Assembly (NCBI RefSeq): GCF_001463905.1
Contig: NZ_BBWR01000017.1
Location: 1 to 64,000 of the forward strand
Length of the DNA stretch: 64,000 nt
Direction of reading: 5' to 3'
From: Aureimonas frigidaquae
GTDB lineage: Bacteria; Pseudomonadota; Alphaproteobacteria; Rhizobiales; Rhizobiaceae
The position numbers and the translations under genes were made by a program. This document shows positions 1 to 64,000 of the stretch, piece by piece. The first letter of the stretch is position 1. Each line of letters opens with the position of its first letter. The notes below the pieces were generated by a model. It was not told where the DNA came from, searched no databases, and worked only from the letters and a program-made list of their open reading frames with translations.

Positions 1-1
1 C

Positions 2-271
2 ACGATCGGCGGCACGACCTACGACGTTTCCGTCTCCGAAGACACGGACGACGTCGGCTACACGGTCGGCGCTGGCGTCGAGTACCTCGTGACGCAGAAC
101 TTCTCGCTCGGCGTCGAGTACCTCTACACCGACCTCGGCGACTCGAACCTGAACGTCGACTACACCCCGGTTGCCGGCACGCCGGCAGGCCCGACGACGT
201 TCTCGACCTCGTCGTCCTCGGACCTCGACTTCCACACCGTGTGGGCCAAGGCTTCCTTCCGCTTCAACTAA
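2..271 (+). CDS. Outer-membrane beta-barrel protein, C-terminal fragment (5' end outside window)
   Basis: The reading frame is open from the first complete codon at base 2 and stops at 269-271, so 89 C-terminal residues are visible. They show alternating polar/hydrophobic strands ('VGYTVGAGVEYLV', 'FSLGVEYLYTDLG') separated by an acidic Ser/Thr-rich loop, and end in 'WAKASFRFN', with the aromatic residue near the C terminus expected of a BAM-assembled outer-membrane barrel. This matches the last strands of the Omp25/Omp31-like porin family common in Hyphomicrobiales. A clear intrinsic terminator follows 30 bases after the stop, so this is the last gene of its transcript. The exact family name is inferred because most of the protein lies upstream. 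Confidence 0.85.
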   Translation, partial: TIGGTTYDVSVSEDTDDVGYTVGAGVEYLVTQNFSLGVEYLYTDLGDSNLNVDYTPVAGTPAGPTTFSTSSSSDLDFHTVWAKASFRFN

Positions 272-299
272 GAAGCACGAAGGACTGGCGACAGTCTGA

Positions 300-333
300 A
301 AGGGGCTCCCGGGAAACCGGGGGCCTCTTTTGC
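300..333 (+). terminator. Intrinsic terminator of the outer-membrane protein gene
   Basis: A GC-rich hairpin with a GAAA loop (stem about 12 bp with two G-U pairs; loop near 313-316) is followed directly by a T run at 328-331. It sits 30 bases after the outer-membrane protein stop codon. Confidence 0.85.
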
Positions 334-377
334 GTTTTGCACCGGGTTTCGTTGCTGGCCGAAGGGCAGGGAAGGCG

Positions 378-406
378 CAAAAGAAAAGGCGCCACGAGGG
401 CGCCTT
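378..406 (-). terminator. Intrinsic terminator of sciP
   Basis: Read on the minus strand, AAGGCGCC - five-base loop - GGCGCCTT is followed by TTCTTTT. It lies about 30 bases past the sciP stop codon, back to back with the terminator of the convergent outer-membrane protein gene. Confidence 0.8.
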
Positions 407-434
407 GCTCCATTTTCGTAGGTGGCAGGCTGCG

Positions 435-728
435 CTAGTGGCGCAGCTCGGTCTTCTTGCGATATTCCTGGAGCTGCGTGGTCCGCAGTCCCGCAAGACC
501 GTGCCGGTCGATGGATGCCTGCCAGGACAGGAACTCTTCCACCGTCAGCGTATATTTGGAGCAAGCCTCGTCAAGGCTGAGAAGCCCGCCGCGTACGGCA
601 GCGACGACTTCCGCCTTGCGTCGAATGACCCATCGGCGCGTGTTGGATGGCGGTAGGTCCGCCACCGTCAGCGGGCTACCATCCGGCCCGATGACGTATT
701 TCACTCTCGGTCTAACCTGATCGGTCAT
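435..728 (-). CDS. sciP: SciP-type CtrA inhibitor (DUF1153)
   Basis: The protein has 97 residues with the near-invariant DUF1153 core 'PRVKYVIGPDGSPLT', 'NTRRWVIRRKAEVVAAVRGG' and 'YTLTVEEFLSWQASIDRHG'. SciP is a small helix-turn-helix protein that binds DNA/CtrA and blocks CtrA-activated transcription during the alphaproteobacterial cell cycle, as established in Caulobacter. Length and motifs match the family fully. An upstream in-frame start at 749 exists, but the family begins at 'MT-Q-RPRVKY', so 728 is preferred. The gene is divergent from mnmA with a 232-bp AT-richer intergenic region carrying TTAACC-type CtrA half-sites, consistent with CtrA control of sciP (inference). Confidence 0.95.
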   Translation of the reverse strand: MTDQVRPRVKYVIGPDGSPLTVADLPPSNTRRWVIRRKAEVVAAVRGGLLSLDEACSKYTLTVEEFLSWQASIDRHGLAGLRTTQLQEYRKKTELRH

Positions 729-784
729 TGTACTCTCTACACATTGCAAGGACCCAATCGCAGAGACACGCTAGACCAACGCCT

Positions 785-834
785 TTAAAAAAATCGCTAA
801 CCCCCTCGTAACAAATCGATAACGAGTCTTAACC
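785..834. promoter_or_regulatory. Possible CtrA-binding half-sites upstream of sciP
   Basis: The sciP-mnmA divergent region (729-960) is unusually AT-rich locally. It carries TTAA at 785-788 with CTAACC 8 bases on (797-802), and TTAACC at 829-834 preceded by ATAA at 819-822. Both are near matches to TTAA-N7-TTAACC but neither has perfect spacing. No further gene is seen in 729-960. Confidence 0.35.
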
Positions 835-960
835 GATCTCGTCAGCTGGCCGGCATCGCCATGCGGCGGCAGATAGGCTATATGTCCGCGCAAGCCATAT
901 GGCGCGGCCATCCTTTGACATTGCGGTCGTGTCCAAGAACCGGGAACCCGTTAAACGGCG

Positions 961-2142
961 ATGCGCAACAGTCTCGACATTTCAAAGCCGCCCGCGCAGA
1001 CGCGCGTGGTCGTGGCTATGTCCGGCGGCGTCGACTCATCGGTCGTCGCGGCGATTCTGAAGTCCGAGGGCTATGAGGTCATCGGCATTACCCTGCAGCT
1101 CTATGACGGTGGCGCATCCGCCCGCCGGGCGGGCGCCTGCTGCGCAGGGCAGGATATTCACGATGCGCGGCGGACGGCCGAAATCCTGGATATTCCGCAT
1201 TATGTCCTGGATTATGAGGACAAGTTCCGCGAGCAGGTCATCAACCCGTTCGCGGCCAGCTACATGGCCGGCGAGACGCCGATCCCCTGCGTCGCCTGCA
1301 ACCAGACGGTCAAGTTCAAGGACCTCCTGTCGACCGCCCGGGATCTGGGCGCGGATGTGCTGGCCACGGGTCATTATATCGAGAGCCGGCAGGACGGGGC
1401 GCATCGGCGCCTGTACCGGCCGGTCGATCTTGCCCGGGACCAGAGCTACTTTCTGTATGCCACCACGCAGGAGCAGGTGGATTTCCTGCGCTTTCCGCTG
1501 GGCGGACTGACCAAGCCGGAGACCCGCGCCATCGCAGAGCGCCATGGCCTGGGTGTCGCGGCCAAGCCCGACAGCCAGGATATCTGCTTCGTGGCGAATG
1601 GTCGTTACACGGACGTGATCCAGAAGCTGCGCCCCGATGCCGGGGAGCCCGGGGAGATCCGGCATCTGGACGGGCGTGTGCTGGGCCGGCATGACGGCGT
1701 GGTCGGCTTTACCGTCGGACAGCGCAAGGGCATCGGCGTGGCGGCCGGCGAGCCGCTCTATGTCGTGTCGATCGATGCGCAGCGCCGCGTCGTGACCGTG
1801 GGGCCGCGCACGGCGCTGGCAACGGGCCGCCTGCGGCTGCGGGCGGTCAACTGGCTGGGCGCCGGCACCTTCGATGCGGCAGCAGCGGCGCAGACGGAGC
1901 TGTTCGTGAAGGTGCGCTCGACCCGGGCACCCACGCCGGCGCGGCTCGGCCTGGACGATGAAGGGCCGTTCGTGGAACTGACGCATGGGGAAGAGGGCGT
2001 ATCGCCCGGCCAGGCCTGTGCCTTCTATGCCGGAGATGGTGCCGGCTGCGCCGTTCTGGGCGGCGGTGTCATTGCCCGCGCGGAACGGGCGGCAGAGCCC
2101 GGCCACACTGTCGATGCAAACCGCACCGCGCTTGCCAGCTAG
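961..2142 (+). CDS. mnmA: tRNA-specific 2-thiouridylase MnmA
   Basis: The 393-residue protein installs the 2-thio group on U34 of tRNA Lys, Glu and Gln in the cytoplasm, using ATP to adenylate the base and a persulfide relay for sulfur. The PP-loop 'SGGVDSS' lies at residues 21-27. The nucleophile Cys is in 'VACNQTVKF' (C113) and the partner Cys in 'DICFV' (C209), so the catalytic pair is intact. '[10 protein letters not shown]' of the central domain is present. The N terminus '[11 protein letters not shown]' is typical of alphaproteobacterial members and supports the ATG at 961, although the ribosome-binding site is weak. It is monocistronic, and its last 4 bases overlap the convergent oxidoreductase gene. 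Confidence 0.97.
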
Positions 2143-3083
2143 GCACGGGGCGAGGCCGCTTCCAGAAGCTTGACGACGAGGGCCGCCTCGTCCGGCCCCG
2201 TGCGCGGTTCGGCGCGGGTGGCGATGCAGTCCAGGAAATGACGGGCTTCGGCCTCCAACGGCATGCCGCCCGGTGCGGACAGGTATTCCACGGCCGCATC
2301 CTCGAAGGCGTAGACGCCATCCTGCGGCCAGACCCGATGGGCGTAGAAGGCGAGCTTGCGGCCTTCCGGCTGCAGATCGTCGAAGGTGAGCATGCCTTGC
2401 GTGCCGATGGCGCTCAGCCGGCGGTCGCGGAAGGGCGATATGCGTGACAGGTGTATCTCGGCGCTGATGCCGTTGGCAAAGCGCAGGCGCATATCCGCAA
2501 CATCGGTTTCGTCGGACAGGACCGTCTGGCGCATCGTTTCCATACGGACATCGTGGCTGCCCGCCAGGTCGAGGACCAGAGACAGATCGTGCGGGGCGAG
2601 ATCCCAGACGACATCCATGCCGAGAAAGCGGCCGAGGCCCAGCCGGGTCGCCACGATATGGCGCAGCGCCCCGATTCGACCGGCCGCGATCTGACGCCCC
2701 ATTTCCTCGAAGACGGGGTGGAAGCGCAGGACATGGCCGACCATGAGAATGCGTTTGTGCTCCCGCGCCAGAGCGACACTTCGCTCCGCGTCCCGCGCGT
2801 TGAGGGCGATGGGCTTTTCGATCAACAGGTCTTTTCCGGCGGCGAGCGCGCGCTGACCGATGGGCGCATGCAGGCGTGGCGGCAGCGCCAGAACGAGGGC
2901 GCCCGGGCCGCCAGGTTCAAGAAGCGCGTCGAGCGGCATGGCCGGAACGCCATATTCGGCGGACAGGCTGGCAGCGCGCGCTTCGTCCGTATCGCTGATC
3001 GCGCAGAGGGCGCCGAGGCTCGCCAATGTGCGAACATGGTTCCGCCCCCACTGTCCGCACCCCACCACCGCGACCTTGCTCAT
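2139..3083 (-). CDS. Gfo/Idh/MocA-family oxidoreductase
   Basis: 314 residues. The N-terminal Rossmann fold opens with '[14 protein letters not shown]' (GxGxxG for NAD(P)), and the family signature 'LIEKPIAL' sits near residue 95, where the Lys is the usual catalytic/cofactor-contact residue. '[16 protein letters not shown]' corresponds to the conserved D-x3-H region of the C-terminal domain. The substrate is probably a sugar or cyclitol but cannot be read from sequence. An upstream ATG at 3119 exists, but AAGGAG ends 10 bases before 3083 and the family starts with the Rossmann strand, so 3083 is chosen. The gene is single and converges on mnmA; the UDP-sugar dehydrogenase subgroup (WlbA-like) is also possible. 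Confidence 0.85.
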
Positions 3084-3286
3084 CGGCTCCACGCTCCTTC
3101 TGCGCTTGCGCGACCGCACGCGGCCGCAGCCCGGCTGAGGTAAAGCCAGGGAAAGGGGAGCGCAAGGTGCGGCCGGCGGGCGAGGGTCCCGAAGGCTCGA
3201 TGAATCTTATGTGACGGTACTGGTATTTGGTGGCGTCTGTGCCATCCTACGAAGAAGCGATACGTCGCTGGAGAACGGAGGCTGAG

Positions 3287-3508
3287 ATGACCGGCATCGC
3301 ATTCGAAGAAGGCAAGAGAGATCATGGTCGGGGCCTGCCGCAATCCGCCTGCGCCTACGAAGCGGGGACCCCGGAGTTCGCCGCCTGGCACGAAGGCTGG
3401 GGTGAGGCGATGAGCGTCGCGGCCTATGTTTCCGCACCGGCGGTCGGCGGCTCGCACCGCAAGGCGGCGGAGCCGGAACCTGCCGCACGCCTGCTTGGCA
3501 TTCTCTGA
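3287..3508 (+). CDS. Small ribosome-modulation-factor-like protein
   Basis: 73 residues from ATG 3287, preceded by GGAGG at a good distance; in-frame TTG/GTG codons at 3227-3239 could extend it by up to 20 residues. The core reads '[17 protein letters not shown]' then '[12 protein letters not shown]', which resembles the RMF pattern of a glycine/arginine helix, a 'C-P/A-Y' turn and a terminal 'W-GW-EA' helix. RMF dimerises 70S ribosomes in stationary phase. The similarity is short, so the assignment is tentative. The gene stands alone and ends in its own terminator. Confidence 0.6.
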
Positions 3509-3533
3509 CTCAGTCGTTCCTTTCGACCATCGA

Positions 3534-3569
3534 GGGGCCCCGCCGCATAGCATTGCGCGGGGCCCTTTG
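3534..3569 (+). terminator. Intrinsic terminator after the RMF-like gene
   Basis: GGGCCCCGC and GCGGGGCCC arms flank a loop containing CATAGCATT and are followed by TTT at 3566-3568. It lies 26 bases past the stop codon. Confidence 0.75.
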
Positions 3570-3686
3570 CGTGCGGTGAATGCCCGTTGCAACTGCGTAG
3601 ACGCAACGTTTGCTGGTGACGGGGAGTTTGCAACTGGAACGCGTTTCAGGCTCTATCGCAGCCTGGCAGAGTATAGGGGGAGCATG

Positions 3687-4472
3687 ATGACGATCCGCGC
3701 CTTGGTCTGGAACGAATTCATCCACGAGCAGGAAAACGACATCGTCCGGGGGATCTACCCGACGGGCATACACCAGGCGATCGCGCAGGCCCTGACCGAG
3801 GAGGACGGTATCGTCGCCGAGACCGCCACGCTGCAGGAGCCAGAACATGGGCTGACACAGGAGCGTCTGGACAAGACCGATGTCCTGATCTGGTGGGGTC
3901 ACAAAGCGCATGGCGCGGTGGACGATGCGGTGGTGGATCGGGTCCAGCAGCGTGTCGCCGAAGGAATGGGCCTCATCGTCCTGCATTCGGGCCATTTCTC
4001 GAAAATCTTCCGGCGGCTGATGGGCACCCCCTGCTCGCTGCGCTGGCGCGAGGCAGGTGAGCGGGCGCGGCTCTGGGTGATCAATCGCAACCACCCCATT
4101 GCGCGAGGGGTGGATACGGCCATTGAGCTGCAGCATTCGGAGATGTATGGCGAGCCCTTCCTGGTGCCCGAACCGATGGAGACTGTCTTTATCACCTGGT
4201 ACGAGGGCGGCGAAGTCTTCCGTTCCGGCCTGACCTATCAGCGCGGCGCAGGGCGCATCTTCTACTTCGAGCCCGGCCACGAAACCTACCCGATCTTCCA
4301 CAATGCCGATATTCGCCGCGTTCTGCGCAATGCGGTGCGCTGGGCCTACAACCCGGCAGAGCCTTGGAAGGACGTTTCCGAGGCGCCGAACCGGCCCTAT
4401 GACCAGGCCCGGGAAAAGCTGACGCCCAAGGGGCCCGCGCTGCACAAGTATGGCGAGGCGGGATACCGTTGA
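3687..4472 (+). CDS. thuA: Trehalose-utilisation protein ThuA
   Basis: 261 residues of the ThuA-like class I glutamine-amidotransferase-like fold. Marks include '[12 protein letters not shown]' at the N terminus, '[12 protein letters not shown]', '[14 protein letters not shown]' and '[16 protein letters not shown]'. In Sinorhizobium and Agrobacterium ThuA acts with ThuB in a 3-keto route for trehalose and related disaccharides. A purine-rich GGGGG lies 6 bases before ATG 3687; the adjacent ATG at 3684 is the alternative. thuB overlaps its stop codon, so the two are co-translated. No thuEFGK transporter is in the window, unlike the complete rhizobial cluster. Confidence 0.93.
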
Positions 4473-5539
4473 GCCAACGCCTGATCATCCTCGGAACGGG
4501 AGCGATCGCCCATCGTCATGCGGAGGTGTTCGGCGCCATCCCCGGCATCGTCCTGGCCGGCGCCATCGACACCAATCGCGAGCGGGCGCGGGCTTTTGCC
4601 GCGCTGCACGGGGTGGAGGCGTCCTTCGGGTCGCTCGACGATGCACTCGAATGGGGCGCTTTCGATGCTGCGGTCAACGCCACGCCCGACGCCGCGCATC
4701 ATTCCACCACGCTTTCGCTGATCGCCGCCGGCAAGCCGGTCTTCTGCGAAAAGCCGTTGGCGCTCAACCATGGCGATGCGCTGGAGATGACCGAAAGCGC
4801 CGAGCGTGCCGGTCTCATCAACATGGTCAACCTGACCTATCGCAACGCGCATGCGATCCAGATGGCGCGCCGCATGGTCCTGGCCGGGGAAATCGGCGAC
4901 GTCCGGCATGTGGAGGCGAGCTATTTGCAGAGCTGGCTGACCGGCCGGCATTGGGGGGATTGGCGCACCGACGAGCGCTGGCTGTGGCGGCTATCCTCCG
5001 CCCACGGCTCGAAGGGCGTGTTGGGGGATATCGGCATCCACATCCTGGACTTTCTGACCTTTGGCACGGGGCTCGATGTGGCCGCCCTGCATGCGCGCAT
5101 GCGCACCTTCGACAAGGCCGATGGCGGACGGATCGGGGATTACCGCCTGGATGTGAACGACAGTGTCGCCATGACGGTGGAAATGGACAATGGTGCGCTC
5201 GGGGTCGTCCACATGTCCCGTTACGCGACCGGGAACCTCAACGATCTGAACCTTGTCATCCATGGCACGATGGGCGCGCTGAAAATCTGGGCCAACCATC
5301 AGGACTCGCGGCTGAGCGCCTGCACGGGAGCCGATATCGATACGGCAAGCTGGCGTATGGTCGACTGTCCGCAGACCCCCCGCAACGAGCATCGCTTCGC
5401 GCTCGCCCTGATGTCGGGAGAGAACGGGCAGCCGGATTTCCGGCATGCGGCAGAGGTCCAGAAGCTGTTGGACCTTGCCTTCGTTTCGGATGCGCAGGGG
5501 CGCATGCTGCCGGTGGAGCCGTCACATGCGCTTGGTTGA
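4469..5539 (+). CDS. thuB: ThuB-like Gfo/Idh/MocA oxidoreductase
   Basis: 356 residues with '[17 protein letters not shown]' (nucleotide-binding GxGxxA) at the N terminus and 'VFCEKPLAL' near residue 95. The C-terminal domain carries '[13 protein letters not shown]', the usual D-x3-H catalytic pair. The TTG start lies inside the thuA stop region (4469-4472), a 4-base overlap typical of translational coupling. ThuB oxidises trehalose-type disaccharides at C3 in rhizobia; substrate assignment here rests on the thuA partnership. The only odd feature is the rare TTG start. Confidence 0.88.
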
Positions 5540-5620
5540 AATGTCTTTGCGACGACAAATCGCAGGTTCATGCTATCGCCTGCGCGCAAAGCCATTATGC
5601 GGTGGGTCCTACGGAGCTCT

Positions 5621-7099
5621 ATGATGGACGACAACAGTTCGGCACCCGTGCCCTTGCCGGCCCCGGGACGCGAGGTTGAGCTGAAGCTGCTGGTGGACGG
5701 GGGAAGCGCGGAACGCTTCCTGGCCGCCGAACTGCTTGCGACGCCGCAGGACCGGCAGAGCATTCGCACCATCTACTACGATACGGTTGACGCCGACCTG
5801 CGTGCCGCCGGCTTCATTCTTCGGGTTCGGGCCGCTGGCGGGGCCTTCAAGCAGACGGTCAAGGCGGCCGGCAGCCAGACTGCGGGGCTGTTCGCCCGGC
5901 CGGAATGGGAGCAGACCGTGCCGGGGCCGGCGCCGATGATCGATGACACGACGCCTTTGAAAATCTTTCTGGGCGCGCGGCTGAGCGCCCTGGCGCCCGT
6001 GTTCGAGGTGCGCGTCGAGCGGCGGACCTGGCTGATCGAGGAGGGCGAGGCGACCTGTGAGCTGGTGCTGGATTGCGGCTCGGTGATCGCCGGCGATCGA
6101 TCCACACCGGTGTGCGAATTCGAGCTCGAACTGCGCAGCGGGCCGGCGCGCAGCCTCTTCGACCTTGCCCGCCGGATCGATGCGATCGCGCCCGTGCGCC
6201 CGGGGCTGCTGACCAAGGCCGAACGCGGCTTCCGCCTGCTGGGCCCCGCGCGGGAGGTGACCCGATCCGAGAAGCCGGACCTGTCTCCCGACATGACGAG
6301 CGCCGTCGCGTTCCAGCGCATTGCCGCGGCCTGCATACGCCAGTTCGGCCTGAACGAGGCCCTTATCGACCCGACCTTTCCCGACGCGCTCCATCAGGCG
6401 CGGATCGGCCTTCGGCGCCTGCGCTCGGCCATGAAGGTGCACAAGGCCATGCTGGCGGATGAGCGTTTTGCTGCCATCTCTGCCGACCTGGCGTGGCTGG
6501 CAGGGGTGCTCGGCCATGCCCGCGACCTCGATGTCGTGGCGCGCCATCTGGATGACGCGGCCTTGGCGCAGGCGCGGAGCGCGGCCTATGACACGGTGCG
6601 CGTAGAACTGGCATCGGACCGGACGCGGCGTCTTCTTCTTGATTTGTCGGAATGGCTGTCGACCGGCGCCTGGTTGACGCGCCCGGAGACGGCCACCTTG
6701 CGACAGGAGCCCGTGCGCGACTCTTCTGCGGCCATTTTGAGCCGCCTGCGCAAGAAAGTGCGCAAGGCAGGACGCAATCTGACGGAGTTGAGCGACGAGG
6801 ACCGTCACACCGTGCGCAAGACGGCCAAGAAGCTGCGCTACACGGCGGAGTTCTTCGCACCGCTCTTCGACGACAAGCGCGGGCGGCGTCGGCGCGGCGC
6901 CTTCTTTGCAGCCATCGAGCAGTTTCAGGATCATCTGGGCGCCTTGAACGACATGGCGAACCTGCCGTCGACGCTGGAGGGGATCGGCATTGCGCCGCCG
7001 GCGGATCTGGCCCCGGATCCGGAGCGGCGCAAAGCCATGCTGGACGCCGCGGAAGCGGCGCATTCGGACCTGTCCGACACCAAGGCCTTCTGGCGCTAG
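5621..7099 (+). CDS. CYTH and CHAD domain protein (triphosphate tunnel metalloenzyme, polyphosphate-associated)
   Basis: 492 residues. The CYTH domain (about residues 12-205) opens with 'EVELKLLV', the ExExK signature of triphosphate tunnel enzymes, and has alternating basic/acidic strands ('ELVLDCGSVI', 'FELELRSG'). The CHAD domain (about 225-480) is helical and histidine/arginine/lysine rich: 'ALHQARIGLRRLRSAMKVH', 'HARDLDV', 'VRKTAKKLRYTAEFF' and 'FQDHLGALNDM'. Such proteins hydrolyse inorganic triphosphate and bind polyphosphate granules. GGAG lies 4 bases before ATG 5621 (second ATG at 5624). It is monocistronic and converges on the next gene with a 1-base gap. Confidence 0.92.
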   Translation: MMDDNSSAPVPLPAPGREVELKLLVDGGSAERFLAAELLATPQDRQSIRTIYYDTVDADLRAAGFILRVRAAGGAFKQTVKAAGSQTAGLFARPEWEQTVPGPAPMIDDTTPLKIFLGARLSALAPVFEVRVERRTWLIEEGEATCELVLDCGSVIAGDRSTPVCEFELELRSGPARSLFDLARRIDAIAPVRPGLLTKAERGFRLLGPAREVTRSEKPDLSPDMTSAVAFQRIAAACIRQFGLNEALIDPTFPDALHQARIGLRRLRSAMKVHKAMLADERFAAISADLAWLAGVLGHARDLDVVARHLDDAALAQARSAAYDTVRVELASDRTRRLLLDLSEWLSTGAWLTRPETATLRQEPVRDSSAAILSRLRKKVRKAGRNLTELSDEDRHTVRKTAKKLRYTAEFFAPLFDDKRGRRRRGAFFAAIEQFQDHLGALNDMANLPSTLEGIGIAPPADLAPDPERRKAMLDAAEAAHSDLSDTKAFWR

Positions 7100-7100
7100 G

Positions 7101-7352
7101 TCAGATCAGGCTGCCCCTCGGCCGGCTGACGCTGTGGGATACGTTCTGGACGAGACGGCGCTGAGCGTGTGTCGTGACGTGTTCGGCAAGCACGACGAAT
7201 GTCGGCCCGTCCCCCGAACCCAGGAGCTTGATCCGGCCGCTGGCCAGAAGGTCGCCCAGAAGCTTGAACTCATCGTCCCGAAACAGGTCCAGGCAAATGG
7301 GACGCGATGGAACGCAGCGCAAAGCCTGGAGCAGTTTGGCTGCCTGTTTCAT
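7101..7352 (-). CDS. Hypothetical 83-residue protein
   Basis: Not recognised. The start is secure: AGGAG lies 7 bases before the ATG. The product is slightly basic, with a helical N terminus ('MKQAAKLLQALR'), 'CLDLFRDDEFKLLGDLLASG', a strand-like 'PTFVVLAEHV' and a basic tail. There is no signal peptide or membrane segment. It converges on the CYTH-CHAD gene and has a 360-bp untranslated region upstream shared with the divergent regulator gene, so it may be controlled from there. Confidence 0.6.
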   Translation of the reverse strand: MKQAAKLLQALRCVPSRPICLDLFRDDEFKLLGDLLASGRIKLLGSGDGPTFVVLAEHVTTHAQRRLVQNVSHSVSRPRGSLI

Positions 7353-7711
7353 GCAATAACTCCTGATGATCCGCCCCATCCGGTGCGCATGCCGATCGGC
7401 GCATCGGGCGTCGATCGTCTTAAGATTGGCGCGCGACCCACCGGATGGACGGAGTCGCGACCAAACGGGCCGTACCATCCCGGCCGAAGCCGGCGGCACA
7501 ACCCGAACGCGCGTGACTTGAAACAAATGCCTGCCTAAAAACCCCCTTTCCCCGAAACGGGCATACACAAAAACGGCCTTGAGTCCGTTTGGATGCATAA
7601 AATTGAAAATAATTTGGGCCGTGCCAAGATCCGGCCTGTGGGCCCCGCATGACGCGGCCGGCTGGGCGCGCTATGGTGGCCTTCCCGCAAAAGAGCCGGA
7701 GCGGATCGACC
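7353..7711. other. Non-coding divergent intergenic region
   Basis: About 360 bases with no convincing gene. It separates the 83-residue orphan (minus) from the response regulator (plus). A short AT-rich patch at about 7597-7616 is the only promoter-like stretch; no clean -35/-10 pair or terminator was found. Confidence 0.5.
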
Positions 7712-8389
7712 ATGCGGCTGCTTCTGGCAGAAGACAACGAGGATCTCGGGGACGCCGTCTATCGGCACCTGAAGAATGCGGGCCACTCGGTGGAGTGGGC
7801 CCAGCGCGGCGATGCCGTCCTCGACGCCGTCCGTGCCGAGCCCTACGATGCGCTTATCCTGGATCTGATGCTGCCGGGACGGGACGGCATATCCATCATC
7901 GAGGAACTGCGCCGGGCGCGCAACGCCATCCCCATCCTGGTGGTGACGGCACGGGCGGAGATCGACGATAAGGTCAGCCTTCTCGACCGGGGTGCCGACG
8001 ACTATCTGGTCAAGCCCTTCGACCTGCGGGAGCTCGATGCGCGCCTGCGCGCCATTCTGCGCCGGCCCGCCGGCCGTATGACGAGCCTGGTGACCTATGG
8101 CGATCTCACCGTCGATCTGGCCGGTCACAGCGTCGCCATCGATCGCCACCCGGTGGAACTGTCCCGACGCGAGTTCCGGCTGTTGGAAATCCTTCTGGCG
8201 CGCATGGGATCGGTGGTGCCGAAAGAGCGCCTGATGGCTCAGCTCTTCAGCTTCGACGAGATGGTCTCCATCAACGCGCTGGAGCTCTATGTCTCGCGCC
8301 TGCGGCGTAAGCTCGACGGCGCGGCACTGGAAATCGTTACGATCCGCGGGGTCGGCTATGTCGCGCGGCTCGCCGATGATGGCGAGTGA
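7712..8389 (+). CDS. OmpR-family response regulator (TctD/PgtA-like)
   Basis: 225 residues. The receiver domain begins 'MRLLLAEDNEDLGDAVYR', with the acidic pocket and phospho-acceptor D51 in 'LILDLMLPGRDG', then 'VVTARAE' and 'DDYLVKPFDLREL'. The C-terminal winged helix (about 125-220) ends in 'YVSRLRRKLDG' and 'IRGVGYVA', typical of OmpR/TctD regulators. The start at 7712 gives the canonical receiver N terminus. The stop overlaps the kinase gene by 14 bases, so the two are coupled. From neighbourhood it should control the downstream tctCBA transporter genes (inference). Confidence 0.93.
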   Translation: MRLLLAEDNEDLGDAVYRHLKNAGHSVEWAQRGDAVLDAVRAEPYDALILDLMLPGRDGISIIEELRRARNAIPILVVTARAEIDDKVSLLDRGADDYLVKPFDLRELDARLRAILRRPAGRMTSLVTYGDLTVDLAGHSVAIDRHPVELSRREFRLLEILLARMGSVVPKERLMAQLFSFDEMVSINALELYVSRLRRKLDGAALEIVTIRGVGYVARLADDGE

Positions 8390-10838
8390 CGGCTTCTCGA
8401 TCCGCCGCCGCATCCTGTGGCTGGCCATCGCGCTGCTTGTCGGCGCCGGACTGGCGTTGATCGTCTTCGTCCAGGATTATGCGCGCCGGGCTTCCGATAC
8501 GGCCTATGACAGGCTGTTGTCGGCCTCGGCCTTCACCATTGCCGGCGCTGTGCAGGCGGAAGCCGGGGACGTGACTGTGGAGCTGCCGCTCGCATCCTTC
8601 GCCATGTTTGCCGATGACGACCGCGTCTTCTATGCCATCACCGGGCCGGACGGGGGCTTCGTGACGGGCTATCGCGAGCTGGGCGCCGGCCTGCCCGTCG
8701 CATCCGATGCGGGGCCGCATTACGCCGATGTGGAGTTCAAGGGTGAGACGGTCCGGATCGCGACGGTGGGGCGGCTCGTTTCTACAGCCTCCGGCACCGG
8801 GTGGGTCACCATCCGCGTGGCCGAAACGAAGGGCGAGCGCGCGGTCCTGGCCCGGGAAATCCTGAGCAATGCGCTGTTGCCGATCGTCGCCATGACGCTT
8901 CTGGCCATCGGCCTGGTGTGGTTTGCGATTGGCCGTGCCTTCCGGCCCCTGACACTCCTGGAGCGCAACCTGAACCGACGCTCCCCCGACGATCTTTCGC
9001 CGGTCGAGGAGGCGGTACCGACAGAGGTGCGGCGACTGGTCGGCGCGCTGAACGACTTCATCGGCCGGCTCGCTTTGGCCACCGAACGGCTCGGCGCGCT
9101 GGTGGCCGAGGCCGCGCACGAGGTGCGCACCCCCCTGGCGTCGCTGCGCGCCCAGGCTGAGGTCGCCCTGGCGGAGAACGATCCGGCGGCGCTGCGCCGG
9201 CGCGTGGAGCGCATCCATCAAGGGGCCGTACAGGCCAGCCACCTCGTCAGCCAGCTCCTGATGGACGCCACCGTCGCGCACCGGCTCGAGGCACGGCGCG
9301 TCGATCCGGTGCTGGTGGGCGACCTGGTGAACGAGGTGGTTGGACGGCTATCACCCGATCTCTCCGAACGTCTGGATGTCGATCTTCCCAGCGCGGCCCG
9401 CAGCCTTGCCATCGATGCGGACAGGGTTGTCCTGCGGGAGATGCTCCGCAATCTGATCGACAATGCGCTGACCTATGCGCCGGGGCCGGTGCTGGTCGAG
9501 GTGGTGGCCGTGGAGGGCGCTGCCGTCCTGTCGGTGATCGATCATGGGCCCGGCATCGCCGCGGCCGAGCGGCAGGCCGTGACGCAGCGTTTCCGGCGCG
9601 GCAGCGCCAGCCAGGGCACCAGCGGCTCGGGCCTGGGCCTCGCCATCGTGGCGCGCGTGGTGGCGGCATCCGGCGGAAGCCTGCAACTCGACGATACGCC
9701 GGGCGGCGGGCTGACCGCGCGCGTGCGCTTGCCCGCACGGCGGACCGGTTCCCCGGCGCGACAGAATTCCCGGGGGTTGGCTGCGGTCGGCTCGGCAATG
9801 CTTCTGGCCGCGCTCCTGGTGCTGCCGGAGCAGGGGCACGCAGGCGGCATCAAGACCGCCCCGTCCGGCCGGACCGATCAGACGCTGACAATCCTCGGCA
9901 CCACGGACACGCCGCTGTTCGATCCGCTCATCGAAGGGTTCCAGCGGGTCAATCCCGACATTTCCGTGCGCTACGAGGAAGGGGAGACCCTGCCGATCTA
10001 TGAGGAGGTGGTGGCCGGGACGGCCGATCCGGCGCCGGACCTCATCATCAGTTCGGCGGCCGATCTGCAGGTCAAGCTTGCCAATGACGGGCTCGCCCAG
10101 GCCTATGAGGCGCCTGCGCTTGCCAGTCTGCCGCGTTGGGCACAGTGGCGGCGCGAGGTCTTCGGCTTCACCTTCGAGCCGGCCGTCATCGTCTACAACC
10201 GGCGGCTCGTCCAGCCGCAGGAGGTGCCGCGCACGCGCATCGCGCTGGCCGAGCTCCTGGAGCGCGATCCGGCCCGCTTTGCCGGCAAGGTCGCGACCTA
10301 CGATATCGCCACGAGTGGGGTCGGCTACCTGCTCGCGGCGCAGGATCAGGCGATCTCCTCCTACTTCTGGCGGCTGGCCAATGCGTTCGGGCATGTGGAT
10401 GCGATCCTGTCGGGCAGCAGCCCGGACATACTGGATCGGATCGAGAGTGGGGAGCTGGCGCTCGGCTACAACGTGCTCGGCTCCTATGCTCTGGCACGCC
10501 AGGCGGCCGGGCAGGAGATCGGCGTCGTAGTGCCGGACGATTACGTGCTCGTGCTGACGCGCACCATGCTGATCCCGCAAGGGGCACGGCAGCCGGAACT
10601 GGCGCGCCGTTTCGTCGACTTCGTCCTGTCTGCCGAAGGGCAGGCCATCCTGGCCGGGCCCATCGCGCTCGGCGCCGTGATGCCCGGAACGGTCGGCGCC
10701 CACACATCCGACACGATCGCCATGATGGGGCGCGGTACCGTGCAGCCGATCGGGCTCGGGCCGGGGCTGCTGGTCGCCCTGGACGGGCAGCGCCGGGCCC
10801 GCTTTCTGGAAACCTGGCTCGAGATCGTCGGCCCATGA
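8376..10838 (+). CDS. Sensor histidine kinase fused to a periplasmic solute-binding protein
   Basis: One uninterrupted 820-residue frame. Order: membrane segment about 13-32; periplasmic sensor about 33-165; second membrane segment about 168-188; HAMP-like linker; HisKA with phospho-acceptor H248 ('AAHEVRTPLASL'); HATPase with N box 'NLIDNALTYA' (~358), G1 'DHGPGI' (~389) and G2 'GSGLGLAIV' (~416). A third hydrophobic, signal-peptide-like segment follows at about 467-487 ('AMLLAALLVLPEQGHA'). Then comes a complete iron-type ABC solute-binding fold to the end ('LTILGTTDTPLFDPLIEGF', 'PDLIISSAADLQ', 'VAVMPGT'-like C-terminal region). The fold should lie in the periplasm. This matches PgtB plus PgtC of the phosphoglycerate regulatory system, or TctE plus a binding protein, in one chain. 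The start could also be ATG 8379. Confidence 0.9.
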   Translation: MMASDGFSIRRRILWLAIALLVGAGLALIVFVQDYARRASDTAYDRLLSASAFTIAGAVQAEAGDVTVELPLASFAMFADDDRVFYAITGPDGGFVTGYRELGAGLPVASDAGPHYADVEFKGETVRIATVGRLVSTASGTGWVTIRVAETKGERAVLAREILSNALLPIVAMTLLAIGLVWFAIGRAFRPLTLLERNLNRRSPDDLSPVEEAVPTEVRRLVGALNDFIGRLALATERLGALVAEAAHEVRTPLASLRAQAEVALAENDPAALRRRVERIHQGAVQASHLVSQLLMDATVAHRLEARRVDPVLVGDLVNEVVGRLSPDLSERLDVDLPSAARSLAIDADRVVLREMLRNLIDNALTYAPGPVLVEVVAVEGAAVLSVIDHGPGIAAAERQAVTQRFRRGSASQGTSGSGLGLAIVARVVAASGGSLQLDDTPGGGLTARVRLPARRTGSPARQNSRGLAAVGSAMLLAALLVLPEQGHAGGIKTAPSGRTDQTLTILGTTDTPLFDPLIEGFQRVNPDISVRYEEGETLPIYEEVVAGTADPAPDLIISSAADLQVKLANDGLAQAYEAPALASLPRWAQWRREVFGFTFEPAVIVYNRRLVQPQEVPRTRIALAELLERDPARFAGKVATYDIATSGVGYLLAAQDQAISSYFWRLANAFGHVDAILSGSSPDILDRIESGELALGYNVLGSYALARQAAGQEIGVVVPDDYVLVLTRTMLIPQGARQPELARRFVDFVLSAEGQAILAGPIALGAVMPGTVGAHTSDTIAMMGRGTVQPIGLGPGLLVALDGQRRARFLETWLEIVGP

Positions 10839-10951
10839 CAGGATAACGACAGGTCGCTTCGCCTAGACTTGTTCCAAGCATGCGGTCGTCCGGTTGGAGC
10901 GGAGCCGCAGGTTGAAGGAATTGCGCTCAAACGCGCATCTGGGAGGAAGAC

Positions 10952-11905
10952 ATGAAGCGTTTCATCGCTGCTGCCATGCTGGCGGCGGGTATGTCCAGCG
11001 GCGCCTTCGCGCAGGCTGCATCCTACGAAATCATGGCGCCGGCATCGCCGGGCGGCGGCTGGGACCAGACGGCCCGCGCCATGCAGACCGTGCTCCAGGA
11101 GACCGGCATTGCCAGCGACGTGCAGGTCGTGAACGTTCCCGGCGCCGGCGGCACCATCGGGCTCGCGCAATTCGTCCGCGGCAAGGAAGGCGATCCGAGC
11201 GCCTTGATCGTCGGCGGTTATGTGATGGTCGGCGCGATCCTGACCAACAATTCACCGGTGACCCTGGCCGAGGTGACCCCGATCGCGCGGTTGACGGGCG
11301 AGGCCGAGGCCATCGTCGTGCCGGCATCCTCGCCGTTCCAGACCATCGACGACCTGGCTGCCGCGCTGAAGGAAAACCCCGGCGCCGTTGCCATTGCCGG
11401 CGGCTCGGCGGGCGGAACGGACCATATCGCGGCCGGCCTTTTTGCCGATGCCGCAGGCGTCGACCCAACCAAAATCAACTACATCGCCTTTTCCGGCGGC
11501 GGCGAAGCGCTGGCGGCGATCCTGGGGGCGCAGGTCGCTGCGGGTATTTCCGGCTACGGGGAATTCGAGTCCCAGATCCAGGCCGGCACCTTGCGGATCC
11601 TGGCGGTGACGACCGACGATCGGATCGAGGGCGTCGACGCGCCGACGCTGAAGGAAGCGGGCTACGACGTGTCGCTGGAGAACTGGCGCATGGTGTCGGC
11701 CGCGCCCGGCATCACGGCCGAAGAGACCGCCGCCATTACCGCCAACATCGAGAAGATGGTGCAGAGCGAGGAGTGGAAGGCGGTTCTGGAGCGCAACAAC
11801 TGGCAGGATGCGTTCCTGGCCGGTGATGCGTTCAAGACGCAGCTTCAGACCGATATCGAGAACACCCGTGCGATCCTGACCAAGATCGGGCTCGTCAAGG
11901 GATGA
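10952..11905 (+). CDS. tctC: Tripartite tricarboxylate transporter, periplasmic binding subunit TctC
   Basis: 317 residues. The signal peptide '[20 protein letters not shown]' is followed by the TctC/BugD fold: '[18 protein letters not shown]', '[15 protein letters not shown]' and '[13 protein letters not shown]'. These proteins capture tricarboxylates or other organic acids in the periplasm and deliver them to TctAB. GGAGG sits 5 bases before the ATG. The gene starts 113 bases after the kinase fusion and opens the tctCBA operon. The ligand cannot be read from sequence. Confidence 0.95.
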
Positions 11906-12390
11906 CCGATCTTCGGCAGGAACAAGCCGGACAGCGCCGCCCCGACCGGGCGGCGTTTGCCATCGGCATCGCGCTCGGCGTGCTCGGCCTTGTCGTCGGC
12001 ATCGACGCCAGCCAGCTCAGCGGGGGCGCTTACGCCCAGATCGGCCCGACGGCCTTTCCCTATGCCATCGCCGCCGCACTTCTGGTCCTGGCGGCCTGGA
12101 CCATGGTCGAAGCCTGGCGCGGTGATTTTCCGGCGCGGGACGTGGACAAGATCGATCCCATCGCCTGGATCGTCGGCGGGCTCGCGGCGCAGGCGCTGCT
12201 GCTGCATGCGGCCGGCTTCTCGATCGCGACGGGCCTGCTCTTTGCCGCGACGGCGCGTGCCTTCGGCAAACGGCAATTGTGGAAGACGATCCCCATCGGC
12301 ATCCTCCTGTCGCTCGCAGTCTGGGGTGTGTTCTTCGGTCTCCTGCGTCTGCGCCTTCCGGCCGGGCCGCTGGAATCCCTTTTCATCTGA
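11902..12390 (+). CDS. tctB: Tripartite tricarboxylate transporter, small membrane subunit TctB
   Basis: 162 residues with about four membrane helices ('FAIGIALGVLGLVVGI', 'FPYAIAAALLVLAAWTMV', 'WIVGGLAAQALLLHAAGF', 'ILLSLAVWGVFFGLLRL'). This is the size and topology of TctB, the small subunit that stabilises TctA. The ATG overlaps the tctC stop (ATGA). An 'AQIGPTAFPY' segment after the first helix is a usual TctB feature. Confidence 0.92.
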   Translation: MTDLRQEQAGQRRPDRAAFAIGIALGVLGLVVGIDASQLSGGAYAQIGPTAFPYAIAAALLVLAAWTMVEAWRGDFPARDVDKIDPIAWIVGGLAAQALLLHAAGFSIATGLLFAATARAFGKRQLWKTIPIGILLSLAVWGVFFGLLRLRLPAGPLESLFI

Positions 12391-12411
12391 CCATGGCGGA
12401 GCGCTAAAAAC

Positions 12412-13929
12412 ATGGACACGCTCGCGCTTCTGGGCCAGGGCCTGATCACGGCCGCCCAGCCCATCTATCTCCTTTACGCGCTGATCGGCGTTACTCTGGG
12501 AACGGCGGTCGGTGTTCTGCCCGGCATCGGACCCGCGCTCACGGTGGCGCTGCTCCTGCCCGTGACCTACCAGCTCGACGCGACGGGCTCCCTCATCATG
12601 TTCGCCGGCATCTACTATGGCGGCATGTATGGCGGATCGACGACGTCGATCCTTTTGAACACGCCGGGGGAAAGCGCCTCGATCATCACCGCGCTCGAAG
12701 GCAACAAAATGGCCCGGAAAGGGCGCGGCGGCCCGGCATTGGCCACGGCCGCGATCGGCTCCTTCGTGGCAGGGCTGATCGCCACGCTCGGCCTGGCCTT
12801 CATTGCCCCCTATATCGTGCGCTTTGCCCTGTCCTTCGGACCGGCAGAATATTTCGCCCTGATGATCCTGGCCTTCGTGACCGTCTCGGCCGCCTTCGGC
12901 GATTCCGCCCTGCGTGGTCTGACGGCGCTGGCGCTCGGCCTGACGCTCGGGCTCGTGGGGATCGACCTGCAGACCGGCCAGGCGCGCCTGGCCTTCGGCA
13001 TTCCGGAGCTCCTGGACGGGATCGAGGTGACGACACTGGCCGTCGCGCTGTTTGCCATCGGCGAAGCGCTGGTCATTGCCGGCGGATCGTCCCGCGACGA
13101 CGGGCAGGTGGTGGCCGTCAAAGGCTCCGTCTGGATGAGCCGGGAGGACTGGAAGCGTTCGTGGAAGCCCTGGCTGCGCGGCACCGTCATCGGCTTCCCG
13201 ATCGGCGCGATGCCTGCCGGCGGCGCGGAGATCGGCACCTTCCTCTCCTATACGACAGAAAAGAGCCTCTCCAAGCATAAGGAAGAGTTCGGCCACGGCG
13301 CCATCGAAGGCGTCGCCGGGCCCGAAGCGGCCAACAACGCCTCGGCTGCCGGCACGCTGGTTCCGCTGCTGACCCTCGGCCTGCCGACCTCCGCCACGGC
13401 GGCGATCATGCTGGCTGCGTTCCAGCAGTTCGGACTGCAGCCCGGGCCGCTCCTGTTCATGACATCGCCGCAGCTCGTCTGGGGGCTGATCGCCAGCCTT
13501 CTGATCGCCAATCTGATGCTGGTTGTCCTGAACCTGCCGCTGATCGGTCTTTGGGTCCGGCTTCTGACGATTCCGAAGCCATGGCTCTATGCCGGCATCC
13601 TCGTTTTCGCAACGCTCGGCTGCATTGGCGCCAACAACTCGTCGACGGAACTCGGCATGCTTCTGGCCTTCGGCCTCGTCGGCTACATGCTGCGGCGGTT
13701 CGGCTACCCGATCGCCCCGGTCGTCGTGGGCCTGATCCTCGGACCGATGGCAGAGCAACAGTTGCGCCGGGCCCTCGCCATCAGCCAGGGGGATCCGATG
13801 GTGCTCGTCCATTCGCCGTTGGCGATCATCCTCCTGACCCTGGCGGTGCTGGCGCTGGTCGTGCCGATGATCATGCGGGCGCGGGGCCGCGGAGAGGTCC
13901 TGTCGCAGATGGCGTCTGACGAGGACTGA
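12412..13929 (+). CDS. tctA: Tripartite tricarboxylate transporter, large membrane subunit TctA
   Basis: 505 residues, about 11-12 membrane segments. The family signatures '[17 protein letters not shown]' and '[16 protein letters not shown]' near the N terminus and the repeat-related '[15 protein letters not shown]' in the second half are intact. TctA forms the sodium- or proton-coupled permeation path for the organic acid brought by TctC. It lies 21 bases after tctB and is followed by a strong terminator, closing the operon. Confidence 0.96.
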
Positions 13930-13954
13930 TCGGCCGCTATGTCTGATCGAAGTT

Positions 13955-13987
13955 GGGGCCGGTCGCCGTGAGGCGGCCGGCCTTTTG
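13955..13987 (+). terminator. Intrinsic terminator of tctCBA
   Basis: GGCCGGTCGCC - GTGA - GGCGGCCGGCC, an 11-bp stem with one G-U pair, is followed by TTTT at 13983-13986, 27 bases past the tctA stop. Confidence 0.88.
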
Positions 13988-14007
13988 CATTGGGTCAGGT
14001 CGCGGCG

Positions 14008-14394
14008 TCAGTCGCGCGGCGGGGGCGGCGGCCCGTCGCCGCCCATGGCCGGAAGCTTGTCCAGAAGCGGCTTGGCAGCGTCGATGCAGGCCTTGATCGG
14101 CTCGTCCCCGCACTTCACCTCGACCGCGACTCCGCGCCCGAGCTTGACCTCGAAACCCTTGCCGGGAGGCGGCGGCGGGCCGTGACGGCCTGGGCCACCC
14201 GGCCCATCCGGACCGCGGTCGGGCCGCATGCCGGGACCGTCCGGTCCGCCGGGCGGCGGCGGGGGAGGCGGCGGCGCGTCACCTGGCATGGCAGCGGGGC
14301 CGGCCGGCGCGGGCAGTGGTGGCGCGTCCTGCGCATGGGACACCGATGCAACCGCGACCGTCAGGGCCGACGCAAGCAGAAGTTTCTTCAACAT
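14008..14394 (-). CDS. Secreted proline/glycine-rich protein
   Basis: 128 residues. A clear signal peptide ('MLKKLLLASALTVAVASVSHA', cleavage after AHA) precedes a Pro/Gly-rich linker with runs of 8 and 5 prolines and 'PDGPGM'-type repeats. A short folded segment follows ('FEVKLGRGVAVEVKCGD', 'IKACIDAAKPLLDKL') that contains two cysteines likely to form a disulfide. Function is unknown. GGAGA lies 9 bases before the ATG; longer upstream starts would bury the signal peptide and are rejected. It is convergent with tctA and divergent from the YqaA-type gene. Confidence 0.75.
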   Translation of the reverse strand: MLKKLLLASALTVAVASVSHAQDAPPLPAPAGPAAMPGDAPPPPPPPPGGPDGPGMRPDRGPDGPGGPGRHGPPPPPGKGFEVKLGRGVAVEVKCGDEPIKACIDAAKPLLDKLPAMGGDGPPPPPRD

Positions 14395-14576
14395 GGACCG
14401 TCTTCTCCAGGCATGATTGCCCGGCCACATAACGCCCTTGTGTTCAATAGGGTTCTCCCCCGCGACAATTCGTGCACCGCGACACTCGCCATGGTCATGC
14501 GCAACGACCCGTGGTCTAAGGGCGCCCATCGTCACGCTTGCCTTGCCATGGGCCGGCGCGAAGAGAAGGGACAGGC

Positions 14577-15161
14577 ATGATCAGAGCACTCTACGACTGG
14601 ACCATGCGGCTTGCCGCACGCCCACGCGCGGCCTATGCGCTGGGAACGGTCTCCTTTGCGGAAAGCTCCTTCTTCCCCATTCCGCCGGATGTGCTGCTCA
14701 TCCCCATGGTCATCGCGGAGCGCCGGCGTGCCTGGCGCCTGGCCTTCATCTGCACGGCCGCCTCGGTGCTCGGGGCCATGCTCGGCTACGCGATCGGCGC
14801 CTTCGTCTTCGAGGAACTGGCCCTGCCGATCCTGTCCGTCTATGGCTATGCCGACGAGTTCGAGGCCTTTGCAGAGGCCTATAATGAATGGGGCGCCTGG
14901 ATCGTCCTGATTGCCGGCGGGCTGACGCCGCTGCCTTTCAAGGTCGTGACGCTGGCCAGCGGCGCCACAGGCATGAACATCTGGGTCTTTCTTGCCGCCG
15001 CCATCGTGGCGCGCAGCTCGCGCTTCTATACGGTGGCGGCGCTTCTGTACTGGTTCGGCCCCCCGGTGCGGGACTTTATCGAAAAGCGGCTGACACTCGT
15101 CTTCACCCTGGGCGTCGTTGCCGTTCTCGGCGGCTTTCTCGCCATTCGCTTTCTGCATTAG
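14577..15161 (+). CDS. YqaA/DedA-type integral membrane protein
   Basis: 194 residues with 4-5 hydrophobic segments and the SNARE-associated/VTT signatures 'ESSFFPIPPDVLLIPMV' and 'GGLTPLPFKVVTLASG'. Members of this superfamily are lipid scramblases or membrane-homeostasis factors; the YqaA branch is shorter than DedA proper. AGAAGGGA precedes ATG 14577 at 7-8 bases. Its cellular role here is unproven. Confidence 0.85.
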   Translation: MIRALYDWTMRLAARPRAAYALGTVSFAESSFFPIPPDVLLIPMVIAERRRAWRLAFICTAASVLGAMLGYAIGAFVFEELALPILSVYGYADEFEAFAEAYNEWGAWIVLIAGGLTPLPFKVVTLASGATGMNIWVFLAAAIVARSSRFYTVAALLYWFGPPVRDFIEKRLTLVFTLGVVAVLGGFLAIRFLH

Positions 15162-15322
15162 GGCAGCCAGGGCTCGGAGGGCGTCGCAGGGCAGCATCGA
15201 TGGGCCCCTATGCCTTCCGCTGGTGCAAGGCCGAGCCCATTGCCGTCAGCCTGTGTTATAGACCCTGCAGGATCGACCGCCCGGCACCGCCGTCGGTCGC
15301 AATGTCAGCAGGAAGCTATGTA

Positions 15323-15727
15323 ATGAGCGATCTTTCCGGCCAGCCCGACCTCACGCCCTGGAAGGTGGGCCTGCGCGGACGCTGTCCACGGTGCGGCGAA
15401 GGGCATTTGTTCAAAGGCTTCCTCACCATTGCGGATCGCTGCGATCATTGCGGGCTGGATTTCGACTTTGCGGATCCGGCGGATGGGCCGGCCTTCTTCG
15501 TTCTCTGCTTTGCCTGTCTGCCGGCTATGTTCCTGGCGGTCTGGATCGAGGTGAGTTTCGAGCCGCCCTTCTGGGTGCACATCTTCACCTCCCTTCCGGC
15601 GCTGCTGATCTCCTGCATATTGCCGCTGCGCCCGCTCAAGGGCTGGCTGGTCGCCAGCCAGTTCCGCCACAAGGCGGCGGAAGGGCAGATCGATCGCGGA
15701 GCGGGTGACGACGCCGCGCGGGATTGA
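15323..15727 (+). CDS. DUF983 zinc-ribbon membrane protein
   Basis: 134 residues. An N-terminal zinc ribbon with two CxxC pairs ('GRCPRCGEGHLF' and 'DRCDHCGLDF') is followed by two membrane helices ('FFVLCFACLPAMFLAVWI' and 'IFTSLPALLISCILPL'), the standard DUF983 layout. Some members are encoded near cytochrome oxidase genes and have been linked to its assembly, but nothing here supports that directly. CAGGAAG lies 7 bases before ATG 15323; an in-frame ATG at 15302 is the alternative. Confidence 0.9.
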   Translation: MSDLSGQPDLTPWKVGLRGRCPRCGEGHLFKGFLTIADRCDHCGLDFDFADPADGPAFFVLCFACLPAMFLAVWIEVSFEPPFWVHIFTSLPALLISCILPLRPLKGWLVASQFRHKAAEGQIDRGAGDDAARD

Positions 15728-15751
15728 GGACTGAACCAGGCAGCGCACACG

Positions 15752-15781
15752 AAAAAGCCGCTGGGGATCTCACCCAACGGC
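15752..15781 (-). terminator. Intrinsic terminator of the candidate sRNA
   Basis: Minus-strand GCCGTTGGG - loop - CCCCAGCGGC followed by TTTTT. It lies 160 bases past the stop of the CsbD-like gene and also could serve that transcript. Confidence 0.8.
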
Positions 15782-15896
15782 TCCGGCGCTCTCTGCAGAG
15801 AAGTGCGACTTCGATCATTCAGCGCGCCAGTACATCCGTGATCGGGCGAACATTCAAAGCCTGAGCGCATCAACCTCTCGGGGGACGCGCTGCACT
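15752..15896 (-). ncRNA. Candidate small regulatory RNA, about 145 nt
   Basis: A textbook vegetative promoter on the minus strand (TTGACA, 17-base spacer, TATATG) should start transcription near 15896. An intrinsic terminator (hairpin 15757-15781, then five U) ends it at about 15752. No protein frame with a ribosome-binding site lies between. The interior includes a C-run 'CGTCCCCCG' and complementary CAGCGCG / CGCGCTG segments that could form an internal stem. The 5' and 3' ends do not pair, so it is not an obvious 6S RNA. The RNA family is not recognised. Confidence 0.65.
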
Positions 15897-15902
15897 GACA
15901 GC

Positions 15903-15931
15903 CATATAGGCTGCCTTTGCCTGCATGTCAA
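15903..15931 (-). promoter_or_regulatory. Sigma-70 promoter of the candidate sRNA
   Basis: On the minus strand, -35 TTGACA is at 15931-15926 and -10 TATATG at 15908-15903 with exactly 17 bases between. The tRNA-Met promoter in this window has the same architecture (TTGACA, 17-18 bases, TATAT). Confidence 0.75.
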
Positions 15932-15940
15932 GAATCACCC

Positions 15941-16285
15941 TTACCGATCGCGATCGCGGAGGCTGAAGCCGAGGACGAAGCCGACCACGCCGGCCACCAG
16001 CAAGGCGGAGAGGGGGCTGTCATTGACCTTCCGGCGCACAACCTTGCTTCCCTGCTGAGCATAGGCGCCTGCATTCTCATACAGGTCCGACGCGTAGCGC
16101 GAGGCTTCGCCCGCCGCTTCGCGAAGGGCATCGCGGCCCTGCCCGTAAAGGTTCTCGGCAGTGCCCGCGGCCTCGCGTGCACGGCCTTCAGCGGAATGGC
16201 GGTCCGAACCCACGGCATCGCCGAAAGCGCTCTGCACCTTGCCGCCGAATTCCCGCGCGGCGCCTTCGACTCGGTTCTTATCCAT
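15941..16285 (-). CDS. CsbD-like stress protein with C-terminal membrane anchor
   Basis: 114 residues. The N-terminal part 'MDKNRVEGAAREFGGKVQSA' and 'HSAEGRAREAAGTAENLYG' has the CsbD repeat pattern (R-x-E-G-x-A-x-x-x-x-G-K). A long charged amphipathic helix follows, and a single membrane helix ends the protein ('PLSALLVAGVVGFVLGFSL'), as in DUF883/YqjD-type proteins. Related proteins are general-stress induced and some bind ribosomes at the membrane. GGAG lies 9 bases before ATG 16285. Confidence 0.8.
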   Translation of the reverse strand: MDKNRVEGAAREFGGKVQSAFGDAVGSDRHSAEGRAREAAGTAENLYGQGRDALREAAGEASRYASDLYENAGAYAQQGSKVVRRKVNDSPLSALLVAGVVGFVLGFSLRDRDR

Positions 16286-16494
16286 GGCTGATCGCTCCAA
16301 AACTACGACGCCGCCAGATCGGGCGCCGAAGCTATAAGCTTTAAGCGACGGTTTGGTTTCGTGGCTGGGCGTGAATTCGGCGGGTCTTTCTAACAGAAAT
16401 GCCTGAAGGAAACGCAGGGACGGGCGCCGACGCCGCCAGCACAGAGCTCCCCGAACTCAATCTTGATAGGGTATCGCGAAGCACCGTTCGCGGC

Positions 16495-17559
16495 TCAACG
16501 ACCGGGAGGCGCAAGCACATAAATCGCGTCCGCGTCGGCCGCATCCCGCAGGCCCTTGTAGGACGCATGCCGCAGGCTTCCATCAGCCGTCCAGGCCCGG
16601 AACTCGATCTCGGCATTCAGGACCGGTTCGACATAAACCGCACTCTTACGGGCCACACGATCGGGAGGGCTCACGCGCCCCAGTTCATCGAGACGTTTGC
16701 GAAGCGCTCTTGCCTCTGCATTCGAGAAGCCGGTGCCCACCGCACCGACGGGCACAAGCTCGCCCTGACGGAGCGCTCCGAGCATAAGGCTGCCGACGGC
16801 GCCTGGCAGTTTGGTCGACGGCTCGTACCCCAGGATGGCGAATGTTTCGCTCATGATGCACTTGATCTTCAACCATTCGCCGTGGCGCCCCGACCGGTAG
16901 GGCTTATCGCGGTGCTTGGCGATGATCCCTTCCAGCCCGAGTTCGCAGGACAAGCGGAGGAGCTCATTGCCATCGGCATTGATATCCTCCGACATGCGGA
17001 TGGCGCCCGTATGCCCGTCGAGAAGATCGCCGAGGATCTGCCGGCGCTCCTCCAGCACCATGCCTGTCAGGTCGTGCCCATCGATGTAGAGGAGATCGAA
17101 GGCATAGAAGACGATCTGCGTGCCGGTGATCGCCTTGCCGCCGCGTCCGCCGAGGGCCTTCTGCAGTTCGGAAAAATCCGATCTGCCCTGCGCGTCGAGA
17201 ACGACGACTTCACCGTCAAGGATCAGCGTGCTGCTTTTGAGTGCCCGCGCGGCCTTTGCAAGGAACGGGAAACGGTGCGTCCAGTCATGGCCGTTGCGGG
17301 TCAGGATCCGCACGGCGGACAGATCGATATGCACGGCCAGGCGATAGCCGTCCCATTTGACCTCGAAGCTCCATTCCGGCCCCGTCGGGACGGTGGATGT
17401 CAGGAGCGCTAGGCAGGGATCGATGCGGTCCGGCATGGGATCGAAGTGAAGCGATCCCTGCCGCGGATCGTGCTCGATCGGTCGCTCACCGCGGCGGGTG
17501 GCCCCTGCTTCGGCACGGAGCTTAATGGTACGCGAAGCTTTGCCCGGACGTCTCGCCAT
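16495..17559 (-). CDS. ligD: ATP-dependent DNA ligase, LigD ligase-domain type
   Basis: 354 residues. The adenylation motif is 'EVKWDGYR' with nucleophile K68. Motif 'LILDGEVVVLD' (~115), 'FYAFDLLYIDGHDL', 'EGIIAKHRDKPY' and 'WLKIKC' follow, then a C-terminal OB fold ('PVGAVGTGFSNAEARALRKRL', 'VYVEPVLNAEIEFRAWTADG'). This is the ligase module of the Ku-dependent end-joining enzyme LigD without polymerase or phosphoesterase domains, as often seen in rhizobia with several LigD paralogues. No ku gene is in the window. A lysine-rich 41-residue gene lies just upstream on the same strand. Confidence 0.93.
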   Translation of the reverse strand: MARRPGKASRTIKLRAEAGATRRGERPIEHDPRQGSLHFDPMPDRIDPCLALLTSTVPTGPEWSFEVKWDGYRLAVHIDLSAVRILTRNGHDWTHRFPFLAKAARALKSSTLILDGEVVVLDAQGRSDFSELQKALGGRGGKAITGTQIVFYAFDLLYIDGHDLTGMVLEERRQILGDLLDGHTGAIRMSEDINADGNELLRLSCELGLEGIIAKHRDKPYRSGRHGEWLKIKCIMSETFAILGYEPSTKLPGAVGSLMLGALRQGELVPVGAVGTGFSNAEARALRKRLDELGRVSPPDRVARKSAVYVEPVLNAEIEFRAWTADGSLRHASYKGLRDAADADAIYVLAPPGR

Positions 17560-17669
17560 GCCTCATGCTGGACATGAAGCCTTTAAGATCAGGTTGCCGC
17601 GCCGCGGGCGGGGGGCTTCGACCCTCAACGGCGGCAGGGGCGCCTTCGTCCCTGCCGCGCGCGTCGCGT

Positions 17670-17795
17670 CTACTTTTTCTTGGATGGCGTCGTCGAAGAG
17701 ATGCCACCCTTGAGGCTGGGTGCCGCCGCGATGACCTTCTCCTGCACCTTCTTCGGCTTGCGCTCTTCTTTTCCGCCGCGTCGTTTCTCGCCCAT
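17670..17795 (-). CDS. 41-residue lysine-rich small protein
   Basis: The frame runs ATG 17795 to TAG 17670 and encodes 41 residues. It begins 'MGEKRRGGKEERKPKKVQEK' and ends 'PSKKK', with no hydrophobic segment. AGAGGAG is positioned 8 bases before the ATG, a convincing initiation site. The very basic composition suggests nucleic-acid contact, and it lies 110 bases upstream of ligD on the same strand. Function is not known; it is not a named family I recognise. Confidence 0.6.
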   Translation of the reverse strand: MGEKRRGGKEERKPKKVQEKVIAAAPSLKGGISSTTPSKKK

Positions 17796-17947
17796 GGGTC
17801 CGCTCCTCTCGAGGGTTACGCGCCATTATCGCACGGATCGGCGGCGGCAGCCTCATGGATTCGCAGCCTCGATGAAAGGGCATCCGACGATTTAACGTGC
17901 ATTGGCACCGGCATCAGGGTTTTGCCTAGAGCCGGCCATCGCGGCAT

Positions 17948-18922
17948 ATGCTATTCAGCCAGATCATGCGCGCAGGATACGAAGCACTGACGGAAGAGCT
18001 GGAACGAGCCCGTGTTGCGTGGCTCTACTTTACCGGTGGGCTGACACAGCAGGAGATTGCCTCGCGCCTCGGCCTCACGCGGCTGAAGGTCAACAAGATC
18101 ATCGGCCAGGTTCAGGCCGACGGCCTCGTGCAGATCGATGTGCGGTTGCCGCTCCTCGATTGCGTTTCGCTCGCGGAGGAGGTGGGGGAGCGCTACGGTC
18201 TCGTCGATGTCGTCGTGGTGCCTGATATAGACGACTACATGGAGCAGAAGCGCGTCATCGGCGAAGCGGCGGGTTCAATGGCTGCGGCGCTGATCGCCGG
18301 GCAGGATTTCGGCATCGGCATTGCGAGCGGACGCACTTTGAGCTTCGCCGTCCGGACGATCCCGGCCAAGCCGCATCCAAGATCCTGGGTCGTGGGGCTG
18401 ACGGGCGGTGTCACGCGGTCTTCCGGCACCAACACATTCGAGGTCGCCACCAGCTTCGCGCGCCGGCTCAGCGTCGAATGCCACTATCTGACGGCGCCGA
18501 TCTACTGCGCCACGGCCGAAAGCCGTGAGGCCCTTCTTTTGAATGACGAGCTGACCGATGTCCTTGCCCGCACGGAGATCGCCGACTTTGCCATGACGTC
18601 CTGCGGATCGCTCGCGCAGGACACGACGCTGACCCATATCCGGGCCGTGAAGGACCACCTGGACGACATATTGCGGCTCGGGGCCGTGGGCGAGCTGATG
18701 GGCTGCTTCCTCGACATGGACGGTCGGCCGATCGACCATTTCCTCAACGAATCGGTGATCGCCCTGAACCCGGACAAGCTCAAGCTGAAACCCTATTCGA
18801 TCCTCGTCTCGGGGGGCACGGACAAGATCCAGATCATCCGCGCCATCCTGCGGGGCGGCTACGTGAACCGCCTCGTTACCAATGAGAGCGTCGCGCGGGC
18901 CCTGCTCATGGGGCCGCGCTGA
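17948..18922 (+). CDS. SorC/DeoR-like sugar-responsive transcriptional regulator
   Basis: 324 residues. An N-terminal helix-turn-helix ('LTQQEIASRLGLTRLKVNKII', ~residues 33-53) is followed by the SorC sugar-phosphate-binding domain: 'FGIGIASGRTLSFAV', 'VVGLTGGVTR', 'ALLLNDE' and 'SGGTDKIQIIRAILRGGYV'. It resembles EryD, the erythritol repressor of Rhizobium/Brucella. It converges on the operon ending in dhaKL and very likely controls it; the probable operator is the TGTAAAA/TTTTACA repeat at 24386-24403. The start is uncertain (ATG 17966 also possible). Confidence 0.88.
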   Translation: MLFSQIMRAGYEALTEELERARVAWLYFTGGLTQQEIASRLGLTRLKVNKIIGQVQADGLVQIDVRLPLLDCVSLAEEVGERYGLVDVVVVPDIDDYMEQKRVIGEAAGSMAAALIAGQDFGIGIASGRTLSFAVRTIPAKPHPRSWVVGLTGGVTRSSGTNTFEVATSFARRLSVECHYLTAPIYCATAESREALLLNDELTDVLARTEIADFAMTSCGSLAQDTTLTHIRAVKDHLDDILRLGAVGELMGCFLDMDGRPIDHFLNESVIALNPDKLKLKPYSILVSGGTDKIQIIRAILRGGYVNRLVTNESVARALLMGPR

Positions 18923-18961
18923 ACGACAGAGGGTCCATGATTAGGGCCGGGCGACACCGGA

Positions 18962-20740
18962 TCATGCAACCTTCAACCCGGTGCCCGCATCCTGCAGGGC
19001 CTCTGCCATGGCGCGCAGGATGACGAAGGAGGACGCTGCCCCCGGATCGATATGGCCTTTCGACCGCACGCCGAGCTTGGCGGAGCGTCCACGCCGTGAT
19101 TCCAGCTCAGCGGTTGCCTTCATGCCGACCTCGGCCCCATCGCGCGCGGCCTGCAACACGGCAAGCTCCGAGCCGCCGGCCTGCGCACGTTCGCGCGCGG
19201 CCGCCACCGCCGGCACCCATGCATCGATCATCGTCTTGTCGCCGGGCTCGGCGCGGCCACGATCCTGTATCCCCTGCAGCGCCGCTGCCAACCAGATCGC
19301 GATGCCCGCGCCGTCGAGGTTGAGGCGATCGCTCACAGCCGCGCCCGCACGCAGGAAGGCCGTTGCATAGAGCGGCCCCGACGAAGCGCCGACGGCATCC
19401 AGGAAGGCCTTGGCCATGCGTTTGCAGATGGCCTCGATCGTATCGTCCTCGCCATTCGCGGCGAGCGCGGTCTGCACCGCCTTCCAGCCGATTTCCATGG
19501 TGATCCCATGATCGCCGTCGCCGATCACCCCGTCGAGTTCGGACAGCCAGGCTTTCTGCGCGATGATGTCGTCGCCCACCCGCCGCATCATGTCGCGGAA
19601 GATCGCAGGCGTGACGGTCCCCTCCTGCCGCAGGTTCCGCGGGCTGGCAGCGTCCGCAACAGCTGCTGCCGGCGTGCGCCTCTGGGTCGTTTGGGTGCTG
19701 CGCGACGCGGCATGCGCACCGACCGGGGCCGAGCCCACCGTCAGTGCAACCGTCCGACAGGGATGGTCGAGGAGCGTGGTCAACTCGTCATCCAGAAGGA
19801 CCAGCGTGATCGAAGCGCCCGCCATTTCGAGCGATGTCGCATATTCGCCCACCCAGGAGTGGTGGATGGACACGCCGCGCGAGTCGAGGATCTGCTTCAC
19901 CCGGTTGAACAGGATGTAGAGTTCGACATAGGAGGTCGAGCCGAGCCCGTTGACCAGCACAGCAACGCGCGCGCCTTCGGGAGGATTCATCTCGGCAAGG
20001 ATGGTGCCCAGGAGTTCGTCGGCAACGGCGTTGGCCGGGGCGAGGGTCTGGCGACGCACGCCCGGCTCCCCGTGCAGGCCCATGCCGATTTCCATCTCGT
20101 CATCGCCGATCTCGAAGTTCGGCTTGCCGGTTTGCGGCAGCGAGCAGGCGCCGAGCGCCACACCCATCGACAGCGTGGCATCGTTGGCCTTGCGGGCCAG
20201 CGCCTCCACGCGTGCCAGCGGTTCGCCGCGGTCTGCGGCAGCACCCGCAATCTTGAAGACGAAGAAGTCCCCGGCGATGCCACGCCGTTCGGCGCGCTTG
20301 TCGACGGACGCGGAGGCCACGTCGTCGGCCACTGCCACCTGGCGCACGGCCACGCCCGAGGCTTCCAGCTCCTCGGCGGCCATGGTGAAGTTCAGGACGT
20401 CGCCGGTGTAGTTGCCGTAGAGCAGGACGACGCCGGCGCCGCCATCGGCGGCGCGGGCGGCATCCAGGATCTGTTCCGGCGACGGCGAAGCGAAGATGTT
20501 TCCGAGGGCGGCGGCATCTGCGAGGCCTCTGCCGACATAACCCGCAAAGGCCGGCTCATGGCCCGAGCCGCCGCCGATCACGATGCCGACCTTGCCGTCT
20601 CGCGGACCGTCGCGCGCCACCACGGCACGGCCGGTCTGGCCTTCGACGCGCAGGAGGTCGCAGTGGGCGGCGGTTAGTCCGCCGATCATTTCGTCGATGA
20701 TCGTTTCGGGTGCGTTGATGAGTTTCTTGGTCTTGGTCAC
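18962..20740 (-). CDS. dhaKL: Single-chain dihydroxyacetone/erythrulose-type kinase (DhaK-DhaL fusion)
   Basis: 592 residues from a GTG start 20 bases after the permease stop. The DhaK half (about 1-345) has 'IVIGGGSGHEPAFAGYVG' and 'MGLHGEPG', whose H223 is the residue that binds the ketose covalently. A Thr/Ala-rich linker leads to DhaL (about 385-590) with 'DGVIGDGDHGITM', the Asp cluster binding Mg-ATP, and 'GASSGPLYATAF'. Such ATP-dependent kinases phosphorylate dihydroxyacetone or, in polyol pathways, D/L-erythrulose. It is last in the operon with an ABC sugar importer, so an imported C3-C5 ketose or polyol-derived ketose is the likely substrate (inference). Confidence 0.93.
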   Translation of the reverse strand: MTKTKKLINAPETIIDEMIGGLTAAHCDLLRVEGQTGRAVVARDGPRDGKVGIVIGGGSGHEPAFAGYVGRGLADAAALGNIFASPSPEQILDAARAADGGAGVVLLYGNYTGDVLNFTMAAEELEASGVAVRQVAVADDVASASVDKRAERRGIAGDFFVFKIAGAAADRGEPLARVEALARKANDATLSMGVALGACSLPQTGKPNFEIGDDEMEIGMGLHGEPGVRRQTLAPANAVADELLGTILAEMNPPEGARVAVLVNGLGSTSYVELYILFNRVKQILDSRGVSIHHSWVGEYATSLEMAGASITLVLLDDELTTLLDHPCRTVALTVGSAPVGAHAASRSTQTTQRRTPAAAVADAASPRNLRQEGTVTPAIFRDMMRRVGDDIIAQKAWLSELDGVIGDGDHGITMEIGWKAVQTALAANGEDDTIEAICKRMAKAFLDAVGASSGPLYATAFLRAGAAVSDRLNLDGAGIAIWLAAALQGIQDRGRAEPGDKTMIDAWVPAVAAARERAQAGGSELAVLQAARDGAEVGMKATAELESRRGRSAKLGVRSKGHIDPGAASSFVILRAMAEALQDAGTGLKVA

Positions 20741-20760
20741 GGGACGCTCTTTCGGCAAGT

Positions 20761-21765
20761 TCAGGCCGCGTCGCGGCGAAGATAGCGGCGGGACAGCGCA
20801 TCGAAGGAAATGGCCACGACCACGATGGCGCCCGATACGACGCCTTGCCAGTAGGGCGAGACGCCGAAGAGGACGATGATGTTTTCGATAATGGCGATGA
20901 TGCAGGCGCCGAAGATGGCGCCGAGCGGCGAGCCGATGCCACCCGTCGTCGCGACGCCACCGATGACCGCCGCGGCGATGGGTGCCAGGACCCAGGTCTG
21001 GCCGATCGACGGTTGGGCCGTGCCAAGCCGCGCGACCATCAGGAGGCCGGCCAGCGCCGACAGGAGTCCGGCCAGGGTAAAGACCAGGAGACGGATCCGA
21101 TCGACGCGGATGCCGAGCATGCGCGCGGCGGCGGGGTTGTTGCCTATGGCATACATGTATCGCCCCATCGGCGTCTTGACCGTCAGAAAGAGGGCGAGCA
21201 GCAGCACCACCAGCATTATCACGAAGGGGACGGGAAGCGTCAGCCAGTCGCCGCGCCCCAGAAACTGGATATCGGCCGGAATGCCGGTGATGGCCACGCC
21301 CTTGGTCAGGACAAGGATTGCCCCGCCATAGATGCCGGCCGTGCCGATGGTCAGGACCAGCGAGTGCAGCCCGAGCGTCGTGACCAGAAGGCCGTTCAGA
21401 AAGCCGAGCGCCATGCCGAGGAGGAGCGCCAGCGGCAGCGCCACCAGTGGCGACAGCCCGGCCTGGACCATCAGCATGCCCGAGACGATCCCGCACAGGC
21501 CGCCGATCACGCCGAGCGACAGGTCGAGTTCGCCGAGAATCATCAGCGACGACTGGGCGATGGTGATGAGCCCGACGAAGGCAAGCCCGCGCGCGATCAC
21601 CGACATGTTGTAGCCCGACAGGAAGTAGGGCGAGATCAGCGCCGACGCGGCAAAGATGACGAGCAAGGCGACGAAGACGCCGGCAAGCGGGTTGCGTATG
21701 AGGAGCGAGATGAGGCCGGCGGGCTTGGTACCATCATCCTTGGCTGCTGCAGCTTCAGTCGACAT
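20761..21765 (-). CDS. ABC sugar transporter permease (RbsC-like)
   Basis: 334 residues with about 9-10 hydrophobic helices and the BPD_transp_2 pattern 'GELDLSLGVIGGLCGIVSGML', 'FLNGLLVTTLGLHSLVLTIGT' and 'YAIGNNPAAARMLGI' (the coupling-loop EAA-like region). It forms the membrane channel of a carbohydrate-uptake (CUT2) importer. GGAGG precedes the ATG by 6 bases, and the N terminus overlaps the ATPase gene by 11 bases. Confidence 0.95.
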   Translation of the reverse strand: MSTEAAAAKDDGTKPAGLISLLIRNPLAGVFVALLVIFAASALISPYFLSGYNMSVIARGLAFVGLITIAQSSLMILGELDLSLGVIGGLCGIVSGMLMVQAGLSPLVALPLALLLGMALGFLNGLLVTTLGLHSLVLTIGTAGIYGGAILVLTKGVAITGIPADIQFLGRGDWLTLPVPFVIMLVVLLLALFLTVKTPMGRYMYAIGNNPAAARMLGIRVDRIRLLVFTLAGLLSALAGLLMVARLGTAQPSIGQTWVLAPIAAAVIGGVATTGGIGSPLGAIFGACIIAIIENIIVLFGVSPYWQGVVSGAIVVVAISFDALSRRYLRRDAA

Positions 21766-23278
21766 GACGAGCCTCCAATGGGGTCTCTCCGGTCGTTGCG
21801 GGGCCGGTCGCGAAGATGGCGCCGACGAGTGTTTCCGTATCGGTGGTCGCTGCGTCGAAATCGCCGGTGACGCGGCCGGAATGCATGGTCACGATGCGGC
21901 TCGCGCAGCGGCGCAATTCATTCATTTCGGACGAGATGAGGATGATTCCCACGCCCTCTTCCGCAAGCGTCTTCATGATGCGGTAGATCTCGGCCTTGGT
22001 TCGGATGTCGATGCCCTTGGTGGGCTCGTCGAAGATCAGGATGTGCGGCGTCGTCGCCATGGCGCGCCCGATGATGGCCTTCTGCTGATTGCCGCCCGAA
22101 AGCTGGGATATGCGTTTGCCCATGCCCGCGGTGCGAATGCCGTAATCGTCGATGACCCGCGCGACCAGGCTGCGCTCTTTGCGGAAATCGATCCCTGCCG
22201 CGCCGCTTGTCAGCGACAGAACGGAGATGCCGATATTTTCGCGCAGCGAGAGGAGCGGGAATATGCCGTGGTGCTTGCGCTCCTCGGACAGGTAGAGCAT
22301 CCCGTTCGCGACGGAGGCGGCCGTGTCGCCGAGGCGCCACGGCTTTCCCTCCACGCTGACCGATCCGGCGGTGGCGTTTCGAAAGCCGAAGATCGTCTGC
22401 ATCAGTTCGGAGCGTCCCGCGCCGACGAGGCCTGCAAAGCCCAGAATCTCACCACGCCGCAGCGTGAAGGAAACGTCTTCGAACATGTGCCCTGACAGGT
22501 GGGCAACGTCCATGATCGGCGCGCCGACCGCACAGGCCGGCCGGAAATGGTCGTCCATGGCGATCTCGCGGCCGGACATGGCGCGGATCAGGCGGGGCTC
22601 GTCGATGTCGGCGATGCGACCCGCCTCTACCTTCTCGCCGTTGCGCAGGACGGTGTAGTCGTCGCCGATGGCGAAGACCTCCTCCATCTTGTGCGAAATG
22701 AAGACGATGGCGTGGTCGCGGTCGAGAAATCCGCGAATGACCTTGAAGACGCGCTCGACTTCCCGCGCGGTGAGGGCGGATGTCGGCTCGTCCAGGATCA
22801 GGACCTTCATCTGCGCGTTGGTGGATGCCCGCGCAATCTGGAGAAGCTGCTGGTCGGGCACGGAAATGTTGCGGACCAGTTCGCCCGGATGGGCTTCGAT
22901 GCCGAAGCGGTCGAGATAGGTCTGCGCTTCCGCGCGCATGCGCCGCTTGTTGACCAGCCCGCCATGCCCCGTCCGGTCGAAGGGCATGAATAGGTTCTCC
23001 GCGACGCTCATGTCGGGAAACAGGGACAGCTCCTGCGGAACGTAGGCGATATTGCGGAACAGCTCCGCATGTTCGAGCGGATCCCGGCCGTCGATCATGA
23101 CGGTGCCGCTTGTCGCCCGGTCCGATCCTGTCAGAATCTTGACCAGGGTGGACTTTCCGGCGCCGTTCTCGCCGGCCAGGATGTGGCAACGTCCAAGCTC
23201 GATCGACAGGTCGACGCCCGACAGCGCCGTGACGCCCGGAAACTCGCGCGTCAATCCGCGCGTCTCGAGATAGGCCAT
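21755..23278 (-). CDS. ABC sugar transporter ATP-binding protein (RbsA/MglA-like, two cassettes)
   Basis: 507 residues with two fused nucleotide-binding domains. First: Walker A 'GENGAGKSTLVKIL' (~37), Walker B 'VLILDEPTSALT', H loop 'FISHKMEEVF'. Second: Walker A degenerate, as usual for CUT2 ('GFAGLVGAGRSELMQTIFG'), signature 'QLSGGNQQKAIIGRAMA', Walker B 'ILIFDEPTKGID', 'ISSEMNEL'. It energises import of the sugar bound by the upstream binding protein. GGGGAGG lies 4-5 bases before the ATG. Confidence 0.96.
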   Translation of the reverse strand: MAYLETRGLTREFPGVTALSGVDLSIELGRCHILAGENGAGKSTLVKILTGSDRATSGTVMIDGRDPLEHAELFRNIAYVPQELSLFPDMSVAENLFMPFDRTGHGGLVNKRRMRAEAQTYLDRFGIEAHPGELVRNISVPDQQLLQIARASTNAQMKVLILDEPTSALTAREVERVFKVIRGFLDRDHAIVFISHKMEEVFAIGDDYTVLRNGEKVEAGRIADIDEPRLIRAMSGREIAMDDHFRPACAVGAPIMDVAHLSGHMFEDVSFTLRRGEILGFAGLVGAGRSELMQTIFGFRNATAGSVSVEGKPWRLGDTAASVANGMLYLSEERKHHGIFPLLSLRENIGISVLSLTSGAAGIDFRKERSLVARVIDDYGIRTAGMGKRISQLSGGNQQKAIIGRAMATTPHILIFDEPTKGIDIRTKAEIYRIMKTLAEEGVGIILISSEMNELRRCASRIVTMHSGRVTGDFDAATTDTETLVGAIFATGPATTGETPLEARHVD

Positions 23279-23349
23279 GGATCCTCCCCTTTGGCCCTGG
23301 CGATGCGGGTTTGGGAAGGCGGCTGCCGCCTTCCCACGCTCTCGATCGA

Positions 23350-24297
23350 TCAGCCGCCGATATTGTCCTTGGTCAGGAAGGCGCTGCCCGTGTCGACATA
23401 GTCGGGGACAGGCGCGCCGGTGACCTGGGCCCAGAGCAGCATGACGGACCAGTAACCCTGCATCTCCGGCAGAGAGGCGGATGAGCTGTCGGCCACGCCG
23501 GAGCGGATGAGGTCCAGCATCTCGGCGAGATTGTCCAGGCCGACCAGCTTGACCTGATCCTGCTTACCGGCTTCGACGATCGCCTGGCCAATGCCGATCG
23601 GGCCGGCCGCGTCCGATGCCACCCAGCCCTTGAGGTTCGGATTGGCCTGCATGATCGCGGCCGCCTGCTGCTGGGCGGTCTCGATGCTGTCGTTGTCGAT
23701 ACCTTCGGCCACGACCTTGATACCGGGATGCTCGGCGAAGACATCGCGGTGGCACTGGGCACGGATCGAATGGTTGGGGGCGGTGGGCACGCCCATCATG
23801 ATGGCGACCTCGCCTTCACCGCCGAGAATTTCGACCAGCCGACGCGATGCGATCTTGGCCTGCTCGCAGAAGTCCATGCCGATGGTGGGGATCTTCATGC
23901 CTTCCGGGGCCACGGAATCGAAAATCGCCAGCGGGATATCCTGGCTTTGAGCCGCTTCCAGTGAAGCGCGGTTGCCGGCCGGATCCAGAAGATCGATGGC
24001 GATGCCATCGGGGCGCGTCGAGATGGCGCTTTCCACGATCTGCACCTGCTGGACGACGTCGGCCGTCTGCGGCGCCGAATAGACGATCTCCACGTCGGCG
24101 CCGGTCTGCGCCTTCAGAGCGGCCGCCGCCATCTGGGCGCCCTCGTTTACCTTGTCGAACCAGGGGTGAACCACCTTCGGCACGATCAGGAAGCGGTAGC
24201 TGTCCTTCTTGACAGTGCCCGGCGCGTCCTGAGCGCCAGCTGACAATGGCAGCATCAACGCAGCGGCTCCCGCCAATGCGAGCGCGAATTTCTTCAT
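23350..24297 (-). CDS. Periplasmic sugar-binding protein (RbsB-like) of the ABC importer
   Basis: 315 residues. Signal peptide 'MKKFALALAGAAALMLPLSA' with cleavage near 'GAQA', then the Peripla_BP_4 fold: 'FLIVPKVVHPWFDKVNEGAQ', 'GIAIDLLDP', 'PLAIFDSVAP', 'VASDAAGPIGIGQAIVEAG'. It delivers a sugar or polyol to the downstream permease/ATPase. GGGAGA lies 7 bases before the ATG, and the 71-bp gap to the ATPase gene is normal for a highly expressed binding protein. It is the first gene of a four-gene operon (binding protein, ATPase, permease, dhaKL). Ligand unknown. Confidence 0.94.
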   Translation of the reverse strand: MKKFALALAGAAALMLPLSAGAQDAPGTVKKDSYRFLIVPKVVHPWFDKVNEGAQMAAAALKAQTGADVEIVYSAPQTADVVQQVQIVESAISTRPDGIAIDLLDPAGNRASLEAAQSQDIPLAIFDSVAPEGMKIPTIGMDFCEQAKIASRRLVEILGGEGEVAIMMGVPTAPNHSIRAQCHRDVFAEHPGIKVVAEGIDNDSIETAQQQAAAIMQANPNLKGWVASDAAGPIGIGQAIVEAGKQDQVKLVGLDNLAEMLDLIRSGVADSSSASLPEMQGYWSVMLLWAQVTGAPVPDYVDTGSAFLTKDNIGG

Positions 24298-24385
24298 GAG
24301 ATGTCTCCCGTTCCTCCAGCGCAAACTTGCGCCCTCCGACCTCGGGCGACCTCCATCAGCACCGAAGCAAGGAACAGGCTACATC

Positions 24386-24403
24386 TGTAAAATCGTTTTT
24401 ACA
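24386..24403. promoter_or_regulatory. Inverted-repeat operator of the sugar/dhaKL operon
   Basis: TGTAAAA (24386-24392) and TTTTACA (24397-24403) are perfect inverted arms around TCGT, 89 bases upstream of the binding-protein ATG in an otherwise GC-rich tract. Position and symmetry fit a repressor operator. The SorC regulator at the other end of the operon is the natural candidate. Confidence 0.6.
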
Positions 24404-24732
24404 ACAGTGTGAGTGAGGCGTGCAGCTTGGGGTTCGCACGAGTCTGCGGCGGTTAGCCTGACGTGTTGAAGGGCAATCGACAGCAGCAAGGCGGGGTCGT
24501 GTGGGCGTCGGGCTTATCCTGGCACCGACGGCGCTATAACTACATCGCTTTGTGGGGAAACAGCGAGGGCGAACGAGAAGGGACCCTGAGCTTCCACTGA
24601 TCGCTCAAGGCGCCTTGCACGCCTTGGCAAAGGACGCAGTGCCGAACGCATATGCGGACGGAGCGAAGGATGCTCCACTGGAAAGGCCGAAAAGTCGAAC
24701 CGAACGAAAATCTTATGGCAATGGAAATTGAG
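24404..24732. other. Non-coding stretch between the sugar operon and tRNA-Met
   Basis: About 330 bases without a supportable gene. Frames here lack ribosome-binding sites and family features. No intrinsic terminator was recognised past the tRNA. No integrase or obvious attachment-site repeat was seen beside the tRNA 3' end. Confidence 0.5.
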
Positions 24733-24809
24733 TGGTAGCGGAGGAGGGACTCGAACCCCCGACACGCGGATTATGATTCCGCTGCTCTAACCAACTGAGC
24801 TACTCCGCC
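24733..24809 (-). tRNA. tRNA-Met (anticodon CAU), elongator type
   Basis: 77 nt with encoded CCA. The acceptor GGCGGAG pairs with CUCCGCU (one G-U); D arm GCUC/GAGC; anticodon stem GCGGA/UCCGC with loop AUCAUAA, giving CAU; T arm GGGGG/CCCUC with loop UUCGAGU. Position 1 is a G-U pair, not the C-A mismatch of initiators, and the anticodon stem lacks the initiator GGG/CCC run, so it is an elongator. A lysidine-type Ile CAU tRNA is less likely on overall similarity. Confidence 0.96.
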
Positions 24810-24864
24810 CCGGGCAGGCCCGTGAGGGCCGCCGTCTGCTGCGGCGGGCCGCAGGCAGTGGCGC

Positions 24865-24894
24865 GATATAGGGAAAGCGCCGGGACGCTGTCAA
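24865..24894 (-). promoter_or_regulatory. Promoter of tRNA-Met
   Basis: On the minus strand, TTGACA (24894-24889) is followed after 17-18 bases by CTATATC (24871-24865). It would give a leader of about 50 nt before the mature tRNA. Confidence 0.7.
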
Positions 24895-24904
24895 GCGTCT
24901 CGCG

Positions 24905-25150
24905 TCACTTCTGATCGTCGGTCCGCAGATAGGGCTCGACAGGGCCCTTCAGCTTCAGCGTCAGCGGCTTGCCGCGGCGGTCCAGCGACTTGCCCACGCT
25001 GACGCGCACCCATCCCTCGCTGACGCAATATTCCTCGACATTCGTCTTTTCGACGCCCTTGAACTTGATCCCGATGCCCTGTTGCAGAAGCGCCTCGTCG
25101 TAGAAGGGGCTGGACGGGTCGTTGGACAGGCGGTCCGGTAGCTCGGTCAT
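24905..25150 (-). CDS. DUF3297 family protein
   Basis: 81 residues matching the whole DUF3297 pattern: 'PDRLSNDPSSPFYDEALL', 'GIGIKFKGVEKTNVEEYCVS' and 'EGWVRVSVGKSLDRRGKPLT'. The family is near-universal in alpha- and gammaproteobacteria, cytoplasmic and of unknown function. It is monocistronic, upstream of and parallel to tRNA-Met. Confidence 0.93.
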   Translation of the reverse strand: MTELPDRLSNDPSSPFYDEALLQQGIGIKFKGVEKTNVEEYCVSEGWVRVSVGKSLDRRGKPLTLKLKGPVEPYLRTDDQK

Positions 25151-25304
25151 GGACGGTCCTCTTTGTCGGCGGTCTTCAGTTGCGCGCCTTAAAGCACGGG
25201 CCGCGGGAAGGGAAGCGCCAGCATTGACTTGGCAGGCACGATGGGCGACACACGATCCTCGATTTGGTCAGGCCAATTATGGTCACGACGTCCGGGGGGA
25301 AGAT

Positions 25305-26345
25305 ATGAGCATCGACGCACGTGCCGCAAAAATCTTTGCGCCTGAGGATCTGCGCCTGGTCGACGAGCGGCTGGACGACGTGGCGCCCGGCATGGTCCGG
25401 ATCGCCTTCGGCGCCGGCGGCATTTGCGGTTCGGACATGCACTACTTCCGGCATGCGCGCACGGGCGACTTCGTCGTGACCTCGCCGCTGACGCTCGGTC
25501 ACGAGGTTGCAGGGACCATCGCCGAACTGGGTGCGGGCGTGTCCGGCCTGGCGGTCGGGGACCGCGTCGCGGTGAACCCTTCGCGCTGGTGCGGCACCTG
25601 CGGGCCGTGCCGCGAAGGCCGTGAGAACCTGTGCGAGAACATCTATTTCATGGGATCGGCTTCGAAGACGCCGCATATGGCCGGTGGCTTCGCCTCCTAT
25701 TTCGATGCCGTGCCGGCGCAATGCGTGGTCATACCGGATGGCGTGGCCATGGAGGCTGCCGCCTTGGCCGAGCCTTTGTCGGTTTGCATGCATGCCGTCG
25801 CCCGCGGGGGCGATATGAGCGGCCGGCAGGTGCTGGTCATGGGCGGCGGGCCCATCGGGTTGTTGACGGCCATGGTCGCCCGGCATCGCGGCGCGGCGCG
25901 CGTCGCCCTGGCCGATATCGCGGCGGGGCCGCTGGCCTTTGCGGCGCAGGTCGGCTGCGATCCGGTCATCGACGTGTCGAAGGAGGATCTTTCGACGGCG
26001 CTCGGTACGCCTCCGGATGTCGTCTTCGAGGCGACGGGCAGCCCGGCCGGCCTGAATGCCGCCATCCGGGCCGTGCGGCGCGGTGGCACCGTGGTGCAGA
26101 TCGGCAACCTTGCCGCCGGGGAACTCCCCATCCTGGCCAATTCGATCATGTCCAAGGAAATCGACCTGAAAGGCTCGTTCCGCTTCGGCAACATCTTTCA
26201 CGAGGCGGTGGGGCTGATTGCCGACGGCACCATCGACGTGACGCGCCTGATCACCGCCCGCCGTCCGCTGGAAGAGGTCGTTCCGGCGTTCCGGCTGGCG
26301 CTCGACCGTTCGCAGAGTGTGAAGGTGATACTGACCGCGTCCTGA
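25305..26345 (+). CDS. idnD: L-idonate 5-dehydrogenase-type zinc alcohol dehydrogenase
   Basis: 346 residues of the medium-chain zinc dehydrogenase family. Catalytic zinc ligands are in 'GGICGSDMHYF' and 'LGHEVAG'; the structural zinc cysteines are 'CGTCGPCREGRENLC'; the NAD-binding 'VMGGGPIGLLTAMVA' follows. The segment 'HYFRHARTGDFVV' is characteristic of L-idonate 5-dehydrogenase (L-idonate to 5-keto-D-gluconate). A G-rich Shine-Dalgarno precedes ATG 25305. It is likely co-transcribed with the mannitol-dehydrogenase-family gene 87 bases downstream. A sorbitol/xylitol dehydrogenase role is an alternative. Confidence 0.87.
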   Translation: MSIDARAAKIFAPEDLRLVDERLDDVAPGMVRIAFGAGGICGSDMHYFRHARTGDFVVTSPLTLGHEVAGTIAELGAGVSGLAVGDRVAVNPSRWCGTCGPCREGRENLCENIYFMGSASKTPHMAGGFASYFDAVPAQCVVIPDGVAMEAAALAEPLSVCMHAVARGGDMSGRQVLVMGGGPIGLLTAMVARHRGAARVALADIAAGPLAFAAQVGCDPVIDVSKEDLSTALGTPPDVVFEATGSPAGLNAAIRAVRRGGTVVQIGNLAAGELPILANSIMSKEIDLKGSFRFGNIFHEAVGLIADGTIDVTRLITARRPLEEVVPAFRLALDRSQSVKVILTAS

Positions 26346-26432
26346 CGGGGTGGCCGAAGGCCGCAGGAACCCGAGACCAGTGCCCGACCTGGGCGCCCGA
26401 CATCAGCGCCTGTTTTTCAGCGAAAGACGACC

Positions 26433-27902
26433 ATGACTGCGCGCCTCGACAACCGGACTCTCCACACGCTGCCCGGCACGGTGGCGCGCCCGGCCTATGA
26501 CCGGGCGGCCGTGACGCCGGGGATCGTCCATCTGGGCGTCGGCGCCTTTCATCGCGCGCATCAGGCCGCCTATGTGGAAGCCGTTCTGAACGGGGGCGAT
26601 ACGGGCTGGGGCATTGTCGGCGTGTCGCTCCGCTCGCCCGATACGCGCGACGCGCTCGCGCCGCAGGATGGGCTCTATGCCCTGTCGGTGCGCGATGCAG
26701 GGGGCGAGACGCTGCAGGTCGTCGGCGCCATCACCCGCCTTCTGGTCGCCCCGGAGGAGCCGGCCGCGGTGCAGGACGCGCTCGCAGACCCGCGGACACG
26801 GATCGTCAGCCTGACGATCACCGAGAAGGGCTATTGCCATCGGCCCGCGAGCGGCGAGCTCGATGAAGAGAATGCCGACATCCTGCACGATCTGGCGCAT
26901 CCCGACAGCCCGCGCAGCGCGATCGGCTATCTCGTTCATGCCATACGCCGCCGGCGGCAGGCCGGGCTTGCGCCCTTCACCGTCCTGTCGTGCGACAACC
27001 TGCCGAACAATGGCGCGACGCTCGCCCGTGTGGTCCGGCGCTTCGCCGAGCTGCAGGATGCAGAGCTTGCCCGCTATATCGACGGCGCGGTCGCCTTCCC
27101 CTCCACCATGGTGGACCGCATCGTCCCCGCGACGACGGATGGTGACAGGGCCGCCGTTTCGGAGCGGCTCGGCCTTCAGGATGCGTGGCCGATCGCCACC
27201 GAACCCTTTACCCAATGGGTGGTCGAGGACCGCTTCGCCAATGGACGCCCCGCCCTGGAGACGGCCGGCGTGACCTTTGTGGAGGATGTGGAGCCTTTCG
27301 AACTGATGAAGCTTCGGCTTCTCAACGGGAGCCATTCCACGCTAGCCTATCTCGGCTATCTCGCCGGGCACCAGACGGTGGACGCGGCCATGGCCGCGCC
27401 GGGCTTCGAGCCGTTGCTGAAGGGGTTGATGGAAGAGGAGGCGGCGCCGACGCTGCCTGCGCTTCCCGGCTTCGACCTCACAGCCTATGCCGGCGAGCTA
27501 CGGCAGCGCTTCCGCAATCCCGCCTTGAAGCACCGCACATGGCAGATCGCCATGGACGGAACGCAGAAAATCCCCCAGCGCCTGCTCAACACCATCCGGG
27601 CGCGGATCGCCGCGGGGGCCGCCTATGACCGGCTGGCGCTCGGTGTCGCGGCGTGGATGCGCTACGTAATGGGGAGGGACGAGGCGGGGCAGCCGATCGA
27701 CGTGCGCGACCCGCTGGCCGAAGAGATCGCACGCCGGCTCGATGGGCTCGCGAGCGCCGATGAGGTGGCGCAGGTGCTGCTCGGCCTCGGCATATTCGGC
27801 GAGGATCTGCCGGCGGATCCGAATTTCGTGCAGACGGTGACGGCGCATCTCGCCCGCCTCCTGGACACGGGCGCAGGCGCCGTGGTGGCCCGCTACGCCT
27901 GA
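26433..27902 (+). CDS. Mannitol dehydrogenase family oxidoreductase (mannitol 2-dehydrogenase / fructuronate reductase)
   Basis: 489 residues. The nucleotide-binding N terminus is 'GIVHLGVGAFHRAHQAAYV', with 'SLTITEKGY' and 'CDNLPNNG' typical of the family. The catalytic signature K-x4-N-G-x2-H is present as 'KLRLLNGSHS'. Family members interconvert hexitols or hexuronates with ketoses (mannitol/fructose, arabitol/xylulose, mannonate/fructuronate). Pairing with idnD suggests aldonate or polyol catabolism. Substrate is not decidable from sequence. Confidence 0.9.
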   Translation: MTARLDNRTLHTLPGTVARPAYDRAAVTPGIVHLGVGAFHRAHQAAYVEAVLNGGDTGWGIVGVSLRSPDTRDALAPQDGLYALSVRDAGGETLQVVGAITRLLVAPEEPAAVQDALADPRTRIVSLTITEKGYCHRPASGELDEENADILHDLAHPDSPRSAIGYLVHAIRRRRQAGLAPFTVLSCDNLPNNGATLARVVRRFAELQDAELARYIDGAVAFPSTMVDRIVPATTDGDRAAVSERLGLQDAWPIATEPFTQWVVEDRFANGRPALETAGVTFVEDVEPFELMKLRLLNGSHSTLAYLGYLAGHQTVDAAMAAPGFEPLLKGLMEEEAAPTLPALPGFDLTAYAGELRQRFRNPALKHRTWQIAMDGTQKIPQRLLNTIRARIAAGAAYDRLALGVAAWMRYVMGRDEAGQPIDVRDPLAEEIARRLDGLASADEVAQVLLGLGIFGEDLPADPNFVQTVTAHLARLLDTGAGAVVARYA

Positions 27903-27917
27903 CGGCGGCGGGCAACT

Positions 27918-29315
27918 TCAGGCGCCCTGCAGCAGGGCGCCCCTTGCTTCGCGGCGCAGGAAGCGCGCCGTCATCAAAACGGCAGAAGTCGCCAGGCCGA
28001 AAGCCAGGCCGATCCAGACACCGAGCCCGCCCCAGCCCAAGGGAAAGGCCAGGACATAACTGGTCGGCATCCCGATGCACCAGTAGCTGAAGATCGCGAT
28101 GATCATGGGCAGGCGCGTATCCTTCAGGCCGCGCAGCACGCCGCTCGACAGGACCTGGATCGTATCGACGAGCTGGAAGGCTGCGGCGACGGCGAGGAAG
28201 GGCACGGCATAGGCGAGCACCTGCAGCGATTGCGGATCGCCCGGGTCCAGATACAGGCCCACCAGCGCGTGCGGCGCCGCCCAGAACAGGAGCGCGGCGC
28301 TGCAGGCAAACCCCACGCCGACGCCGAGGCAGGCCCTCGCCGCGCGGGAGATGGCTGCCGCATTGCGGGCACCATAGGCGCGCCCAACGCGAATCGTGGC
28401 GGCTCCCGCCAGGCCGAGCGGGACCATGAAGGCGGTGCCCGACAGTTGCAGTGCGATTCCGTGCGCGGCCAGTTGCAAGGGGCTGATCCAGCCCATCATG
28501 ATCGATGTGGCGCTGAACAGGCCGACCTCGGCGACGATGGTCGCGCCGATGGGCCAGCCCAGGCGCGAGACATCGGCCAGCGCCACCCAGTCCGGCCGGT
28601 GGAAGCGTACCAGGATCTCATAGACGCGCAGGGCGCGGTGGCGGCTGCAATAGGCCAGCAGCGCCAGGGCGACGGCGCTGATCGAGATGGTCGTGGCAAT
28701 GCCCGACCCTGCCATTCCCAGGGCCGGCAGTCCGAAATGGCCGAAGACGAGCCCATAATTGAGGAGGGCGTTCGCCGCCACGCCGACGCACAGGGCGGCG
28801 AGCACGACCTGCGGCCGGTCGATCGAGCTTAGGAAGGAGCGCAGGACGATGATGACGAGTTGCGGCGCGAGCGACCATTGCAGCCAACGCATGTAATCCT
28901 GAGCGAGCGCCGCGACGGCCGGCTCCTGCCCGAGCCAGAGGAGGACTGCCTGCACATGCCATAGCGGGATCATCATGGCGGCCGAATAGGCGAGAACCAC
29001 CCACAGGCCCATGCGCACGGAGCGCCGCACGGCACGCGGATCGCCCGCGCCGACCGCGCCCGCTGCAAGCGGCATGACGGCGTAGCCGAAGCCGGATCCG
29101 AACATCCACACGACGTAAAAGAGCTGCCAGCTCAGGACGGCGGCCGCCAGTTCGAAGGAGCCGAGCCAGCCCAGCATGACCGTATTGGTGACGTTGACGG
29201 CCACCTGCGCCAGTTGTGCACCCACCAGGGGCAGGCCTAGGACAAGGGTCGCACGCAGGTGGCTGCCCCACGTCCCCGCACGCACCGGGACATCGGGCTT
29301 GGCTTGGCCTTGCAT
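27918..29315 (-). CDS. MATE-family multidrug/cation efflux transporter (NorM-like)
   Basis: 465 residues with 12 predicted membrane helices in two pseudo-symmetric halves. Typical segments: '[20 protein letters not shown]', '[18 protein letters not shown]', '[19 protein letters not shown]' in the first half; '[20 protein letters not shown]', '[13 protein letters not shown]', '[20 protein letters not shown]' in the second. Drug/H+ or Na+ antiport is expected. ATG 29315 has AGGAG 12-13 bases upstream, longer than ideal. It is convergent with the mannitol-dehydrogenase-family gene (15 bp). Confidence 0.93.
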
Positions 29316-29454
29316 AAGCGTGGATTCTCCTCCCGAGGCTGCACTTCGGCCACTCTTTGGCGGGCGGCTCCTGGCTCGGAGGGTTAGCCCACCGGGCTCG
29401 CTCAAGGCAAGGCGCATAGCGTCGGCGCCACGGAGATGGCGGGGATGGCGTTGC

Positions 29455-30585
29455 ATGGGCGATTGGGCAGTCGGTTTGATGACGGGGACGGCCCTGGACG
29501 GGAATGTCGATGTCGGCCTGATCCGTTCGGACGGCGAGACCGTGCTGGAATTCGGCCCCATCAGCCTGGAGCCATACCCGCCGCAGGTCCGGCCGCTGCT
29601 CCTGGAAGCGGTCGATGCAGCGGCGCGATGGGGCTTCGAGGGTCCGGAGCCTGCCGCCTTCGCGCCTGCCGAGGACGCGCTGACGCGGGCGCAGGCGGCT
29701 GCGGTCCTCAATGTGCTGGACAGGCACGGGATCGACCGCGGCCGCATCGCGGCCATCGGCTTCCATGGCCAGACCGTGCTGCACCGGCCGGCGACCGCAA
29801 ACCGCCGTGGCGCGACGCGCCAGCTCGGTTCGGGCGCGCTCATGGCGCAGCTGACCGGCATCCGAACGGTGAACGATTTCCGCAGCGCGGATGTGGCGGC
29901 CGGCGGGCAGGGCGCGCCGCTCGCCCCGATCTACCACCGCGCGCTGCTGCGGCGGATCGGAGCCGGTGAGGATACGGCCATGCTGAACCTCGGCGGGGTC
30001 GCCAATATCAGCTGGGCGGCGGCGGACGGAACGCTGCACGCTTTCGATACCGGCCCCGCCAATGCCCCGCTGGACGACTGGATCGCCCGTCATACGGGCG
30101 AGGCGATGGACCGGGACGGGCGTATCGCTGCCGGCGGCCGGGTGGACGAGGCAAAGCTTGCGGCCCTTCTCGACGCGCCGTTCTTTTCAGCGGCCTATCC
30201 CAAGTCGCTCGACCGCAACGCCTTTACCGCGCAAATGGCGGAAGGGTGCGGGCTCGAGGACGGCGCGGCGCTCCTGGCGAGCTTTTCGGCCGGGGCGGTG
30301 GCGCGCGGGCTGGCCCTTCTGCCGGCCCGCATCCGGCGGCTCGTCGTCTGCGGGGGCGGGCGCAAAAACCCCTATCTGATGCGGCAAATCGCGGAACGGT
30401 GCGGGGTGGAAGCGGTCGATGCCGATGCGCTCGGCCTGCGCGGCGATGGGGTTGAGGCCGAGTGCTTCGCCCTCCTGGCGCTGCGCCGCCGGCGTGGCCT
30501 GCCGATCAGCTTTCCGCTGACGACGGGCGTGGCCGCGCCGCTTGTCGGCGGGGTCGTCCACCCGGCGGGGGAGGAACAACGCTAA
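29455..30585 (+). CDS. anmK: Anhydro-N-acetylmuramic acid kinase
   Basis: 376 residues. AnmK cleaves and phosphorylates 1,6-anhydro-MurNAc from murein recycling to MurNAc-6-phosphate. The N-terminal '[15 protein letters not shown]' nucleotide-binding loop, '[12 protein letters not shown]', '[20 protein letters not shown]' (catalytic Asp region), '[10 protein letters not shown]' and '[14 protein letters not shown]' are all present. Length fits the family. It is divergent from the MATE gene and separated from paoA by 90 bases. '[11 protein letters not shown]' replaces the more common 'TGTSLDGIDV', a mild deviation. Confidence 0.94.
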
Positions 30586-30676
30586 GCAAGGCGACGAAAT
30601 TTCGGCTGCCGATGCACCCATCCGCATGGTTCCGCGTTGTCTCGTGGAATGATTACAAGGAAGGGTCGGCTTGGCC

Positions 30677-31180
30677 ATGCAACTCAAGGTGAATGGCAGC
30701 GCCCATGCGCTGGATGTCGATATCCGCACGTCGCTCCTGGACGCGCTGCGGGATCATCTAGGTCTGACCGGGAGCAAGAAGGGCTGCGATCACGGGCAGT
30801 GCGGGGCATGCACCGTGCTGGTGAACGGCCGGCGCATCAATTCCTGCCTGACATTGGCGGTGATGCACGAGGATGACGAGATCGTCACCATCGAGGGGCT
30901 GGGCCAGCCCGGCAACCTCCATCCGATGCAGCAGAGCTTCCTGGAACATGACGGGTTCCAATGCGGCTATTGCACACCCGGGCAGATCACGTCGGCCGTT
31001 GGGATGCTCGAGGAACACCGCGCCGGTTGGCCGAGCCATGCGTCGCAGGCGCTGGACGGTGCGCAGGAGCTGACCGATGCTGAAATTTCGGAACGCATGA
31101 GTGGCAACATCTGCCGTTGCTCCTGCTACCCCAACATCGTGGACGCCATTCGGGACGCGGCCGGGAAGGTGCGGCCATGA
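30677..31180 (+). CDS. paoA: Periplasmic-type aldehyde oxidoreductase, [2Fe-2S] subunit PaoA
   Basis: 167 residues. The plant-type cluster is bound by 'CDHGQCGACTV' with the fourth Cys in 'INSCLTLAV'; the second cluster by 'CGYCTPGQ' and 'CRCSCYPNI'. It is the iron-sulfur subunit of the xanthine-oxidase family PaoABC enzyme, which oxidises aromatic and other aldehydes. Unlike E. coli PaoA, no twin-arginine leader precedes the ferredoxin fold, so a cytoplasmic enzyme is suggested. AGGAAGGG lies 5 bases before an in-frame TTG (30671) and 11 before ATG 30677; either may be used. Confidence 0.93.
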   Translation: MQLKVNGSAHALDVDIRTSLLDALRDHLGLTGSKKGCDHGQCGACTVLVNGRRINSCLTLAVMHEDDEIVTIEGLGQPGNLHPMQQSFLEHDGFQCGYCTPGQITSAVGMLEEHRAGWPSHASQALDGAQELTDAEISERMSGNICRCSCYPNIVDAIRDAAGKVRP

Positions 31181-32169
31181 AGACCTTCGATTACGTACGG
31201 GCGGATGACGCCGTCGCAGCCGCGGGGAAAGTGGGCGAGGTCGCAGGCGCCCGCTTCATCGCCGGGGGGACCAATCTTCTGGACCTCATGAAGCTGCAGG
31301 TGGAAACGCCGGAGCGGCTGGTGGATATCAGCCGGCTGCCGCTCCGCGACATTGCGGAGACGGGCGATGGGGCTTTGCGCATCGGCGCCCTGGTGCCCAA
31401 CAGCGACCTTGCGGCCGATCCACGCATCCGCCGCGACTATGCCGTCCTGTCCCGGGCCCTCCTGGCCGGGGCGTCGGGCCAGTTGCGCAACAAGGCCACG
31501 ACGGCGGGCAACCTTCTGCAGCGTACGCGCTGCGGCTATTTCTACGAGCCGGCATCGGCCTGCAACAAGCGGGAGCCCGGCGCCGGCTGCGATGGGATGA
31601 AGGGCTTCAACCGCATCCTCGCCATACTGGGAACGTCGCAGCATTGCATCGCCACACACCCGTCCGACATGGCGGTGGCGATGCGGCTGCTCGATGCCGT
31701 GATCGAAACCGTCGATGCGAAAGGGCAGGAACGGCGCATTCCGATTGCCGAGTTCCACCGCCAGCCGGGGGATACGCCGCATATCGAATCATCGCTTCGC
31801 CCGGACGAGCTGATCACGGCCGTGACTCTGCCAAAGCCGCTTGCGGGCAGGCATATCTATCGCAAGGTCCGGGACAGGGCGTCCTATGCCTTCGCGCTTC
31901 TGTCCATCGCCGCCGTGGTCGACATGGAAGACGGGCGCATGGCCGACGTGCGTCTGGCCTTCGGCGGGATAGGTACGGTTCCCTGGCGCTCGGCCGAGCT
32001 GGAGCGTCACCTGAAGGGGCAGCGGCCGGATGCGGCGCTCTTCTCGAAGGCGAGCGATCTCCTGCTCGCCGATGCGCATGGCTATGGCGACAACGACTTC
32101 AAATTCGATCTTGTCCGGAGGACCCTGCCGGCTGTCCTTCAGGAAGCGACACGGGGAGACGGTGCATGA
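31177..32169 (+). CDS. paoB: Aldehyde oxidoreductase FAD subunit PaoB
   Basis: 330 residues. FAD-binding signatures 'ARFIAGGTNLLDLMK' and 'KATTAGNLLQRTRCGYFY' are followed by a Cys cluster (C in 'TRCGYF', 'SACNKREPGAGCDG') that in E. coli PaoB ligates an extra [4Fe-4S] cluster not found in xanthine dehydrogenases. The C-terminal CO_deh_flav_C domain is present ('RKVRDRASYAFALLSIAAVV'). ATGA overlap with paoA. The intact extra Cys set is the main evidence for PaoB rather than a generic XdhA-type subunit. Confidence 0.94.
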   Translation: MKTFDYVRADDAVAAAGKVGEVAGARFIAGGTNLLDLMKLQVETPERLVDISRLPLRDIAETGDGALRIGALVPNSDLAADPRIRRDYAVLSRALLAGASGQLRNKATTAGNLLQRTRCGYFYEPASACNKREPGAGCDGMKGFNRILAILGTSQHCIATHPSDMAVAMRLLDAVIETVDAKGQERRIPIAEFHRQPGDTPHIESSLRPDELITAVTLPKPLAGRHIYRKVRDRASYAFALLSIAAVVDMEDGRMADVRLAFGGIGTVPWRSAELERHLKGQRPDAALFSKASDLLLADAHGYGDNDFKFDLVRRTLPAVLQEATRGDGA

Positions 32170-34406
32170 GCACGCTGAAGGCACATTACCGCATGGACGC
32201 CCCCGCCCGGGAAACGCGGATCGACCGGAGCATGAACTCCGTCATCGGCAAGCCGCAGGATCGGTACGAGGGGCCGCTCAAGGTCACCGGACAGGCGGCC
32301 TATGCTTACGAGACAGCGCGCAACCGCAAGGATGCGCTGTACGGTTACTTCGTCCTGTCCACACGCGGCAAGGCGCGGATCATTCGCCTGGACAGCCGCG
32401 CCGCGGAGGCCATGCCCGGCGTCCGGCATGTGGTGCGCGATGCACGCGCCGTGCGCGGCTCGGCCGACCCCAGCGACAACAAGCCCGCCTTGATCGAGGA
32501 TGAGGTCGTCCATTACGGGCAGGCGGTGACCCTGGTGGTGGCCGACAGCTTCGAAGTGGCCCGGGCGGCGGCAAGGCTTGTCCAGGTGGATTACGAACCT
32601 CTGGACGGCGACTATGATCCGAAGGAGCTGACGGACACGGCCTACGATCCGGGCGATGGCGCCGTGCCGTCGACGGTGACAAAGGGAGACTTCGGCGCCG
32701 GCTTCGCCGCTGCCGAGGTGACGTTCGACGCCATCTATACGACGCCGAGCCAGAGCCATGCCGCGATGGAGCCGCATGCCGCCGTGGCCGAATGGGACGG
32801 CGAGGATCTGATCCTCGACGGCTGCTACCAGCTTATCTCCACCAATGTCGGCCAGCTGGCTGCCGCGCTGGGCATGCCCAAGGAGCGCATCACCATTCGC
32901 GCGCCCTATATCGGCGGCGGTTTCGGTGGCAAACTCGGCATCGGCGCGGAGGCCGTCTTCGCCGCGCTCGCGGCGCGCGAGACCGGGCGGCCGGTCAAGA
33001 TCGCCCTCACGCGACAGCAGGTCTTCCAGATGACATCCCGCCGCGGGGAGACGCAGCAGCGGATCCGGCTCGGCGCGACGCGGGACGGCAGGATCACCGC
33101 GATCGGCCACGAGACCATCACCAGCAATTGCGTGGGGGACCAGTTCTTCGAGCCGGCCGGAATTTCCACCATGTTCCTGTATTCCGGCGAAAACCGACGT
33201 ATCACCCACCGCCGCACCGACGCCAACATTCTCATGGCGTCGTCCATGCGCGCGCCGGGCGAAGCGGTCGGTATGCTGGCGCTTGAAAATGCCATGGACG
33301 AAATGGCCGAGAAGCTGAAGATCGATCCCATCGAGTTCCGCCGCCGGAACGAGCCGGAGCGCGATCCCCAGGACGATCTGCCCTTTTCATCGCGCCGACT
33401 GGTGGATTGCATGGACGAAGGCGCGCGCCGCTTCGGCTGGGAACGCCGCCCCAAACGACCCGGGGACCTGCGCGATGGCGAATGGTTGATCGGCTACGGC
33501 ATGGCTGCGGCGTCGCGCAAGAACATGCTCCAGCCGGCCAGCGTGCGGCTGACGCTCCTGGCAGAGAAGGGGGCGCGGATCGAAACGGACATGACCGACA
33601 TCGGCACCGGCACCTATACGATCCTCAACCAGATCGCGGCGGATATGCTGGGGCTGGCGCCCGAAGACATCGAGGTCGTGCTGGGCGATTCCCGCTTGCC
33701 GCAGGGCCCCGGTTCCGGCGGTTCCTGGGGCGCCAGTTCCAGTGGATCGGCTGTCTATACCGCCTGCGAGCAGGCGATCACGGCGCTTGCCAAACGCATG
33801 GGTGCGGACCGATCCGAGCTCGGCCTGGCAAATGGCAATGTCATTGCCGGCAACCGGCAGGTCACGCTGGCCTCTCTCCTGAAGGGCGAGGACCTCGTCA
33901 TCGAGGCGACGTTCGAGCCAGGTAAGGCCTTCAAGTCGACGCACCAGGCAAGTTATGGCGCGCATTTCTGCGAGGTCGGGGTGAACGAGGTGACGGGAGA
34001 GACACGGGTTCGCCGGCTCCTGACCGTGGCGGCGGCAGGCCGCATCCTGAACGAGAAGACCGCGCGTTCCCAGTGCTTCGGGGGCCAGATCTTCGGCATC
34101 GGCACCGCCCTGACGGAGGAGCTGGTTGTCGACGCGCGCAACGGGCTGATCGTCAACCACGACCTTGCCGAATATCATGTGCCGGTGAATGCCGACGTGC
34201 CCCAGCTGGAGGTGGTCTTCCTGCCGGAGCTGGATCCCTATGCCAGCCCGCTGGCATCCAAGGGCATTGGCGAACTGGCGATCAGCGGTGTCGGCGCAGC
34301 GATCACCAACGCCATCTACAATGCCTGCGGGGTGCGGGTGCGGGACTATCCGATGACGCTGGACAAGGTCCTGGCCGGCCTGCCGGCCGGCCATGGGCCC
34401 CGTTAG
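32166..34406 (+). CDS. paoC: Aldehyde oxidoreductase molybdenum-binding subunit PaoC
   Basis: 746 residues of the xanthine-oxidase family large subunit. Features include 'GKPQDRYEGPLKVTGQAAYA' at the N terminus, 'APYIGGGFGGKLGI', 'SSMRAPGEAVGMLALENAMDE', 'DIGTGTYTILNQIAADML' and 'GPGSGGSWGASSSGSAV'. 'SKGIGELAISGVGAAITNAI' near the C terminus carries the conserved catalytic Glu. ATGA overlap with paoB completes a tight paoABC operon. The cofactor-maturation chaperone PaoD is not adjacent. Confidence 0.95.
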   Translation: MSTLKAHYRMDAPARETRIDRSMNSVIGKPQDRYEGPLKVTGQAAYAYETARNRKDALYGYFVLSTRGKARIIRLDSRAAEAMPGVRHVVRDARAVRGSADPSDNKPALIEDEVVHYGQAVTLVVADSFEVARAAARLVQVDYEPLDGDYDPKELTDTAYDPGDGAVPSTVTKGDFGAGFAAAEVTFDAIYTTPSQSHAAMEPHAAVAEWDGEDLILDGCYQLISTNVGQLAAALGMPKERITIRAPYIGGGFGGKLGIGAEAVFAALAARETGRPVKIALTRQQVFQMTSRRGETQQRIRLGATRDGRITAIGHETITSNCVGDQFFEPAGISTMFLYSGENRRITHRRTDANILMASSMRAPGEAVGMLALENAMDEMAEKLKIDPIEFRRRNEPERDPQDDLPFSSRRLVDCMDEGARRFGWERRPKRPGDLRDGEWLIGYGMAAASRKNMLQPASVRLTLLAEKGARIETDMTDIGTGTYTILNQIAADMLGLAPEDIEVVLGDSRLPQGPGSGGSWGASSSGSAVYTACEQAITALAKRMGADRSELGLANGNVIAGNRQVTLASLLKGEDLVIEATFEPGKAFKSTHQASYGAHFCEVGVNEVTGETRVRRLLTVAAAGRILNEKTARSQCFGGQIFGIGTALTEELVVDARNGLIVNHDLAEYHVPVNADVPQLEVVFLPELDPYASPLASKGIGELAISGVGAAITNAIYNACGVRVRDYPMTLDKVLAGLPAGHGPR

Positions 34407-34409
34407 GGA

Positions 34410-35174
34410 TCAGCTCCGAAGGACAATGTCCGCCGCCTTAGGAGCCGACGGTGTACCGTCGGCCCTGAGGCGCTGGCCAACGGCATCGAGCGCATACCGG
34501 ATCGCATCCGGCAACCCGTGTTCGGGCAGGGAAGCGGCGAGCGCTCCGGCAAACATGTTGAAGACCCGGCTGTCGGCCAAGCTGTGCCCATCGGGCGACA
34601 GATACCGCGTCGGGGCATTCTCGCCCTCCGCATAGACGGCGCCCTCGCGCCCGTCCGTTGCGATCACGCCGAACGATGCCCAATAGGCGAGGGAGGCGAC
34701 CATCTCCATGGTGGTGGAGGATTCGCCCAGCATGTCGCGCCCGAGCAGGTCGACGGCCCGCTCCAGCTCCGCCTGTCGCAGGACGAGGATGTCGGTCCGC
34801 CCGAGCAGGGCGTGCAGCTTGGGCATGTCGAGCCATTGCGGCATGTCCGGCAGGACGAGCACGACAGTCTGGCCGGAGGACCGCGCCGCGCCCGCAGCCT
34901 TCATCAGAAGCGCATAATCGATATCGGGGATCAGGACGAGGGTGGTCGAGGCTTTGGAGACGGCATCGTCGACAGCGGCGTCACCTGCCGTGTGCCGATA
35001 CTCGACGCCTTCCGCCGGGTCAGGCTCGGCCTGCCCTTCACCCAGGGCGGGAAGATCAGGCGACAGGATCTGGACGCGTGTACCATGCACGGCGGCCGCC
35101 CGTGCCTGGTCGGCTGCCCACCCCGTGGATGCGGCATTGCCGTCACGCTGGACGGAACCAAGAAAAGTCAGCAT
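34410..35174 (-). CDS. Degenerate PfkB/ribokinase-like protein
   Basis: 254 residues, shorter than ribokinases (~300). The N terminus 'GNAASTGWAADQARAAAVHGT' aligns with the substrate-binding GGKGANQA region but has lost the double glycine. 'LVLIPDIDYALLMKAAGAAR', 'VLVLPDMPQWL', 'DILVLRQAELE' and 'VIATDGREGAVYAEG' follow the ribokinase strand order. Where the catalytic GAGD should be, the sequence reads 'DSRVFNMFAGALAASL', so the base Asp and anion-hole glycines are missing. It is probably a non-catalytic sugar/nucleotide-binding protein. It is convergent with paoC by 3 bases. Confidence 0.65.
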   Translation of the reverse strand: MLTFLGSVQRDGNAASTGWAADQARAAAVHGTRVQILSPDLPALGEGQAEPDPAEGVEYRHTAGDAAVDDAVSKASTTLVLIPDIDYALLMKAAGAARSSGQTVVLVLPDMPQWLDMPKLHALLGRTDILVLRQAELERAVDLLGRDMLGESSTTMEMVASLAYWASFGVIATDGREGAVYAEGENAPTRYLSPDGHSLADSRVFNMFAGALAASLPEHGLPDAIRYALDAVGQRLRADGTPSAPKAADIVLRS

Positions 35175-35323
35175 TCAACCCTCGCCCCTCGACTGCTCGG
35201 AGTCGATTTCAGGGTAGTAGGATTGGCGAAAATCAGCGGACGTCAAGCCATGTGTGACAAGATGGCATTACACAAGCCGGTCAGCCGTAGTTTTTAATCG
35301 TTATAAACTGAAGTGACCGGTCG

Positions 35324-35470
35324 TCAGCGACGGAAACGGCCGCGTGCGATCTCGCGCTGGCGCAGTTCCAGGTCGACGAGCGAGGTTGCCGTGTCGAGAT
35401 AGTCGGCTTCCGCACGAGCGCGGCTACCGGTTGCGATCAGGCGTCGAAGGCTGCCCTTGAGATTGACCAT
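35324..35470 (-). CDS. 48-residue DUF3563-like small protein
   Basis: 48 residues from ATG 35470, preceded by a perfect AAGGAG at 7 bases. It begins 'MVNLKGSLRRLIATGSRARA' and contains 'EADYLDTATSLVDLELRQRE' before the basic end 'ARGRFRR'; the 'YL..AT..VDLE.RQRE' pattern is that of DUF3563-type small proteins of proteobacteria. Cytoplasmic, amphipathic and of unknown function. It is divergent from the TetR regulator and shares its 172-bp promoter region with the palindrome. Confidence 0.7.
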   Translation of the reverse strand: MVNLKGSLRRLIATGSRARAEADYLDTATSLVDLELRQREIARGRFRR

Positions 35471-35607
35471 GTTTTTGCTCCTTATCGTTGTCTGAAGTGT
35501 AGGAGCCACTCCGAATCGGAGCAATCCAGCCTGCTGCATGGCAGCCATGCGGGGCTTGGCGTGGAAGCAGCGGCGCACCCTTCCGAAGTCCTTGCATTGC
35601 AGCATTT

Positions 35608-35629
35608 TTACATTCATATATGAATGTAA
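35608..35629. promoter_or_regulatory. 22-bp perfect palindrome, probable operator of the TetR/AcrR regulator
   Basis: TTACATTCATA (35608-35618) is followed without gap by its reverse complement TATGAATGTAA (35619-35629), 13 bases before the regulator ATG. It closely resembles the AcrR-type half-site TACATNCAT/ATGNATGTA. Confidence 0.8.
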
Positions 35630-35642
35630 CATAGGCGGGCAT

Positions 35643-36269
35643 ATGCGGCGTACGAAACAGGAAGCGGCTGAAACGCGGGAAGCGATCCTCGACGCAGCGG
35701 AGACGGTGTTCTTCGAGCGCGGGGTCAGCCAGACGAGTCTGAACCAGATCGCGGCGGCGGCCGGGGTGACCCGCGGCGCGATCTACTGGCATTTCAGCAA
35801 CAAGTCCGACCTGTTCCGTGCCATGTGCGACCGGGCACACCTGCCGCAGGAAGAGTTCTTCAAGGCGAGTGCGCTTCTGGATAGCGAGGACCCGATCGGC
35901 GCGCTGCGTGACTTCACCATTGCGACCTTCGACCGTTTCATGGGCGACCAGCGGGCACGCCGTGTCTTCACCATCATCCTCCTGCGGTGCGAATATGTGG
36001 GAGAGATGGAGGAGGCGCTTTGCGTTCATCGGGAAGACCGCATGACGATGCGCCGCAATGTCGAAGCCATTTTCGAGCGCGCCGTGCGCAACGGCACGCT
36101 CGGGCAGGGCTGGACGGCAGAGGCGGCGACGAACGCCTATATCTGCATCCTAATCGGCCTGTTCGGGGAATGGCTCAAGGATGAATGCGGCTTCGACCTC
36201 GGCCGGATCGGCCGGCTGACCATGGACAGTCTCTTCAACTCTATGCAGGTTCGGGCGACGACGCCTTGA
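35643..36269 (+). CDS. TetR/AcrR-family transcriptional repressor
   Basis: 208 residues. 'TKQEAAETREAILDAAETVF' and the helix-turn-helix 'TSLNQIAAAAGVTRGAIYWHF' are those of AcrR/TtgR/AmeR efflux repressors, and the C-terminal TetR_C_2-like domain contains 'ALRDFTIATFDRFMGDQRARR'. Such proteins release DNA on binding hydrophobic drugs. The ATG follows the palindromic operator by 13 bases, so it should repress itself and probably the divergent 48-residue gene. Unusually, no RND pump genes are adjacent. Confidence 0.93.
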   Translation: MRRTKQEAAETREAILDAAETVFFERGVSQTSLNQIAAAAGVTRGAIYWHFSNKSDLFRAMCDRAHLPQEEFFKASALLDSEDPIGALRDFTIATFDRFMGDQRARRVFTIILLRCEYVGEMEEALCVHREDRMTMRRNVEAIFERAVRNGTLGQGWTAEAATNAYICILIGLFGEWLKDECGFDLGRIGRLTMDSLFNSMQVRATTP

Positions 36270-36629
36270 GTCCCGGCCACACTGGCGTTCGATGTCGGGC
36301 GTCCTGGATGGGCCGGCCAGCCTGCGGAGCGTGCGGCTGTAAGCAATGTGCAGATTGATGTCGTAGCGCGGGTTCCCGCACCGTGCCAGCCTGCCCATGC
36401 GCCTGATCGCGCGCCGGAGGCTGGCCACCGCCAGTTCGGCGAGCGGGGGCGCGAGCGGACCCGTCCCACCGACCAGCGGCGTCAGTTCCGCACGGGAAAA
36501 TCCCAGATGGAATAGAACACGGAGGCATTCGGCATCGGCCGCGGCCTCATCGCGTGCCTTGCGGGCGGCCTCCACATAGCGCCGTGCCGCCCGCGCAAGC
36601 GCGGCTTCCAGTGTCGTCGATTCGTTCAT
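36150..36629 (-). CDS. Hypothetical protein overlapping the TetR gene tail-to-tail
   Basis: 159 residues. The first ~110 look like real protein: a charged N-terminal helix ('LEAALARAARRYVEAARKARDEAAADAE'-like, here described not quoted in full), 'FHLGFSRAELTPLVGG' and 'RRMGRLARCGNPRYDIN'. The last ~40 residues are read antisense to the TetR gene (120-base overlap) and have the composition of an antisense frame, so the true protein may have been extended by loss of an earlier stop. GAGGG lies just before ATG 36629. Family not recognised. Confidence 0.45.
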   Translation of the reverse strand: MNESTTLEAALARAARRYVEAARKARDEAAADAECLRVLFHLGFSRAELTPLVGGTGPLAPPLAELAVASLRRAIRRMGRLARCGNPRYDINLHIAYSRTLRRLAGPSRTPDIERQCGRDSRRRRPNLHRVEETVHGQPADPAEVEAAFILEPFPEQAD

Positions 36630-36845
36630 TGCCCTCGTTCCGCAAACGTCGATGCTGCGGTGCAGGGTGCAGGGGGCGGAGCCGGGTGGGGACAAATTCC
36701 GGCCAGGATGACGGTCCTGGAAGGTGCGCAAACCCTGAAGTGATTGGCAAAAGGGAAAAACAACCGAAGGATATCATAAGAATGTATTCCCATGGTCCGG
36801 CACGGTTGTTGAATCCGGCCTTTCAAACCGTCGGGGGACATGTTG

Positions 36846-37232
36846 ATGCGAATGAATGCGGGGCCGGCCGAAGCCGCCGGCCTGGTGACAGCAGGCAAGG
36901 ATGGCTGGTCGATGGACGATACGGCCTGCGCGCTTGCGGTGGCCATAAGCTCTGCCTTTTGCGAGCAACCGGAAGACGAGATCGCCTGCCGCGCACGCTG
37001 CCGGGCCGCCACCAGCGATGCACGCCATATCGCCATTTATCTTGCGCATGTCGTTTTCCAGAGACCGCGCCGCGTGATTGCGGAAGCCTTCCAGCGTGAC
37101 CGGACGACGATCGCCCACGCCCTGAGCCGGGTCGAGGACCGTAGGGACGACCCCGCCTTCGATGCCCTTGTCACGCGCATGGAGCATGTGGCCAAACATT
37201 GCCGTGCGCTGATCCCGGATGGCGCGCGATGA
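36846..37232 (+). CDS. Orphan DnaA domain-IV-like DNA-binding protein
   Basis: 128 residues. The C-terminal half 'SDARHIAIYLAHVVFQRPRR' and 'VIAEAFQRDRTTIAHALSRV' matches the helix-turn-helix of DnaA domain IV (signature R-x-I-A-x-Y-L and the 'GRDHTTVLHA' loop, here 'QRDRTTIAHA'). The AAA+ ATPase domains are absent, so it cannot initiate replication but may bind DnaA-box-like DNA. The N-terminal half holds three cysteines. GGGGGA is 7-8 bases before ATG 36846 (36840 possible). It is overlapped (ATGA) by the DUF6456 gene. Confidence 0.8.
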   Translation: MRMNAGPAEAAGLVTAGKDGWSMDDTACALAVAISSAFCEQPEDEIACRARCRAATSDARHIAIYLAHVVFQRPRRVIAEAFQRDRTTIAHALSRVEDRRDDPAFDALVTRMEHVAKHCRALIPDGAR

Positions 37233-37741
37233 GCCGGCGGACCGACACGCCGCTGACGCGCCTCGGCAGGGCATCGGGCGGGGCGGGGGCCTTCCTGACT
37301 CCGGCGCAGATCCAGGCCGGCGAACGGCTCGGCCGGGATTTCGAGCGGGCGGCACTGCAGCCACGCGTCACCATGCGCCTGGACGCGATGCCGGGCGGAC
37401 GGCAGGACCGCGGCGGCGCGCAAGACGCCGGCGATATGGCCATGGATGCCCGGCGCAGGGTCCATGCTGCGCTGGATGCCGTCGGGTCCGAACTGGCTGG
37501 TCCGCTCGTGGATCTGTGTTGCCTTGAACTGGGTCTGGAAATTGTCGAGCGCAACCATGGCTGGCCGGCACGATCGGCCAAGTTCCTGCTGCGCGTTGCC
37601 CTGGCGGCGCTGGCGCGCCATTACGGCTATGATGAGCGCGCCGAAGGCCGCGACAGGGCCGGCGCGATGCGCGGCTGGATGGGCCCGGATGCCCGGCCCT
37701 CGATCAGGCCGGTTCCGCCGCCTGACGGGCATCGTCCTTGA
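37229..37741 (+). CDS. DUF6456 domain protein
   Basis: 170 residues. The C-terminal helical block 'GPLVDLCCLELGLEIVERNH', 'GWPARSAKFLLRVALAALAR' and 'HYGY' is the DUF6456 signature of Hyphomicrobiales. A 'FLTPAQIQAGERLGRDFERA' helix precedes it. The start overlaps the stop of the DnaA-domain gene, so the two are co-translated and probably work together in DNA binding. The 3' end overlaps convergent sufE by 38 bases. Confidence 0.8.
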   Translation: MSRRTDTPLTRLGRASGGAGAFLTPAQIQAGERLGRDFERAALQPRVTMRLDAMPGGRQDRGGAQDAGDMAMDARRRVHAALDAVGSELAGPLVDLCCLELGLEIVERNHGWPARSAKFLLRVALAALARHYGYDERAEGRDRAGAMRGWMGPDARPSIRPVPPPDGHRP

Positions 37742-38126
37742 TGCGTGCCACCATGGATCGTAGCCCGTTCGAGCGCTGCGGCGTCAGATGTTCCTGCAGA
37801 CCGAGCCGGGCAAAGAGCGTTTCGGCGTCGGTCGCCAGGATATCGCCCGGCGTTTTGCCGGAATAGAGCGCCAGTGCGATCGCCACCAGGCCACGCACGA
37901 TATGTGCATCGGACTCACCCGTATAATGCAGGATGGGCGGGGCGCCCGGCTCGACCCGCGCCGTCAGCCAGACCTGGCTGACGCAGCCGCGCACCTTGTT
38001 CGCCTCGGTCATGTCTTCGGCCGGCATGGGCGGCAGCTCACGGCCGAGTTCGATCACGTAACGGTACCGGTCTTCCCAGTCGTCCAGAAGGTCGAAGTCG
38101 GCGATGATGTCGTCGATGCTGCGCAT
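37704..38126 (-). CDS. sufE: Cysteine desulfuration protein SufE
   Basis: 140 residues. SufE accepts persulfide sulfur from the SufS desulfurase for Fe-S cluster assembly. The active cysteine lies in 'NKVRGCVSQVWL', and the N terminus 'DIIADFDLLDDWEDRYRYVI' and 'IVRGLVAIALALYSGKTP' are family hallmarks. AGGA lies about 9 bases before ATG 38126. No other suf genes are near. It is downstream of the DUF5330 gene on the same strand. Confidence 0.96.
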   Translation of the reverse strand: MRSIDDIIADFDLLDDWEDRYRYVIELGRELPPMPAEDMTEANKVRGCVSQVWLTARVEPGAPPILHYTGESDAHIVRGLVAIALALYSGKTPGDILATDAETLFARLGLQEHLTPQRSNGLRSMVARIKDDARQAAEPA

Positions 38127-38233
38127 GAAAACCGTTCCTCGTGTGCCGGGCGCCAATGCCCGTCGACGGGCACTGACTCCGTCCGGCGCATATAAGGTGC
38201 CCACGCCGCCCTTTAAAAGGCCGCGGCCGGCCA

Positions 38234-38728
38234 TCAGTGCGGCGATGATGGCGGTAGTGCCTGTGTGGAGGGTGGGCGCGGCGAGGGGGCGGGGACGGCA
38301 GCGCCGCTGCCGGCGGTCGTGGCAGCGGTATGCCGCTCGGCCAGCGGGATGTAGGGGACGCCGATGGGCATGGCTGCTGCCGAGGCGGGCGCCGGGGCGT
38401 GCCCCGCCGACGGCGCGCCGGGCGTCGGGTCGACGGTGGCGGGCGGGCCGGCGGGGAGTTGCGGTGCGCCGCGGGCGCCGGTGAGCGCCTGATACCCGAA
38501 TTCGAGCCCATCGCCGATCCGGTTGGCGACGAAGCCGGCGACCTGCCCGGCCGAGTTGCAGGCCGTCGGCGCCCGGTCGCAGAAGCCGCCGAGGTCGGAC
38601 ATGGCCTCCTGCAGGCCGGCAAAAGCCTGGAAATAGTTGAGCGAAGGCCCATCCTCGTTCCTGCCGCCCGGCAGGAAGAAGGCAATGAGTCCGAGCAGGA
38701 ACGCCGCTCTGAGAATGAAACGGACCAA
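38234..38728 (-). CDS. DUF5330 domain, membrane-anchored secreted protein
   Basis: 164 residues from a TTG start with AAGGCGG 5 bases upstream; an ATG at 38764 would add 12 basic residues. 'VRFILRAAFLLGLIAFFLPG' is the signal/anchor typical of DUF5330. A short conserved domain follows with 'AFAGLQEAMSDLGGFCDRAP' and 'CNSAGQVAGF', with two Cys. The C-terminal third is a Pro/Ala-rich low-complexity tail. It is probably periplasmic and of unknown role, in the same orientation as sufE, 107 bases upstream. Confidence 0.75.
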   Translation of the reverse strand: MVRFILRAAFLLGLIAFFLPGGRNEDGPSLNYFQAFAGLQEAMSDLGGFCDRAPTACNSAGQVAGFVANRIGDGLEFGYQALTGARGAPQLPAGPPATVDPTPGAPSAGHAPAPASAAAMPIGVPYIPLAERHTAATTAGSGAAVPAPSPRPPSTQALPPSSPH

Positions 38729-39039
38729 ATGCGACCGCCTTTTCCTTCGCTGGATGCCACCCATACAGGCAAATGGGTTTCCGGACCCTTGCACATTGCG
38801 CATGGCGGCCCGGACGGGCCGTGGCGACGCCTGAAGCCACACAGCCAATTGCCTGTTATTTCGGGCTTTTCTTTGGAAGGCGGGTGTTAACCATACGGCA
38901 CGATCCTGCCCCGCCAATCCCCGCCCCGGGCCTTTGCCGCCCCATTGCGGCCGCTGCGGCGGATCAGATTTATGGCTTCCTTAAATGGTTGGGCGGCACG
39001 ATCGGCGAACCAGACATATGATGGCAGACACCGACCGGA
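38729..39039. other. Divergent intergenic region with a TTAACCAT motif
   Basis: About 310 bases between the DUF5330 gene and the kinase-like gene with no supportable gene. TTAACCAT (38887-38894), the short CtrA-type motif, occurs once, and CTTAAATGG lies near 38980. Either flanking gene could be cell-cycle controlled. Confidence 0.4.
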
Positions 39040-40563
39040 ATGATCGAACACACGGCTAAAGGACGCGACAGGAACGAGGCACGGCGCATGCGCGCCGCCT
39101 GGTCCACGCCTGCGTCCTGGCTGCGCGAAGGCCTGGACGGGCTGCTTCCCCTCGGCATTGAAGGCGCCGACAGAAGCTTCCGCCGCGGCGCCTTGGGTGC
39201 CCTTCTGGTGGCTGGCCTGACCGCTGCGGTCGCATCCGTGGTGGAGGGGACGCGGGGCATGGTCGCCCATGAGTTCCTGTTCCAGGCATCGGTCAGCATG
39301 GCGGCCGCCGTCCTGACCGTGGGCACTGCGACGCGGCTCCCATACCTCGGTGCCCTTCTTCTGCTTCTGGCCGGCGCGACGACGGTCTGCCTTGCCCTGT
39401 CCTGGTCGGTTCTGCCCATCGGTTTGCTCGTGGCGGGTTTTGTGGCGGCCGGCGGCCTGGCGGTCCTGTGGCGCTCGGCCAATCTGCCGCGCTCCGGCCC
39501 GGCGGCGGATGCCATGCGCGCCATCCTGGCCGAGGCCGCCGGCGATCATGTCCTGCTTCTGGACGATACGGGTGTGATCCTGAACGTCGTGCGGCCGGGC
39601 GAGGCCGGCTGCGCGGTCGCAGCGGGACGGTCGATTACCGAAGCGGTGCATCTGCGTGACCGCGTGGCGCTCCTGTCGGCCTTGACGAGCCTGCGCCGGG
39701 GTGCTCGCCGCAGCGAACTCATCCTGCGTGCCGGGGCGGAACTGACGGGTCCGGTTGCGGCACGGCTGCGGCTGGTCGCCATGCCGCGCCCGGGATCGCG
39801 GCATGGCGTGCTCGCGATCCTCGATCCAACGGGGGGCGCCGCTGCGCCACTCCACGTGCAGGGTGCGTTGCGTGCCTATGAGCGCGAATGCGCCGCCAAG
39901 CGCAATCTTCTGGCGTCTATCGGCCAGGAGCTGGCAACGGCGCAGTCCGGCACGGCGGGCCTGCCAACGCCGGTCCTGGCCGGTGCGCTCTGTCATCTGG
40001 TGGCACTGGAAGCCGGTTCGCTTACCCTGCGGCCCGAACCGGTGGAGCTGGAACCGCTCGTCACTAAGGCGGCCGGCCCGGCGCTGGCAGAGGCGCAACG
40101 GCGTGGCCTTGCCTTCGCGCCGGACATTCGTGCCCGGGGGGCCGTCCTGGCGGATGGCGAGGCGCTGCGCCATCTGATCGCCGTCCTGACGGTCTTTGCC
40201 GTCCATGCGACGCGGCATGGCGGGGTGGACCTTGTCGTGGATGCCGGGCCGGACGGCCTGTCCATTCATATGTCCGACACGAGCGACGGGCTCGTCGCCG
40301 ATGCGTCGGGCCAGACAGTCACCCCGTGCGCGCTGCAGCTTGCGCGCGCCCTGTCGACACAGCATTTCGGCCGGATGGACATGTCCAGCCAGCCGGGCGT
40401 CGGGACGGTCGTCGACATCTTCATACCGGTGGATTGCGCAGAGCGCGCAGACGCCGGATGCTTCACCCTCAAGGAAAACATCGTAAGCCTGGACAATGCC
40501 CGCAAGAAAAGCCCGAACCATCCCGTCGACGACCCGCAAGCGCCGGACCGCCGCACCGCCTAG
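39040..40563 (+). CDS. Histidine-kinase-like protein without phospho-accepting His (probable pseudokinase)
   Basis: 507 residues. N-terminal membrane segments (about 48-130, four helices), a PAS-like region ('GDHVLLLDDTGVILNV'), then a DHp-like helix 'AAKRNLLASIGQELATAQSG' where Q296 stands in the position of the conserved His. The ATPase-like domain lacks the N-box Asn ('LIAVLTVFAVHAT'), and the G1 box is 'SDTSDGLV' instead of D-x-G-x-G. It ends in 'GVGTVVDIFIPV'. Autophosphorylation is therefore unlikely; a DivL-like signalling scaffold role is possible. The start is weakly supported (ATG 39088 alternative). It overlaps the next gene by 68 bases. Confidence 0.75.
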   Translation: MIEHTAKGRDRNEARRMRAAWSTPASWLREGLDGLLPLGIEGADRSFRRGALGALLVAGLTAAVASVVEGTRGMVAHEFLFQASVSMAAAVLTVGTATRLPYLGALLLLLAGATTVCLALSWSVLPIGLLVAGFVAAGGLAVLWRSANLPRSGPAADAMRAILAEAAGDHVLLLDDTGVILNVVRPGEAGCAVAAGRSITEAVHLRDRVALLSALTSLRRGARRSELILRAGAELTGPVAARLRLVAMPRPGSRHGVLAILDPTGGAAAPLHVQGALRAYERECAAKRNLLASIGQELATAQSGTAGLPTPVLAGALCHLVALEAGSLTLRPEPVELEPLVTKAAGPALAEAQRRGLAFAPDIRARGAVLADGEALRHLIAVLTVFAVHATRHGGVDLVVDAGPDGLSIHMSDTSDGLVADASGQTVTPCALQLARALSTQHFGRMDMSSQPGVGTVVDIFIPVDCAERADAGCFTLKENIVSLDNARKKSPNHPVDDPQAPDRRTA

Positions 40564-41311
40564 CCGGATCGGCATGGCCTTGCGCGCAACCGGCGCTCTC
40601 GCCGCTGCCGGCCTGGTGACGACCATCCGGCTGGTGGCCCGCCGTCCGGTTCTCTATGGCGGCACGGCAGCCTTCGTGGTCCTGAGCTCGGTCGTGGGCG
40701 CCAATGCGCTCCGCCAGGATCCGCTGGCCGTCAATCCCATCATGGCCACCCGGACCCACGTGACCTCAACGGTCCTGTCCGCATCGGCGCCGGTCCAGGC
40801 GGCGCCCGCGCCGGCCGTGGTGGAGCCGTGGACCCCGGTCAACGACCCGCGCATCATGTCCGTGCCGCTGGTGCGGGAAGTTCAGCAGGTGCTCAAGACG
40901 CACGGTTTCTACCTGGGAGAGATCGACGGCCGGCCCGGCCAGGCGACGGACCTGGCCGTCCGTGCCTTCCAGGAAAAGCAGGGCTTGCAGATCGACGGCG
41001 TCATCACGCCGCTGCTCCTGGCACAGGTGCGCCAGTACGGCGCGGTGAATCCCACCCCGGGCGGCGACGATCGCAGCCTGGAGGAGCGCGTGGCCGAACT
41101 GAATGCCCAGCAGGCCGACCGTGAACTCGTCCGGCAGATCCAGGCCGGTCTTGCCAATGCGCGGGTGGCGGAGCTGAAGGCCGACGGCATCATGGGCGCG
41201 CAGACGCGGGCCGCCATCCGGACCTTCCAGACGCAGCAGGGACTTGCGGTGACCGGCGAAGCCGAACCCGAAGTCCTGAAGAAGCTGACGGAACTCGGCG
41301 CCGTCCGGTAG
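40496..41311 (+). CDS. Membrane-anchored peptidoglycan-binding protein (two PG_binding_1 repeats)
   Basis: 271 residues. A basic cytoplasmic N terminus, one membrane segment near 45-70 ('PVLYGGTAAFVVLSSVVGAN'), a Pro/Ala-rich linker, then two PG_binding_1 modules. The first is about 115-185 ('VREVQQVLKTHGFYLGEIDG', 'RAFQEKQGLQIDG') and the second about 210-268 ('QIQAGLANARV', 'IRTFQTQQGLAVTG'). Periplasmic murein attachment is expected. The start inside the kinase-like gene is favoured by the KRR-type N terminus; ATG 40574 is an alternative. Likely co-transcribed with both neighbours. Confidence 0.85.
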   Translation: MPARKARTIPSTTRKRRTAAPPSRIGMALRATGALAAAGLVTTIRLVARRPVLYGGTAAFVVLSSVVGANALRQDPLAVNPIMATRTHVTSTVLSASAPVQAAPAPAVVEPWTPVNDPRIMSVPLVREVQQVLKTHGFYLGEIDGRPGQATDLAVRAFQEKQGLQIDGVITPLLLAQVRQYGAVNPTPGGDDRSLEERVAELNAQQADRELVRQIQAGLANARVAELKADGIMGAQTRAAIRTFQTQQGLAVTGEAEPEVLKKLTELGAVR

Positions 41312-41315
41312 CGCG

Positions 41316-41651
41316 ATGCGGCTGACCAGCACGCTCTTCGTCGCGCAGATCCTGCGCCGTGTCTTTGCCGATGGCGGCTTTGCAGCCGTGGTTCGGCATG
41401 GGGCCGAATCTGCGGGGGCGATCTTCCTGACGGTGCGCATGCGTGACGGTACCGTCCGGCTCTACGCTCCGGCTGCCCAGATGCTGGCCGGAGAGGGCGG
41501 CGACCGCCGCTTCATGGAAGAACCGCCGCTCGAGGAGGCAGCGCTGGCGCGGCGCTTTGAGCGGGAGGCGCGGTTCGACCCCGATTTCTGGATCGTGGAA
41601 CTGGAAACCGACGATCCCGGCCGTTACCTCGACATCGTCAGGGAAAGCTGA
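41316..41651 (+). CDS. DUF1491 family protein
   Basis: 111 residues matching DUF1491: 'STLFVAQILRRVFADGGFAA', 'GAIFLTVRMRDG', 'RFEREARFDPDFWIVELE' and 'GRYLDIV'. Small cytoplasmic protein of unknown function conserved in Hyphomicrobiales. It starts 4 bases after the peptidoglycan-binding gene, closing a three-gene transcript, and overlaps the convergent gene by 14 bases. Confidence 0.9.
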   Translation: MRLTSTLFVAQILRRVFADGGFAAVVRHGAESAGAIFLTVRMRDGTVRLYAPAAQMLAGEGGDRRFMEEPPLEEAALARRFEREARFDPDFWIVELETDDPGRYLDIVRES

Positions 41652-42402
41652 CGCGATAGGGCGGCTTGACCGTGCGCCGGCCGAAATGCGTGCGCGTGGT
41701 GGCATCGGCCGAAGGCTCGCGCAACTGCCCGAACCCGGCAGGGCCGGAGGCTAAAGCCTTGCGGCAGGCCTGTTCGTCGAGGGCCCGGTAGTAACGTCCC
41801 ATGCGGTCGAGCGCCGGCATGTCGCGGGCAAGATCGGGCCGCAGCGCCATGAGAATGCCGAGCGCATCCCCGGGGGTGGCGTGGAGCCCCTTGAGGGCCT
41901 GTGCCAGGAGTGTCCCCGCGGCATCGGCGGCAAGCGCCGCGCGCCGTTCCGCCGAAAGACCGTAGGCCTTGGCGATGGCCGCTTCCGCTGCCGGCACGTC
42001 GCCGCGCAGCGCCGCTGCGGCAACTCCGGCAAGGAGCGGATTGTCCGACAGGCCGGTGGTGTCTGCGGAAGGGGCAAGGCTCAGAAGCGTCTTGCGGACC
42101 CGGCCCAGCATGGGCGACGGCGTATCGTTGCCGCCGGGCACGGTGGTTGTGTCGGCGAGAAGCTCCATCACCGCCTGGGGCAGGTTCGGATGCGATCGCA
42201 GCGCTTGAACGATATCCTTTTTCGCCGCGCCCGAAAGCTGCGGCCAGGTGGACAGGATCAGGCTGGACAGCTCGGCCGTCTGCTGGCCGGCAGGGCGGGC
42301 CAGCGCCGTATAGGCTGCGACCGCGGCCAGGACGGCGGTCTCCATCGACAGCGCGGCGCCGGGTCTTTCCAACGAGCGGAACAGGGTCGGTGCGGCTTCC
42401 AT
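41638..42402 (-). CDS. Alanine-rich helical protein of unknown function under a CtrA-type box
   Basis: 254 residues, almost entirely helical and Ala/Leu rich ('METAVLAAVAAYTALARPAG', 'LLAGVAAAALRGDVPAAEAA', 'LAADAAGTLLAQALKGLH'), reminiscent of HEAT/DUF2336-like repeat proteins but without a decisive motif. The tail is polar and proline-containing. No signal peptide. A full-consensus TTAA-N7-TTAACC site lies 60-78 bases upstream of the ATG, pointing to cell-cycle regulation by CtrA. Function unknown. Confidence 0.65.
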   Translation of the reverse strand: MEAAPTLFRSLERPGAALSMETAVLAAVAAYTALARPAGQQTAELSSLILSTWPQLSGAAKKDIVQALRSHPNLPQAVMELLADTTTVPGGNDTPSPMLGRVRKTLLSLAPSADTTGLSDNPLLAGVAAAALRGDVPAAEAAIAKAYGLSAERRAALAADAAGTLLAQALKGLHATPGDALGILMALRPDLARDMPALDRMGRYYRALDEQACRKALASGPAGFGQLREPSADATTRTHFGRRTVKPPYRVSFP

Positions 42403-42461
42403 TGGGAAGGAATCTCCCGCGCGGGATTGGATAGGTCTAACGCGATATTAGAGGCGATTCC

Positions 42462-42480
42462 TTAACCTAGCATTAACCAT
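42462..42480. promoter_or_regulatory. Full-consensus CtrA-binding site
   Basis: TTAA (42462-42465), seven bases, then TTAACCAT (42473-42480): an exact match to TTAA-N7-TTAACC. It lies between the DUF1254 stop and the ATG (42402) of the helical unknown, on the promoter side of the latter. Confidence 0.75.
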
Positions 42481-42481
42481 G

Positions 42482-43036
42482 TCATTGCGGGTCGGGAAGC
42501 GGGATGGCGGTGCAGCGCAGGGTTTGCACGAAACTGTCCATCAGCGGCGCGAGGCTCGGCGATTCAACGAGGCCGCGCAGCAGCGCATAGCCTTCGGACG
42601 CATCGAAGGGCACGAAGATGGAGGCTCCTTCCTCGAACTCTCCGCCGATCCGCAGCGCCTCGAACTGCGCCTGTGTGCCGATGACGAGGTCCAGGCGGTC
42701 GTCCAGCGCGGCGCGCTGGTTGATGCTGTAGAGGTTGTCGCCCGCGCGGCTGAAGACGGAAGCGGACCAGAAGGCCGGCTGCGCGGCGGCCTCCACCCGG
42801 ATGGGGCCGTCCGTCAGGTCGAACCGGCAGGCGCTGACACGAAATGCCGGATCCATCAGCGCGAAGGCGCTCTGCGGCCCGGTGTCGATTGTGACGGTGA
42901 CCTCGGGTGGTGACAGGCGGGCAAGCTTGTTCCAGGCGCTGTCCTGCGCCACGGCCGGCATCAGGAAGATCACCGCGATATGGACGATGGCCGCGCCGAT
43001 CAGCCCGGTCGCCAGGGCCAGGATGAGCTTACCCAC
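42482..43036 (-). CDS. DUF1254-type exported/membrane-anchored protein
   Basis: 184 residues. A membrane/signal segment at 3-30 ('LILALATGLIGAAIVHIAVI') precedes a single soluble domain with 'AFALMDPAFRVSACRFDLT', 'PAFWSASVFSRAGDNLYSIN' and 'ASIFVPFDASEGYALLRGL', the pattern of DUF1254. It overlaps the DUF1214 gene by 8 bases, the usual pair. Function unknown; the pair lies directly behind a peptidoglycan synthase, so an envelope role is possible. Confidence 0.8.
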   Translation of the reverse strand: MGKLILALATGLIGAAIVHIAVIFLMPAVAQDSAWNKLARLSPPEVTVTIDTGPQSAFALMDPAFRVSACRFDLTDGPIRVEAAAQPAFWSASVFSRAGDNLYSINQRAALDDRLDLVIGTQAQFEALRIGGEFEEGASIFVPFDASEGYALLRGLVESPSLAPLMDSFVQTLRCTAIPLPDPQ

Positions 43037-43622
43037 GGCAGGACACTCTTTCGATGGACGGAAGCGTCAGCCCGCCGACGCCCGCCGAACTGCTGGCCGG
43101 CGTATCGTAGAGCGTCAGCGACAGGACGAAGCTGCCCTCGGCCGGGAGGGCCAGCCAGTTGCCGGGTTGCGCGCCGGCGCTCGCGATGATCGGCGCGGCG
43201 TTGGCATCGTCCCGCATGAGCCGCGACGAGATGAGGGTGCCCGGCCGGTCGGAGCCTGCGGCAAAGGCGGGGCGGCCGTCCGGGCGGAAGGTCGTCAGCG
43301 TGTAGAGGCGTGCGATGGGAAGCTGCCCCTCGATCCGATAGGTGCAATCGGCCCGCAGCGGGCGATAGGCGGAATCGGTCCCGGCCCGGAAGGCGACGCC
43401 TTCGCCGAGGCCGAGGATGAGGTTGCCTTCGCGCGCGGTGCGGGCGCGCGAATAGGGATCGGCGGTGGGCGAGCCGGCCAGGCGGTCGGCGTGCCAGGGG
43501 CCGGAGGTCAGGAATCCGGACCCCTCGAAGCGGGACAGGAGGTGGTCGACCGACCAGGCGCCCCCGCCGAAGGCGATTGCGAGCGCAAGAAGCATCAATG
43601 CCACGAGCTTTGGACCTGCCAT
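43029..43622 (-). CDS. DUF1214 domain protein
   Basis: 197 residues. Signal/anchor 'LVALMLLALAIAFGGGAWSV' followed by 'GPWHADRLAGSPTADPYSRA', 'YRIEGQLPIARLYTLTTF' and 'GNWLALPAEGSFVLSLTLYD', the DUF1214 core. ATG 43622 lies 4 bases after the stop of the penicillin-binding protein gene, so translation is probably coupled; the ATG at 43700 would start inside that gene and is rejected. Second gene of a three-gene envelope operon. Confidence 0.85.
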   Translation of the reverse strand: MAGPKLVALMLLALAIAFGGGAWSVDHLLSRFEGSGFLTSGPWHADRLAGSPTADPYSRARTAREGNLILGLGEGVAFRAGTDSAYRPLRADCTYRIEGQLPIARLYTLTTFRPDGRPAFAAGSDRPGTLISSRLMRDDANAAPIIASAGAQPGNWLALPAEGSFVLSLTLYDTPASSSAGVGGLTLPSIERVSCRG

Positions 43623-43626
43623 GCCG

Positions 43627-45798
43627 TCAGCGCGTTTCGGCCGTGGGGGCGGTCGCGTCCTGCGCCGCGGCGAGACGGTCAGGCGACAGGGGTGCGGCAT
43701 CGCGCATCATGCGCGCCAGCCGCGCGAGGAGACGCTGGGTTTGCGCATTGATGGTGGGTGGGCGGCTGATCGCCGGCGCGCCATCCGGGCCGTTTGCCGC
43801 CACGGGGACGCTTCCCGGTGCGGGCAGGGGATCCTCTATGAAGGGGATCGGCCGCAGATCGATGCCCTGATGCGCCGCTTCCATGAAACGCTGCCAGGTC
43901 ATGGCCGGGAGCGATCCGCCGGTCAGCTTGTCGGTCGGCTTGAAGCTGTCGTTGCCATACCAGACGGCCGCCGTGAAGTTGCCCGTGTAGCCGACGAACC
44001 AGGCATCGCGGTAGCCCTGCGTCGTTCCTGTCTTGCCGGCGGCGCGCGTCATGGACAGCGCGGCCCGGCGCGCGGTGCCGCGCTCCGGAATCTGGACGAG
44101 CATCTCGTTCATGCTGCGGGCCGCATCCTCCGACAGGATGCGTTTGCGGGGCGGCAGGTCCCGCTCGGCGTTCCAGACGACCTTGCCGTTGCCGTCGATC
44201 AGTTCGAGAATCGCATGGCGGTGCGAGTCCATGCCGCCGGCCGGGAAGACGGCGTAGCCTGTCGCCTGGTCGAGGACGGTCACCTCATTGGTGCCGAGAG
44301 CGATGGTCTTGTCACCGCGCAGGGGCGTTGCCACCCCCATCTGCGCCGCCAGCCTGGCGACATTGCCCGATCCGACCCGCTGGCTGAGCTTCACTGCCAC
44401 GGTGTTGATGGACCGCGCCAGGGCCGTTTCCACGCTCATGCGGCCGGAGAAGCTGTTGCCGTAATTTTGCGGCGACCAATTGCCAACGCGCACCGGGCCA
44501 TCGACGACCATGTCCTTGGGCGTCATGCCGTCTTCCATGGCCGCGGCGTAAATATAGGGCTTGAAGGAGGAGCCCGGCTGGCGCAGCGCCCGCGTGGCGC
44601 GATTGAACTGCGACACGCCGTAATCGCACCCGCCGACCAGAGCGCGGATGCCGCCTTCATCGTCCAGGACGACCATCGCGCTTTCTTCCACGCCGTAGGT
44701 CTTGCCGAACTGGCGCAGATGGTAGTCGATGGATTCATCCGCCAGCTTCTGCAGCCCCATGTCGATCGTGGCCCGGGCCGTGAGGTTGCGCACCTTCAAC
44801 GCTCCGGCGATCCTGCGGACCTCGTCATAGGCGAAATCCAGGAAGTAGTCCGGCGCGACGGTGGTGGACCGGTCCACGGCCGTGGCCGGGCGCCGCCGCG
44901 CGGCCACGACCTGACCTTCCGACATGAAGCCCGAATCCACCATGGCGGACAGGACGACATTGGCGCGGGCCCGCGCCGCCGGAAGGTTGATGTGCGGTGC
45001 GTAGGCGGCCGGTGCCTTGAACAGGCCGGCCAGCATGGCCGCCTCCGGCAGGCTCACGTCACGTATGTCCTTGCCGAAATAGAACTGCGCCGCCGCCGCG
45101 GCCCCGAAGCTGCCGCCGCCCATATAGGCGCGGTCGAGATACATGGACAGGATCTCGTTCTTGGAGAAGTGCGTTTCCAGCCAAAGCGCGATGAAGGCTT
45201 CGTTGATCTTGCGGTCGATCGACCGCTCGTTGGTCAGGAAGATGTTCTTGGCAAGCTGCTGCGTGAGCGTCGATCCGCCCTGGACGACGCCGCCGGCGCG
45301 CGCATTCTCGCTCATGGCGCGGGCAAGGCCGACGAAGTCGATGCCCCAATGCTCGAAGAAGCGACGATCCTCCGTGGCCAGGACGGCTTTGAGGAAATGG
45401 TCCGGCATCTGATCGATCGGCACCGCATCGGCCCGCAACTGCCCGCGCCGGCCGATCTCGTTGCCGTGCCGGTCCAGGAAGGCCACCGAATATTCGGCCT
45501 CCACCGGAAGGCCGCCGGCCGTCAGCCGCATGGCAGGCTGCGCCAGGGCCAGAAGCACCACCAGGCCCGCCAGGCCAAGCGTGAGCCCTTCGCAGGACAG
45601 TTCCACCATGACGCGGTTGAAGCCCCGCGCCCGGAAGCGGCGCGAAAGGATGGTCAGGCTTTCCCAAAACGCGGAAAAGCCGTGAAAAACGCGCCACAAG
45701 CTGCTATCCAGCCAGGCATCCAGCTCGATGAGTGGCGTTGGCCCACGCCGCTTGCGGCGTTTGGGTGGGATCTGTTCCTGCACGCTTCTCACCACCAC
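43627..45798 (-). CDS. Class A penicillin-binding protein (bifunctional peptidoglycan synthase, PBP1a type)
   Basis: About 723 residues. Basic cytoplasmic tail, one membrane helix ('GLTLGLAGLVVLLALAQPAM'), then the GT51 transglycosylase with 'ATEDRRFFEHWGIDFVGLAR' (catalytic Glu) and 'QGGSTLTQQLAKNIFL'. The transpeptidase has S-x-x-K as 'SSFKPYIY', S-x-N as 'ARSINTVAV' and K-T-G as 'AAGKTGTTQGY'. All catalytic motifs are intact. It polymerises and cross-links murein in the periplasm. The start is unclear: no Shine-Dalgarno is seen before GTG codons at 45798/45795/45792 or 45831. First gene of the operon with DUF1214 and DUF1254. Confidence 0.93.
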   Translation of the reverse strand: MVVRSVQEQIPPKRRKRRGPTPLIELDAWLDSSLWRVFHGFSAFWESLTILSRRFRARGFNRVMVELSCEGLTLGLAGLVVLLALAQPAMRLTAGGLPVEAEYSVAFLDRHGNEIGRRGQLRADAVPIDQMPDHFLKAVLATEDRRFFEHWGIDFVGLARAMSENARAGGVVQGGSTLTQQLAKNIFLTNERSIDRKINEAFIALWLETHFSKNEILSMYLDRAYMGGGSFGAAAAAQFYFGKDIRDVSLPEAAMLAGLFKAPAAYAPHINLPAARARANVVLSAMVDSGFMSEGQVVAARRRPATAVDRSTTVAPDYFLDFAYDEVRRIAGALKVRNLTARATIDMGLQKLADESIDYHLRQFGKTYGVEESAMVVLDDEGGIRALVGGCDYGVSQFNRATRALRQPGSSFKPYIYAAAMEDGMTPKDMVVDGPVRVGNWSPQNYGNSFSGRMSVETALARSINTVAVKLSQRVGSGNVARLAAQMGVATPLRGDKTIALGTNEVTVLDQATGYAVFPAGGMDSHRHAILELIDGNGKVVWNAERDLPPRKRILSEDAARSMNEMLVQIPERGTARRAALSMTRAAGKTGTTQGYRDAWFVGYTGNFTAAVWYGNDSFKPTDKLTGGSLPAMTWQRFMEAAHQGIDLRPIPFIEDPLPAPGSVPVAANGPDGAPAISRPPTINAQTQRLLARLARMMRDAAPLSPDRLAAAQDATAPTAETR

Positions 45799-45859
45799 AT
45801 TACAAAGGGGCGTACGGAGCGGAGCCGTCACCCGGTCACGGCGCCCTTTATAACTCTAG

Positions 45860-46408
45860 GTGAGCAAATTGACGGTAAACAACAAGCCGCGCCGGCAAGA
45901 TTCCGCATTGAATCCGCCGCTGCGTGATTTCGGCAACAGCGGCTTCTGGCGCGGCCGGGCGCTGGAGGATTTTACCCATGCCGAATGGGAGTCGCTCTGC
46001 GACGGATGCGGTCGCTGCTGCCTGAACAAGCTGGAAGATTGGGACACCGGCGAGATCGCATGGACGGATGTCGCCTGCCGGCTCCTGGATTGCGATACAT
46101 GCGGCTGCTCCGACTATCCCAACCGGCTCGCCACCGTTCCGGACTGCCTGCCGCTGACGCCCGAAAGCGTGCGCAGCATCGGCTGGCTGCCGCCGACATG
46201 CGCCTACCGGCTCGTGGCGGAAGGGCAGGATCTGTACTGGTGGCATCACCTCCTGTCCGGTGACCGAGACACTGTCCACGCTGCCGGAATCTCGGTGCGT
46301 GGCCGCGTGGTCAGCGAAATCGGCGTCGAGCTGGATGATTATGAAGACCATCTCGCATCCTGGCCGGGCGAAAATCCTATGAAAGAAAAGACGTCATCGT
46401 TGAAATGA
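45860..46408 (+). CDS. YcgN-type cysteine-cluster protein (UPF0260)
   Basis: 182 residues. '[20 protein letters not shown]' is followed by the cysteine-rich '[12 protein letters not shown]', '[16 protein letters not shown]' and '[11 protein letters not shown]', then 'WLPPTCAYR'. This is the YkgJ/YcgN family signature, thought to bind zinc or iron. Cytoplasmic, function unknown. GTG start at 45860 without a clear ribosome-binding site, divergent from the penicillin-binding protein gene (61 bp), which also lacks one; both may be leaderless. Confidence 0.9.
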
Positions 46409-46500
46409 CTGTTGACAGCGCTGCGGTCAAAGGTTAGGTATTGGCTACGGTCGGATTTCTGTGAGGGTTTGAACCCCGGTTTCTGACGATGGATGCGATG

Positions 46501-46529
46501 GGCTGGCACCTGCGGTGGCGGCCCTTTTT
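46501..46529 (+). terminator. Hairpin plus T run between ycgN-type gene and prophage remnant
   Basis: GGCTGGCACC (46501-46510), loop TGC, GGTGGCGGCC (46514-46523) gives a 10-bp stem with one mismatch and one G-U pair, followed by CTTTTT. A TTGACA at 46412-46417 with a poor -10 (TAGGTA) after 17 bases precedes it, so this could end either the ycgN-type transcript or a ~85-nt RNA. Confidence 0.6.
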
Positions 46530-46571
46530 CGTTTGCGCATCCCACTATCTCAACCACGATCTGGAGCGGGC

Positions 46572-46898
46572 ATGGCGCGACTGAAGGGAACCGGCGCACG
46601 GCGGAGCCGCGCGCGGACGACCTACTCTGTACAGACGGGGCCGTTGGCGGAACTGGCGCGCGACCACGCGCAGGATGCGCTGGCGGCGTTGGTCGAGATC
46701 GCCCGCGAAGGCGGCAGCGAAGCGGCCCGCATATCGGCTGCCAATGCCATTCTGGACCGGGCCTACGGCAAGCCATCCACGGCCACACCGGACGAGGCGC
46801 GGTCCGGAGAGGTCCAAGCGGCGCCCCTCGATCTGAGCGATGCCGAGTTGCAGCGCATCGCACGGGCTGGCGTGCCGGACGACGATGCGGCCGCATGA
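46572..46898 (+). CDS. Phage small-terminase-like protein
   Basis: 108 residues. Basic N terminus ('MARLKGTGARRSRARTTYSV'), then 'LAELARDHAQDALAALVEIA' and 'AARISAANAILDRAYGKPS', the helical repeat seen in small proteins encoded just before large terminases in alphaproteobacterial prophages. GGAG is 6 bases before the ATG, and the stop overlaps the terminase start (ATGA). Role in DNA recognition for packaging is inferred from position. Confidence 0.7.
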   Translation: MARLKGTGARRSRARTTYSVQTGPLAELARDHAQDALAALVEIAREGGSEAARISAANAILDRAYGKPSTATPDEARSGEVQAAPLDLSDAELQRIARAGVPDDDAAA

Positions 46899-49033
46899 GC
46901 GCGGCGTCGTTGCCGCTCGGCACCGCGGCGATGGAACTCCTGCGCCGGCGCGCCGCGCGCAAGGGGCTCCTGGGCTTTTCTCAGGCGGTCGACATTCCCG
47001 GCCGCCCGGTGGAGGACGGTGCCGATTGCGAGCGGTTCGTTGCGGTCGAAACAGGCATCGCGCAGCATCATCGGCTGCTGATGGCCGAGCTTCAGGCCTG
47101 CATCGATCGGCCGGGCGGCCGGCTGATGGTCTTCATGCCGCCCGGCAGTGCCAAGAGCACCTATGCCAGCGTGCTGACACCGGCCTGGGCCATGGGGCGC
47201 CAGCCGGGCTTTCGCGTCATCTGCGCCAGCTATGCCAGCGAGCTGGCGCGCAAGCTGGGGCGGCGCTGCCGCTCCATCGTCAAGCAGAAGGGCTACGGCC
47301 CGATCTTCGGTGCGCGTCTTTCCGCGGAAAGTTCGGCGGCCGACGAATGGGCCCTGTCCAATGGCGCGGAATACATGTCCGGCGGAATCCTGTCCGGGAT
47401 CACGGGGAACCGGGCGGACCTCGTGATCATCGACGATCCGGTCAAGGGCCGCGAGGCGGCCGAAAGCCCGGTTATCCGCCGCAAGACGCTGGATGCCTAC
47501 CAGGACGACCTGATGACCCGCCTGCTTCCCGGCGGTTCGGTGATCCTGGTCCAGACCCGCTGGCACGAGGACGACCTGGCCGGCGCCATCCTGCCGCAAG
47601 GCTATGCCGGAGAGAGCGGGGCGATTGCCTGCCGCGACGGACAGACGTGGCAGGTCATCTGCCTGCAGGCCAAGGCGGAGCGGGACGATGATCCGCTCGG
47701 CCGGAGCCGGGGCGCGTATCTGTGGCCCGAATGGTTCGGACCCGATCATTGGGCGCAGTTCGAGCGCAACCCGCGGAGCTGGGCCAGCCTGTTCCAGCAG
47801 CGCCCCGCACCGGACGAAGGCGATATCTTCCGGCGGCCGTGGATCCGCACCTACGAGACCCTGCCGCAAGGCTGCCGCTTCTATGGCGGTTCGGACTATG
47901 CCGTCTCGGACGGGGGCGACTTCACCGTCCATGCCGTCGTGGCGATGGACCGGGAGGGGCAGCTCTTCATCCACGATCTCTGGCGGGGCCAGGGCGAGGC
48001 CGATGGCTGGATCGAGCCGCTGCTCGATCTGGTCGCTGAGTACGATCCCAGCGCCTGGGCCGAGGAGTCCGGCCAGATCCATCGCAGCATCGGCCCGTTC
48101 CTGCGCCGCCGGATGGCGGAGCGGCGCATCTTCTTCAACCGGGTGCAGGAAGCATCGACGACGGACAAGGTGGCAAGGGCCCGGTCGTTGCAGGGACAGA
48201 TGGCCTCCGGCCGGGTCTTCTTTCGGGCCGGCGCCCCCTGGCTCGCGGACCTCGTCTCCGAGCTCCTGGCGTTCCCCCGAGGGCGATATGACGACCAGGT
48301 CGATGCCTTGACCAAGGTCACGCAAATGCTGGACCGGATGACCGGCATATCGGACGTTCTGCGCGGCGCTTCGTCCGGCGCGGAGACGGCCACGGCGCAG
48401 CGGATCAAGGGCAATTTCGGGACGCTGCGGATCGACGAGCGGCGGCGGGCACTGGATGCCGCGATCCGCGAGACGATCCGGATCGCGGCGGAGATCATGG
48501 CATCGCATTTTTCCGTGCGCACCTTGTCGATCATGAGCGGCCGGCCGATCCCGCCACAGGTGGAACGCTTCCTGCGGGAAGATGGGGCGGACCGACAGCC
48601 GGACATACCTCATCGTGAACGCGTCCGCCTCCACGCCGGCGCTCGCTGCGCGCGTCAACAACACTGGCACCAGCGGCTACATCGAGGTGGCCGGCGTGGA
48701 CGGCACGGGAATGACGCATGCGTGCCGTGCGGCCGCGGCAAGCTTCACGCTGCGACAGCGCGGTCTACCCCGCGTGACCGTGCCCCAGATGGTCCAGTCC
48801 TCGCGGCGTCCGCCGACGCGGCTTCTCGCCGGCCAGCCCGCCGCCGGCTCGGCCTATTCCACGGTGCGGATGGCGGCGGCCTATTTCGGGGCCGCTCTGA
48901 GCGATGCGCAGGAACTGGCGATGAACGCAGCTTTGGGCGGCTACCTCAATGCGGTGGGCGCGCATTGAGGGCGCTGTCGCGGGAGTTCCCCACAATCGTC
49001 CTGACGTATCGGAATGGAGGGATACAAGCTTGA
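46895..49033 (+). pseudogene. Large terminase fused in frame to portal-protein fragment, then out-of-frame tail
   Basis: The frame stays open for 712 codons but is a composite. Residues 1 to about 475 are a large terminase: Walker A-like 'MPPGSAKSTYAS', 'ASYASELARKLGR', Walker B 'DLVIIDDPVKGREA', and nuclease-domain 'GGSDYAVSDGGDF' and 'GRYDDQVDALT'. From about residue 476 the sequence switches to the C-terminal region of a portal protein ('MTGISDVLRGASSGAETATA', 'IRIAAEIMASHF'). After about 48590 the frame is nonsense while the real coding continues in another frame. Deletions have joined pieces of the head module; the packaging motor is probably non-functional. Confidence 0.8.
48582..48968 (+). 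pseudogene. C-terminal stub of a phage tail/receptor protein
   Basis: 128 residues in a frame different from the terminase-portal chimera. 'YLIVNASASTPALAARVNNT' and 'YFGAALSDAQELAMNAALGG' followed by 'YLNAVGAH' are typical of the extreme C terminus of large phage or surface proteins in this order. The ATG at 48582 lies at the deletion joint and is probably fortuitous. The N-terminal bulk of the protein is missing. Confidence 0.6.
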
Positions 49034-49569
49034 GAACCAGCCTTGAAGGACTGGCGGATATTGCCGGTCACGAGGGAATCGTCACATCCCGCTACAGAGA
49101 CTGCGTCGGTGTCTGGACGATCGGCATCGGCCATACGGCGGCGGCGGGGCCGCCGGACCCGGAGCACCTGTCCGCGCCCGTTCCGCTGGACGACCTCGTC
49201 GCGCTGTTCCACCGCGACATCGCGCGCTACGAAGCCGAGGTGACGGCCGCCTTGAAGCGGCGGGTGAGCCAGACCCAGTTCGACGCATTGGTCAGCTTCC
49301 ACTTCAATACCGGGGCCATCGCCCGGGCCGGGCTGACGCACGCCATCAACAAGGGCCAGTTCGAACGTGCCGCGGCACTGTTTCTCGCCTGGCGGCGACC
49401 GCCGGCCATTCTGCCCCGGCGAAGGCTGGAAAAACGGCTGTTTGCGCAGGGCATCTACGGCCATGGCGGATCGGCGCGCGTCTATACCGCGAATGCAGCC
49501 GGCGCGGTCGATTGGGGCCGCGGCCGCCTTTGCGACCTGCGCCCCATCCTCGCCCGCATCGGCCACTGA
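49030..49569 (+). CDS. Phage endolysin, glycoside hydrolase family 24 lysozyme
   Basis: 179 residues from a TTG start with GGAGGG about 8 bases upstream. 'IAGHEGIVTSRYRDCVGVWT' and 'IGIGHTAA' contain the T4-lysozyme-like E/D/T triad: Glu in 'HEG', Asp in 'YRD', Thr in 'GVWT'. 'TQTQFDALVSFHFNTGA'-type helix and the C-terminal 'RRRLEKRLFAQGIY' complete the family. It cleaves murein for lysis. There is no signal peptide, so release would need the holin-like partner. It looks intact. Confidence 0.93.
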   Translation: MRTSLEGLADIAGHEGIVTSRYRDCVGVWTIGIGHTAAAGPPDPEHLSAPVPLDDLVALFHRDIARYEAEVTAALKRRVSQTQFDALVSFHFNTGAIARAGLTHAINKGQFERAAALFLAWRRPPAILPRRRLEKRLFAQGIYGHGGSARVYTANAAGAVDWGRGRLCDLRPILARIGH

Positions 49570-49599
49570 CGAGACAGCCTGAGAACAAGGAAATACGAC

Positions 49600-49941
49600 A
49601 TGCAGAACCATCCCATGCGGCAGGCGGTAGCGAGCGTTTTGAGCCAGGCCGGAGCCGATCCGAACCATTCCCTGGCCGAGCGTGACGTCCCCCGCCTCAT
49701 TGATGCCGTCGCCGACAGTCTTCTGCCCGGCGTCCAGCACCTTGCGAACAAGGAGCCTTGGTATGCGTCCCGCGTGACATGGGGGGCGATCATTTCCGGC
49801 CTGGCGCCGCTGCTCGGGCTCGGGGCGGGGTGGCTCGACGCCGAACTCGGCGCGACGGCGCTCGCCTCGGCGGGCGCTGCCATCGGCGCAGGGCTGACCC
49901 TGTATGGACGCTGGCGCGCCCAGCGCCCGATCGGGCGATGA
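49600..49941 (+). CDS. Putative phage holin-like membrane protein
   Basis: 113 residues with two hydrophobic helices in the C-terminal half ('WGAIISGLAPLLGLGAGWL', 'GATALASAGAAIGAGLTLYG') and a basic end ('RWRAQRPIGR'). Placement straight after the endolysin and overlap (ATGA) with another small membrane protein form a lysis cassette. AAGGAA precedes the ATG at 8 bases. Function by position only. Confidence 0.7.
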   Translation: MQNHPMRQAVASVLSQAGADPNHSLAERDVPRLIDAVADSLLPGVQHLANKEPWYASRVTWGAIISGLAPLLGLGAGWLDAELGATALASAGAAIGAGLTLYGRWRAQRPIGR

Positions 49942-50195
49942 GCATGAGCGAGGATGCCCGCCCGGGCGTCGAGCTTGCCGAGCTCGATCCCGAGACCCAG
50001 GCCTTCCTGATGCGGCTGCGGCGCGAGGACGTCATTCTTCTGCAAGCGGGGATCGACCTTGTCCGCTCGGCCATGACGATCGGCCGCTTCTCCCGATGGT
50101 TGATCATCAGCCTTGTGGGGGCGGTGCTCGGCGGCGTCATGCTGGGCGAGGCGCTGATGAAGATCCTGGCCTGGTTCCGCAGCGCAGCACGCTGA
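49938..50195 (+). CDS. Small phage membrane protein of the lysis cassette
   Basis: 85 residues: an acidic N-terminal half with 'ELDPETQAFLMRLRREDVIL' and one membrane helix ('WLIISLVGAVLGGVMLGEAL') before a short amphipathic end. It overlaps the holin-like gene by 4 bases. It could be a second holin, antiholin or spanin-like factor; no diagnostic motif. Confidence 0.65.
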   Translation: MSMSEDARPGVELAELDPETQAFLMRLRREDVILLQAGIDLVRSAMTIGRFSRWLIISLVGAVLGGVMLGEALMKILAWFRSAAR

Positions 50196-50212
50196 CGCTT
50201 AAAAGTATCAAA

Positions 50213-50238
50213 AAACATCATTGATATTATAGATGTTT
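50213..50238. repeat. AT-rich inverted repeat inside the prophage remnant
   Basis: AAACATC (50213-50219) and GATGTTT (50232-50238) flank 12 bases in the only AT-rich patch of this region. It could be a phage-repressor operator or a weak hairpin; no T run follows. Confidence 0.45.
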
Positions 50239-50274
50239 GGTCGCAGAGTCGTCGTGTTGGGATGAGGGTGAGTT

Positions 50275-50613
50275 ATGAGCGTAACCATCGGGGATGAGGT
50301 CGAGCGATGCGATGACGGCGAGCCGGGCGGCAGCGCCCGGCGCGAGCGTCCGGACGGGCTCGGGCGCTTCGTTCCCGCCCGGGCGGCCGGCGTGCCGTGG
50401 TTCCTGCAGACGCCCTGGTTCGTGTTCCTGCGCGCGGACGAAGCGCGTGCCGAGGCCGTGCCACGCTGCCAGCTCGATGACAGGACGATCGCCGATGCCA
50501 TGGGCGATTGCGGCGCCATCACCGCCCTGCCGCAACCCGGCAGCATGGCCGCAGGACGGCGCTTCTCCGGCGGTGATCCATCCGATCCCGCCAACTGGCC
50601 TTTTCTGGGGTGA
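50275..50613 (+). CDS. Hypothetical prophage-region protein, 112 residues
   Basis: Not recognised. Acidic/arginine-mixed N terminus, then 'RAAGVPWFLQTPWFVFLRAD' (tryptophan-rich, probably a core strand pair), 'CQLDDRTIADAMGDCGAITA' and a Gly/Pro-rich end. Two Cys. Purine-rich TGAGGGTGAG precedes the ATG. It follows the AT-rich inverted repeat at 37 bases and lies between phage genes, so a phage origin is likely. Confidence 0.5.
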   Translation: MSVTIGDEVERCDDGEPGGSARRERPDGLGRFVPARAAGVPWFLQTPWFVFLRADEARAEAVPRCQLDDRTIADAMGDCGAITALPQPGSMAAGRRFSGGDPSDPANWPFLG

Positions 50614-50712
50614 ACCATGCCGATACCGCGCGGCATTCCGCTCTCGGCATGGTGAACAAAGACTTAACAGGAATGGTAGACATACGACGCAAGTCACGGC
50701 ACATTAAGGCAT

Positions 50713-51150
50713 ATGAATATGCGTGATGACCGAGGTGCAGTCATGGCAGAAGACCGCGGCAACTTCGAAACGGCAATTGCCTCCGCCCTATCCGCGGATG
50801 CCCGGGCCGCTCTGCTCGTCAATGGGCGGCGCTTCGCGCGTGACCGTGTGCCCGGCGATGCACCGCGGCTGACGCTGGGCCACACCCAGGTGGTGGATTG
50901 GGCGCGCGGCAGCGCCGACGGTTCGGAACATGTCCTGACATTGCATGTGCACGGTGCCGGCGGCAGCAAGGCAGCGACCTTCGAGGTCATGGACCGCGTT
51001 TCGGCCCTTCTGGACGATGCGTTGCTGCCCTTCGACAATGGCAACCTCCTGCGGCTGAAGCTGCAATTCGCCAAGGCGCGCCAGGAGCCGGACGCAACCG
51101 ATTATCACGGCATACTCCGCTTTTCTGCAACGCGGCAGCCGCTCGCCTGA
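50713..51150 (+). CDS. DUF3168 phage tail-completion-type protein
   Basis: 145 residues from ATG 50713; ATG 50719 or ATG 50743 (with GAGG at 7 bases) are possible starts. 'FETAIASALSADARAALLVN', 'HVLTLHVHGAGGSKAATFEV', 'DRVSALLDDALLPFDNGNLL' and 'DYHGILRFSA' give the DUF3168 pattern of HK97-type phages and gene transfer agents, where it joins head and tail. It stands alone behind the lysis genes instead of between head and tail genes, another sign of rearrangement. Confidence 0.78.
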   Translation: MNMRDDRGAVMAEDRGNFETAIASALSADARAALLVNGRRFARDRVPGDAPRLTLGHTQVVDWARGSADGSEHVLTLHVHGAGGSKAATFEVMDRVSALLDDALLPFDNGNLLRLKLQFAKARQEPDATDYHGILRFSATRQPLA

Positions 51151-51222
51151 CAGGGCGTTCATGGCCCGTTCAAGCTCCATGGGCTAGAAGCGGGATCAAT
51201 GAGGTCCGTCGCCGGAGCGGGA

Positions 51223-51543
51223 ATGCCGAAAACCACCAGAGCCATGCTGGTTGCTGCCCTTCTGGGCCTGGCGCTGGACGCGCACAGTCCGGCCGCCGCA
51301 ATGTCGTGGACAGGGGCCGGGCCCGAAGGCCGGCAGGAGCACCACGCGCGTGAGCGTGCAACGCTTGTCGCGCAGGGGAGCTGCTCGGCGGCGGCCTCGC
51401 AGGCCGCGGCACAGTCCGGCGGCCAGGTTCTTTCCGTTTCCGTAACGCAACAGGGCGGCCGTACGATCTGCGTCGTCACCGTTCTCGTGCCCGGTCGCGA
51501 TGGTGATCGGCCGCGGCGCGTGACGGTTTCGATACCGCAGTAG
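51223..51543 (+). CDS. Small periplasmic protein upstream of feuP (positional counterpart of FeuN)
   Basis: 106 residues. Signal peptide 'AMLVAALLGLALDAHSPAAA' and a small domain with two cysteines ('VAQGSCSAAASQAAAQSGGQ' and 'RTICVVTVLVPGRDG') ending in 'RPRRVTVSIPQ'. GGAGCGGGA precedes ATG 51223. It ends 11 bases before the response regulator. In Sinorhizobium the small periplasmic FeuN is encoded next to feuP and restrains FeuQ; the same place and export signal suggest an equivalent role, although I cannot confirm sequence homology. Confidence 0.7.
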   Translation: MPKTTRAMLVAALLGLALDAHSPAAAMSWTGAGPEGRQEHHARERATLVAQGSCSAAASQAAAQSGGQVLSVSVTQQGGRTICVVTVLVPGRDGDRPRRVTVSIPQ

Positions 51544-51554
51544 GAACGGCGAGC

Positions 51555-52220
51555 ATGCGCATTCTAGTCGTCGAGGACGATCGGGACCTCAACCGTCAAT
51601 TAGCTGAAGCGCTCATCCAGGCCGGCTATGTGGTGGATCGCGCCGCTGACGGGGAGGAAGGGCATTTCCTGGGCGATACCGAGCCCTACGACGCGGTGAT
51701 CCTGGATGTCGGGCTGCCCCGGATGGATGGCATCAGCGTGTTGGAGCGTTGGCGGCGTGATGGGCGGACCATGCCGGTGCTCATCCTGACGGCGCGGGAC
51801 CGGTGGAGCGACAAGGTCGCGGGGATTGATGCCGGCGCCGATGATTACGTGGCCAAGCCCTTCCACGTGGAAGAGGTGCTGGCCCGGGTGCGCGCGCTGA
51901 TCCGCCGGGCGGCGGGGCATGCATCCTCCGATATCCATTGCGGCCCCTTGCGGCTGGACACCCGCGCCTCCAGGGCGTCGCTCGACGGTACGCCCCTCAA
52001 GCTCACCTCGCACGAGTACCGGCTCCTGTCCTACCTGATGCACCATCAGGGGGAGGTCGTGTCGCGGGCCGTCCTGACCGAGCATATGTACGACCAGGAT
52101 TTCGACCGGGATTCCAATACGATCGAAGTCTTCATCGGCCGTCTGCGTCGCAAGATCGGCAGCGATATGATCGAAACCGTCCGCGGCCTCGGCTATCGCC
52201 TGTCGCCGCCGACGCCATAG
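51555..52220 (+). CDS. feuP: FeuP/PhoP-like OmpR-family response regulator
   Basis: 221 residues. Receiver domain with phospho-acceptor D51 ('AVILDVGLPRMDG'), 'ILTARDRWSDKVAGIDAGAD' and 'DYVAKPFHVEEVLARVRALI'; winged helix ending 'DRDSNTIEVFIGRLRRKIG' and 'ETVRGLGYRL'. The phrases 'DGEEGHFLGDTEPYDAV' and 'HMYDQDFDRDSNTIEV' are characteristic of rhizobial FeuP, which controls cyclic-glucan export and envelope genes. It lies 10 bases before the kinase gene and upstream of the cytochrome c maturation genes, as in Rhizobium. Confidence 0.9.
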   Translation: MRILVVEDDRDLNRQLAEALIQAGYVVDRAADGEEGHFLGDTEPYDAVILDVGLPRMDGISVLERWRRDGRTMPVLILTARDRWSDKVAGIDAGADDYVAKPFHVEEVLARVRALIRRAAGHASSDIHCGPLRLDTRASRASLDGTPLKLTSHEYRLLSYLMHHQGEVVSRAVLTEHMYDQDFDRDSNTIEVFIGRLRRKIGSDMIETVRGLGYRLSPPTP

Positions 52221-52230
52221 GCGCCGCCCG

Positions 52231-53631
52231 ATGATCGGCCGGATCCGGCGTCGCCTGACCGACAGCCTGACCCTTCGGGTCATCCTCCTGTCCAGTCTCT
52301 GGGCGGTCGCGGCCTTCGTCGTCATCGGCAGCCTGATCTCCAGCCTATACAAAGATACGGCCGAGGCTGGATTCCAGGCCGTCGTGCGCGCGCAGCTTTT
52401 CAACCTCATCAACACGGTGGCCGTGCGGGACGGCGGCGTGCTCTCGGGCTCGCCGGACCTCGGCGACCTCAGCTATTCGCAGCCCCTGTCGGGCTGGTAC
52501 TGGGAAGTGCTGCCGGCCAGCGACAACACCTCCGGCCGGCTCGCCTCCTTCTCGCTCGGGCCCGGCCGCATCGCGGCGCCGTCGACGGGCGAGGTGCCGT
52601 TCGACGGGCAGTATCGCCGCTCTTACGAGGCCCCGGGCCTGGACGGCGAAACCGTCTATGTCGAGGAGGCCGAAGTGGTGCTGGATGCCGACAACCATGC
52701 CGCCCGCTTTCGCGTCATGGGCAATGCCGACGTGGTCCGGGCAGACGTCGCCCGCTTCAACCGCAGGCTCTCGCTCTATCTCGGCGCCTTCGGCGCGGGG
52801 TCGATCCTGATCAACGCGCTTGCCATTCTGATCGGCCTGTCGCCGCTCGGCCGTGTCCGCCGTGCCCTGGGAGCGGTGCGCGCAGGGCGCAGCGAGCGCC
52901 TGGACGAGCGCCTCCCGCGGGAGGTCCGGCCCCTGGCCGTGGAGTTGAACGCGCTGATCGACAACAACCGCCGCATCGTCGAGCGCGCACGCACGCAGGT
53001 CGGCAATCTCGCCCACTCCCTGAAGACGCCCATCGCCGTCCTGACCAACGAGGCCGGCGCTATCGGGGGCGAGCAGGGGCGTATCGTGGCCGAGCAGAGC
53101 GAGCGCATGCGCATCCAGGTGCAGCATTACCTGGACCGGGCGCGGCGCGCGGCGTCCATCGAGGGAACGATCGTTCGGGCCCGGCTGCAACCCTCGGTCG
53201 AGCGGATCGTCAAGGTCATTGCGCGGCTGAACCCGGATCTGTCCGTCACCGTGGAGCGGACCCCGTCCGATTACGACCCTGTCTTTGCCGGTGAGCGCGA
53301 GGACCTGGAGGAGATGCTCGGCAATCTGATGGAGAACGCCGGCAAATGGGCGCGCAGCCGCGTCCTCGTGACCCTGTCCGACGCTGGTCCCGATCGCATC
53401 CGAGTGACGATCGACGATGATGGCCCGGGCCTGACGGCCGAGGAGATGCTCGAGGCGACGAAGCGCGGGCGACGGCTGGACGAAGCCAAGCCGGGCAGCG
53501 GCCTCGGCCTGTCCATCGTCGCCGATACGATTTTGCAATACCGCGGGGATTTTTTGTTGCAACGTGCCCCTTTGGGAGGGCTTCGCGCCGAAATGATCTT
53601 GCCACGGGCCGTTGAGGGCACGATGTCTTGA
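52231..53631 (+). CDS. feuQ: FeuQ/PhoQ-like sensor histidine kinase
   Basis: 466 residues. Membrane helices at about 19-36 ('VILLSSLWAVAAFVVIGS') and 185-205, periplasmic sensor domain between them. HisKA-like segment with H262 ('VGNLAHSLKTPIAVLTNEAG'), ATPase N box 'NLMENAGKWARS', G1 'DDDGPGL' and G2 'GSGLGLSIV'. The 'LAHSLKTP' phospho-acceptor context is that of PhoQ-class kinases. Partner of the adjacent regulator; the small periplasmic protein two genes upstream may modulate its sensor domain. Confidence 0.9.
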   Translation: MIGRIRRRLTDSLTLRVILLSSLWAVAAFVVIGSLISSLYKDTAEAGFQAVVRAQLFNLINTVAVRDGGVLSGSPDLGDLSYSQPLSGWYWEVLPASDNTSGRLASFSLGPGRIAAPSTGEVPFDGQYRRSYEAPGLDGETVYVEEAEVVLDADNHAARFRVMGNADVVRADVARFNRRLSLYLGAFGAGSILINALAILIGLSPLGRVRRALGAVRAGRSERLDERLPREVRPLAVELNALIDNNRRIVERARTQVGNLAHSLKTPIAVLTNEAGAIGGEQGRIVAEQSERMRIQVQHYLDRARRAASIEGTIVRARLQPSVERIVKVIARLNPDLSVTVERTPSDYDPVFAGEREDLEEMLGNLMENAGKWARSRVLVTLSDAGPDRIRVTIDDDGPGLTAEEMLEATKRGRRLDEAKPGSGLGLSIVADTILQYRGDFLLQRAPLGGLRAEMILPRAVEGTMS

Positions 53632-53691
53632 GCGTCACGGGGCACGTCCTGCCCCGCCGCATGTAACAGATGTCCCTCGTCGAGGTACCCG

Positions 53692-54072
53692 ATGCCGATT
53701 GTCCTGCGTCCTGCCAGCCTTCTCATCCTGACCGCCGTCCTCAGCGGCTGCGTCACGAGTGGGGCTTCAAGGCAGGCGCCGGCCGTGCCGGACGGCAGCC
53801 TTGGCAGCGAATTGTCGGCGCTCGGCCTGACGGGCGACGCGCAGGGCGAGGCCGCACGCGCCGAGTATCAGGCGCTGCAGTTCGGTGCCGTCGGGCAGCC
53901 GATCGAATGGCGCAGCGGCGGCTATGCCGGGCAGGTCGTACCTACGCAGCTCTATCGCGTGGGGTCGCAGGACTGCCGTGGCTTCACCCATACGGTCACG
54001 CGCAGCGGGCGGACCACGCAGCAGGTCGGATCGGCCTGCCGCACCGGGGATGTCTGGACGCCCGTCGCCTGA
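53692..54072 (+). CDS. Surface lipoprotein, RT0821/Lpp0805-like
   Basis: 126 residues. Lipoprotein signal 'ASLLILTAVLSGC' with lipobox L-S-G-C. The mature part has 'ALQFGAVGQPIEWRSGGYAG', 'VVPTQLYRVGSQDCRGFTHT' and 'VGSACRTGDVWTPV', the pattern of 16-17 kDa surface lipoproteins (RT0821/Lpp0805 family, glycine-zipper lipoprotein relatives) with two Cys. Outer-membrane lipid anchoring is expected. No strong Shine-Dalgarno is visible before ATG 53692. Confidence 0.82.
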   Translation: MPIVLRPASLLILTAVLSGCVTSGASRQAPAVPDGSLGSELSALGLTGDAQGEAARAEYQALQFGAVGQPIEWRSGGYAGQVVPTQLYRVGSQDCRGFTHTVTRSGRTTQQVGSACRTGDVWTPVA

Positions 54073-54229
54073 GCCAAGGTGCCGCATCTGCGTGCGGCAT
54101 GCGTGGCCTTGAGGCAATGTGATTGTGTTTTGACGCTCCGCTTTGCTAAAGCACGGTCAGGATTTGCCCCTGGCGCCACCCGGGTCCGGGGTAGGTCGCA
54201 CCGAGGTGCCGGCAACGGAAACGAACCCT

Positions 54230-55387
54230 ATGTTCTGGATCATCGCGGGCGCGCTGACATTGGTGGTGACGCTGGCAGCGGTCTGGCCCCTCCTGCGCCG
54301 TCAACCCGTGTCCATGCCCTCGCGTGCGGCACATGATGTGAGCGTGTATGCTGCGCAGCTCGACGAGCTCAGCGCCGATCTGCGGCGCGGCGCCATCGGC
54401 ACGCAGGAAGAGCGCATCGCACGTGCGGAGATTGGACGCCGCCTGATCAAGGCGGATCGCGCCGCCCGGCAGATGTCGGACGGGACCGCCGCCCGCGCCC
54501 CCGCCCTGGCCATACCCGTTCTGATCGTCGTGCCGCTCCTGGCCCTCATCGGCTACTGGAACTTCGGCACGCCGCAGGCCGGCGACATGCCGCTTGCCCT
54601 GCGGGCGGCAGAGCCTGCGCCGACCGATGTCGCCGCCCTCGTCGCACGGGCGGAGGCGCGGCTTGCCACCAATCCGGAGGAAGGCCAGGGCTGGGACGTT
54701 CTGGCCCCGATCTATCTTCGGATGGGAGATGCGCAGAAAGCCGTGACGGCCTTCGGCCGCGCGTCCGAACTGCTCGGCCCGAGCCCCGCACGCCTGAGCG
54801 GCCTGGGCGAAGCGCAGGTCATGCAGGCGGAGGGCCGCGTTACCGATGCGGCCGCGGCGTCCTTCCGCGCGGCGCTCGCCCTCGATCCGCAGATCCTGCT
54901 TCCCAGATTCTTCCTGGCGCTGCAACTCAGCCAGGAGGATCGCTTCGCAGAGGCCGCCCCGGCCTGGGAAGCGCTCATCGCGGGCAGCCCGGACACTGCC
55001 CCCTGGATGCCGCTGGCCCGCGCTGCGCTCGACGATGCGCGCGGACGCCTTGGCGGCGTTGCCGGTGCGACTTCCGGTCCGGCGGTTCCGCCCCCGTCGC
55101 AGGATGCCGTGGCCGCCATGGCGCAATTGCCCGAGCAGGAACGCCAGGCGCAGATCGCGGCCATGGTGGACGGGCTTGCCGCGCGGCTGGAGGCGGAGCC
55201 AGACGATATCGAGGGCTGGAAGCGGCTGATCCGCTCCTATAGCGTCCTGGGCGATGGCACACGCGCCCGGGAGGCCGTGTCGAAGGCGCAGGACAGTTTT
55301 GCGGAAGGCTCGCCCGAGCGCGCGCAGATCACCGGTCTTGGCCAGGAGCTCGGCCTGACGCCGACACAGGAAAGGAGCGCGCCATGA
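54230..55387 (+). CDS. ccmI: Cytochrome c maturation protein CcmI (CycH)
   Basis: 385 residues. Two membrane helices (about 1-21 'MFWIIAGALTLVVTLAAVWP' and 90-112 'ALAIPVLIVVPLLALIGYWN') flank a cytoplasmic loop with heptad features ('AAQLDELSADLRRGAIG'). A periplasmic TPR domain (about 140-385) includes 'EEGQGWDVLAPIYLRMGDAQ' and 'EAEPDDIEGWKRLIRSYSVL'. CcmI holds apocytochrome c for heme ligation. GGAA lies 8 bases before ATG 54230; it heads the ccmIEFH operon with 4-base overlaps throughout. Confidence 0.95.
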   Translation: MFWIIAGALTLVVTLAAVWPLLRRQPVSMPSRAAHDVSVYAAQLDELSADLRRGAIGTQEERIARAEIGRRLIKADRAARQMSDGTAARAPALAIPVLIVVPLLALIGYWNFGTPQAGDMPLALRAAEPAPTDVAALVARAEARLATNPEEGQGWDVLAPIYLRMGDAQKAVTAFGRASELLGPSPARLSGLGEAQVMQAEGRVTDAAAASFRAALALDPQILLPRFFLALQLSQEDRFAEAAPAWEALIAGSPDTAPWMPLARAALDDARGRLGGVAGATSGPAVPPPSQDAVAAMAQLPEQERQAQIAAMVDGLAARLEAEPDDIEGWKRLIRSYSVLGDGTRAREAVSKAQDSFAEGSPERAQITGLGQELGLTPTQERSAP

Positions 55388-55857
55388 CACGCAAGCAGAA
55401 GCGCTTCGCCACCCTTGCGGGCATGGTCGGGGTTGTCGCCGTGGCTGCCGGGCTCGTCCTGACGGCGCTTTCGGACAGTGTCGCCTTCTTCAACTCGCCT
55501 ACCGAGGTCGCCGCGCGGGCGCCGGATACGGGGCAGCGGATCCGGCTGGGCGGCCTGGTGGAGACGGGCTCGGTCGAGCGCGGCGGAAACACGGTGCGCT
55601 TCCGCGTGACGGATACGGTCGAAAGCGTGCCGGTGGTCTATACGGGGCTTCTGCCCGACCTGTTCCGGGAGGGGCAGGGCGTGGTGACCGAAGGCACGCT
55701 CGGCCCGGACCGCGTGTTCCTGGCCGATACGGTGCTCGCCAAGCACGACGAAAACTACATGCCGAAAGAGGTCGTCGACGATATGAAGGCCCGGGGTATC
55801 TGGCAGGAGGGTGAGCCCCTGCCGCAAGCCAGCGTCGGGCGGGGTACCGGCTCGTGA
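55384..55857 (+). CDS. ccmE: Heme chaperone CcmE (CycJ)
   Basis: 157 residues. N-terminal anchor 'FATLAGMVGVVAVAAGLVLT', then an OB-fold domain ('RIRLGGLVETGSVERGGNTV', 'VVYTGLLPDLFREGQGVV') and 'LAKHDENYMPKEV', where H121 binds heme covalently and the following Tyr is the axial ligand. CcmE carries heme from CcmABCD to CcmFH in the periplasm. ATGA overlap with ccmI. Confidence 0.97.
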   Translation: MTRKQKRFATLAGMVGVVAVAAGLVLTALSDSVAFFNSPTEVAARAPDTGQRIRLGGLVETGSVERGGNTVRFRVTDTVESVPVVYTGLLPDLFREGQGVVTEGTLGPDRVFLADTVLAKHDENYMPKEVVDDMKARGIWQEGEPLPQASVGRGTGS

Positions 55858-57836
55858 CGGTCGAGCTCGGCCATTTCGCGCTGGTGCTGGCGGCGGTTTT
55901 GTCGCTGGTCCAGTCGGTGCTGCCGATGATCGGCGCGCGGCGCGGCAACACCCGTTTGATGGAGCTGGGCTCCAACACGGCCATCGGCATTTTCGCCCTG
56001 CTGAGCCTTGCCTTCGCGGCGCTTACCATGGCTTACATCACCTCCGATTTCTCGGTGCTGAACGTCGTCCAGAATTCCCATTCCCTCAAGCCGATGCTCT
56101 ACAAGATCACCGGCGTCTGGGGGAACCATGAGGGGTCGATGCTCCTCTGGGTGCTCATCCTCGCCTTCTTCGGCGCCCTGGTGGCAAGTTTCGGGCGGGA
56201 CCTGCCTGCAACGCTCAAAGCCAATGTTCTGGGGGTCCAGGCCTGGATCACGCTGGCGTTCCTGGCCTTCATCCTCATGACGTCCAATCCCTTCACGCGG
56301 ATCTTTCCCGCGCCGATGGAAGGCCAGGATCTCAATCCCATCCTGCAGGATATCGGCCTCGCCATTCATCCGCCGCTTCTCTACCTCGGCTATGTCGGCT
56401 TCTCGATCTCGTTCTCCTTTGCCGTCGCGGCCTTGATCGAGGGGCGGATCGACGCCGCCTGGGCGCGCTGGGTCCGCCCCTGGACGCTGGCGGCCTGGAT
56501 CTGCCTGACGGCCGGCATTTCCATGGGCTCCTACTGGGCCTATTACGAGCTGGGGTGGGGCGGCTGGTGGTTCTGGGACCCGGTCGAAAACGCCTCCTTC
56601 ATGCCGTGGCTGTCCGGCACGGCGCTCCTGCATTCGGCTTTGGTCATGGAAAAGCGCTCGGCCCTGAAGATCTGGACCGTGCTCCTGGCCATCCTGACCT
56701 TCTCCCTGTCGCTGCTCGGCACGTTCCTGGTGCGGTCCGGCGTTCTGACCTCGGTCCATTCCTTTGCCGTGGATCCGGAGCGCGGCGTCTTTATCCTGGG
56801 GATCCTGGCCCTGTTCATCGGCGGCTCGCTCGCGCTCTTCGCCTTCCGCGCCAGCGAGCTGGGGAGCGGCGGCCTTTTCGCGCCGATCTCGCGCGAGGGA
56901 TCGCTCGTCCTGAACAATCTGTTCCTGACCACCGCCACGGCCACGGTGCTGATCGGAACCCTCTATCCCCTGATCCTCGAGGTGCTGACCGGCGAGAAGA
57001 TCTCGGTCGGCGAGCCGTTCTTCAATCTGACATTCGGCCCCCTGATGGTGCCGCTGCTCCTGGCCGTCCCCTTCGGGCCGCTCCTGGCCTGGAAGCGGGC
57101 CGACCTTGCCGGAGCTGCGCAGCGCCTCTACCTGGCGGTGGGGCTGGCGCTTGCCGTCGTCATCGTCACGCTGGCCGTAACGCAGGGCGTACGCATCCTC
57201 GCCGCCTTCGGCTTCGGCCTTGCCGTCTGGCTGATGGCCGGCAGCCTGACGGATCTCGCCTACCGCGCGGGCCTGCCCAAGGCATCGTCGGGCGTGGCCT
57301 GGCGCCGCCTGAAAGGGCTGCCGCGCTCGGCCTTCGGAACGGCGCTCGCCCATTTCGGGCTGGGGGTGACCCTGCTCGGCATCGTCACCGTCAGCGCCTT
57401 CGAAACGGAGACCGTCACCGTCATGCAGCCCGGCGACAGCATCGCCGTCGGCGGCAACAGCCTGCGCTTCGAGGCCATGGAAGAGCGTGAGGGGCCGAAT
57501 TACCAGGACATGGTCGGCATCTTCTCCCTGGTTCGGGAGGGCAGCCGTACCGTGACGATCGAAAGCGCCAAACGCTTCTATCCGGCGCGGCAAATGCCGA
57601 CGACGGAGGCGGGGATCTACACCCATCTCTTCAGCCAGACCTATGTTTCGCTGGGGGATGCGCAATCCAATGGCGGCGCCAACGTGGTGCGTGTCTGGTA
57701 CAAGCCACTCGTGACGCTGATCTGGTACGGGACGGTCCTGATGGCGCTGGGTGGCATGGTGTCGCTCGCCGACCGCCGGTTGCGCATCGGGGCGCCGTCG
57801 CGGCGCAGCCGCCGCGTGTCGGACGTACCGGCATGA
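55854..57836 (+). CDS. ccmF: Cytochrome c heme lyase subunit CcmF (CycK)
   Basis: 660 residues, about 14-15 membrane helices. The tryptophan-rich WWD motif is 'WGGWWFWDPVENASFMPW' in the periplasmic loop, with conserved histidine contexts 'WGNHEGSMLLW', 'AIHPPLLYLGY' and 'LLHSALVMEKR'. With CcmH/I it ligates heme to CxxCH cysteines. GTG start overlapping the ccmE stop (GTGA). Confidence 0.97.
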   Translation: MTVELGHFALVLAAVLSLVQSVLPMIGARRGNTRLMELGSNTAIGIFALLSLAFAALTMAYITSDFSVLNVVQNSHSLKPMLYKITGVWGNHEGSMLLWVLILAFFGALVASFGRDLPATLKANVLGVQAWITLAFLAFILMTSNPFTRIFPAPMEGQDLNPILQDIGLAIHPPLLYLGYVGFSISFSFAVAALIEGRIDAAWARWVRPWTLAAWICLTAGISMGSYWAYYELGWGGWWFWDPVENASFMPWLSGTALLHSALVMEKRSALKIWTVLLAILTFSLSLLGTFLVRSGVLTSVHSFAVDPERGVFILGILALFIGGSLALFAFRASELGSGGLFAPISREGSLVLNNLFLTTATATVLIGTLYPLILEVLTGEKISVGEPFFNLTFGPLMVPLLLAVPFGPLLAWKRADLAGAAQRLYLAVGLALAVVIVTLAVTQGVRILAAFGFGLAVWLMAGSLTDLAYRAGLPKASSGVAWRRLKGLPRSAFGTALAHFGLGVTLLGIVTVSAFETETVTVMQPGDSIAVGGNSLRFEAMEEREGPNYQDMVGIFSLVREGSRTVTIESAKRFYPARQMPTTEAGIYTHLFSQTYVSLGDAQSNGGANVVRVWYKPLVTLIWYGTVLMALGGMVSLADRRLRIGAPSRRSRRVSDVPA

Positions 57837-58294
57837 GGCGGCTTTTCATCATGCTGGCCCTGTTCCTTGGGCTCTGTGCACCGGCTATGGCGGTACAACC
57901 GGACGAAATCCTGGCCGATCCCGCCATGGAGGCGCGGGCCCGGGACATTTCCGCCGGCCTGCGCTGCCTCGTCTGCCAGAACCAGTCGATCGACGACAGC
58001 GATGCGCCGCTGGCGCGGGACCTGCGCGTCCTGGTCCGCGACCGGCTGGAGGCCGGCGACAGCGATGGCGAGGTCATGTCCTATATCGTCGCGCGCTACG
58101 GCGAATTCGTCCTGCTGCGGCCGCCCTTGCGCCTCGGCACGCTCCTGCTCTGGGGTTTGCCGGTGCTTCTGCTCCTGTCGGGCGGGCTCTACCTCTGGCT
58201 GTCCAGCCGCCGTGCGACGGGGTCCGAGAACGGCCTGAGCGCGGAGGAGGAGCGCGCCCTGGAGGCGATCGTCCGGCGCCGGGAGCGGGGCTGA
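57833..58294 (+). CDS. ccmH: Cytochrome c maturation thiol reductase CcmH (CycL)
   Basis: 153 residues. Signal peptide 'LFIMLALFLGLCAPAMA', then the three-helix domain with the redox pair C45-L-V-C48 in 'LRCLVCQNQSIDDSDA', and one C-terminal membrane helix ('LLLWGLPVLLLLSGGLYLWL'). It reduces apocytochrome cysteines before heme attachment. ATGA overlap with ccmF; last gene of the operon. Confidence 0.96.
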   Translation: MRRLFIMLALFLGLCAPAMAVQPDEILADPAMEARARDISAGLRCLVCQNQSIDDSDAPLARDLRVLVRDRLEAGDSDGEVMSYIVARYGEFVLLRPPLRLGTLLLWGLPVLLLLSGGLYLWLSSRRATGSENGLSAEEERALEAIVRRRERG

Positions 58295-58422
58295 AGCGCC
58301 GGTCAACCTTACGAAGATTTCATGCGGCAGAAAACATGCCGTAAGTCTGGAAACCCTACATCTGAGCGCGACAGGGAAGGCCGCACCTTCCCGAAAGAGG
58401 CAACATCTCGAAAGGTCGCTCG

Positions 58423-59946
58423 ATGTTCAAACTCGTGAATTCCCGTTACAAGCGTCAGGTCAGCGCCGCGGCCCTTGCGGCCGGTGTGGCGGGTTTCGCC
58501 ATGGGCGGTGTGTTGACCAACACGCTGCCGAGCCAGGCCGAACCGGTGACCGTTCAGGCTCCGGCCGTGCAGTTCGGCTTTGCGGACGTGGTGCAGAAGG
58601 TTTCCCCGGCGGTCGTGTCGGTGCGCGTGCGCGGCGAGACGCGCCCCGTGGCTTCCCGCGGGACGGAGAACTTCCAGTCGCCTTTCGATAACCTGCCCGA
58701 AGATCACCCGCTGCGCCGCTTCTTCGAGTTCGGCACGCCAGGCGCGCCGGGCATGCCGGGCGGCCGCGAAGGCCCTCGCGCACAGCAGCCGCGCCAGACG
58801 ATGGCCCAGGGCTCCGGCTTCTTCGTGTCGGAGGATGGTTACCTCGTCACCAACAATCACGTCGTCTCCGACGGCAACAATTTCACCGTCGTGACCGATG
58901 ACGGCAAGGAATACGACGCCGAACTGGTCGGTACCGACCAGCGCACCGACCTGGCTGTCCTGAAGGTGAACGAGCCCGATGTGAAGTTCACCTATGTGGA
59001 CTTTGCCGACGACACCAAGATGCATGTGGGCGACTGGGTCGTGGCCGTGGGCAACCCCTTCGGTCTCGGCGGCTCGGTGACGGCTGGCATCATCTCAGCC
59101 CGAGGCCGCGATATCGGCGCCGGTCCCTATGACGACTTCCTGCAGATCGACGCGGCCGTGAACCGCGGCAATTCCGGTGGGCCGGCCTTCAATCTCGAGG
59201 GCAAGGTCGTGGGCGTGAACACGGCCATCTACTCGCCCTCCGGCGGCAATGTCGGCATCGCCTTCGCCATTCCGGCGACGACCGTCTCCAGCGTCGTCAA
59301 TTCGCTGCGGGAGAAGGGATCGGTGCAGCGCGGCTGGCTCGGCGTGCAGATCGCGCCAGTGAGCAAGGACATTGCCGATGCGGTCGGGCTGGCGCAGGAC
59401 AAGGGCGCCATCGTGACCCTTCCCGACAACGAGACCCCGGCCTCCAAGGCCGGTATCCGGACGGGCGACGTCATCACCGCCGTCAACGGTCAGACCATCG
59501 ACAATCCGCGTGAGCTGGCCCGCGACATCGCGAACTTCCAGCCGGGCGCGGAAGTCGACATTACGGTCTGGCGCAATGGCAGCGCAGAGGACGTCAAGGT
59601 CAAGCTCGGCGATCTGTCTTCGCTCGACGAATCGGCCTCGGCCGCCAACCCGTCGCGGGTGCCGACCGATCCGTCGGCGCTGACCGGCTACGGGCTGAAG
59701 CTCGCACCGTCGGACGATGGAAATGGCGTGGTGGTGACCGATCTCGATCCGGAGTCGCAAGCGGCCGTGAAGGGCGTCCAGGTGGGCGATGTGATCGTGG
59801 CCGTCAACGGCACGGAAGTGACGAGCCAGAAGGATGTCGAAGCGGCCATCAAGGCAGCCTCGGACTCAGGCCGCAAGGCGGCGCTGTTCCAGCTCCGCAC
59901 GGGCGATCAGAACCGCTTCGTGGCGCTGCCCATCTCCGAGGGCTGA
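58423..59946 (+). CDS. degP: DegP/HtrA (Do) periplasmic serine protease
   Basis: 507 residues. Signal/anchor at about 10-35, then the trypsin-like domain with the intact triad H146 ('TNNHVV'), D176 ('RTDLAVLK') and S251 ('GNSGGPAF'). Two PDZ domains follow ('GWLGVQIAPVSKDIADAVGL' at about 305; 'GVVVTDLDPESQAAVKGVQV' at about 435). It degrades or refolds misfolded envelope proteins. The 128-bp region before it contains a GGGAAGG/CCTTCCC hairpin in the likely 5' leader. This place after cycHJKL is conserved in rhizobia. Confidence 0.97.
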   Translation: MFKLVNSRYKRQVSAAALAAGVAGFAMGGVLTNTLPSQAEPVTVQAPAVQFGFADVVQKVSPAVVSVRVRGETRPVASRGTENFQSPFDNLPEDHPLRRFFEFGTPGAPGMPGGREGPRAQQPRQTMAQGSGFFVSEDGYLVTNNHVVSDGNNFTVVTDDGKEYDAELVGTDQRTDLAVLKVNEPDVKFTYVDFADDTKMHVGDWVVAVGNPFGLGGSVTAGIISARGRDIGAGPYDDFLQIDAAVNRGNSGGPAFNLEGKVVGVNTAIYSPSGGNVGIAFAIPATTVSSVVNSLREKGSVQRGWLGVQIAPVSKDIADAVGLAQDKGAIVTLPDNETPASKAGIRTGDVITAVNGQTIDNPRELARDIANFQPGAEVDITVWRNGSAEDVKVKLGDLSSLDESASAANPSRVPTDPSALTGYGLKLAPSDDGNGVVVTDLDPESQAAVKGVQVGDVIVAVNGTEVTSQKDVEAAIKAASDSGRKAALFQLRTGDQNRFVALPISEG

Positions 59947-59967
59947 CGGCCGGCTCACGAGCACGGC

Positions 59968-60002
59968 GAAGGGGGCGCGTTCCATGCGAAGGCGCCCCCT
60001 TC
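59968..60002 (+). terminator. Terminator-like hairpin after degP
   Basis: GAAGGGGGCGC (59968-59978) and GCGCCCCCTTC (59992-60002) form an 11-bp perfect stem 22 bases past the degP stop. The T run after it is weak (GTTCATT). Confidence 0.7.
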
Positions 60003-60098
60003 GTTCATTCACGTCGGTCCACCGAGGGAGTGAATGCCATGCAATTGCAGCCCGCGAGCGAGTTTCCAGCGGCGCGAAACGACGCTACAGCTTTTTCC

Positions 60099-60773
60099 AT
60101 GAAAATCCTGCTGATCGAAGACGACAACGAGGCGGCGGCCTATCTCGTCAAGGCGCTGCGCGAGGCCGGCCATGTGGCCGACCGTGCGGGCGATGGCGAT
60201 ACCGGCTTCCATATGGCCGATACGCATGGCTACGACGCCTGGATCGTCGATCGGATGCTGCCGGGGCGTGACGGGCTGTCGCTCATTTCGGAGCTACGGC
60301 GCAAGGGCAACCACACGCCGGCTCTGATCCTGTCGGCGCTCGGCCAGGTCGATGACCGCGTCACCGGCCTGCGTGCCGGCGGCGACGACTACCTTACCAA
60401 GCCGTTCTCCTTCTCCGAGCTTCTGGCGCGGATCGAGGTGCTGGGCCGCCGGCGGGGAGGCAAGGACCAGGAAACGCTGTACCGTGTGGGCGATTTGGAG
60501 CTCGACCGCCTCTCGCACGAGGTACGGCGTGCCGGCAAGCCGATCATCCTGCAGCCGCGGGAGTTCCGTCTGCTCGAATATCTGATGAAGCATGCCGGCC
60601 AGGTGGTGACGCGCACCATGCTCCTGGAAAATGTCTGGGACTACCATTTCGACCCGCAGACCAACGTGATCGACGTGCATATTTCGCGCCTGCGCTCCAA
60701 GATCGAACGTGATTTCGGCAGCCCGCTCCTGCATACGGTGCGCGGCTCCGGCTACATCATGCGGGCGGACTGA
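60099..60773 (+). CDS. OmpR-family response regulator
   Basis: 224 residues. Starts 'MKILLIEDDNEAAAYLVKAL', phospho-acceptor D51 in 'AWIVDRMLPGRDG', 'ILSALGQVDDRVTGLRAGGD' and 'DYLTKPFSFSELLARIEVLG'. The winged helix ends 'TNVIDVHISRLRSKIERDFG' and 'LHTVRGSGYIM', similar to CusR/CopR/QseB-type regulators. ATG 60099 gives the standard N terminus, though ATG 60030/60039 are in frame and no clear ribosome-binding site marks any of them. Five bases before the partner kinase. Confidence 0.9.
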   Translation: MKILLIEDDNEAAAYLVKALREAGHVADRAGDGDTGFHMADTHGYDAWIVDRMLPGRDGLSLISELRRKGNHTPALILSALGQVDDRVTGLRAGGDDYLTKPFSFSELLARIEVLGRRRGGKDQETLYRVGDLELDRLSHEVRRAGKPIILQPREFRLLEYLMKHAGQVVTRTMLLENVWDYHFDPQTNVIDVHISRLRSKIERDFGSPLLHTVRGSGYIMRAD

Positions 60774-60778
60774 CGCGC

Positions 60779-62170
60779 GTGAAGCGCCTGCGTGCACTCA
60801 TGCGGATGACATCCGTCCGCCTGTCGGCCATCTTCCTGGCGCTCTTCGCCATCTTCGCCGTGGTGCTCGTCGTCTACGTGACCGCCACGGCGGCCGGCAT
60901 TCTGCAGCAGCAGAGCCGCGCCGTCATCACCGACGAGATCCGCGAGCTCGGCGGCGTCTATGCCAGGGGCGGGATCGTCGGGCTCGTTCGCTCCATCGAC
61001 CAGCGTTCGCGCCAACCCGGCGCCTCGCTCTATCTCGTCACCGATGCGACGGGGCGGATATTGTCGGGCAACGTCCAGAGCCTCGATCCCGGCATATTGG
61101 ACCGCGCGGGCTTTATTTCCGTGCCCTTCGGCTATGAGCGCTTCACGGAGGATTCCGAGGATCGCTACCATCTTGCGGTGGCGGAGGTCGTCTCCCTGCC
61201 GAACGGCATGCGCATTCTGGTCGGCCGCGATACGACGGATCTCGACCGCATCCGCCTGGTGGTGCGCGACGCGCTGGTTCTGGCGCTGGGGCTCATGGGC
61301 GCGGGTGCGCTCTTTGCCTGGCTCCTGGTCGGGCGCCGGGCGCTCCAGCGGCTCGACCTAATGTCCCGCTCGTCCCGCCGTATCCTGGCCGGTGACCTGT
61401 CGGAACGGCTCCCGGTCACCGGTGCGGGGGACGAGTTCGACCGCCTGTCGGAGAACATGAACACGCTCCTGGCCCGGGTGGCCCTGCTGCAGGAGGGGCT
61501 GCGACAGGTCTCCGACAATATTGCCCATGATCTGAAGACGCCTCTGACGCGCCTGCGCAACCGGGCCGAGGCCGCCTTGATCGATCGCTCGTCCGATCCG
61601 CGCCAGGCGCTGGACGCCGCGGTGACAGAGGCGGACCAGATGATCCGCACCTTCGACGCGCTCCTGATGATCGGCCGTGTGGAGGCCGGGTCCCACCCGG
61701 TGGAAAAGGTGAAGGTGGACCTTGCCGCCATGGCCGCCGACGTGGCCGAGCTTTACGAGCCCGTCGCCGAGGAAGCCGGCGCCACCTTGTCCATCGATGC
61801 GCCGCTGCCGGTTCCGGCCATGGTCAGCCGCGAGCTGATCGCCCAGACCTTGGCCAACCTGATCGACAATGCCCTGAAATACGGGACCGGCAATCCGGCG
61901 CCGCAGGTCAGCGTGCGTGTGAGCGCCAAGGACGGGTTCTGCCGCATCAGTGTTGCCGATAACGGGCCGGGCATCCCGGACGATCAGAAGGAGCGCGTCT
62001 TCGAGCGCTTCTACCGGCTGGATCGCAGCCGCACCCGTCCGGGCTCGGGGCTCGGCCTTTCGCTTGTCCAGGCCATTGCGCGCCTGCATGGCGGGCGGGT
62101 ACGCATAGAGGATGCCGCGCCGGGGCTCCGGGTGGTGATCGACATACCGGACGGACTTGCAGCATCCTGA
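60779..62170 (+). CDS. Sensor histidine kinase, partner of the degP-linked regulator
   Basis: 463 residues from GTG 60779. Membrane helices about 12-34 ('LSAIFLALFAIFAVVLVVYV') and 165-188, a short periplasmic domain between, HAMP with 'LDLMSRSSRRILAGDLSERL', HisKA with H250 ('DNIAHDLKTPLTRLRNRAEA'), N box 'NLIDNALKYG', G1 'DNGPGI' and G2 'GSGLGLSLV'. All catalytic features are intact. Position behind degP suggests an envelope-stress input, but the ligand is unknown. Confidence 0.92.
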   Translation: MKRLRALMRMTSVRLSAIFLALFAIFAVVLVVYVTATAAGILQQQSRAVITDEIRELGGVYARGGIVGLVRSIDQRSRQPGASLYLVTDATGRILSGNVQSLDPGILDRAGFISVPFGYERFTEDSEDRYHLAVAEVVSLPNGMRILVGRDTTDLDRIRLVVRDALVLALGLMGAGALFAWLLVGRRALQRLDLMSRSSRRILAGDLSERLPVTGAGDEFDRLSENMNTLLARVALLQEGLRQVSDNIAHDLKTPLTRLRNRAEAALIDRSSDPRQALDAAVTEADQMIRTFDALLMIGRVEAGSHPVEKVKVDLAAMAADVAELYEPVAEEAGATLSIDAPLPVPAMVSRELIAQTLANLIDNALKYGTGNPAPQVSVRVSAKDGFCRISVADNGPGIPDDQKERVFERFYRLDRSRTRPGSGLGLSLVQAIARLHGGRVRIEDAAPGLRVVIDIPDGLAAS

Positions 62171-62204
62171 GCTTGCCGTCCGGGGGCATGCCGGGGGGAT
62201 GTGA

Positions 62205-64000
62205 ATGACGGGACTGTTGATGACCGGGCCGGGCATGCTTTCGCCCCTCGACGCGGCGCGGGCCAAGGCCTTCCTGGCCGACCTTTCCCTACGGGCCGAG
62301 GAAGCCGGCTGCACGGGGCTGCAGCGATTCTTAGGCGAGCCCTCGCCGGAACGGGACAGGCTCGGTGCCGTGCTCGATCTGTCGATCTATCTCAACCGCC
62401 TCATGCTGTCGCGGCCGGACTGGCTGGAGCCGCTGACCCGCGATGAGGGACAGGCGCGGCTTGAGGATATCCTGGCGCAACTGGGCAAGCCGATCCCGGC
62501 GGATGCCGGCGAGAAGGAGGAGATGTCAGCCCTTCGCATCGCCAAGGCCGAATTCAGCCTGATCCTCGCCCTTCTCGATCTGTTCGAGGTGGAAGACGAG
62601 GATTTCGTCACCCGCAAGCTCTCGGCCCTCGCCGAGGCGACGGTTCGCCGGGCGCTGCGCTTCTGCCTGTTAGATCTCGACCGGCGGGGTCAGTTGCGCC
62701 TGCCCGACAAGGAGCAGCCGGAACGCGGGTGCGGCCTGTTCGTGCTGGGCATGGGCAAACTCGGCGGGCGGGAACTCAACTATTCCAGCGATATCGACCT
62801 GATCCTCCTGTTCGAGCCCGAAGTGCCGGCCGTCGTCGATCCGGCGGAAAGCGTGGAGATGTTCTCTCGCGTGGCGCGGCGGCTGGTGCGCATGATCGGC
62901 GAGCGGACGGGCGATGGCTATGTCTTCCGGATGGACCTGCGGCTGCGCCCCGATCCATCCGCCATGCCGCTCGCCATTCCGGTGCCGACAGCGCTCATCT
63001 ATTATGAAAGCGCCGGCCGCGACTGGGAACGCGCCGCCATGATCAAGGCGCGTTGCATTGCCGGCGATGCGGCGGCTGCGGGTGAGTTCCTGTCGGCGAT
63101 CACGCCCTTCGTGTACCGGCGCTACCTCGACTTCGCCGCCATCCGCGACATCCAGAACATGAAGGACCGGATCGACCGGCACCGCGGCTTCAGCGGCATC
63201 GCCATTGCCGGGCACAACGTCAAGCTCGGACGCGGCGGCATCCGGGAGATCGAGTTCATCGCGCAGACGCAGCAGCTCATCGCCGCGGGCCGCGCCCCGG
63301 AACTGCGGCAGCGGCGCACCGTCGATACCCTGGCCAGGCTGGCCGAAGGGGGGTGGATCGCCGCATCCGTCGCGCAGGAGCTGACGGGCTGCTACTGGTT
63401 CCTGCGCCATATCGAGCATGTCCTGCAGATGCTCGCCGACGACCAGACACACACGGTGCCGGACGCGCCGGACGATCTGGAACGCGTGGCGCGCCTGGCC
63501 GGCTTTGCGGATGCCAAGGCTTTCGGTGCGGCGCTGACGCAATGCCTTGTGACGGTGGACCGCCACTTCGCCACGCTCTTCGATGGCCGGGGGCAGGGGC
63601 GCGAGCACCCCGTCACGGCCCTCCTGTCGGACGAGACCGACCGGGAGGCCCTCGACGTCCTGGCGGAGCAGGGCTACCAGCGCCCGCAGGACGTGGCGCA
63701 TATCGTGGCGGGGTGGGGCGCCAAGCGCTACCGTGCCATGCGCTCGGACGCGGCGCGCGAGCGGCTGGAAGCCGCGCTGCCGACCATTCTCTCGACCTTT
63801 GCCGGCGGGCGCGATCCCGACAGCGCCATCGCTATGCTGGACCGCTTCCTGGCCGGTCTTCCGGCCGGCGTGCAGTTCTTCGCACTGATCGCGTCCAATC
63901 CAAGGCTCCTGGATCTTCTGGCGCTGATCATCACCTCGGCGCCCGGACTGTCGGAGACGATCTCGCACCGCCCGCATGTCTTCGATGCGCTGATCGACCC
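62205..64000 (+). CDS. glnE: Bifunctional glutamine synthetase adenylyltransferase/deadenylase GlnE (3' end outside window)
   Basis: 598 codons are visible of an expected ~950-990; the frame is open to the window end. GlnE adenylylates and de-adenylylates a Tyr of glutamine synthetase in response to PII. The first nucleotidyltransferase (adenylyl-removing) domain shows 'LGMGKLGGRELNYSSDIDLI' with the metal-binding Asp pair, 'FRMDLRLRPDPSAMPLAI', 'KLGRGGIREIEFIAQTQQLI' and 'LRHIEHVLQMLADDQTH'. The second catalytic domain begins near the edge ('QFFALIASNPRLLDLL'). GGGGGGA lies 5-6 bases before ATG 62205. Confidence 0.97.
   Translation, partial: MTGLLMTGPGMLSPLDAARAKAFLADLSLRAEEAGCTGLQRFLGEPSPERDRLGAVLDLSIYLNRLMLSRPDWLEPLTRDEGQARLEDILAQLGKPIPADAGEKEEMSALRIAKAEFSLILALLDLFEVEDEDFVTRKLSALAEATVRRALRFCLLDLDRRGQLRLPDKEQPERGCGLFVLGMGKLGGRELNYSSDIDLILLFEPEVPAVVDPAESVEMFSRVARRLVRMIGERTGDGYVFRMDLRLRPDPSAMPLAIPVPTALIYYESAGRDWERAAMIKARCIAGDAAAAGEFLSAITPFVYRRYLDFAAIRDIQNMKDRIDRHRGFSGIAIAGHNVKLGRGGIREIEFIAQTQQLIAAGRAPELRQRRTVDTLARLAEGGWIAASVAQELTGCYWFLRHIEHVLQMLADDQTHTVPDAPDDLERVARLAGFADAKAFGAALTQCLVTVDRHFATLFDGRGQGREHPVTALLSDETDREALDVLAEQGYQRPQDVAHIVAGWGAKRYRAMRSDAARERLEAALPTILSTFAGGRDPDSAIAMLDRFLAGLPAGVQFFALIASNPRLLDLLALIITSAPGLSETISHRPHVFDALID

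Follow-up and report, generated by a model that had tools for sequence, protein, structure and literature searches.

A histidine kinase and a solute-binding protein encoded in one open reading frame next to tctCBA in Aureimonas frigidaquae: a probable two-protein precursor

The window analyzed here is a stretch of 64,000 nucleotides from Aureimonas frigidaquae, and the genes and features of the locus within it are collected in Table 1. The central gene can be translated through all of its 820 codons without any internal stop. Searches of the predicted protein with Pfam placed 2CSK_N at residues 26-162, HisKA at 239-297 and HATPase_c at 349-455, while HAMP appeared as a sub-threshold match only. 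Matches to SBP_bac_11, SBP_bac_6, SBP_bac_1 and SBP_bac_8 cover residues of about 512-771 and mark the C-terminal half as a solute-binding protein (SBP). An earlier note on this DNA had read the order TM1-sensor-TM2-HisKA(H248)-HATPase-hydrophobic segment-SBP in one frame next to tctCBA, and translation and Pfam confirm that order. H248 shows no variation across 43 aligned fused homologues.

Table 1. Features of the kinase-SBP locus and the adjoining tct genes
Feature	Coordinates	Strand	Basis or remarks
OmpR-type response regulator (TctD-like)	7712..8389	+	Pfam Response_reg and Trans_reg_C
Fused histidine kinase-SBP, putative precursor	8376..10838	+	820 aa, single frame
TM1, 2CSK_N periplasmic sensor domain (aa 26-162) and TM2 (within aa 153-188)	8400..8939	+	Pfam 2CSK_N E 1e-33; AF2 long helices 9-57 and 153-188
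Kinase core, HisKA (H248) and HATPase_c, aa 239-455	9090..9740	+	Pfam; H248 invariant
Internal signal-peptide-like junction, predicted signal-peptidase site GHA/GG after A489	9771..9842	+	Arg-bearing n-region, short hydrophobic core
Predicted mature SBP domain, MctA/3c9h-like, aa 490-820	9843..10835	+	Profile and structure matches; pLDDT 95.9
tctC, TTT solute receptor	10952..11905	+	Pfam TctC
tctB	11902..12390	+	Pfam TctB
tctA	12412..13929	+	Pfam TctA, 518 bits

The surroundings of the gene have the two features expected of a TctDE/BctDE-type system, an OmpR-family regulator adjoining a 2CSK_N-HisKA-HATPase kinase and a tctCBA operon adjoining the kinase gene. The last 14 bases of the regulator gene lie within the kinase gene, and the top NCBIfam model for the regulator is TctD, with a score of 202 bits that lies below the TctD cut-off of 337. 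The three tct genes are all found 3' to the fusion gene on the same strand. In a tally limited to loci flanked by 4 kb or more in each direction (10 fused and 2 split loci fell short of this and were left out), tctA was near 31 of 49 fused loci, 9 of which have it downstream and on the same strand as in the window, and was not found nearby at the other 18; it was near 16 of 19 split loci.

Of 21 genomes from the genus, 20, including that of the window, have the full-length fused protein in one open frame. The domain order singled out by the earlier note also recurs more widely: among 117 loci, 62 distinct ones apart from that of the window carry the fusion, a few of them partial at contig ends, and they occur across alpha- and betaproteobacteria. 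Further loci were fused in one frame in 25 of 25 cases, these having been chosen because the match was already full-length, with one identical and one 95% identical to an earlier locus. The architecture is already present in public records, where it is annotated 'extracellular solute-binding protein'. Redundancy was cut at 85%, which kept 45 of 63 fused sequences (the partial L089 was excluded), and the fused alignment has 43 rows, with L056 and L095 omitted; the motif and residue counts given below come from homologues that share ancestry and are not independent. The window genome itself carries a second full-length fusion, 39% identical to that of the window, which adjoins a PgtCBA-like gene set.

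Relatives that encode the kinase and the SBP as two genes are homologous along both halves of the fusion and are often near tctCBA. The search for them matched 93 genomes and scored two candidates per genome; only the 52 with two matches were classified, the window genome being excluded. At 16 of 18 loci where the SBP gene follows the kinase gene, the kinase stop codon shares bases with a candidate SBP start codon in an ATGA or GTGA overlap, and this overlap suggests a route by which the fusion may have arisen. Two candidates for further fusions, G567 and G735, were rejected when their long open frames proved on reading to be split. Gene pairs in the reversed order, SBP then kinase, nest inside the fused clade, and in two lineages within this clade the SBP is encoded separately. 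The tree was built rapidly under LG+G4 and has long branches, so that the positions of L009/L010, L015, L023, L002 and L096 are uncertain.

By its hydrophobicity the third segment resembles signal peptides and not TM1 or TM2. Its mean KD19 across the fused homologues is 1.89, versus 2.97 for TM1 and 2.49 for TM2; the means for signal peptides of stand-alone SBP relatives and of TctC are 1.81 and 1.60. Features of signal-peptidase I substrates are present, namely a short hydrophobic core, a positive n-region and small residues at -3 and -1. In some members the spacer between P453 and the hydrophobic core is just 3 residues long, which counts against the precursor reading given below. Mean net charge is +2.2 before the segment and -1.1 after it, and is higher before than after in 37 of 45 fused homologues; from this distribution the SBP is predicted to lie in the periplasm, in agreement with the earlier proposal of a third membrane entry after the kinase. 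For this segment the AF2 model gives only a 10-residue helix of low confidence, with pLDDT below 50 for residues 458-478 and 480-490.

The most conserved column of the junction is the -1 position of the predicted cleavage site, A489, where 42 of the 43 fused homologues have Ala and the remaining one has a gap; every column of 454-488 stays below 32/43. All four Ala codons are used at this position. The -3 column has A in 31, T in 5 and V in 3 of the 43. A strict AxA past the hydrophobic core is found in 34/45 junctions, as against 5/45 for TM1 and 0/45 for TM2. In the junction tail proper AxA occurs in 35/45, compared with a shuffled mean of 21.0, and none of 2000 shuffles was as high. AxA is present in 19 of 38 signal peptides of stand-alone SBP relatives and in 55 of 61 from TctC; the window's own predicted site is GHA, not AxA. 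Held-out homologues (24, omitting L173, which is identical to L073) had AxA in 21 and [AGSTV]xA in all 24, where shuffling expects 20.0 and 14 of 2000 shuffles reach the observed count. When the held-out sequences are aligned by themselves, just 19 of 25 rows have Ala in column 489, since gaps displace the site. A looser rule, [AGSVTIL]x[AGS], did not discriminate (TM2 37/45). A weight matrix trained on TctC signal peptides separated the junction from TM1 (AUC 0.935) and TM2 (0.885) but did not separate it from split signal peptides (0.431). Its excess over shuffles was weak, the shuffle maximum lying above the observed median; it was also overfitted to TctC and failed to pick out GHA at the window junction, and we therefore set it aside and relied on simple counts at -3 and -1.

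The closest solved relatives of the SBP half are 3c9h of A. tumefaciens and the metal-citrate-binding protein MctA. A profile of 60 SBPs scored 397.1 bits to 3c9h and 298.7 bits to MctA 7f6n, and TM-scores by query length between the SBP fold and these structures were 0.88-0.94. The earlier description of an iron-type binding protein holds for a complete SBP but not for a generic iron-type one. The matching MctA structure contains Mg2+-citrate. Six residues are mutated in the MctA entries, and the window has identical residues at four of these positions (D511, S560, S647 and Y704) and a Ser/Thr exchange at the other two (T509 for S26, S682 for T199); the MctA residue names are those of the entry titles, and an inferred offset of 2 relates their numbering to that of the chain. 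The position of S26 varies in the family, with Ala in 17 of 32 split rows. Because the SBP matches Mg2+-citrate MctA and these residues are identical or Ser/Thr-exchanged, citrate is the likely ligand. The earlier suggestion that the ligand is shared with TctC gains indirect support from the citrate-site residues and from the frequency of tctA near fused loci. The literature searched for MctA and 3c9h yielded no paper on either, the '3c9h' matches being unrelated.

Since the joint resembles a cleavable export signal, kinase and SBP are probably separated once the chain has been made and do not function as a tethered unit. The reading we consider probable is that the gene encodes a precursor of two proteins. 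The kinase half would enter the membrane via TM1 and TM2, and the segment past HATPase would serve as a Sec signal peptide within the chain and direct export of the C-terminal SBP. Signal peptidase I would cut after A489; the remaining TctE-type kinase would keep a third, short anchor in the membrane, and an equimolar amount of SBP would be set free. Loaded with ligand, most likely citrate or metal-citrate, the SBP may dock as co-receptor on the 2CSK_N sensor domain; the kinase would then phosphorylate the TctD-like regulator, which would turn on tctCBA and so the import of the same kind of ligand. The third anchor left on the kinase is unusual and counts against such a precursor. A further elaboration, in which the SBP of the intact chain restrains the kinase and the cut both frees the co-receptor and makes the kinase, with its third anchor, responsive, would fix sensor and co-receptor strictly at 1:1 and confine activity to the time after export; we regard it as distinctly improbable.

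The lasting covalent tether proposed in the earlier note, with the third segment as an uncleaved anchor and kinase and SBP working as one polypeptide, now appears rather unlikely. A single frame without a stop, kept throughout nearly all of the genus, speaks for it, and TM1, which is uncleaved and has the same orientation, indicates that inside-positive charge alone is no sign of cleavage. The hydrophobicity of the segment, the short low-confidence helix, the retention of the -1 Ala while the remaining junction drifts, and the split and reversed relatives with a separate SBP gene all argue against it. Were the SBP also made from an in-frame start within the junction, the fusion would be a by-product; in 40 of 45 fused genes the stretch from residue 450 up to the core indeed contains an in-frame ATG, GTG or TTG (ATG in 18), and in the window gene an ATG codon, M475, falls within the core, past the scanned stretch. 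However, a Shine-Dalgarno-like stretch precedes a codon of this kind in just 10 of the 45, start codons are missing altogether from the scanned part of 5, and in the window gene no start codon there is preceded by such a stretch. As the start is not conserved among the 45 genes, internal translation was set aside as very improbable. The junction might also be an artefact of sequencing or assembly, or mark a recently formed pseudogene, and in the distant Marinobacter locus L095 the kinase C terminus does appear out of frame there. The same single frame in independent genomes of the genus and at distinct alpha- and betaproteobacterial loci refutes this for the window, including the stop or frameshift that the earlier note had considered near 9740-9840, and leaves it a negligible probability.

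FbcH, the cytochrome b/c1 precursor of Bradyrhizobium japonicum, comes from one gene and is divided into two proteins when signal peptidase cuts at a signal sequence inside the chain, as is proposed for the window; it is a respiratory enzyme, whereas the window gene would encode a signalling pair, and our literature search returned no paper on it. Kinases of the BvgS/EvgS type combine Venus-flytrap SBP-like domains with a kinase in one chain, but these domains are N-terminal to the kinase and follow no internal signal peptide, whereas the window SBP is C-terminal. In PgtA/PgtB/PgtC a periplasmic binding protein signals through a kinase, as is proposed for the window, but there the three genes are separate and the regulator is of sigma-54 type. 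MctA (PDB 7f6e series) and 3c9h share the SBP fold and site residues with the window but are, by entry title, separate ABC-transporter SBPs not joined to a kinase. The two-gene relatives have the same domains in the same order, a TctE-type kinase and an MctA-like SBP, but as separate genes that often overlap by 4 nt; no functional study of them was found in the literature searched. In the Bordetella system BctC-BctE/BctD, passages of the review PMC5812351 and of PMC9602780 describe binding of the ligand-loaded SBP to the kinase periplasmic domain. The window resembles this system in its TctE-type kinase, in citrate (here predicted) and in the adjacent tctCBA. The BctC co-receptor, however, is the transport SBP itself, from a separate TctC-family gene, whereas the window has a second, MctA-like SBP inside the kinase gene in addition to TctC.

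No paper studying a kinase-SBP fusion was found in the literature searched, among the matches listed. SBP_bac_1 is entered in a table of kinase input domains for 3 of 4 Azospirillum strains in PMC4618731, without discussion in the passages available; this entry is probably a fused kinase-SBP protein. The label 'extracellular solute-binding protein' can conceal such kinases in annotation. According to a passage of PMC9602780, about ten cases of SBPs that activate sensor kinases had been characterized by 2022, and the abstract of PMC11113362 names gene neighbourhood as a usual guide to the partner. Here the genome itself names the SBP partner of the kinase by placing both in a single gene, and does so in many alpha- and betaproteobacteria. 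Split, fused and reversed arrangements all occur naturally in the family and offer a test bed for the role of a tether or a fixed stoichiometry in SBP-kinase signalling. If the predicted cleavage is true, a bacterial signalling pair would join the few cases in which one gene gives two proteins that are cut apart by signal peptidase.

A histidine kinase and a solute-binding protein (SBP) had been noted in one frame beside tctCBA. Translation, Pfam domains and gene neighbours confirm this observation, since the frame is single, the domains lie in the predicted order and the regulator and tctCBA adjoin (see table). TctD was the top NCBIfam model for the regulator, with a score below the model's cut-off. 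The two further kinase genes of the window are each preceded by a regulator-sized open frame, and ccmF and a trypsin-PDZ protease gene lie near them.

Coordinates of the fused gene, its domains and neighbours, and related loci
Feature	Location	Strand	Remarks
ThuA-domain protein, then Gfo/Idh/MocA oxidoreductase	3426-5539		few-base overlap
CYTH-CHAD protein gene	5570-7099	same strand	just upstream
OmpR-type regulator gene	7712-8389		upstream, 14-base overlap with fused gene
Fused kinase-SBP gene	8376-10838	+	uninterrupted frame, 820 codons
2CSK_N periplasmic sensor domain	aa 26-162		Pfam
HisKA	aa 239-297		Pfam
HATPase_c	aa 349-455		Pfam
Complete SBP	C-terminal to HATPase_c		after ~50-residue gap; Pfam SBP_bac_11, 6, 1, 8
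tctC, tctB, tctA	downstream of fused gene	same strand	Pfam
Kinase gene	51555-53631		
Kinase gene	60030-62170		
Second fusion, own genome	L117 6995-9382		contig C2
SBP-then-kinase locus, Devosia	L092 5835-8498		
SBP-then-kinase locus, Devosia	L093 5934-8602		
SBP-then-kinase locus, Bartonella	L096 5913-8489		
Possible separate fusion, Marinobacter similis	L095 5976-8439		

The full-length fused protein is found in one open frame without stops in 20 of 21 Aureimonas genomes, the window's own included; the fusion in the window is no artefact. The homologues with the same domain order that the earlier note called for do exist, at 62 distinct loci besides the window. They come from 117 loci (the best 80 of 202 from a public-genome scan, plus loci from further genome searches), classed as 64 fused, 45 split into two genes and 8 with a single half; the 64 include two repeats, L001 being the window and L117 the same locus as L002. 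Fused forms occur in alphaproteobacteria (Aureimonas, Devosia, Rhizobiaceae, Yoonia, Alsobacter), in betaproteobacteria (Alcaligenaceae) and on plasmids of Azospirillum and Peteryoungia. Fusion is the minority state. When 385 genomes were drawn evenly across the class, 21 of them matched at E 1e-60 and three were fused (the own genome, G247 and G327). In a phylum-wide even draw of 398 genomes, with two candidates scored per genome and two doubtful ones coming out split, 93 had a match, and a single full-length match was found in the own genome only. The Marinobacter similis locus may be a separate fusion, with the kinase C terminus apparently in another frame; its sister is a split Halomonas pair, and it could be a sequencing error.

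The hydrophobic junction between HATPase_c and the SBP, taken in the earlier note as a third membrane crossing that tethers the SBP, looks like a signal peptide. Across 43 aligned fused homologues, residues 454-488 drift freely, gaps included; column 489 is Ala in 42, with one gap, and column 487 is A in 31, T in 5 and V in 3, with a variable residue between. By sequence, the small residue at 487 and Ala 489 match the -3 and -1 positions of a signal peptidase I site. All four Ala codons are used at -1 (GCC 17, GCG 16, GCA 6, GCT 3), so Ala has been retained through changes at the DNA level. When the junction was compared with TM1 and TM2, the kinase's membrane helices, in 45 non-redundant fused sequences, a strict AxA followed the hydrophobic core in 34, 5 and 0 sequences, respectively. 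In the tail proper AxA was present in 35 of 45, against a shuffled mean of 21.0 (0 of 2000 shuffles as high). Mean 19-residue hydrophobicity was 1.89 for the junction, 2.97 for TM1 and 2.49 for TM2; the signal peptides of stand-alone SBP relatives averaged 1.81 (AxA in 19/38) and those of TctC 1.60 (AxA in 55/61). Net charge was more positive before the junction than after it in 37/45, a bias that fits an N-in, C-out orientation.

Among 24 held-out homologues, AxA was found in 21 (shuffled mean 14.0, 0/2000 as high) and [AGSTV]xA in all 24 (shuffled mean 20.0, 14/2000 as high), with a junction hydrophobicity of 1.90; column 489 was Ala in only 19/25 of that set's alignment, because gaps shift the site. 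AlphaFold modelled the domains of the full-length protein with confidence, but pLDDT is <50 across most of 458-490, where nothing but a ten-residue helix is drawn. The window's own predicted site, GHA before GG, has Gly at -3, which makes a weaker signal-peptidase site. Two results point against a signal peptide: a matrix trained on TctC missed this site, and its excess over shuffles was only weak; and a loose motif did not discriminate the junction from TM2.

A Foldseek search with the SBP model (pLDDT 95.9) placed the Agrobacterium tumefaciens SBP structure 3c9h first and MctA entries next; the latter are titled metal-citrate-binding protein, several with Mg2+-citrate or citrate bound. Six residues mutated in these entries, S26, D28, S79, S164, T199 and Y221, correspond to T509, D511, S560, S647, S682 and Y704. 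The D28, S79, S164 and Y221 positions are each kept in 27/28 fused rows; among the 32 split rows they are kept in 32, 30, 31 and 32. The T199 position has Ser/Thr in 27/28 fused and 31/32 split rows, and S26 varies (Ala in 17/32 split rows). Co-occurrence with tct genes, which the earlier note suggested checking, was counted at loci flanked by 4 kb or more on either side: tctA was near 31/49 fused loci (downstream on the fused gene's strand in 9, downstream on the other strand in 20) and 16/19 split loci, and was not found near the other 18 fused loci. These neighbours agree with a tricarboxylate as the putative ligand. In one split system, from Bradyrhizobium, a gene for a 2-hydroxycarboxylate transporter lies close by, separated by a single porin gene. 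In the Alcaligenaceae locus L075, ABC transporter genes follow the fused gene; their SBP, like those at the corresponding place in L079 and L088, shares 31-35% identity with the fused SBP of its own locus.

The own genome's second full-length fusion (L002), on another contig, is 39% identical to that of the window. Its SBP is the sole one of 60 to differ at all four of the D28, S79, S164 and Y221 positions. Beside it lie a PgtCBA-like set (an SBP_bac_6 protein, a second histidine kinase and a sigma-54 regulator), a phosphonate-type SBP and a two-domain ABC permease, and tctCBA was not found in the 18 kb read around it. Therefore, L002 probably senses something other than a citrate-type ligand.

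In 52 two-match genomes of the phylum draw, the own genome excluded, the kinase preceded the SBP within 200 bases on one strand in 28, and within 6 kb in 2; the genes were divergent within 6 kb in 13, far apart in 2, and not both present or on separate contigs in 7. The kinase stop overlaps a possible SBP start as ATGA or GTGA in 16 of 18 kinase-then-SBP loci of the contig set (exceptions L094 and L108), as well as in L148, L149 and L150. These two-gene relatives suggest an origin of the fusion from overlapping genes: a single-base shift in the overlap would join the frames and leave the SBP signal peptide in mid-chain. A quick tree of 73 rows requires six arrangement changes and places the window in one large fused clade. 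Nested within it are the reversed loci of Devosia and Bartonella, the latter on a long branch; their gene order looks like the outcome of duplication and trimming of a fusion, or of rearrangement. Their SBPs begin with their own signal-peptide-like segment, so this one family includes members whose gene for the SBP specifies a free protein.

Most likely, the fused gene encodes a precursor. TM1 and TM2 would insert the chain into the membrane, the SBP would be exported by the internal signal peptide, and signal peptidase would cut after A489 to free it; the citrate-loaded SBP may then dock on the 2CSK_N domain and raise phosphorylation of the TctD-like regulator, which would turn on tctCBA. FbcH of Bradyrhizobium japonicum offers a precedent, as its single gene yields two proteins through signal-peptidase cleavage at an internal site. 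The docking step is modelled on Bordetella, in which induction requires BctC with citrate bound, and BctC in this form interacts with the kinase BctE (PMC5812351); the same contact is proposed for the SBP of the window.

SBP-activated kinases are already described (PMC11113362; PMC9602780), and a survey of Azospirillum includes SBP_bac_1 among kinase input domains (PMC4618731). Public records label the fused architecture 'extracellular solute-binding protein', as in 11 of the 12 best plasmid matches covering the fusion in one piece (one is without annotation). Among the papers listed by literature searches aimed at the fusion, none treats it or its junction. The fusion thus belongs with the SBP-dependent systems of TctDE type, as a variant in which the kinase gene would also supply the co-receptor.
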